A stretch of 26,173 nucleotides of DNA from a virus: the IMG/VR virus record IMGVR_UViG_3300009100_000040, positions 1 through 26,173 of that record. One strand, written 5' to 3'. A program made the position numbers and the translations under genes. This document shows positions 1-26,173 of the stretch, piece after piece (the stretch's first letter is position 1; each line of letters opens with the position of its first letter). The notes beneath the pieces are model-generated. The model was given only the letters and a program-made list of their open reading frames with translations, was not told the DNA's origin and made no database searches.

Positions 1-689
1 GGTGTCGCGCGGTCAGCTGCGTGATCTGCAGCGTATGGGATCGGTGTATTGCTACGAGCTACTGCACTGTCGTCCGGTTCCGGCAGTGGCTCCGGCGTAC
101 AACCGGATTCAGGCACAGCATCTAAGGGAACTAGCGTTATTTCATGCGTGGCGGGAGGAGATTCGCTCGTGGCCTCTATATGAAGCGACTCACCCCCTCC
201 CTGCATGCGCTCCAGCTGCATGCTCAGATGCGTGATGCGACCGCTGGACTTCTGGTACTGCTCGTTCAGCGCCACCATCAGCTGGCCGATGTCGTCGTTG
301 CGCCCGTCAACCGGCTTGGCCTGCACCAGCTTGGATGCCGCCTTGAACTTGATGTCCATCATGTAGCTGTCCTGAATGAACGGCTGCGTTGCCAGTTCGT
401 GCAGCGCCTCCAACCCGTCGGCAGCATACACCGTGGTCAGGTGGCGGATGCGCCGGTCCAGCTGCTGTGAGGTGGCGCGCTCCACGTCGGGGTGCTCGGC
501 GACCGCCTTTTGCACGGCCATGAAATGCCCCTGTACTTCGGGGATCATCTGGATCGCATCGCGCACGTCGCGCACCTTCACGCGCAGCAGGCGCGCGGCC
601 ACGATCATGTCGCCGCGCGCGTCGGTCAGCGCGCGGCACACTTCGGGCACGTTGTAGTTGAGCAGTTCGCTTTCCATCGGCAGGTTCAT
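1..689 (-). CDS. Partial protein with helix-turn-helix-like N-terminus (possible small terminase or DNA-binding protein)
   Basis: The frame starts at an ATG that overlaps the stop of the giant virion gene (ATGA) and stays open for 229 codons to the window edge, so the C-terminus is missing. Residues about 16-46 (PEVCRALTDARGD, then AARLLRVKVRDVRDAI) follow the pattern of a Fis- or small-terminase-type helix-turn-helix, with an Ala-Ala-x-x-Leu-x-Val core. Residues about 50-165 look helical. The segment from about residue 175 is acidic, Pro/Ser-rich and probably disordered. The overlap suggests translational coupling to the gene upstream. Small terminase subunits often carry such a DNA-binding start, but this gene lies far from the large subunit, so a structural or regulatory DNA-binding role is equally possible. 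The coding call is firm. The function is an inference from the N-terminal pattern only. Confidence 0.8.
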   Translation of the reverse strand, partial: MNLPMESELLNYNVPEVCRALTDARGDMIVAARLLRVKVRDVRDAIQMIPEVQGHFMAVQKAVAEHPDVERATSQQLDRRIRHLTTVYAADGLEALHELATQPFIQDSYMMDIKFKAASKLVQAKPVDGRNDDIGQLMVALNEQYQKSSGRITHLSMQLERMQGGGESLHIEATSESPPATHEITLVPLDAVPESGCTPEPLPEPDDSAVARSNTPIPYAADHAADRAT

Positions 690-3600
690 TGCGTGATGGG
701 GATCGGATCGCGCTCAGGCTCCTTGTCCTCGCCCTTGCGCAGGTTCTCGATGGCGCGCTTGGTGGTCGGTCCCGGCGCGCGCGGCGGGCCCAGCATCGGC
801 GGGCGGATGCCCAGCTTGCGCGCCTCCTCGCGGATCGAGGCGGTGGCCGCATCGCGGTCCTCCTCGTCCATGTGCTTCCACTGCTGGCGAATCTTACCAG
901 CGCGCTTCTGCAGCACGTCGCGCTTCTGGAACACTTCAGTAGACCCGCGCTTGGCCTCGTAGTGCGGATCGACCACCCGCACCTGCGCGCCGATCAGATT
1001 CCCGGCGGTGACGAAGGGATGCTCGCCGATATTCTTGACCACGCCCGTGAGGTAGTCGGCCAGATAGTCGGCGTTTTGCTGGCGGTAGGCTTCGGCGGCG
1101 GCGTGCGCGGTATCGCCCAGCGGCGGCACGGTGCTCTCAACAATATTGGCGAGCGTGGCGGGCCTGTCGCCCATCGGCTGACCGCCGAAGTGCTCGCCCG
1201 AGAACTGCTGCTGCAGACCACGCACCATCGGATGCACCTTATGCGTGATCCACTCCGGGCGCTCGCCGCTCAGAATCTGCGCGGGCTGCTTGAGGAACAG
1301 CAGCATGTCCAGCGTGGTACGGAACGGCGCGCGCAGGTAGATGCCATTGCCTTCCTCGTCGCGGCCCGAGAACACGCGCGTGGGCGCAATCACATCGCCG
1401 ATCCCCTCCGAGCCCTTATTCTGCCAAGTGAAGTGCCCGCCCGTGTTGCCGTGCTTGTCCTCCTCGTCGTACAGCGCGGTGGCCGTGTAGTTCCACGCCT
1501 GCATCGAGGTCTGGAACATGATGTAGTCGCGCATCAGCGCGGCGGCGAAGTCGTCGCGGTTCTGGTGCACCAGCTTCATCGCCTGCTCCGGGGTGAAACC
1601 GCGCTGGCGCAGCGCCGCCTGCAAGGTCTTGTCGTGCGCAATGGAGCGCGTCAGCTGCCGCAGCACGGTGGAGGTATAGCCGCGCGAGAAGAAGGTGGAC
1701 CCCATGCCCTTCCACCAGCCGGGACGCATCTCGGCCTTGGCGAGATTGCCCGCCATCGTGTTCGACTTGCGGATCGCCATCAGGTGCGCGGCCTGCTCCG
1801 GCGCACCTTTCTTCATCAGGTCGGCCTTGGTCATGTCGTAGAACATCGCCTGCCAGAAGTTCACCGACTTCGCCATCCAGTTGTGCGAGCCGATCCAAGC
1901 CGCGTAGGTCTTCTCGCTCATGGGGTGCTTTCGCATCAGCTTTTCGACCGCGCCCATCTGCGCGCCGGTGGGCAGGTCGGTCTGCCGCACCGGGAACTGA
2001 CGGTAGCCATCGGCACGCATGCGCTGCATCTGTTCGCGGTTGCCCAGCATCTGCACCGCGCGCTGGTGCGAGTCGGGCGTCCACCACGGGTTGGATTTAA
2101 ATTCGAACGGCGCCATGCGGCTTGCCACCGTGAACATGTGGAACGCCGGGTTGAGCATGGTGGCGTTGACCGAGCCCTGCATGGTCTGCTCCAGCCCGCG
2201 CCAGAAGCCCAGCTGCTCCTCGAAAGCCATCGGGTCGCGCGCCTGCAGCATCTGCTTGACCTGCGGAAACGACTTCTCTGCGATCTGCAGGTAATTGCCG
2301 CCGGGCAGGCGCGTGGCCCACATCGGCAACTCGCGGAAGCTGGCCCCTTCCTGCTTCACGGTATCTCCGTGCGCGGCGCGGTTCAGGTTGACGGCCTCGC
2401 CGGTGCTGACCAGCTTGCGCTGCAGCTGCTCGCGCGCCAGCAGGCGGCGTATCTTCTCGTTCTCCACCGCCATCGCCTCCGGTGTCCTGGGCGGATCGCC
2501 CAAGTCCAGTTCCTCCTGCGACCAGCGTTGACTCAATCGCTGGCTCGCGATCTCGCGCAGGTGGATGTTCTCGTCCTCGATTGCGGAGAGGGTGCCAATG
2601 TCCTTGCGCTTCTGCTTGGCGCTGCCCGCGTTGGCTTTGTTGCGCTTGACCGCCGCCATGTCCTCCATGCCCGTCATGCGCGCCGACTCGACCAGATTGT
2701 CGTACTGCCACGCGATGCCGTGGCCGCGCCCCCCGGCTCCGGCCCCGATCTGCCCGGCATCGGTCATGCCGGTCAGCGACTGCACCGCTTCGCGCACGGC
2801 CTTGAGCATGCGCTTGGGGTTGAACCACGGATTGGCGCTCAAGCTCCCCGGCCCGCCGCCGTAATAGTCGTCACGCATGCGTGCGAAGCGCGCCTCCTCG
2901 TCTCCGCCCAGCGAGTAGTGCTTCTTGGTGCCGCCAATCTCCTCGTGCAGCGCCTCCTCCAACCAACTCTTGCCGTTGTCCTTGAGCCAGTTCTCCTCCG
3001 AGATGTAGTGATTCTCGTAGAGCCGCTGCAACATGGTGTCGATGTCCGCGCCGCCCTTGCGGAACACCGACAGGCCCGACTTGGTTTTGTAGCTGCCCTT
3101 GGTGTCGCCCACGATGTCGAGCATCTGATCGCGCGACAGCCCGCCCAGCTTGGAGATCGCGGTGGTGAGCGAGTCGGTGGTCAGGTCCAGCCCGCCGCGC
3201 GTCTCGGCCTTGAGCTTGGCGGGCGGGCGCGGGGGCAGGGGCAGCGCGGGCGCCTCGGCGGGCGCAGGCGCTTCTTCCGGTGCGGCAGCGGCCCCGCCGG
3301 GCGGCAGCGGCAAACCACCGGGCTCCGGTGCGGGCGGCGCAGGCGGTGCGCCCGGCTCCTCGTACACGCTGCGGTCGTAGGGCCGGGCCCGCACGTTGAT
3401 TTGCTCGCCCTCGTAGTCGCGCGCCGCCGCTTCGACTTGGGTGCGCACCTGATCGCGGTAGCGTTTGGCCGCGCGCTGCAACTCGGGGATCGTCATGTCC
3501 GCCAGATCAGCGTAGCCAGACTCTTCCGGCTCCAGGTTGCGCACCCGGTCCTGCAGCCGGTTGAACCACATGTCCTGCTTCTGGCCCTCGGTCGCGCTCT

Positions 3601-5254
3601 TGAACAGGTACTCCTCGATCTTGGTGCGGAAGGCGATGGTCTGCTTGTGCTGGTAGCCCCGGCCCTCCTCCGTGCCGCCGGTGCGGCGGCTGGTGTCCTC
3701 GACCACATGCACGCCAGCGGCCACATCGTCCGGGCTGGTCAGGTCGTAGCGCGCGGTGCTCCTGCCGGAGAAGTCTAGTTCGCCCTCGGGAATCGGCGGC
3801 TCGTAGGGCGGGCGCGGCAACTCCGGCCCCTTCGCCACGGTCTGCCCGGTGAAGTCCAGGCGGGCGCTGTGGCCGGGCGAGGGCGGGACGGGCGGCAGTT
3901 CGCCCTGCGGCGGGGGCGGCAAACCGCCCAAATCGGGCGCAGGTGCGATTGGCGTTTGCTCTGGTGCCAGAGCACCAACCTGTTGCACAGGAGGCGTTGG
4001 CAAGGCGGGCTCGCCGACTGCTATGGGCGGCTGATCGCCGACCTGCACGCTGCCCGGCACCTCGCGCTCGGTGGCGGGCGGACCCTTGAGGCGCGGCTTC
4101 TTGGACGGGGCAATGCGGTCGAACTCGAAACCGCCCACGTTCTGCGTGATGTCGGCGTTGGGGAACTCCGGCTTGCTGGGCTCCGGAAGACCGCCCAGCG
4201 CCGGTTCGGGACGGCGCTCCAGGGGCGCGATGTCGCGGCCCAGCGGGCTAAATTCCGGGCCCGTGACTTCGGGGTACTGGCCCAAGCTGGGCTCAGTGCG
4301 CGGCACACCGCCCGGTGGCGTCGGGGCGGGCGGCATGGGACCGGGCGGCGAGGGCGGGCGCGGGGCGGGCGGGCGGGACAGTCCTTGCCCTTGCCACGGC
4401 ACCTGCGGGGCTGCGCTCGGACGCAGCGGCGGGCCGCCCCTGGGCAAGCCACCATAGATCGCCAGCCACGCCCACGGATCGAGTGCGGTGCGCGCCACCA
4501 CCGCGGCGTTGGGATAGCCTGCATCGGCCAGCGCCTCGCCTGCCGCCATCGCCGGGCGCGAGGGATACTCCATGAGGTGCCCGAAGCGTTGGCTCTGCTG
4601 CTCTCCGCCGCGCGTGCGCGGGGCGTAGGTGAGCCCGCTTTGCACGCGGTTCACCACGTCGGCTGCGGACACGCCGGGCACCGGCAGCGCCGCCATGCCC
4701 GAGAGTCCGGCCACCGGCGCGGCCACCATGCCGCTGCCCAGCGCCAGCGCGTTCTCGGCGAACGGGGTGACGTAGCGTTCGTAGAAGTCTAGCCCCGCCG
4801 AAGGTCCAGGCAGATTGACCGGCTTGGGATTGCGGTACGGGGCGGGCACCGCCGGGCCGTGCGTCTTTTTAGCTTCGCCCAAGGCAATTCGCGCGCGTTC
4901 TTTAAGCAGAATCTCACGCGCCGCTGGATTCTTGTTGACGCGCAGTTCGCGGTCGATTGCCTGCAGGTTTGAAGACCTTGCCGCCTGTTCCTCCTGCCCC
5001 ACCTGAGTATCGAACTTGCGCTGCTCGGCCTCGTGCTCGGCGGGGCCCAGCTTGCGCAGCGGCGGAAGCTCGACCACGATCTTGCCCGCTGGCCCTGGAG
5101 GAGGGGAGGGCGCGGCGTAGTCCTGCCACGGTCCAGCCGGTGCGGCGGTCTGCCCGCCCTCCTTGATGGGACCGTAGTCCTGCCACGGTCCCCTCGGCCC
5201 CGCTGCTGGCTCGGCGGGTGCCGCACTCTCGTAGTCTTGCCACGGTCCCGCCAC
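686..5254 (-). CDS. Giant (1522-residue) putative internal/ejection virion protein with PWQDY repeats
   Basis: The start is a GTG three bases after the preceding stop. Residues 3-8, 22-27 and 41-46 are GPWQDY, exactly 19 residues apart. A Pro/Gly/Glu-rich, probably disordered stretch follows to about residue 680 and includes two LDF(T/S)G motifs. Around 690-760 is a segment of the type DSLTTAISKLGG...VFRKGGADIDTML...NHY, which resembles segments I know from large polyvalent phage proteins. The last 500 residues are helical, with long amphipathic stretches such as the one around NPAFHMFTVASRMAP (about residue 1040) and RGYTSTVLRQLTRS (about 1190). Giant multidomain proteins at the end of podovirus structural operons are usually packaged in the head and ejected with the DNA. 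I see no lysozyme or transglycosylase active site. Function is inferred from size, composition and position. Confidence 0.85.
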   Translation of the reverse strand: MAGPWQDYESAAPAEPAAGPRGPWQDYGPIKEGGQTAAPAGPWQDYAAPSPPPGPAGKIVVELPPLRKLGPAEHEAEQRKFDTQVGQEEQAARSSNLQAIDRELRVNKNPAAREILLKERARIALGEAKKTHGPAVPAPYRNPKPVNLPGPSAGLDFYERYVTPFAENALALGSGMVAAPVAGLSGMAALPVPGVSAADVVNRVQSGLTYAPRTRGGEQQSQRFGHLMEYPSRPAMAAGEALADAGYPNAAVVARTALDPWAWLAIYGGLPRGGPPLRPSAAPQVPWQGQGLSRPPAPRPPSPPGPMPPAPTPPGGVPRTEPSLGQYPEVTGPEFSPLGRDIAPLERRPEPALGGLPEPSKPEFPNADITQNVGGFEFDRIAPSKKPRLKGPPATEREVPGSVQVGDQPPIAVGEPALPTPPVQQVGALAPEQTPIAPAPDLGGLPPPPQGELPPVPPSPGHSARLDFTGQTVAKGPELPRPPYEPPIPEGELDFSGRSTARYDLTSPDDVAAGVHVVEDTSRRTGGTEEGRGYQHKQTIAFRTKIEEYLFKSATEGQKQDMWFNRLQDRVRNLEPEESGYADLADMTIPELQRAAKRYRDQVRTQVEAAARDYEGEQINVRARPYDRSVYEEPGAPPAPPAPEPGGLPLPPGGAAAAPEEAPAPAEAPALPLPPRPPAKLKAETRGGLDLTTDSLTTAISKLGGLSRDQMLDIVGDTKGSYKTKSGLSVFRKGGADIDTMLQRLYENHYISEENWLKDNGKSWLEEALHEEIGGTKKHYSLGGDEEARFARMRDDYYGGGPGSLSANPWFNPKRMLKAVREAVQSLTGMTDAGQIGAGAGGRGHGIAWQYDNLVESARMTGMEDMAAVKRNKANAGSAKQKRKDIGTLSAIEDENIHLREIASQRLSQRWSQEELDLGDPPRTPEAMAVENEKIRRLLAREQLQRKLVSTGEAVNLNRAAHGDTVKQEGASFRELPMWATRLPGGNYLQIAEKSFPQVKQMLQARDPMAFEEQLGFWRGLEQTMQGSVNATMLNPAFHMFTVASRMAPFEFKSNPWWTPDSHQRAVQMLGNREQMQRMRADGYRQFPVRQTDLPTGAQMGAVEKLMRKHPMSEKTYAAWIGSHNWMAKSVNFWQAMFYDMTKADLMKKGAPEQAAHLMAIRKSNTMAGNLAKAEMRPGWWKGMGSTFFSRGYTSTVLRQLTRSIAHDKTLQAALRQRGFTPEQAMKLVHQNRDDFAAALMRDYIMFQTSMQAWNYTATALYDEEDKHGNTGGHFTWQNKGSEGIGDVIAPTRVFSGRDEEGNGIYLRAPFRTTLDMLLFLKQPAQILSGERPEWITHKVHPMVRGLQQQFSGEHFGGQPMGDRPATLANIVESTVPPLGDTAHAAAEAYRQQNADYLADYLTGVVKNIGEHPFVTAGNLIGAQVRVVDPHYEAKRGSTEVFQKRDVLQKRAGKIRQQWKHMDEEDRDAATASIREEARKLGIRPPMLGPPRAPGPTTKRAIENLRKGEDKEPERDPIPITQ
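5117..5248 (-). repeat. Three in-gene repeats encoding GPWQDY, 57-bp period
   Basis: Three copies of a near-identical 18-bp coding unit (GPWQDY) begin at codons 3, 22 and 41 of the giant virion gene. The 19-codon spacing is exact, while the linkers between copies differ in sequence. The constant motif with changing linkers suggests a short linear binding motif rather than a recent slip duplication. Confidence 0.85.
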
Positions 5255-5257
5255 GGA

Positions 5258-6754
5258 TCAGTCCGCCTTTTCCCAGCTGCCCGGACTGCCGGGATCGCCG
5301 CCCTTGAAGCGGTAGCCTTTCTGGACGGTGCCAATCGGCGGTGCCGCAAGCTGCGTCGTACCAGCGGCTGGTTGATCGACCTCCTTGCCTTCCTTCGTCT
5401 CGCCGATACCCGAGATGCCGTTGAGCATTTCTTCCAGCGAGTCGATGCGCGCGCGCTGATCGCGCGCCGTTTCGAATGCCGCAGGCAGCGCCTTCGGATC
5501 GATCATCGGGTTGTTGATGATGTTCATCGTGGCACGCCAGTTCTGCATCTCCTGCTTGTACTTCTCCAGCGTGGAGCGGTACACGGCGTTGTTCATCAGC
5601 GTGCCGGTCCTGGCCTTGGTTTCGTATGCCTTGAGCTTGCCTCGGTCGATCTCGTCCTTGCGTTCCCACTTCTCTTTCAAGTCGGCGTAATGCTGGGCGC
5701 GCAGTTCGCGGTCGCGGTCACGGCCCTCCTGCACCCCAGCGGCGATGCGCTCGGCGGACTCGATACGGCGGTCGGCCATTCCCATCCGCATCTCGGCCTC
5801 GTAGGTGCGCAACCATGCGTTCTGCGCGGCCTGCGCTGCCGCCATCTCCTTCGCCATGATCGGATTGGCGCTCCTCACCATCTCAGGCAGATCGCGAGGA
5901 TCGACGCCTACGCGCTTGGCGGCGCGGATGAACTCCATCATGTCGGGGCTCTGCAGGAAACTCGGCATGCCCATCTGTGCGCCGGGCGCTCCTGCGCCAG
6001 CGGCGGGCTGCTCCATCGGCGGGGCGGGCAGGCCACCGGGCGCCTGCGACATGCCGCCCGCCAGCGGATCGCCGGGCGCGGCGGCACCACCGGGCACCAC
6101 CGAGGCGCCGTCGGGCACGGGCAGGCTGGGCGTTCCACGTGAAGCCTGCGGATCGTTGCGGTTCAGGATCACCTGCACCCCCGGCTCGCCCACGGCGCGC
6201 ACGGTCGGGTTGCCCGCTGGATCGAGCCCCACCGGGCGCTGCGCGTCGGGCCGCATCGGCACCTGCGTCTGGCCGGTGTCCAGCGCGCCGGAGCGAAGCG
6301 ACAGGAGCGGGGGCAGGCGCGAGGCCATGCCCTCGCCCAGCGCGTCGGCGCGCAGCGGACGGTAAAGCGGCTCCTGCATCCCCTGCGGCCCCGGCAGCGG
6401 CATCCCCTGCATCGCCTGTGGCGGAGGCAGCGGCACGCCCGGCGGCACGCCAGCCATCAAGGTCGGCGGGCGCGGCAACTGACTTACCTGCGGCGGCGGA
6501 TACATCCCCGCCGGTCCCGGCTGCGACATCGGCAGCGACTGCTGGCCGGGCATGGGCGGCTGCGGCAGCGGCACCTGTTGCGGGGCTTGGTGCGCTAGTT
6601 CGTACCACGTCTGCCCTAGCAGCGGCTCGGCGGCGAGCCTGCGGCGCTCGGCCTCCACCGCCATCTGCGCGCCCAGCGCCTGTTGCGCGTGCAGCCGGTT
6701 GATCGGCATCTGCTGGAAGGCATCGACAAACCCCTGCGCGCCATAGAACGGCAT
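5258..6754 (-). CDS. Pro/Gln-rich putative internal virion protein, 498 residues
   Basis: I chose the ATG at 6754 (MPFYGAQGF) because an AAGGAG box sits just upstream and the frame before it reads like shadow sequence. Residues about 1-60 are helical and Ala/Gln-rich. About 60-280 is very rich in Pro, Gly, Gln and Met and probably disordered. About 285-450 forms charged helices with coiled-coil character (for example YADLKEKWERKDEIDRGKL). The C-terminus, GTVQKGYRFKGGDPGSPGSW, matches a short ending of the form GYRFKGGxPxxxxxW that I recognise from many phage proteins; its function is unknown to me. The gene lies 10 bp after the Gln-rich gene and 3 bp before the giant gene, so the three probably form one set of ejection proteins. 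That role rests on position and composition. Confidence 0.85.
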   Translation of the reverse strand: MPFYGAQGFVDAFQQMPINRLHAQQALGAQMAVEAERRRLAAEPLLGQTWYELAHQAPQQVPLPQPPMPGQQSLPMSQPGPAGMYPPPQVSQLPRPPTLMAGVPPGVPLPPPQAMQGMPLPGPQGMQEPLYRPLRADALGEGMASRLPPLLSLRSGALDTGQTQVPMRPDAQRPVGLDPAGNPTVRAVGEPGVQVILNRNDPQASRGTPSLPVPDGASVVPGGAAAPGDPLAGGMSQAPGGLPAPPMEQPAAGAGAPGAQMGMPSFLQSPDMMEFIRAAKRVGVDPRDLPEMVRSANPIMAKEMAAAQAAQNAWLRTYEAEMRMGMADRRIESAERIAAGVQEGRDRDRELRAQHYADLKEKWERKDEIDRGKLKAYETKARTGTLMNNAVYRSTLEKYKQEMQNWRATMNIINNPMIDPKALPAAFETARDQRARIDSLEEMLNGISGIGETKEGKEVDQPAAGTTQLAAPPIGTVQKGYRFKGGDPGSPGSWEKAD

Positions 6755-6764
6755 CGTTGTCTCC

Positions 6765-7862
6765 TTAGTAGCCGAAGGCCGCCGACCACTGCGAGGGCGT
6801 GGCCGTGTTGAAGGCGTTGGCAAGGTTCGACCCGCTGCTGCTGCCGCCACCGCCCCCGAATGCCTGCCCGAAACTGCCGTTGTTCCAGGCGTCGTTGATC
6901 GCGCCGATGCCCTGGAACGCCGCATTCATGCCAGAGGATTGCTGCTGCGCGTTGAAGGCGCGGTCGGTGTTGAACTGCTGGTTGGCGCTGTTCAGCGCGC
7001 CTTGGCCTTGGTACAGGTAAGGAATCTGCAGCTGTTGGAAGGCCGAGAGCGGGGCAAGCTGGTAGTTCTGGATGTTCTGGCCGTATTGGCCCAGCTGCCC
7101 CTGCTGGTAGGCCAGCTGGTTCTGGCGTGCCTGCAGCGGAGCCATCGCCCCCTGCTGCAGCATCTGCGGGGCCATTTGGTAGAGCATCATTGCGGTCGTA
7201 AAATCCTGCCCGCCCATCTGGTTCGCCGCGATCCCGCCCTGCAGGCCCATCCCCATCCGCTGCAGCAGGTTGTTCTCCCAATCGATGTCGAAGTTCGACA
7301 GCGCCTGCGACTCAAGCCCGGCGGCATAGGGCGAGGTGCCAAGCCCCCGCGCCGTGCTGGCTGCACGCGATTGCTGCTGCGTCTGCTGCGCGAGCCGCTT
7401 GCGCAAGAGGTCTTGCGGATCGAACCCCGCGTCCATCATGCGCTGCCCGTACTGCCAGATGGTATCGCCCAAGCCTGCGAAGCGGTCGCCGTACTGCGTG
7501 TACAGCGGCGCGAGCCCGCTATACATGTCGCCCGCCTGCTGGTTCGCGTGCATGTACGGTTGCCAGTTGAGGCCCATGCCTTGATCGTAGAGGCTGCGCG
7601 CCTGCCCCCCGGAGAAGGCGGCCAGCGCGTTGGTGTAGTCCCTGTTCTTGGCATTGGCCTGCCGCCAAGCATTGTCTTGCTCCAGCAGGTGCCACTTGTT
7701 CAATGCGCCGGTGTCGCTGCCCCCGCCCTCATCATCGCTGCCGAACGCATCCATGATCCCGCCGACCGCGCTCACCGCGCCCAGCGCGAGGCCCACCCAA
7801 TGCGGCTGCAGGAAACCGTGCAGCCAGCACACCAGCCGCACCAGCGGATTAATCGAGTCCAT
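6765..7862 (-). CDS. Gln/Gly-rich putative ejection or tail-associated virion protein, 365 residues
   Basis: The ATG at 7862 overlaps the end of the cupin gene by 14 bp. Residues about 5-40 are hydrophobic (LVRLVCWLHGFLQPHWVG, then LALGAVSAVGGIMDAF) and could insert in or contact a membrane. The rest is rich in Gln, Ala, Asn, Gly and Tyr, with helical blocks such as LLRKRLAQQTQQQSRAAST, and ends in a Gly/Ser stretch (GGGGSSSGS) before a short aromatic tail. Gln-rich proteins of this size with a hydrophobic start are common in the ejection sets of short-tailed phages, as with P22 gp7, gp16 and gp20, although I see no direct sequence match to those. Its position at the head of the three-gene ejection-like block supports the guess. 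Confidence 0.8.
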   Translation of the reverse strand: MDSINPLVRLVCWLHGFLQPHWVGLALGAVSAVGGIMDAFGSDDEGGGSDTGALNKWHLLEQDNAWRQANAKNRDYTNALAAFSGGQARSLYDQGMGLNWQPYMHANQQAGDMYSGLAPLYTQYGDRFAGLGDTIWQYGQRMMDAGFDPQDLLRKRLAQQTQQQSRAASTARGLGTSPYAAGLESQALSNFDIDWENNLLQRMGMGLQGGIAANQMGGQDFTTAMMLYQMAPQMLQQGAMAPLQARQNQLAYQQGQLGQYGQNIQNYQLAPLSAFQQLQIPYLYQGQGALNSANQQFNTDRAFNAQQQSSGMNAAFQGIGAINDAWNNGSFGQAFGGGGGSSSGSNLANAFNTATPSQWSAAFGY

Positions 7863-8244
7863 GCGTCTTGACCTCCTCGTCCCAATGATCGCCGTTCCAG
7901 ATACACATCAGCTTGCCGCCCGGCGACAGGCACATGATGCGGTGATAGCGCCCGGCCTCGATGGTCAGGCTCTGCGGCTGGCCGGGCCCGCCGACATCGA
8001 CGTAGGGCGCGGCGAACGGTATGCCGTCAGCATCGCCCAGGAAAACCCGGAAACGTCCCAGGAACACGCTCACATGCGAGTACGCGTGCTTGTGCATCTC
8101 GCGCACCGAGGGGCGCTGCGTCAGGAACGTGTTGACCTTGACGAACACGTTGTCGGCCTCGCGAAACTCGATGTCGGGCTCGCGCTCGCCGGGGCGCTCC
8201 GGCTCAACGGCCAGTGTGCCCGTTCGGTGGAACAACGACTGCAT
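7849..8244 (-). CDS. Small cupin-domain protein
   Basis: The start is ATG 8244 (MQSLFHRTG), with a GAGG box upstream; it overlaps the previous gene by 41 bp. The 131-residue product has a cupin signature. Motif 1 is EMHKHAYSHVSVFLGRFRVF (about residues 49-68), giving the His-x-His and following His of a metal site. Motif 2 is LTIEAGRYHRIMC (about 93-105), with a further His. The usual motif-1 Glu is not obvious. A single cupin barrel of this length normally binds a metal or a small ligand. Inside a phage tail operon it may be a small virion beta-barrel that binds a metal or a surface sugar rather than an enzyme. The fold call is moderately strong; the substrate and role are unknown. Confidence 0.8.
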   Translation of the reverse strand: MQSLFHRTGTLAVEPERPGEREPDIEFREADNVFVKVNTFLTQRPSVREMHKHAYSHVSVFLGRFRVFLGDADGIPFAAPYVDVGGPGQPQSLTIEAGRYHRIMCLSPGGKLMCIWNGDHWDEEVKTHGLD

Positions 8245-8542
8245 CAATCTGCCTCATGTTGTCTATCGAACGCTCGCGCTCGTGCTGCAGGTAGCTTTGC
8301 ATTGCCGTGGCCTGCTGGTGCAGCGCGCCCGACAACTGCTGCGTCTGGCCCTGCTGCTGGCGCAACAACTGGATCATCTCCACCAGCAGGTGCGTCTGCT
8401 GCGTCATGCCGCAGGCTTCGTGCTCCTCGCTTTGTCCGGTGATCTGGTTGGTCGTGACGAACTTCATCCAGGCGTGGCACTTCTCGCCCACGCACTCGCG
8501 CGAGACGAACGGACAGACGTTTTTCTTGGCGAACACGCTCAC
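8204..8542 (-). CDS. Four-cysteine N-terminal domain plus coiled coil, unknown function
   Basis: Three GTG codons cluster at the start. I chose 8542 because it forms a GTGA overlap with the stop of the tail-collar gene; 8545 is also possible. The first 45 residues carry four Cys in the pattern VCPF-x4-C-x4-C-x-AW, then a fourth Cys about 20 residues on (EACGM). Similar small Cys clusters occur in phage and bacterial proteins and probably bind zinc or another metal. Residues about 48-100 are Gln/Leu-rich and likely coiled coil (LLVEMIQLLRQQQGQTQQL). Placed between a tail fibre and a cupin, it may be a small tail or adsorption accessory protein. No function is established. Confidence 0.75.
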   Translation of the reverse strand: MSVFAKKNVCPFVSRECVGEKCHAWMKFVTTNQITGQSEEHEACGMTQQTHLLVEMIQLLRQQQGQTQQLSGALHQQATAMQSYLQHERERSIDNMRQIDAVVVPPNGHTGR

Positions 8543-9591
8543 CACACGATCCCGGTGTTGGCGATGATCGAGGGCTGCATGTTCTGCGCCACGCCCGACA
8601 ACGCGGTCCCGCCGCTCGCGCTGATGGTGTGGGTGTGATCGGGTTGGGTGCTTGATGTGAAGCTGGCTGGGGCTCCGAATTGAGCCGGCTGCAGCGTGAC
8701 AGATTGGGCATTAAACCCGCTGCTGAACGACTGAATGTTTGTCGTGTGACTGTGCGAGCCGCTAGGGGAAGCTGAAGCGGTGAACGTGTGCGTATGCGTC
8801 TGCGCCTGCTGGTCCCCGCCCGCCCCACCGAGCGCCGCGCCGTTGACCCCGCTCACCCCGGCGGTGACGCGGCCCGCCGCACCCCCGCCCATGTCGTCCT
8901 TGCCCACGACCGTGCGGCCACGGCAATCGGGCAGCGTGAAGCTAGCCCCGGCCCCGCCGTAGGTGTAGCCGATGCGCGCGAACAGATCGGCACCCGCACC
9001 CGCTGTCGCAATCGACTGACCGAAACACAGCAGCACATCCGCCGGTGTGGTGGCCCCGGCGATCTGCACGTAGCTCGCGAGCGGCCTGCCCCCGCCCCAG
9101 CAGCCATGCACGATCTGAAACGCCGCCCCGCTCCAGAACACGCCCACCGGCTTGCCCGCGCGAAGCTCCCCGCCGGTGCAGCCGTTGCCGCTGACCTGCA
9201 CGGCCTGCGCGCCCAGCCCGTTGATGCTCAAGGTGGTCGCGCCCGTGTTGGTCGCTGCCGGGATGAACCAGAACGCGGCCCCGATGATGTAGGCGCCCGG
9301 CGAGATCGCGGCATTGCCGGTGACGGCGTTGGTGCCCGCCACCCCGGTCAGATAGTTGAACGCCCCGTCCTGCACTTGGCTCGCGCGCGGCAGATGCGCC
9401 CGCGTGGTCGCAGGCAATGCCGTCTGCGGCTGCGTGAACACGTTGGCGACATTCAGCTGCGGGGTCAGCGACAGTTCCGCCCCGTTGTTGTTCACCTGAC
9501 TGACGATGAACGAGAAGTCCTGCATGACCTGCGTTGCGTCGGCCACCGTGCCGTTGGTCAGCGTGATGGGCAGCGCGCCGATGATTGCCAT
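8539..9591 (-). CDS. Tail-collar-domain fibre protein, 350 residues
   Basis: The ATG at 9591 follows the nozzle gene by three bases, with an AGGTGG box inside that gene's end. Residues about 184-234 are a phage tail collar domain: ADVLLCFGQSIATAG, LFARIGYTYGG, then SFTLPDCRGRTVVGKDDMGG. The C-terminal quarter holds several His-x-His pairs (THTHTF, SHSHTT, DHTHTI) that in collar-type fibres line a metal-binding trimer core, and it ends in NMQPSIIANTGIVW, close to the classic QPxxxxNxxI ending. The N-terminal half is Ala/Thr/Gly-rich beta sequence. It probably forms a trimeric fibre or tip that contacts the host surface. The family call is strong. Confidence 0.92.
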   Translation of the reverse strand: MAIIGALPITLTNGTVADATQVMQDFSFIVSQVNNNGAELSLTPQLNVANVFTQPQTALPATTRAHLPRASQVQDGAFNYLTGVAGTNAVTGNAAISPGAYIIGAAFWFIPAATNTGATTLSINGLGAQAVQVSGNGCTGGELRAGKPVGVFWSGAAFQIVHGCWGGGRPLASYVQIAGATTPADVLLCFGQSIATAGAGADLFARIGYTYGGAGASFTLPDCRGRTVVGKDDMGGGAAGRVTAGVSGVNGAALGGAGGDQQAQTHTHTFTASASPSGSHSHTTNIQSFSSGFNAQSVTLQPAQFGAPASFTSSTQPDHTHTISASGGTALSGVAQNMQPSIIANTGIVW

Positions 9592-9594
9592 GTC

Positions 9595-11283
9595 TTAGGC
9601 CACCTGTTGAGTGTTCATGTACCCGAGTTGCTGGTAGCGCACCCATGTGCGCCCGAGCGCGACCCCGCCTTGGGCCGTGCAGCGCACTTGAAACTGGATG
9701 CGCTTGAAGATGATCGGCTCGGTCCACGGCACGTTGAGAATCTGGCTGATGTAGCTCGATGCCGCCCATTCGAACTCGCCCCACGTCACCGAGCCCCACA
9801 GCGCGCCCACGTTCAGGATCGTGATGGTGGCCTCGTTCAGCGACGCGCCGAACTCGTCCTGCGCCTGGATGATGTACTGCGAGGACTGCGAGGAGCGCCC
9901 CAACTCCATCGTGGTTTCCACGATGGTGTTCATGTTCATGTCGCCCTGATCGCTCATGAGCGAGCCTTGCATGAAGCATTCATAGACCACGCCGTTGTCG
10001 GTGTAGACCGATTGCGCCGATTGCTGCGTGGGCGAGGACAGGAACAAGACCGCGCCATGCGTGGAAGAGGACAGCACGAACTGCTTGCCCAGCGGCGAGG
10101 CGCAGTCGTAGCGGAAGGTGTGCGGCCCGTTCCAGCGCCGGTAGCGTTCATCGAACCAGAAGTCCAAGCCATCCTGCGCGATGCCGTTGATGACCGTGTC
10201 CAGGCTGATGCGGTACACGCCCGCGTTGTAGCACCCGGCTGCGCGCGACTGCTGCGCGGGTGTGGCCTCCGCGAAGGGCAGGCGCAAGTCGGGCAGGCCG
10301 TCGGGATCGCCGCGCCGATTGTTGAGCGGGATGACCATGCCCGCCACGTTGACGACGTAGACCCCGTCCGCGCCCATGAACTTCAAGCCCTCTGGCGTGT
10401 TCCAGCACGAGCGCGGCGCGAACGTGCCCACGTTCTCGGCCAGCTGCTGCACGAGCAGGTTGCTTTGCGGGAGCGTGTCGATATCGCCGGTCACTTGCCA
10501 CATCGACATCTTGGAACCGGCAGTGGACTCAACCGATGCCTTGAACACGATCAGCGCGCCCAGCACGCCCTGCACGCTGGTGCCCATCGCCAAGGGGGCC
10601 AAGGCGCTGATCGGCGTGTCGTCGCCGAAGGTGAGCACTTGGATCGGGGGACCGGCGGTGCGCTGGAGCGGGAGCAGAACGTCGCTGAACTCGATGGCGT
10701 TGTTGACCGCGTAGTAGGCGCGATTGTTGTAGTTGACCACCGCCGTTGGCACGTCCGCGAAGCCAGTCAGCGCCGTGTCCGCGCAGTCGTAGATGGGCGC
10801 GAGCGGAATGTTGACGTCGATGTAGCCGATGAACTTGCCCGGTGTGCCGTCGTAGCCCGGATGCGTGATCAGGATGTAGGGCCCGACTTGCGCCATCGTC
10901 GGCGGATTCCACTGGCCCACCGTGGCCTGCGTGAGGGGCAGGTTGAGCGCGCCAGCGCCCGTCACCGGAATGAATACGTTGTCCAGCGTGTCGTAGCAAA
11001 ACGGCTCATCGAACGCGCCGAAGGTCGAAGTGGACACCATGCCGTAGATGCGCGTGCCCACCGTGATGTGGACCGGCAACCATGTCGGATCGATGAAGCT
11101 CGGCTCGGTGCCGAAGTCGATCAGCAGCGTGCAGCCGGGACGCGCCACCGCCACGTTCGGATTGGCCTGATCGAAGATGAAATTACGCATCAGGCGGCAC
11201 GCGCCGGGGAACGTGTTGGTCTGCTCGAAACCGTCCGCCACCCCTCGGGCGATGAACGGGACGGGATGGGCGTTGCGCAGCAT
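9595..11283 (-). CDS. Tail nozzle / P22 gp10-like head-closure protein, 562 residues
   Basis: The ATG at 11283 lies one base after the adaptor gene's stop. The product begins MLRNAHPVPFIARGVADGFEQ and is almost entirely beta-strand, with repeated blade-like segments (for example RIYGMVSTSTFGAFDE, YILITHPGYDG, GLKFMGADGVYVVNVAGMV, LDFWFDERYRRWNGPHTF). This architecture, the length, and the place right after a gp4-like adaptor fit the P22 gp10 family, whose hexamer extends the portal channel and stops DNA leaking out. P22 gp10 is about 470 residues, so this one is longer, mainly by a C-terminal beta region. The call rests on gene order and the beta pattern; a nozzle from another podovirus family (T7 gp12-like) is a close alternative. 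Confidence 0.8.
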   Translation of the reverse strand: MLRNAHPVPFIARGVADGFEQTNTFPGACRLMRNFIFDQANPNVAVARPGCTLLIDFGTEPSFIDPTWLPVHITVGTRIYGMVSTSTFGAFDEPFCYDTLDNVFIPVTGAGALNLPLTQATVGQWNPPTMAQVGPYILITHPGYDGTPGKFIGYIDVNIPLAPIYDCADTALTGFADVPTAVVNYNNRAYYAVNNAIEFSDVLLPLQRTAGPPIQVLTFGDDTPISALAPLAMGTSVQGVLGALIVFKASVESTAGSKMSMWQVTGDIDTLPQSNLLVQQLAENVGTFAPRSCWNTPEGLKFMGADGVYVVNVAGMVIPLNNRRGDPDGLPDLRLPFAEATPAQQSRAAGCYNAGVYRISLDTVINGIAQDGLDFWFDERYRRWNGPHTFRYDCASPLGKQFVLSSSTHGAVLFLSSPTQQSAQSVYTDNGVVYECFMQGSLMSDQGDMNMNTIVETTMELGRSSQSSQYIIQAQDEFGASLNEATITILNVGALWGSVTWGEFEWAASSYISQILNVPWTEPIIFKRIQFQVRCTAQGGVALGRTWVRYQQLGYMNTQQVA

Positions 11284-11284
11284 G

Positions 11285-11968
11285 TCAGTCCGTCAGCTTG
11301 GTCGGGCGCAGGCTGGAGTGCGGGCGGTACAAGGTCGGATCGAGCTTGACGCGGATCGGCACGTTGAGCCGGTTGCCCTCCATGATCAGATGCTTTCGCA
11401 GCATCTCCTCGCCGCTGGAGACAAAGGCGGGCCAGCGATCATCGTTGGTGATCTTCATCAGCTGCGTGGATACCGCGTGCAGCAGGTAGTCCTGATCCAG
11501 AAACCACGGCACCACGTTGAAGTCCACGAGTGTCGCCTGCTTCTTGAAGTAGCGCAGCTGGCAGGGCAGCGGTGTGGTGGACAGCGGATAAATCCAGATG
11601 TTGGGCGCCACGCCATCGGCCTGCGTCGGGCTCACGTCCACCGCGAAGTTGTACGGATAATTGGTCACTTGCGGCGAAACGATTAGCGAGTCGTACAAGT
11701 CCCAATCAATCGGCGTGATCTCGTGCGGAATGCCGTTCACGGTGTAGAACAGGTCGTACACGCGCTGGCAGTTGACCGGCAGCGCAATGGGCCCGTTGAC
11801 GTTGGCGGGCACATTGAGCGTGCTGGTCACCAGATTCACCCGCAGGTTGCGGTTGATCGACAGGTCATCGAGCACCAGTTGCATCATCTGCTGGCTCTGC
11901 TGCGAGTAAGCCGCCGGTGCCTTGGACACCTGCCGCGCGAGCGCGCAAATCTGGTTGGCCGTCATCAT
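11285..11968 (-). CDS. Head-tail adaptor (P22 gp4-like / tail tubular A-like), 227 residues
   Basis: The start ATG overlaps the previous stop (ATGA). The N-terminus (MMTANQICALARQVSKAPAY) and the core pattern NIWIYPLSTTPLPCQLRYFKKQA, followed by VPWFLDQDYLLHAVSTQLM and DDRWPAFVSSGEEMLRKHL, match the mixed helix and strand layout of phage adaptor proteins: a helical bundle plus a small beta sheet, with a late helix that docks on the portal. Adaptors form a dodecameric ring under the portal and receive the nozzle, which is encoded next. No catalytic residues are expected or seen. Confidence is good for a head-completion role and moderate for the precise family. Confidence 0.8.
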   Translation of the reverse strand: MMTANQICALARQVSKAPAAYSQQSQQMMQLVLDDLSINRNLRVNLVTSTLNVPANVNGPIALPVNCQRVYDLFYTVNGIPHEITPIDWDLYDSLIVSPQVTNYPYNFAVDVSPTQADGVAPNIWIYPLSTTPLPCQLRYFKKQATLVDFNVVPWFLDQDYLLHAVSTQLMKITNDDRWPAFVSSGEEMLRKHLIMEGNRLNVPIRVKLDPTLYRPHSSLRPTKLTD

Positions 11969-12393
11969 GTGCCGTTGTCTCCGCTGTCAAAACCGCCTTC
12001 CTCACGCATCTCGGCAAGGCGCTCCTGGCCCTCCTTGATGCTCTTCTTCAACGACTCCACCGCGTTGCTCGCCGCGTTCAGTTCCGCCTGCCGCTTGCTC
12101 TTGGCATCGGACTGCTTGGTGGCCGCGACCACATCGCGCAGGCGCTGCTCCTCGTTCAGCGCGTGATCGAGTTGGCGCACCTGATTGTCCAGCTGCTCCT
12201 CCAGCAGCGGCACTTCCTGACGCACGCGCTGGCGGTTGATGATCGTCATCGCCTCATCGAACTTGCGGTTTTTCTCGGCCAGCGAATCGCTGGTGAGGAA
12301 CACGCCCGTGATGCTGATGTTGCGGCCCTGCCCCGCGCCGCTTTGAATCTGGAATCCGTTGGCGACGAGCGGGTCACGCGCGGCTTCATCCAT
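11965..12393 (-). CDS. Coiled-coil protein, 142 residues, probable virion accessory
   Basis: ATG 12393 has a GGAG box about 10 bases upstream. The first 45 residues are mixed (MDEAARDPLVANGFQIQSG, then RNISITGVFLTSDSLAEKN). Residues about 45-130 are a long charged helix with heptad-like Leu/Val spacing (VPLLEEQLDNQVRQLDHALN, LKKSIKEGQERLAEMREEGG), consistent with a dimeric or trimeric coiled coil. It sits between a capsid-proximal gene and the adaptor gene and is coupled to the latter by an ATGA overlap. I do not recognise a family. A head or connector accessory role is suggested only by position. Confidence 0.75.
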   Translation of the reverse strand: MDEAARDPLVANGFQIQSGAGQGRNISITGVFLTSDSLAEKNRKFDEAMTIINRQRVRQEVPLLEEQLDNQVRQLDHALNEEQRLRDVVAATKQSDAKSKRQAELNAASNAVESLKKSIKEGQERLAEMREEGGFDSGDNGT

Positions 12394-12408
12394 GTGTCAT
12401 ATTCTCCT

Positions 12409-12864
12409 TTAGCCCATCAGACTGCGGCGCGTGTTGATCACGCCGTTGGGGCCCAGCGTGTTGTTGAACTGACGCCGGTAGGCGTTCTCGTTGCTGCCGC
12501 GAATCGAGCGTTCGTGCTGCCAGCAGCGGTACTCGATGTCCATGATGCACCTCATCATGTCCTCGTCCAGGTCGTACACCTGACCGTGAAAGAAGTCCAC
12601 GCCGTTGATGCGGATCGAGAAGCCGCCCACCGGCGGCAGGTCGATCATGTGCTTGTAGCTTGGCTTGCCATTGTCATCGAGGCTCACCATGTCCAGGTGC
12701 GGGCTCACCTTCTCCGAGAGCAGCTGCTTCAGCTTGTTACGCTCGGCCTCGATGGCGTCCGCACGCTGCGCGCGTGCCTCCATCTTCTCGTAGTTCGCCA
12801 GCTTCTCGCGTATCTCGGCAGGCAGGTCCAGATCGGCATTCAACGTGAGTTTCTTGTCTGTCAT
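12409..12864 (-). CDS. Conserved phage-type hypothetical protein, 151 residues
   Basis: I chose ATG 12864 over the GTG three codons earlier because an AAGGTG box lies about 7 bases upstream. Residues about 10-60 are a charged helix (LPAEIREKLANYEKMEARAQ). The second half holds a compact pattern, FFHGQVYDLDEDMMRCIMDI then YRCWQHERSIRGSNENAYRR, resembling a conserved motif (Trp-x-His-Glu...Gly-x-x-x-Glu) I associate with small proteins encoded next to phage capsid genes; I know no function for it. The gene is the first after the strong terminator that follows the capsid gene, with only about 15 bases between, so it depends on read-through or a very close promoter. Confidence 0.8.
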   Translation of the reverse strand: MTDKKLTLNADLDLPAEIREKLANYEKMEARAQRADAIEAERNKLKQLLSEKVSPHLDMVSLDDNGKPSYKHMIDLPPVGGFSIRINGVDFFHGQVYDLDEDMMRCIMDIEYRCWQHERSIRGSNENAYRRQFNNTLGPNGVINTRRSLMG

Positions 12865-12878
12865 CACAAGCACCTTTC

Positions 12879-12906
12879 AAAAAAAACGGGGGCCATTAAG
12901 CCCCCG
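12879..12906 (-). terminator. Strong Rho-independent terminator after the capsid gene
   Basis: On the minus strand a 7-bp all-GC-rich stem (CGGGGGC / GCCCCCG) with a 6-base loop is followed directly by eight T. This is a textbook intrinsic terminator 45 bases after the major capsid stop. A further 7-bp inverted repeat (CTCTTGC / GCAAGAG, 12913-12939) lies between the stop and the terminator and may protect the 3' end of the capsid mRNA. Confidence 0.93.
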
Positions 12907-12951
12907 GTAACACTCTTGCGCGTTGACCCCGAGCAAGAGAGGGAGGTCTAG

Positions 12952-14376
12952 TTAGGAAACGGTGCCGCTCGTGTAGCCAGCCGCGAAGGCGCTAGCCGAT
13001 TCCACGCGCGCCATGAATCCTTGGTTCAAGAAGATCGAGCCGTAAAACACCTTCCAACTCACCACCCGCGTCTGGTTGTTCGGATCGGATTTGTCCGCGC
13101 CGGTCAGGTAGTGGAACTCGGCGTCGGCCAAGGTGACCTGACCGTAGGCCCCGCGCCCGATGAAGTAGGTCGGGAACACGGTGACCCCTGCCGTTGGTGC
13201 CTGCGGCGGGGTCTGCGCCGCGCCGATGCCGGTGATGACCACGCTGGTGTTGGGCGGCAGCTGCACGGCGTTGCCTGCGAGCGGGCCGGAGGTCGGGCCC
13301 AGCGCGGTCAAGCCGAGGTTGGAGATGGTGGCCGTGCTGCTCACGTAGATGTTGAACACGTAGCCCGGCACGTTGGGCGTAGTGACCGCAATCGAGCCGG
13401 TCGGGCCGGTGACCGAGATGCTGCCCGAGGCGGCATAGATGCGCTGCTCGACCGAGGTCTGCGCCGGTGCGCCGGTGACCTGAATGTTGTAGGTGGCCGA
13501 GGTGGCGAGCGAGCCGCCGGTGGCCGAGGCCGTGCCGCTCACTGCCGCCACGCCCACCCAATAGGGGATCATGTTGGACGAGCAGAAGCGCACCCCGCCC
13601 CACGCGCCAAGCTCGTTGTTGTAGAGCCGGTTGACATCGCTGAAGGCCCACGCCTGCACCACCGATGCGTTCTGGCGCAAGTCCTGCGACACCAGCGGAT
13701 GCACCAGCGCGACGTAGTGCTCCATGACCGCAGGCGAATTGCTGCCCCGGTTGGGCGAGCGGTCGGCGTCGATCTTCATGTCCTCGCGCTCGTCGCCCAT
13801 GAAGCGCGGGGCGCCGTAGGTCGTGAGCGAGCCCACCACGCGCGAGACTTCCAAAGGCGTGAGCACGTCGGTCGCGGTGAGTGCGCCGCGTGTGGCACGC
13901 CCGTTGGCGAAATTGACCTGCACGCCCGACTGCAGGGTCGTGAAGGTGTTGCGCTCCAGGGTTTCGGGCAGCTGCATGCCCACCAGTTCCACCGCTTTTT
14001 TGAACAGCGGGTGCTTGATGGTCAGATCGGCCACGTCGGTGATGATCACGCGGTCGCCCCACTGCTGCGCGGTCGCCTGCACCTGCTGCAACGTCATCGC
14101 CGATCCGGGCGGGGCTACACCTTCGGTCAGCGGCTGGAACGGCAGCGGCAGACGCTCGTAGCGCGAGGCGGTGTAGGTCAGGCCCGAATGCGCGGGCAAG
14201 TCGAGCGGATCGCCGAACTGATAGGCAATCAGCTGCCGCCGCGCCAGTGGCAGCGTCTTGTCGGCAATGTAGTTGCTGACATCGGCTGCGAAGGAGGCTT
14301 GCTGATTGACCAGACCCGGCGCGAAGAACCCGCCGGGCAGGAACGGTGCAAGCAGTTGCAGAAGGATGCGGCTCAT
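12952..14376 (-). CDS. Major capsid protein, N4-gp56 family, with an Ig-like insertion
   Basis: ATG 14376 follows a GGGGAG box. The 474-residue product shows the N4 gp56-type capsid pattern: LERNTFTTLQSGVQVNFANG, LTPLEVSRVVGSLTTYGAP and YVALVHPLVSQDLRQ in the first 235 residues. The C-terminal block runs FIGRGAYGQVTLADAEFHYL, SDPNNQTRVVSWKVFYGSIF and LNQGFMARVESASAF (about 403-464). Between them, residues about 278-397 are a Thr/Ser/Ala/Gly-rich beta segment that typical members lack; N4 gp56 itself is about 400 residues. This looks like an inserted Ig-like surface domain. The N-terminus (LLQLLAPFLPGGFFAPG) closely resembles that of the upstream scaffold-like protein. It forms the HK97-fold icosahedral shell. 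The family call is strong; the insertion's role in capsid decoration is inferred. Confidence 0.93.
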   Translation of the reverse strand: MSRILLQLLAPFLPGGFFAPGLVNQQASFAADVSNYIADKTLPLARRQLIAYQFGDPLDLPAHSGLTYTASRYERLPLPFQPLTEGVAPPGSAMTLQQVQATAQQWGDRVIITDVADLTIKHPLFKKAVELVGMQLPETLERNTFTTLQSGVQVNFANGRATRGALTATDVLTPLEVSRVVGSLTTYGAPRFMGDEREDMKIDADRSPNRGSNSPAVMEHYVALVHPLVSQDLRQNASVVQAWAFSDVNRLYNNELGAWGGVRFCSSNMIPYWVGVAAVSGTASATGGSLATSATYNIQVTGAPAQTSVEQRIYAASGSISVTGPTGSIAVTTPNVPGYVFNIYVSSTATISNLGLTALGPTSGPLAGNAVQLPPNTSVVITGIGAAQTPPQAPTAGVTVFPTYFIGRGAYGQVTLADAEFHYLTGADKSDPNNQTRVVSWKVFYGSIFLNQGFMARVESASAFAAGYTSGTVS

Positions 14377-14395
14377 ACGCTCTCGACTCCCCTAT

Positions 14396-14422
14396 AAAAG
14401 ACGAGCCGACAATCGACCCGTC
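14396..14422 (-). terminator. Weak terminator or attenuator hairpin between scaffold and capsid genes
   Basis: The minus-strand transcript can form an 8-bp stem (GACGGGUC with GGCUCGUC, two G-U pairs) with a 7-base loop, followed by UUUUAU. The stem begins at the scaffold stop codon and ends just before the capsid Shine-Dalgarno. It is weaker than the terminator downstream of the capsid gene and may act as an attenuator or an mRNA processing or stability element. Confidence 0.45.
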
Positions 14423-15236
14423 AAATGCGTTGACCGAGTAGCCGCTTCTCACGCGCCTTAGCGTCGTCGCGGCGCGCTCCCCGGTTGCTGGCATCGCTGC
14501 GGTTGCCCGGAGGCTCGCCACGGCGCTGCGTGATGCGTGCTTCTGCTTCTTCCTTGCGCTTGCTCGGCTTGCCCTTCGACTGCTTGATCACTTGCTCGCC
14601 GAGAATGAGCGCCAGCAGTCCCATGCGCGGGGCATTGCGGCCCGCGTTGCGCATGGTGGTCAATCGCTTCTCCACTTCATCGCGGTGCTTCTGCGCCAGT
14701 TCGTTGCCTTGGCACTCGGTCGCAAACTCGATGGCGTCGAGCTTGTCGGCCAGCACGCTTTCCACCTGTTGCTGGCGCTGCTGCGAACGCTGCTGCAGGC
14801 GCTGCGCCGCGTTGTACAAACGCTGCTCGTACTTGAGCCCCGCCGCTTCCTCGCGGCGCTGCATCTCGGCCTCTTCCTCGGCCTCGTTGCGCGTGGGCGC
14901 TGCCGGTGTGCGCGCCGCTCTGGCCTCGGCCTCGGCGCGCTCGCGCGCTTCGCGCTCCTGCGCCAGCCGCGCGTTCAGCCGCTCGATTCGCCCCTGCCGC
15001 CGCCCGGCCTTGGGCGCGGCGCCGTCGTCAGGCTCCGATTCAGCCTCACCCTCGTCGCCCTCGCCCGCCTCGCCTTCTTCGTCGGCTGGCTCGGCGGGTT
15101 CGTCGGCAGACTCGTCCGTCTCGCCCGCCTGATCTTCGCCTGCACCTTCGCCCCCGCCGTCATCTTCCCCCACACACGGACACAACCAGCCGCCCGGCAA
15201 ATACGCTGCCAGCAGCCACTGCCATAGCTTGCTCAT
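14421..15236 (-). CDS. Scaffolding-like protein, 271 residues
   Basis: ATG 15236 has a GAGGAG box. After a hydrophobic start (MSKLWQWLLAAYLPGGWLCP) the product has a very acidic, Glu/Asp/Gly/Ala-rich stretch at about residues 23-72. A long charged helix follows (about 80-175, for example ARLAQEREARERAEAEARAA and YNAAQRLQQRSQQRQQQ), then a shorter helical block with a hydrophobic patch (PRMGLLALILGEQVIKQ) and a basic tail from about 220. The acidic front, central coiled coil and basic C-terminus, directly upstream of the capsid gene, are typical of phage scaffolding proteins, whose basic tail binds the inner capsid surface. No protease motif is visible. The role is inferred from order and composition. 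Confidence 0.85.
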   Translation of the reverse strand: MSKLWQWLLAAYLPGGWLCPCVGEDDGGGEGAGEDQAGETDESADEPAEPADEEGEAGEGDEGEAESEPDDGAAPKAGRRQGRIERLNARLAQEREARERAEAEARAARTPAAPTRNEAEEEAEMQRREEAAGLKYEQRLYNAAQRLQQRSQQRQQQVESVLADKLDAIEFATECQGNELAQKHRDEVEKRLTTMRNAGRNAPRMGLLALILGEQVIKQSKGKPSKRKEEAEARITQRRGEPPGNRSDASNRGARRDDAKAREKRLLGQRI

Positions 15237-15249
15237 GCACTGCTCCTCT

Positions 15250-15290
15250 GTGAGTTACGCCCACAAGTCGAACGGTGAGTAACGTCCCAC
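15250..15290. repeat. Imperfect 15-16-bp direct repeat upstream of the scaffold gene
   Basis: On the plus strand GTGAGTTACGCCCAC (15250-15264) and GTGAGTAACGTCCCAC (15275-15290) are near copies 25 bp apart, inside the 74-bp gap between two minus-strand genes. Two tandem sites of this kind could be a binding site for a regulator, but no promoter boxes are clear. Confidence 0.5.
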
Positions 15291-15310
15291 CACTCGGGTA
15301 CCGCGCCTGC

Positions 15311-15805
15311 CTACAGCGACAACGATCCCATGTTGCGGAAGTTGATGGTCGTGCCGCTGGTCACTGTCATCAAGAAACGGCGCGTGGTATTGGTCGCAAT
15401 CGTCGCCGTCCCGGTAATCGTCGTGCTGCCATCGCCCGCCGTCAGCGTCCCGGTCTGGCCGATGTTGTTGTTAACCACCGTGACCTCCTTGGCGAACGTG
15501 CCGTCCTTCACCAGCACATTTGAAAATGCACTGAGCAAGGAGTTGGTGGAGGGCAGGGTCAAGGTGAACCCGGCGCCGTTGGTCACGTCCAGAAAGATCA
15601 CGCCCTGCAAGACCTCGGCGGCGGTGAGCGCCTGATTGTTGCCCGACAGCGCGCCGGTCTTGGTGACCGGCGTGGGCGCGACCAGATTGGCGTTGTGCCA
15701 CAGCGCCGAGAGCGGCACCGCAGCCGAGGGCGCGACCCCGGTCAGGTTGGGGAACAGCACGCCCGGACGCAGCCACTGCTGCAACACGCTGGATAATCTG
15801 AGCAT
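15311..15805 (-). CDS. Small beta-rich virion protein sharing a module with the tailspike, 164 residues
   Basis: ATG 15805 (MLRLSSVLQQWLRPGVLFP) lies four bases after the previous gene's stop. The N-terminus resembles those of the capsid and scaffold-like proteins (Leu-rich, then a Pro-Gly turn and a further Pro). Residues about 60-164 are a beta module: GVIFLDVTNGAGFTLTLPS, then VTVVNNNIGQTGTLTAG, then TITGTATIATNTTRRFLMTV. The same order of segments occurs at the C-terminus of the tailspike and in the neighbouring 242-residue protein. Modules of this kind are often trimeric beta sandwiches in head fibres or decoration proteins. Its place next to the scaffold and capsid genes suggests a head decoration or fibre. 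I do not recognise a named family. Confidence 0.8.
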   Translation of the reverse strand: MLRLSSVLQQWLRPGVLFPNLTGVAPSAAVPLSALWHNANLVAPTPVTKTGALSGNNQALTAAEVLQGVIFLDVTNGAGFTLTLPSTNSLLSAFSNVLVKDGTFAKEVTVVNNNIGQTGTLTAGDGSTTITGTATIATNTTRRFLMTVTSGTTINFRNMGSLSL

Positions 15806-15809
15806 GGCG

Positions 15810-16538
15810 TCAGGCCACCATGATCGCGGGCCACGAGAACGCGCCCTGATAGGAGATGGTCGGCGCGGTGTTGAGCAGCGCGGGCCTTGCCGCCGTGATG
15901 TTGGGGACCGTGCTGTCGGTGGCAAATGCGGTTGCCACCGGCAAGGCATACGTCAGCTGATAGGCGTTGGGCACGCTCGCTACCGTAAACGTGCCGTTGA
16001 ATGCGCTGTTGCTCATGTTCGCCACGATCGCGCTGCCTGCTGCCGCCAGCCCGTGCGGCGCCGAGGTGGTGAGGGTGACCACGGCGCTGCTGTATGACAT
16101 GCCGATGATCGGCACCGGGCATGCGGTGAAGCGCCCGACATACATGCGCGCTGCCGTGGTGAGGATCGTGGTGGTCCCGGCCAGGGTGATGCCGCTGGCG
16201 GTGACCAGCGTATCCGTGCCGCTGTTCAGGTTGACGTGCAGGTGCGTCCACGTCGAGCCCAGCTGCGCGCCCGGATAGGCGGCATAGAGATCGGCGGCGG
16301 TGGACATGGTGACGTTCACCGCACCCGAGGCGCCGGTGTGGACGTGAATGCCGCCGAGTTCCATCGCGGGCGTCTTGGTGTAGGCCGCACCGGCTTGGGT
16401 CGTGTAGCCTGCGTTGCCATACGGCCCGCCGACGTACTGCGACCACGCATTCAACTGCTGGCTGATGGCGGAAAAGTCGGGCACGGCACCAGCGGCCATT
16501 TGCTGGTTGCCCGGACCAAAAGGCTGAAGAATTGGCAT
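15810..16538 (-). CDS. Beta-rich virion protein, putative head or tail fibre, 242 residues
   Basis: I chose ATG 16538 (MPILQPFGPGNQQ) because a GGGGAG box precedes it; the frame upstream has no such signal. Residues 1-60 are Gln/Gly/Tyr-rich. About 61-140 repeat the beta module of the adjacent genes (GGIHVHTGASGAVNVTMST, AADLYAAYPG, then ITLAGTTTILTTAARMYVG). About 145-205 carry a second small beta domain with the phage-type signature TLTTSAPHGLAAAGS...FNGTFTVASVPNAYQLTY. Two stacked beta domains fit a short fibre or decoration protein. It is the first gene after the 18-bp TTGACAC element and so may be the first gene of the head transcript. The exact role is unknown. Confidence 0.8.
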   Translation of the reverse strand: MPILQPFGPGNQQMAAGAVPDFSAISQQLNAWSQYVGGPYGNAGYTTQAGAAYTKTPAMELGGIHVHTGASGAVNVTMSTAADLYAAYPGAQLGSTWTHLHVNLNSGTDTLVTASGITLAGTTTILTTAARMYVGRFTACPVPIIGMSYSSAVVTLTTSAPHGLAAAGSAIVANMSNSAFNGTFTVASVPNAYQLTYALPVATAFATDSTVPNITAARPALLNTAPTISYQGAFSWPAIMVA

Positions 16539-16586
16539 AGTCGCTCCCCGGTTATGCTGCGCGAAAATTGCTCTCAAATACCCTGA

Positions 16587-16604
16587 GTGTCAAGTTTCCG
16601 ACAC
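16587..16604 (-). promoter_or_regulatory. 18-bp GTGTCGGAAACTTGACAC element (copy 2), candidate promoter or operator
   Basis: The element lies two bases after the tailspike stop and 49 bases before the next start. On the coding strand it contains the consensus -35 hexamer TTGACA and is bounded by a 5-bp inverted repeat (GTGTC/GACAC). It differs by one base from the copy at 22718. The -10 box is poor (AATTTT-like with an 18-bp spacer), so it may be a phage-specific promoter or a regulator site. Confidence 0.55.
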
Positions 16605-16605
16605 C

Positions 16606-19566
16606 TTACGGCGCCCGCGTGCATCGGCCCGTGGTAGCGGTCAGGAACTCAAAGAAGAAGTCGGCCTGCGTATTGGTTGCCACCACCATCGAGCCCACCA
16701 GCGTCCAACTCGCATCGGTGGCGTTGGTCACGGTGGTGCTGAACCCGGTCGTGTTCCAGATCGTGAAGACGTAGGCCGAGCCCGGCTGGCCGTAGGCCGA
16801 GTTGTACAGGTTCGCTACCGTGGGCAGTTGCGTATTGCGCCCCGCCGTCATGTTGTCGCGCCAATAAATCTGGCCCGCCATGAACTCGGTGTTCATGGTG
16901 ACGTTGGCATCGGTGGAGTCTTGGTAGGCCCGCCTGAACCCCGAGAGCTTCATCAGGTCGCGGCGCTTTTGCAGCATCGTGAAAGTGATGTTGCCCGCCG
17001 TGGTGTGGCGAATCTGCGCCTCCACCTCCATGCGCTCGGGGATGGACGTAAACCCCGCCATCGTGACGTTGAGCCCTGGAATCAGACCCCACAGATAGCC
17101 GCTGTTGTTCACCAGCGGCACCGTGACCGACTGACCCACCGCCAGCCCCAACTCCGAGATCAGAAGGGCGGCGGTAGGCAGCGTGTCGTTGGTGTTGGCG
17201 GTGAGCCCGCTGCGCGTCAGGCCGCACTGCTTGAGGAAGTAGGACGCCAACAGCGTGACCGCCCCCACCGTGCTCTCCGTGATCGCGTTGCTGGTCCACG
17301 ATTGATGCTTGGGCGTGGTCACCAGCGGCGACTGCGTGATGCCGCGAAGCCCCGTCATATCGACCGGGTCTTCAATCGAGATGCGCGGGGCGGCGTTGAC
17401 GGCGGGCTCGATGAAGTTGTTGAGCGTGTAGTTGGACGAGCGCAGGATGACCTGCTTCATCGTGTGATAGGCGGTGGAGGCCACCGAAGTATCGAAGTTG
17501 ATGCCGTCGTTGCTGGCGCTGGCGCCCGACTGCAGCGCGATGTAGGCTTGCGGGCAGGGCTGATCCAGCTTGATGACACCCGCATGGGTGGTGGCGGCGG
17601 TGAGGAAGACGTTGGGCAGCATGGTCACGGTCTGCCCCACCACCGTGTCCACCGTGTAGTTGCCCGCCATCGTAAAACCGTCGGCGGAAAACGAGTTGAT
17701 GCGCTCGTCGTTGTTGACCTGGGTGTCCGCCGTGGCGCCGAAGGCGCCCTGAAAATCCGAACTGACCCCCGCCACGATCACGACATTGCCCGGCGCGAAC
17801 GTGTGGACGACGTTGGGCTCCAGCACGCAAGTCAGCACCTGGGCTGCCGACACGGTGCACGACTGCAGCCACCGGCGCGCGCCCCGGTTGATGTCCCACA
17901 GGTCGATGCGCTGCCAAGTGTTGTGACCCGTGCCCTGCGTCGGGATGAACATGCCGTGCCCGCCCGCACGGACGACCCGCAGCCGGTTCACGTAGAAGTC
18001 GGCAAAGGCGAACGAGCCCCAGCCATCCCCGCCCGACTCCTCGATGTCCAACTCCTCGATGCTGCCCCCGATCATGGTGGCGGTGGTAACCCCGGCCATT
18101 CCCACGCCGCGCGCGTTCCAGATGCGGTTGCAGCCGGTGAACTTGATACGCGCCACCATCTTGCTGCGCAAGGTCGTGCTGGCAGGCACGAAGTTGACCG
18201 CCGCCTGCACAGTCGCGGGCCAGCCGGTGTAGGCTGCGCCTGCGTTGCCGCAGGTCCAGATCGTGTTCTCGTGGACGTTGATGTCCAGTGCCCCGAAAAA
18301 GCCGCTCTCCGCCGAGAAGTACAAGCCCGCGAGCAAGATGTCGCGGATCACGTTGTAGGCGATGGTGCAGGCACCCGCGCCGTTCAACGCGATGCCGCGC
18401 GCGCGCCCGATGTGGATCAGGTTGCTGATGATGGTGACGTTGCGCGTGCGCGGGCGCGTGGCGCTGCTGGTGTGGCACAGCAGCGCGATGCCATCGTCGG
18501 CGGTGTTGTGGATATAGTTGCCCTGCAGCCACAGGTTGTAGCCGTTGATGATGTGGATGCCGTCGGCCCCGGAGTCGTAGACCTCGCAGTTCCACATGCC
18601 CCCGTCATGCCACTGGTCGGTCGCGTACAGGCACACCGCCGAGGCCCAATACATCTTGACGCCGTAGAACCTGGCCGAGCAGTTGCGCAACTCGAAAATG
18701 TCGCTCTGGTTGACGTTGCGCTGGCGGTAGATTTGCGGGAACACCGCGCGCCCGCTGCCATCGAGCGGGTTGATCGGGTAGGTGACCGTGGTGTTGGGCA
18801 CCGCTGCCTGTGGCACTCCGCCAACGACAACTGCGATGGTGATGTTGATGCCGTTGGCATCGACCGCTTCGACGCGCGAAACGCCGGTGGCATAGGACGC
18901 GCCGCTCGCGCCCACGATCCAGGGCGTTTGCACCTGATCGCCGACCGCGAAGTCGTGCGGGCCGTCGGACACATCCAGCGTGAGCACCGCGCCGAACCCA
19001 TCGCCTAGCGCCGCCACTGCCGTGATGTCGTAGTGGCGGTACTTGCGGTTGCGAAATTCCCCGCCCTGCCACACGCTGGCCCCGCCGAAGATCGGGATGC
19101 TGGTGGCGCCGACTTGGTTGGCCTCGAAAACGACCCCCGGCGCGCAGTAGAGCATGCCGTTGCCGGTGATGCTGTTCCAGCGCCCGGTGTACTGATACAC
19201 CCCCGGCGTGAGCACCGCGACGTTCAGGCCCGCATTGAGCGCGGTGCAGATCGCCAAGCAACCCGTGAGGTTGTTGGTGACCCCGCCGTCGCCCGTCAGG
19301 TCGGTGGGCGTGACCCAGCCGCGCGACCACTGCGCGACGTTGGGCGTGCCTGGATTGATGGTGGCAACCCAGCCCTCGCCGAATCCGGTCATGTCGGGCA
19401 GGCCACCGCCACCCCCGCCCCCGCCGCCGCCGCCCCCGCCGCCGCCGAGAATCTGGCGCTGCAGGTTGTTCAGGATGCCGTTGAGCGAAACGACGTTGGG
19501 GCCTTGGCCGTCCCACTCCAGATCGGTTGCGGCCTCGATGGGTACATTGTCGAACAGGCGCGTCAT
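16606..19566 (-). CDS. Tailspike with right-handed beta-helix, 986 residues
   Basis: ATG 19566 is preceded by GGAGGAG overlapping the previous stop. Residues 1-40 are a short virion-binding start. Residues 41-55 are fifteen Gly in a row. A beta region follows (about 60-300), then a right-handed parallel beta-helix of the pectate-lyase type, visible in rungs such as SGADGIHIINGYNLWLQGNY, IHNTADDGIALLCHT and NVTIISNLIHIGRARGIAL (about 330-410) and later rungs to about 560. The last 95 residues form a separate beta module (AGQIYW...NTQLPT...WTLVGSMVVATNTQADFFF). Such trimeric spikes bind and often cleave host surface polysaccharide. I cannot assign catalytic residues or a substrate. Confidence is high for a tailspike and low for enzyme type. 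Confidence 0.9.
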   Translation of the reverse strand: MTRLFDNVPIEAATDLEWDGQGPNVVSLNGILNNLQRQILGGGGGGGGGGGGGGGLPDMTGFGEGWVATINPGTPNVAQWSRGWVTPTDLTGDGGVTNNLTGCLAICTALNAGLNVAVLTPGVYQYTGRWNSITGNGMLYCAPGVVFEANQVGATSIPIFGGASVWQGGEFRNRKYRHYDITAVAALGDGFGAVLTLDVSDGPHDFAVGDQVQTPWIVGASGASYATGVSRVEAVDANGINITIAVVVGGVPQAAVPNTTVTYPINPLDGSGRAVFPQIYRQRNVNQSDIFELRNCSARFYGVKMYWASAVCLYATDQWHDGGMWNCEVYDSGADGIHIINGYNLWLQGNYIHNTADDGIALLCHTSSATRPRTRNVTIISNLIHIGRARGIALNGAGACTIAYNVIRDILLAGLYFSAESGFFGALDINVHENTIWTCGNAGAAYTGWPATVQAAVNFVPASTTLRSKMVARIKFTGCNRIWNARGVGMAGVTTATMIGGSIEELDIEESGGDGWGSFAFADFYVNRLRVVRAGGHGMFIPTQGTGHNTWQRIDLWDINRGARRWLQSCTVSAAQVLTCVLEPNVVHTFAPGNVVIVAGVSSDFQGAFGATADTQVNNDERINSFSADGFTMAGNYTVDTVVGQTVTMLPNVFLTAATTHAGVIKLDQPCPQAYIALQSGASASNDGINFDTSVASTAYHTMKQVILRSSNYTLNNFIEPAVNAAPRISIEDPVDMTGLRGITQSPLVTTPKHQSWTSNAITESTVGAVTLLASYFLKQCGLTRSGLTANTNDTLPTAALLISELGLAVGQSVTVPLVNNSGYLWGLIPGLNVTMAGFTSIPERMEVEAQIRHTTAGNITFTMLQKRRDLMKLSGFRRAYQDSTDANVTMNTEFMAGQIYWRDNMTAGRNTQLPTVANLYNSAYGQPGSAYVFTIWNTTGFSTTVTNATDASWTLVGSMVVATNTQADFFFEFLTATTGRCTRAP
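19402..19446 (-). repeat. Poly-glycine codon tract (15 Gly) in the tailspike
   Basis: Fifteen consecutive GGN codons encode Gly 41-55 of the tailspike, between the short N-terminal anchor and the first beta domain. The tract mixes GGC, GGG and GGT. Its purity makes it liable to slippage and length change, and the peptide would be a very flexible hinge. Confidence 0.9.
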
Positions 19567-19570
19567 CTGC

Positions 19571-19963
19571 TTACTCCTCCCGCCCCAAGACCTGCACGGT
19601 GAGCGCCCCGCCAGTCAGGGCCACGCCCACCTGCACGGTGATCGCGCTGCCTGCGGGCAGCAGCATGCCGCCTTCGAACTCGCGCACGAAATTCGACAAG
19701 ATGCCGGTGACCGCGCTGGGCGTCAGGCGCAGGCAATGAATGCCAATGGTGATGCCCCCGCACAGCAAGGTGATGATCTCGGTGGCGTTGGCCCCGGTGA
19801 TGGTCGAGCCGCCCGCCTCCATCGAATAGCTCGCCATGCGGATTGCCTTGCCCGCCGCCGGTGTCCACACCGCGACTTGGGTCGTGCCCGAGGCGGCAAC
19901 CACGCTCGCGCTGCGCCAAGTGTCGTAGAGCAGCTGGCCCTTGATGACATCGAGCGAGTCCAT
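19571..19963 (-). CDS. 130-residue beta protein, paralogue B of a tandem pair
   Basis: ATG 19963 lies three bases after the stop of its upstream twin. Both products are 130 residues long and share MDSxDVIKGQxLYxT at the start, VWxPAxGxxIR near residue 33, GGxLLPxG near residue 100, and the ending GREE, which shows a tandem duplication. The sequence is rich in Gly, Thr and Val and predicted mostly beta strand, with no signal peptide or membrane segment. Lying between portal and tailspike, the pair probably encodes virion accessory or fibre-base proteins. This copy has Cys at two places (LLCGG, HCLRL) that the twin lacks. No named family is recognised. Confidence 0.82.
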   Translation of the reverse strand: MDSLDVIKGQLLYDTWRSASVVAASGTTQVAVWTPAAGKAIRMASYSMEAGGSTITGANATEIITLLCGGITIGIHCLRLTPSAVTGILSNFVREFEGGMLLPAGSAITVQVGVALTGGALTVQVLGREE

Positions 19964-19966
19964 CGG

Positions 19967-20359
19967 CTATTCCTCGCGCCCGAACACCATCGTGCTGATC
20001 AGCCCCGCCGTCAGCGCGGTGCCCATCTTCACCGTCAGCGTCTCCCCGCGCGGCAGCAGCAGCCCGCCCGCCCAGCGCCGCTCGTAGAAACCGTACAGTC
20101 CGGCAATCGCCGCATTCGACAGGCGCGGGGAGAACACCGCGACGACGAAGTTGGTTGTCGCGATGGTGATGGTCTGCGTGCCCGCCGCTCCCAGCACGGC
20201 AGGGCCGGGCACCTCCACCCACAGGTGCGACAGGCGAATCTGCATGCCGCTGGCCGGGGCCCAAACCGTGAGCGCGTTGGTGCTGCTGGACGAGTCGGTG
20301 GTGGTCTGCTTGACCGTGCCGTAGAGCACCTGTCCCTTGATTACATCGGGTGAATCCAT
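19967..20359 (-). CDS. 130-residue beta protein, paralogue A of a tandem pair
   Basis: ATG 20359 starts one base after the portal stop, with an AGAGG box inside the portal end. It shares the start, the centre (VWAPASGMQIR), the late turn (AGGLLLPRGETLTVKMG) and the GREE ending with the gene just downstream. Identity is moderate, so the duplication is old. The product is mostly beta strand with Ser/Thr-rich loops (TTTDSSSSTNAL). It may form a heteromer with its twin on the virion, or the two may be alternative decoration proteins. The function is not known. Confidence 0.82.
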   Translation of the reverse strand: MDSPDVIKGQVLYGTVKQTTTDSSSSTNALTVWAPASGMQIRLSHLWVEVPGPAVLGAAGTQTITIATTNFVVAVFSPRLSNAAIAGLYGFYERRWAGGLLLPRGETLTVKMGTALTAGLISTMVFGREE

Positions 20360-20360
20360 C

Positions 20361-22517
20361 TCAGCCTCTGCTCATAACGTCTGGGGATGCGATCTGATCC
20401 TGATGAATGGCGCCGGGCGGCTGCTGGGCGTTGCGCAACGGCATGACCTGTGCGCCGGGTCGCGGGGTGCCAGCGACGCCGGGGCCCGTGCCCCCCGGCA
20501 CGCCGGGCGTTCCGTTGAGGCTGGGCCCCGCGATCTGCGCTTTTTGCTGCATTTGTTTCTGGTGATCCATGATGTGCTTGGCGAACGTGCGCGCCGGGTC
20601 GCCGGTGGCCTGCGCGCCCGCCATGTGGCTCATCATGTGCGCCACGTCGTTGTCCATCGGATGCACCGCCACCGAGAAACCGTTGGCGAGCAGTTCGTCC
20701 TCGACCGAGGCGGGCATCGACAGCTGATCGCGCTCATCGATGATGACCTTGGGCGCCAGCTGCGGGCCGAACACGGTGGAGATCATGTCCTCGATGATCG
20801 GGGTGATGTCCACGCGCTTGCCGTTCAGCGCCTCGGGCGGCACGCCGCGCAGCACGTTCATCGCCGCGATCTTCTGCTGGATGCGCGCAATCGAATTGGT
20901 GAAGTCGGTGCCGAGCCAGTTGAATTGATACTTCTTGGTGAACTGCTGGGGCTTCACCCGCTCCATGTGCGCCTGCAGCCCGACCTCCCCGCGCGTGAGC
21001 ACGTCCAACTCGTCCACCCGGTACTGCTGGTCCAGTTCGAAGATCAACTCCACCAGTGGATTCAACACGCGATCCTCCACGTCGGAGGCCACGTCGGTCG
21101 CGCCGATCTCCTGCTCCTGGCCCACGGCGGCGACCTGCGAGTTGTTCTTGCGCCCCTGCGGCATCGCGCCCAGCGCGTACTCGGTCACGTTCATCGATTG
21201 GCGCACCTGCATCTTCAAAAACTCGATGATCTGTTGCGCGTGCTGATACACCGGCGGCAGCGCCAAGGGCTGCGTGTCCTGCGGACTGGTCGGCCACACC
21301 GCCGCCATCGTCATGATCAAATTCTGGTACTGCGGATTTTTCTGCGGATCGGTCATGATGACCGGGTTGAGCGCGTACTTGGCCGCGTCGTTGCCGATGT
21401 TGTGAACGTCGTTGATGTCCCACTGCAGCGAGCGAACCGGCTCGATGACCGGCGTCCCCCAGAACGAGCCCGGCTGCTTTTTCACCGGCACGCTGATCAG
21501 CGGCAGGCGCTTGCACCAGTACGGATTGGCGAGGATGCCAAGAGGCACGCCGTCATGGCGATACCACACCACCGCAGGCTCGCGGTGCTCGCCGTCCAGT
21601 GTCAGCTTGAAGTGCGCCTCGTACACGCGCGCATGCACGTCGGTGCCGTCCACATCGATGCCCAGCTGCTCCAGCACCTTGACGCCGATGGACTCGGGAT
21701 TCTCGCCGTACTGATCGAAGGCTTCCATCAACTCGTCGCAGCGCACATTGACGAACACGCCACGGTCGATCATCGACTGGACTTTAGTCTCCGAATACCG
21801 ATGGCATATGACCACGATCTCGGCCTTGCGCAACTCGTCAACCGTCGGCGGTATGACAGCGACATCGAGCGTGGGCACCACCGAGATGTCCGGGCAATTC
21901 TCGGTGTACTCCTGGTCCTCGATATCGGCGTAGGTGTCATCGGGGCTTGGCGTGCCGTCATCGAGTTGCGCCTGCTTTTCCACCACGCGCGTGACCTGCT
22001 TTTTCTCGGCGTACCAATCCACGTACAGCTGCCACTGGCCGGTGACATCGCCCTGCGTGAGCATTGCTTCCAAGGTGGTGCGCAGCCCCGACTGGCGGAT
22101 GTAGTACTCCAGCAGCGAGATGGTGGCGTAGGGCGTCATGCCGTCGGACGACACGCCCTCCAGATTGCGGCCCCGCACCGGGAACAGCTGCTTTAGGATT
22201 TTGCGACCGCGTGCATCCACGCAATCGCGCACGACCGGCACGTAGCCCTGCGAGAAGCCGCTGTACGATTGGTTGTCATCGAGTCTGCAGTTGTAGATGT
22301 TCCAGTTGCTCTCGATCTTCAGCCGCCACTCCTCATCGTTGTCGTAGGCTTGGCGGATCGTCTTCCAGCGCGCCTCGGCCACGGTGAATGCGGTGCCGTC
22401 TTTGCGGCGTGCGAAGTTCTTGGGCTTCTTGGAACCCTTGGCAGGCTCGGTCTGATCGACCGAGTTCTCGATGTCCGCCTCGACCGGATCGGTCGGCGGC
22501 GGATTGCGCGACGCCAC
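20361..22517 (-). CDS. Portal protein, 718 residues
   Basis: The start is GTG 22517 (read as MASRNPPPTD), one base after the stop of a small basic gene; it has no strong Shine-Dalgarno, so coupling is likely. Residues 1-45 are Pro/Lys-rich. The body has the mixed helix and strand layout of podovirus portals, with a conserved-looking core PGSFWGTPVIEPVRSLQWDI followed by NDVHNIGNDAAKYALNPVIM (about 345-390) that fits the wing and stem region. The end is a His/Met/Gln-rich helix (HPMDNDVAHMMSHMAG, KHIMDHQKQMQQKAQ; about 610-655) and a Pro/Gly-rich tail, as seen in P22- and N4-type portals with long C-terminal barrels. It forms the dodecameric DNA channel at one capsid vertex and docks the terminase. 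Confidence 0.9.
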   Translation of the reverse strand: MASRNPPPTDPVEADIENSVDQTEPAKGSKKPKNFARRKDGTAFTVAEARWKTIRQAYDNDEEWRLKIESNWNIYNCRLDDNQSYSGFSQGYVPVVRDCVDARGRKILKQLFPVRGRNLEGVSSDGMTPYATISLLEYYIRQSGLRTTLEAMLTQGDVTGQWQLYVDWYAEKKQVTRVVEKQAQLDDGTPSPDDTYADIEDQEYTENCPDISVVPTLDVAVIPPTVDELRKAEIVVICHRYSETKVQSMIDRGVFVNVRCDELMEAFDQYGENPESIGVKVLEQLGIDVDGTDVHARVYEAHFKLTLDGEHREPAVVWYRHDGVPLGILANPYWCKRLPLISVPVKKQPGSFWGTPVIEPVRSLQWDINDVHNIGNDAAKYALNPVIMTDPQKNPQYQNLIMTMAAVWPTSPQDTQPLALPPVYQHAQQIIEFLKMQVRQSMNVTEYALGAMPQGRKNNSQVAAVGQEQEIGATDVASDVEDRVLNPLVELIFELDQQYRVDELDVLTRGEVGLQAHMERVKPQQFTKKYQFNWLGTDFTNSIARIQQKIAAMNVLRGVPPEALNGKRVDITPIIEDMISTVFGPQLAPKVIIDERDQLSMPASVEDELLANGFSVAVHPMDNDVAHMMSHMAGAQATGDPARTFAKHIMDHQKQMQQKAQIAGPSLNGTPGVPGGTGPGVAGTPRPGAQVMPLRNAQQPPGAIHQDQIASPDVMSRG

Positions 22518-22518
22518 G

Positions 22519-22653
22519 CTAGCGGCGCTTGGACTTCTTCGGCATGGTCCCGGCCAGCCCTACCATGCCGGGATTCTTCGGGCCCATTTTGATCTTGGGA
22601 TATTTGACGCTGCTGCCCGCAGGCTTCGTCTGCGGCTTGGCTTTGGCTTTCAT
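22519..22653 (-). CDS. Small very basic protein, 44 residues
   Basis: ATG 22653 has a strong GGGGGAG box at good spacing, and the gene ends one base before the portal start. The product begins MKAKAKPQTKPAGSSVKYPK and ends KKSKRR. It has 13 Lys/Arg and no acidic residues, and is rich in Pro, Gly and Met. It is too short for a folded enzyme and probably disordered until it binds nucleic acid or a partner. Short basic proteins often sit beside phage portal genes, with no established function that I know. Translation of the portal may depend on it through coupling. Confidence 0.75.
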   Translation of the reverse strand: MKAKAKPQTKPAGSSVKYPKIKMGPKNPGMVGLAGTMPKKSKRR

Positions 22654-22687
22654 GACACTCCCCCGGTTGAGTGCTTGAGATGCAGTG

Positions 22688-22708
22688 CTGCGCTGTTTTA
22701 CAGCGCAG
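22688..22708. promoter_or_regulatory. Perfect 9-bp palindrome (CTGCGCTGT / ACAGCGCAG), possible operator
   Basis: Two 9-bp arms with a 3-base centre surround the stop codon of the Cys/His protein gene. There is no T-tract after it, so it is not an intrinsic terminator. It lies over the position where a -10 box would fall for the TTGACA element 9 bases upstream, as expected for a repressor site, or it is an mRNA hairpin. Confidence 0.5.
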
Positions 22709-22922
22709 ACTGCCGGGGTGTCAACTTTCCGACACTCCTTCTATGGCGCTTCCTCAACCGTGGGACGGCTTCAAACAAACGCTTGAGGCCGTTGTTACCC
22801 CATTCCTGCGTGCGCGCCATGTGCCAACAGTAGGCGTGCGTGCGCTGTTCGCGCTGCTCGAAAGGCCCGCTCGGATAGCTCCGCTGATCCGGCTCAATAG
22901 GCCGATTGCAGAGAGGGCACAA
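22698..22922 (-). CDS. Small putative zinc-binding protein (CxxC...HxxCxH), about 74 residues
   Basis: The frame extends back to a GTG at 22967, but that part is the T8/TATATA tract and looks non-coding. I prefer TTG 22922, about 8 bases after AGGAAA. The product then begins LCPLCNRPIEPDQ and continues to THAYCWHMARTQEW, giving a CxxC pair and a HAYCWH pair about 25 residues on. This is a plausible zinc knuckle or treble-clef-like site. The rest is basic (RLRKRHRRSVGK). It could bind nucleic acid or modify packaging, which its place between terminase and portal would allow. The coding call depends mainly on the Cys/His spacing. If it is not coding, this is a 336-base non-coding gap. Confidence 0.55.
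   Translation of the reverse strand: MCPLCNRPIEPDQRSYPSGPFEQREQRTHAYCWHMARTQEWGNNGLKRLFEAVPRLRKRHRRSVGKLTPRQSAL
22718..22735 (-). promoter_or_regulatory. 18-bp GTGTCGGAAAGTTGACAC element (copy 1), candidate promoter
   Basis: This copy sits at the 3' end of the Cys/His protein gene, 65 bases before the start of the small basic gene that leads into the portal. The coding strand has the -35 consensus TTGACA and, 16 bases on, TGTAAA as a possible -10. The 5-bp ends are inverted repeats (GTGTC/GACAC). It matches the copy at 16587 in 17 of 18 bases. Confidence 0.6.
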
Positions 22923-22967
22923 AAATTCGTTTCCTATATATATATAGAGTGAAAAAAAAGGCGACAC
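22923..22967 (-). promoter_or_regulatory. AT-rich tract (T8 then TATATATATATA), candidate promoter
   Basis: Just after the terminase stop, on the minus strand, eight T are followed by CACTC and a 12-base TA repeat, then AGGAAA. In such GC-rich DNA this stands out. The TA run could serve as a -10 region with the T-tract helping, but no -35 match is found at proper spacing. The T8 run could also end terminase transcripts, although I see no strong stem before it. Confidence 0.45.
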
Positions 22968-22989
22968 TTTGACCGTCTGGGTTTGGAGA

Positions 22990-24999
22990 CTAGCGCGGAC
23001 GGGCGTAAATGTCGGGCCGGGTCGTCATGAACTGGCGCCCGCCCACGCTGGCGTAGTTGGCTTGGGCCGCAGCCCCCTGCCCGCGCATGACCTGATACAG
23101 CATGCATTCCAGGCCCGCGACTGGCGTGCGGTGCAGCCCTTCGACCGGCTCGTCGGCCAGCCGCCCGGCTTTCATCGGGATGGCGTAGCCGCCCATCAGC
23201 CCGGCGATCAAGTAGCGGCACTCGGGCGAAACCAGCAACGCCCGCTGGCCCCGGATCGTGGTGCGCACGCTGTCGTTCAGGCAGGCGAGGCTTTCCTGAT
23301 AGTAGCCCCCGCGTGCTGGCTGTATGTTCAGTCCGCGCAGATGGCGGTTCAATTCCAGCCGCGTCCACTCATCGAACACGTCGGCAGGCGAGTAGGCCAC
23401 CAAGGAATGACGCCCAAGCTCGCCTTGCGCCGACATCCAGATCGAGCGAACCGCATCGGCCACCGCCCCCGGCTCCACCCACTCGCGCAGCAGGTAGAAC
23501 GCCAACCCCACCTGCTGCACCGCCACACAAGTGACCTCGGTGCTGGACTGGTTGAAGGCGAGCATGATCGCGCCGGAACGCTGGGGCTGCGCGTTGACGG
23601 ACACGTTGGCATCGGAAAACTCGCCGTACACCGGCTCACCGGGCCGCATCTTCACAATATAAGCCAGCGCGTTGACCACGTTGTCGTTCTTCGACGGAAA
23701 GCGGCGCATCTCCTCCACCAGCTGCTGGTGCGCGCCGCGCCCGCCCACCAGCACAATCGCCCGCGCCCGGCAAAACGGCTGCAGCGCCCCCCGGATGAAG
23801 TCGTGCTTGCTCTTGTCGTTGGGCGCGCGCAGATCGACCAGCGGCAGCACGGTGTTGCGCTTGATCATCTCGGCGCGGATCGGCTCGCGCATCCAGTCCT
23901 CCAGCGAATCGCTCTCCACCCCCAAGCCGATAGGCCGGTACTGCTCGTTCACATCGAACAGGTCGTTGATCATGTCGGACGGCTTCCAGTTCATGCCGCC
24001 CGAGAGCACGACGTAGATCGTGTTGCCGTGAAAGGCGGCAACCACCCGCCCGTAGTTGTCGGATTTCCGATCCTTGGTGCGCGCCGGATCGTACATCGCC
24101 CACACCGGCAGATGGTCGGTTGGCAGGGCCGGGCATTCCTGCAGGTCGCGCTCATCGAAGTCGGCGAGTTCGTTGGAGCGGGCCCGCAGCATATATTCAC
24201 GGTCGAAGTCGTCCGACAATCCCTGCCGTTCGAACAGCGCCTTTTGATTGCGAATCCACGGCAGGCCGAAGCGCGACTCCCACAGCGGCTGCGCATCCTC
24301 GTCCTCCGGCTCGCCCAAGCAGATCGGGAAGTACAACCGCATCCAGCTGTCGTCTGTGCGAAGGCGTACCGGCAGGCAGTCGGTACCCTCCGGCGTGCAG
24401 TTCACGCGGATGCGCCCGCGCTTGGGATCGAGCGCCGGGATCACCTCGGCGTACAACCACGACACGGTGGTATCGACCGCCTCCTTGGAGGCCACATCCC
24501 CGTTCAGCTTGTTCTCGATGTCGTCCAGCATGGCAAAGGTCGGGCGCGCGTCGTGGTGCAAGCGACCGCGCGGCGACTGGCCCTTGCCGTAGGCGTCGAT
24601 GCGAACCCCGTTGGTGAGCACGATGGAGTCCACTTTGTCGGTCGCGCCCTTGCCCAGCAGGGTGCCGAACATGCCGATCAGCATGCGGTTGGTCTTGAGC
24701 GCGAACTTGATGTTCTCCAGCTTTTCACACGCCTTGTCCCACGTCTCGCCAAACAGCAGGCCGAACGGGAAGTTGGCGTAACAGGCTTCGACCGCGATGA
24801 ACTCCTGCGCCTTGGTGGTCTTGGCGCTGCCGCGAAAGCCCTCGATCAGCACGCGCTCGTGCGCCGAGCGCCACGCCTGCACGATCTTCAGGTGGATCGC
24901 CGGGGTCGCGTCCTCGTGCTTGGCCGAAAACAGCATGTCCAGCGCGAGCGCGCGGTCCTCCGACATGCGCCGCAAAAGCTCGGTGCGGTCTAAATTCAC
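22990..24999 (-). CDS. terL: Terminase large subunit, 669 residues, with an extra C-terminal domain
   Basis: I chose GTG 24999 because it overlaps the previous stop (GTGA); the longer frame upstream lies over the membrane gene. The ATPase domain has Walker A GFRGSAKTT (54-62) and Walker B FAMLDD (155-160). The RNase H-like nuclease shows MYDPARTKDRKSDNYGR with Asp304, GVESDSLEDW with Glu362/Asp364, and SKNDNVVNALAY with Asp439. The packaging motor cuts concatemeric DNA and pumps it through the portal. Most family members end soon after this third motif, but here about 200 residues follow (455-669). These repeat the layout of the nuclease domain without its acidic residues. The terminase call is very strong. 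The duplicate-domain reading is my inference. Confidence 0.95.
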   Translation of the reverse strand: MNLDRTELLRRMSEDRALALDMLFSAKHEDATPAIHLKIVQAWRSAHERVLIEGFRGSAKTTKAQEFIAVEACYANFPFGLLFGETWDKACEKLENIKFALKTNRMLIGMFGTLLGKGATDKVDSIVLTNGVRIDAYGKGQSPRGRLHHDARPTFAMLDDIENKLNGDVASKEAVDTTVSWLYAEVIPALDPKRGRIRVNCTPEGTDCLPVRLRTDDSWMRLYFPICLGEPEDEDAQPLWESRFGLPWIRNQKALFERQGLSDDFDREYMLRARSNELADFDERDLQECPALPTDHLPVWAMYDPARTKDRKSDNYGRVVAAFHGNTIYVVLSGGMNWKPSDMINDLFDVNEQYRPIGLGVESDSLEDWMREPIRAEMIKRNTVLPLVDLRAPNDKSKHDFIRGALQPFCRARAIVLVGGRGAHQQLVEEMRRFPSKNDNVVNALAYIVKMRPGEPVYGEFSDANVSVNAQPQRSGAIMLAFNQSSTEVTCVAVQQVGLAFYLLREWVEPGAVADAVRSIWMSAQGELGRHSLVAYSPADVFDEWTRLELNRHLRGLNIQPARGGYYQESLACLNDSVRTTIRGQRALLVSPECRYLIAGLMGGYAIPMKAGRLADEPVEGLHRTPVAGLECMLYQVMRGQGAAAQANYASVGGRQFMTTRPDIYARPR

Positions 25000-25238
25000 G
25001 TCACGACCACGATGGCCCGGCGCGGGCGGTTTCGCACCCGGCGGCGTCGGCAGCGCCGTTTGGGCGGCGGCTCCTGCGGCGCCGCTTCCTCCTGCGGCGG
25101 TGGAAAGCGCCACTGCTCCGGGCGGTTGCTGGGCTCCGCATGCAACCACTCGCGCCGCGCCCACAGCACGAACAGCACGTAGGCGCCGAGCAGGGTGAGC
25201 CCCAGCCCGATCTGCACCAGCGCGTCGCCGCCGCTCAC
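24996..25238 (-). CDS. Small one-pass membrane protein with basic tail, 80 residues
   Basis: The start is GTG 25238, with GAGGA just upstream in a duplicated 11-bp unit. Residues about 7-27 (LVQIGLGLTLLGAYVLFVLW) are one clear membrane span. The region after it is Pro/Glu/Gln-rich (QWRFPPPQEEAAPQEPPPK), then strongly basic (RRCRRRRVRNRPRR). By the positive-inside rule the basic tail would lie in the cytoplasm. The gene overlaps the terminase start by four bases. It could be a holin or other lysis or membrane protein, since such genes often sit beside the large terminase, but no lysin is seen in this window, so the lysis role is uncertain. Confidence 0.7.
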   Translation of the reverse strand: MSGGDALVQIGLGLTLLGAYVLFVLWARREWLHAEPSNRPEQWRFPPPQEEAAPQEPPPKRRCRRRRVRNRPRRAIVVVT

Positions 25239-25255
25239 TCGGTCCTCACTCGGTC
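25234..25255 (-). repeat. 11-bp tandem duplication over the membrane-protein ribosome site
   Basis: The unit GAGGACCGAGT on the minus strand occurs twice in direct tandem. The second copy runs into the GTG start, and each copy supplies a GAGGA Shine-Dalgarno. It lies in the gap between two minus-strand genes. Confidence 0.85.
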
Positions 25256-25256
25256 C

Positions 25257-25466
25257 TCATTGGCGCGTACTGGATTGCGGATGCCGGTAGCGGTAGTGCA
25301 GCACGCGCGCCCGCATCTCCTCCTCCGACAATCCGCCGTCCAGATACGTCTCCACCAGCAACTGCCAGAACATGGCGCTGCTCGCGCGCTGCGCCATGAC
25401 ATCGAGCATCGCCTGCAGCTGGCCGATCTTGGATTGCAACGCCTCGATGGAATCGCCCTCGTTCAT
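25257..25466 (-). CDS. Small helical protein, 69 residues
   Basis: ATG 25466 overlaps the preceding stop (ATGA) and has an AAGGAG box. The product (MNEGDSIEALQSKIGQLQAM...) is helical, with Leu/Met heptad spacing at about 8-28. A second helix pair follows around FWQLLVETYLDGGLSEEEMR, then a basic tail ending in STRQ. There is no membrane span or metal site. It belongs to a run of four small overlapping genes ahead of the terminase. Small helical proteins there can include a small terminase subunit, but no helix-turn-helix is visible in this one. The function is unknown. Confidence 0.7.
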   Translation of the reverse strand: MNEGDSIEALQSKIGQLQAMLDVMAQRASSAMFWQLLVETYLDGGLSEEEMRARVLHYRYRHPQSSTRQ

Positions 25467-25774
25467 GCGCTCTCCTTGCGCGCGCCGTTGCTGGCGTCGT
25501 ACTGCCGCTTGAGTTCTTCGCGGCTCCAGCCGCTCGCGTAGTGCGCGATCATCGTCTCCAGCTTCAGGTTCTCGGACACCATCGTATCGATCTGCTGCGC
25601 CGCCAGCTGCATCAGTACCCGCGAGGTCTGCGTGCTCGCCACTTCCCGCAGCAGCTGATCGGGGTCCAACTCGCCCGCAATCGCCCGCAGAATAAGCTGT
25701 TCCAACTCGCTGCGCATAGTGGACAGATGGCTCAGGCACACGTTGATGGAATCTGACACGGCCTGCGTGTCCAT
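25463..25774 (-). CDS. Small helical protein, 103 residues
   Basis: ATG 25774 shares its A with the preceding stop (TGATG) and follows AGGAGGG. The 103 residues are almost wholly helical (MDTQAVSDSINVCLSHLSTM, LEQLILRAIAGELDPDQLL, SRVLMQLAAQQIDTMVSENL). The end, SGWSREELKRQYDASN, resembles the last helix of small DNA-binding or oligomer-forming proteins. The size and place a little upstream of the large terminase would suit a small terminase subunit, but I see no clear DNA-binding motif, so this is only a possibility. Confidence 0.72.
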   Translation of the reverse strand: MDTQAVSDSINVCLSHLSTMRSELEQLILRAIAGELDPDQLLREVASTQTSRVLMQLAAQQIDTMVSENLKLETMIAHYASGWSREELKRQYDASNGARKESA

Positions 25775-26013
25775 CAGCCCTCCTTGTCTTCGAAGTCGAG
25801 CTTCTTCCACGACTCGCCCCACCCCAAGCACGCATCGGCGACTTCCTTGCTCAACTGCTCGCGCGTCATCGCCGGATCGGCAAAATAGCGGTCGAGGATT
25901 TCCTGCAAGTCCTTGCACAACCCGCTGGCACTGGCCCACCCCTGCATCGCGTTGAACGCGAAGTTCTCCATGTACTGCGCCTTCAGCTGCTCACTCTGTT
26001 CGACTGTGATCAT
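25774..26013 (-). CDS. Small helical protein, 79 residues
   Basis: ATG 26013 lies after a duplicated AGGAGTGAGCC unit that supplies its ribosome site. The product (MITVEQSEQLKAQYMENFAF...) is predicted all helix, acidic overall, with aromatic residues (GWASASGLC, GWGESWKKLDF). There are no membrane, metal or catalytic motifs. It is translationally linked to the next gene by a one-base overlap. I do not recognise it. Confidence 0.68.
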   Translation of the reverse strand: MITVEQSEQLKAQYMENFAFNAMQGWASASGLCKDLQEILDRYFADPAMTREQLSKEVADACLGWGESWKKLDFEDKEG

Positions 26014-26015
26014 GG

Positions 26016-26037
26016 CTCACTCCTGGCTCACTCCTGG
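26016..26037 (-). repeat. 11-bp tandem duplication at a stop/ribosome-site junction
   Basis: The minus-strand unit CCAGGAGTGAG occurs twice in tandem. The first copy holds the stop codon of the upstream gene and the second supplies AGGAG seven bases before the next ATG. Both this unit and the one at 25234 are 11 bp and contain GAGTGAG-like sequence. Confidence 0.85.
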
Positions 26038-26173
26038 GCTTTGAAGCATTCGGCAATGGCCGCGCTGAATTTCTTGAACGCCGCCGCATTACAGTCGCCG
26101 AATGCCTTGTTGATCCGATCCAGCCACGCCTGATCGCGCGGCTGGCCCGCCGGGCGCTGCTTGTCCGACTCCA
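26028..26173 (-). CDS. Partial small protein, C-terminal 47 residues
   Basis: The frame is open from the window edge to a TGA at 26028. The visible end reads ESDKQRPAGQPRDQAWLDRI, then NKAFGDCNAAAFKKFSAAIA and ECFKAQE. It looks helical with Ala/Lys/Phe spacing and has two Cys. The start lies beyond the window. The adjoining ribosome site and same-strand packing support coding. The function is unknown. Confidence 0.6.
   Translation of the reverse strand, partial: ESDKQRPAGQPRDQAWLDRINKAFGDCNAAAFKKFSAAIAECFKAQE

Follow-up and report, generated by a model that had tools for sequence, protein, structure and literature searches.

The packaging motor protein gp16 of phage phi29 carries a C-terminal RNase H-type domain that is derived from a terminase nuclease and has lost its activity, and this dead domain has retained DNA binding (PMC7672431). 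In phage HK97, the nuclease ring is positioned immediately beneath the portal (PMC10359639), and in the large terminase subunits (TerLs) of D6E and T4 a C-terminal segment has been implicated in portal docking (PMC5727402). The D6E TerL nuclease (PDB 5oee, 5oe8, 5oe9, 5oea and 5oeb; PMC5727402) is located C-terminal to the ATPase, as is the tail domain described here, but it is an active, single-copy nuclease that ends in a short C-terminal arm, with no second domain. N4-type TerLs (Schitoviridae gp68; phrog_38) share a homologous ATPase and nuclease core with the TerL studied here (22–28 % identity), but are ~500–590 aa in length and stop right after the nuclease, without a tail.

The gene examined in this study is located on the complementary strand at positions 22990–24999 of a 26 173 nt viral sequence (IMG/VR record IMGVR_UViG_3300009100_000040), the whole of which is referred to here as the window. 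It encodes a protein of 669 aa, with a GTG start codon at 24999 and a stop at 22990, and phrog_38 (TerL) was matched over residues 28–462 (E 2.2e-44) in a PHROGs search. The ATPase domain (residues 1–285; 24145–24999, complementary strand) contains a Walker A motif, RGSAKTT (residues 56–62), and a Walker B DD pair (residues 159–160), with R56, K60, D159 and D160 being essentially invariant in aligned relatives. This domain is followed by a canonical RNase H-like nuclease (residues 291–457; 23629–24129, complementary strand; 118 bits against the nuclease HMM) with D304, E362 and D439 as catalytic residues, and translation confirmed both these residue numbers and the gene coordinates of the initial annotation. 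The assignment as TerL is based on the Walker A/B ATPase, the three-acid RNase H nuclease (with an offset third Asp) and the adjacent portal gene. The same TerL, with one base different, was also found on three other contigs of this virus. This sole difference lies in the codon at 23122–23124 (residue 626), which specifies Pro in the window and Leu in the three other contigs; Leu is present at this position in 77 of 97 tails.

In the alignment of the tail-bearing clade, D304 was conserved in 126 of 126 sequences and E362 in 124, with Asp in the other two. The third catalytic Asp occupies column 440 in 124 of the 126 sequences, while the two remaining rows, which both represent this virus (the window TerL and L001), have N440 preceded by D439 (23680–23685 in the window), an offset that an alternative alignment takes up via a one-residue indel. 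Since the motif III Asp is displaced by one residue in this virus, its nuclease is less surely fully active than those of its relatives; judging from the alignment, it may be weakened, or the start of the helix may have moved by one residue.

Downstream of TerL, a portal-like protein is encoded at 20361–22517 on the complementary strand (phrog_332 and phrog_1216 in PHROGs). In 56 loci from the clade, counting that of the window, a relative of this protein follows TerL in the same way. Farther on lie genes for a major head protein (phrog_1357) and for tail proteins. No single-subunit RNA polymerase was detected, in a search that likewise missed its control. Two neighbouring ORFs (16606–19566 and 15311–15949) each displayed weak similarity to the head scaffolding family phrog_673, and one of them also to a tail spike family.

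Beyond the nuclease, TerL continues for 209 residues (461–669; 22993–23619, complementary strand), in agreement with the ~200 residues initially noted. When the single sequence was used, this tail had no match in Pfam, PHROGs or PDB sequences, and tblastn against cultured phages returned nothing better than E ~5. For a central family member searched against phages and plasmids, no match reached 80 % query coverage, and all matches listed stopped short of the tail. Searches of the PDB with tail profiles likewise yielded no match, so the tail is tied to known proteins through its fold only. Structure prediction by AF2 from 97 tail sequences alone, with no nuclease sequences in the alignment, produced a model with a pLDDT of 92.6 and a pTM of 0.84, compared with a pLDDT of 36 when the alignment was withheld. 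According to DSSP, the model contains an RNase H core (residues 478–645; 23065–23568, complementary strand) with the order β1-β2-β3-αA-β4-αB…αC (the last helix), followed by a C-terminal β-hairpin (residues 648–659, model strands 188–192 and 195–199; 23023–23058, complementary strand) bearing a conserved GGR-F/Y motif, in which G654 is conserved in 96 of 97 tails.

In a Foldseek search of the PDB, the 16 top-ranked matches were all D6E TerL (TM to query 0.53–0.60; E 2.6e-7 to 7.7e-6), followed by isolated nucleases of the SPP1, G20c and P22 TerLs amid retroviral integrases, RuvC and other members of the RNase H superfamily. Named matches in BFVD were mostly terminases, with a top TM to query of 0.70. 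Given that TerL nucleases are the best solved matches, the tail is predicted to adopt a TerL-type RNase H fold, and the model supports its designation as a second such domain of TerL. A tail with some other fold would have contradicted the initial reading, which the prediction upholds.

The positions in the tail that are equivalent to the catalytic places of the nuclease were derived from where the strands end and the last helix starts in the model, i.e. from topology and sequence order and not by superposition. The place of D304, at the end of strand 1, is occupied by N483 (23551–23553, complementary strand), a position with N in 72, G in 11, S in 11, H in 2 and Q in 1 of the 97 tails, and never D or E. 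The place of E362, at the end of strand 4, corresponds to S537-P538 (23386–23391, complementary strand), where the six commonest residues at 538 among the 97 tails are P (59), G (24), A (8), Q (2), S (2) and D (1). The place of D439/440, at the start of the last helix, corresponds to H623-R624 (23128–23133, complementary strand), with Y in 87, H in 5, S in 4 and A in 1 of the 97 tails at 623, and R in 61, K in 17 and A in 11 at 624. Acidic residues were thus present in none of the 97 tails at 483, in one or two at 538 and in none at 623, that is, in at most 2 of the 291 cells formed by three places and 97 tails, the commonest residues being N, P/G and Y. The loss of catalytic acids that had been proposed for the single protein therefore extends to the alignment, and the modelled positions support a tail domain that, family-wide, is without the acids needed to cut.

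The family was assembled by iterative searches, starting from the N4-type core and proceeding to a looser core alignment, an alignment of eight sequences and a tail-only alignment. Among the first relatives, 80 N4-like IMG/VR loci, the tail was absent from all but the same virus. A separate N4-type TerL of 896 aa (L060, 2503–5190) was observed to contain an intein-like insertion between the nuclease motif KHDD and CIDTISML. The looser core alignment identified the first seven tail carriers, whose TerLs, at 32–37 % identity, are all tailed; the alignment of the eight tailed TerLs then recovered a large set from viral contigs, to which the tail-only alignment added further members. In total, 162 ORFs with the tail were found, representing at least 123 distinct tails, and in every case the tail is fused to a nuclease domain.

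On a tree of TerL cores, the tail carriers form one clade (support 99) and the presence of the tail requires one change; the cores were cut at 70 % identity to 60 with and 60 without a tail, from 160 and 168, respectively, before thinning. Because the later searches were seeded with tailed TerLs, tail-less members of the clade are possibly under-sampled, yet none appeared in a core-only scan. The homologues sought on the basis of the single protein consequently exist in number. Within close pairs, dN/dS of the tail was ~0.11–0.27 (distant pairs, being saturated, were left out of account), indicating that the tail is kept under purifying selection. Full-length tailed TerLs were also found on three contigs of 40–43 kb binned as Methylococcaceae, Elusimicrobia and Burkholderiales (L251, L252 and L253, respectively); as these match many viral contigs of the clade in size, they are probably binned phage genomes, and their hosts are unsure. 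On a contig of an Eremiobacterota MAG (L256, 600–2360), a tailed TerL is broken across three frames, through either sequencing errors or decay.

With regard to the origin of the tail, the initial annotation had aligned four segments of the tail with four of the nuclease, in the same order. From the single protein this correspondence does not rise above chance (BLOSUM45 local score of 43, where shuffled sequences averaged 42; p 0.39); the nuclease HMM gave no match to the tail of this TerL, and single-sequence hhalign was at chance level. With family alignments the order does appear. In hhalign comparisons of family profiles, tail positions 22–100 paired with positions 24–100 of the clade's own nuclease (P 0.009), with scores of 23.1 (61 tails) and 21.8 (97 tails) at a probability of 3–4 %; column-shuffled controls averaged 13.9 (sd 2.5), and 2 of 200 scored as high for the larger tail alignment. 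Two of the proposed pairings, YGRVVAAF../TEVTCVAV.. and GLGVESDSLEDW/LVAYSPADVFDEW, fall in the same register inside this alignment, and the remaining two fit the secondary structure of the model. HMM searches run from tail to nuclease and from nuclease to tail recovered an in-register match of tail positions 22–62 to nuclease positions 24–64. The tail profile scored above 0 bits on 13 of 74 nucleases of its own clade (best 4.5) and on a single one of the 168 sister nucleases (best 0.1), where shuffled and reversed controls remained below 1.7 bits and ATPase controls reached 3.7 once, out of register; in the reverse search, the best tail scored 8.5 bits against the nuclease profile, with controls at or below 2.1. 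The similarity of the tail to TerL nuclease profiles is accordingly weak and in register with its own nuclease, and was found with neither sister nucleases nor profile libraries.

That the tail and its own nuclease weakly recognize each other in register, while sister nucleases are missed, favours an old tandem duplication, albeit through a weak signal obtained from mutually related sequences, and these profile comparisons make the clade's own nuclease the probable source of the tail. The nuclease would have been duplicated in tandem inside the TerL gene, once, in the ancestor of the clade, and the duplicate would then have shed all three catalytic acids and been retained as a non-cutting domain. 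A tail taken from the terminase of another phage would be compatible with the marginal sequence likeness to the clade's own nuclease and with the many TerLs that rank together in the fold search; such a capture is nevertheless rather unlikely, as the tail profile picks up the clade's own nucleases and not those of the 168 tail-less relatives, and no other family was matched in the profile libraries searched.

Concerning function, the reading that we favour, with some reservation, for the arrangement as a whole is that a duplicated, dead nuclease serves as a non-cutting portal adaptor and/or DNA-holding domain. TerL would form a ring of five beneath the portal with its nuclease tier on the portal side, so that a C-terminal dead domain would place five more copies at the portal end. 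These extra copies could act as an adaptor docking on the portal and/or line the channel, gripping DNA without cutting it, and the first nuclease would thereby be left free for concatemer cuts. The location of the tail at the portal side is drawn from analogy with phi29, HK97 and D6E/T4, and docking or DNA guiding as its specific role is accordingly put forward tentatively. The mean net charge of the tails was +1.8 against +0.6 for the nucleases, a small difference that would suit such a role, and a low-power test revealed no co-variation of tail and portal distances beyond that of the rest of TerL (partial correlation −0.02).

Other roles were weighed against this adaptor reading. RuvC-like nucleases act as dimers, and a dead partner might pair with or cover the live nuclease until packaging ends. 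Such regulation of cutting would accord with TerL nucleases being closest to RuvC (PMC5727402), with the RuvC resolvases among the fold matches of the tail and with the intact live triad, in need of control, of most family members; it is unlikely, however, given that tail-less terminases control cutting anyway. More doubtful still is a tail that reads the packaging start on DNA and so stands in for a small terminase: none of the window genes tested was assigned to a small terminase by PHROGs, and an upstream ORF of ~110 aa is present in only 19 of 59 loci. Against this proposal, small terminases are easily overlooked because of their shortness, and no RNase H domain is known to act as a reader of DNA sites. 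Least probable is a tail that is still an enzyme and employs other acids, namely E631 (23107–23109, complementary strand), which lies in the last helix off the catalytic places and is invariant (97/97 and 126/126), D506 (D in 117/126) and E628 (E in 106/126). E631 and E628 are arranged along the last helix and D506 is on strand 3, away from the canonical metal site; moreover, residues 506 and 628 are E and A, respectively, in this virus, and none of these acids replaces D304 or E362.

The adaptor and/or DNA-holding reading would bear on a general difficulty, namely that cutting is hard to tease apart from DNA gripping and portal docking where a single nuclease domain does all; a live and a dead copy in one terminase would represent a natural separation of these activities. 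The tail is, in addition, a clade-defining domain useful for annotating uncultivated phages. As initially supposed, no terminase so arranged was encountered in the collections and literature searched: the live-plus-dead nuclease arrangement was absent from Pfam, PHROGs, cultured phages, plasmids, the PDB and BFVD as searched, and no description of a terminase with a pair of RNase H domains was found in the open-licence literature.

Compared with phi29 gp16, whose dead domain (~120 aa) is its only one, replaces the live nuclease and belongs to a motor that packages an uncut genome, the present TerL has a full-size dead domain (~200 aa) added after a nuclease whose acids are retained. At the gathering threshold, no Rfam family was detected in the window, which is a partial genome, and hence no phi29-type pRNA was found there; furthermore, phi29-type motors have no active nuclease domain, whereas the first nuclease described here keeps its acids across the family. 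More speculatively than the docking role itself, this clade of environmental tailed phages might package with a three-tier motor, composed of an ATPase ring, a live nuclease ring and a dead nuclease ring, in which duplication has parted cutting from DNA holding or portal docking. The closest known case remains phi29 gp16; the arrangement suggests a possible route to dead nucleases such as that of phi29, and a three-tier motor, if true, would naturally bridge ordinary terminases and motors of the phi29 type.
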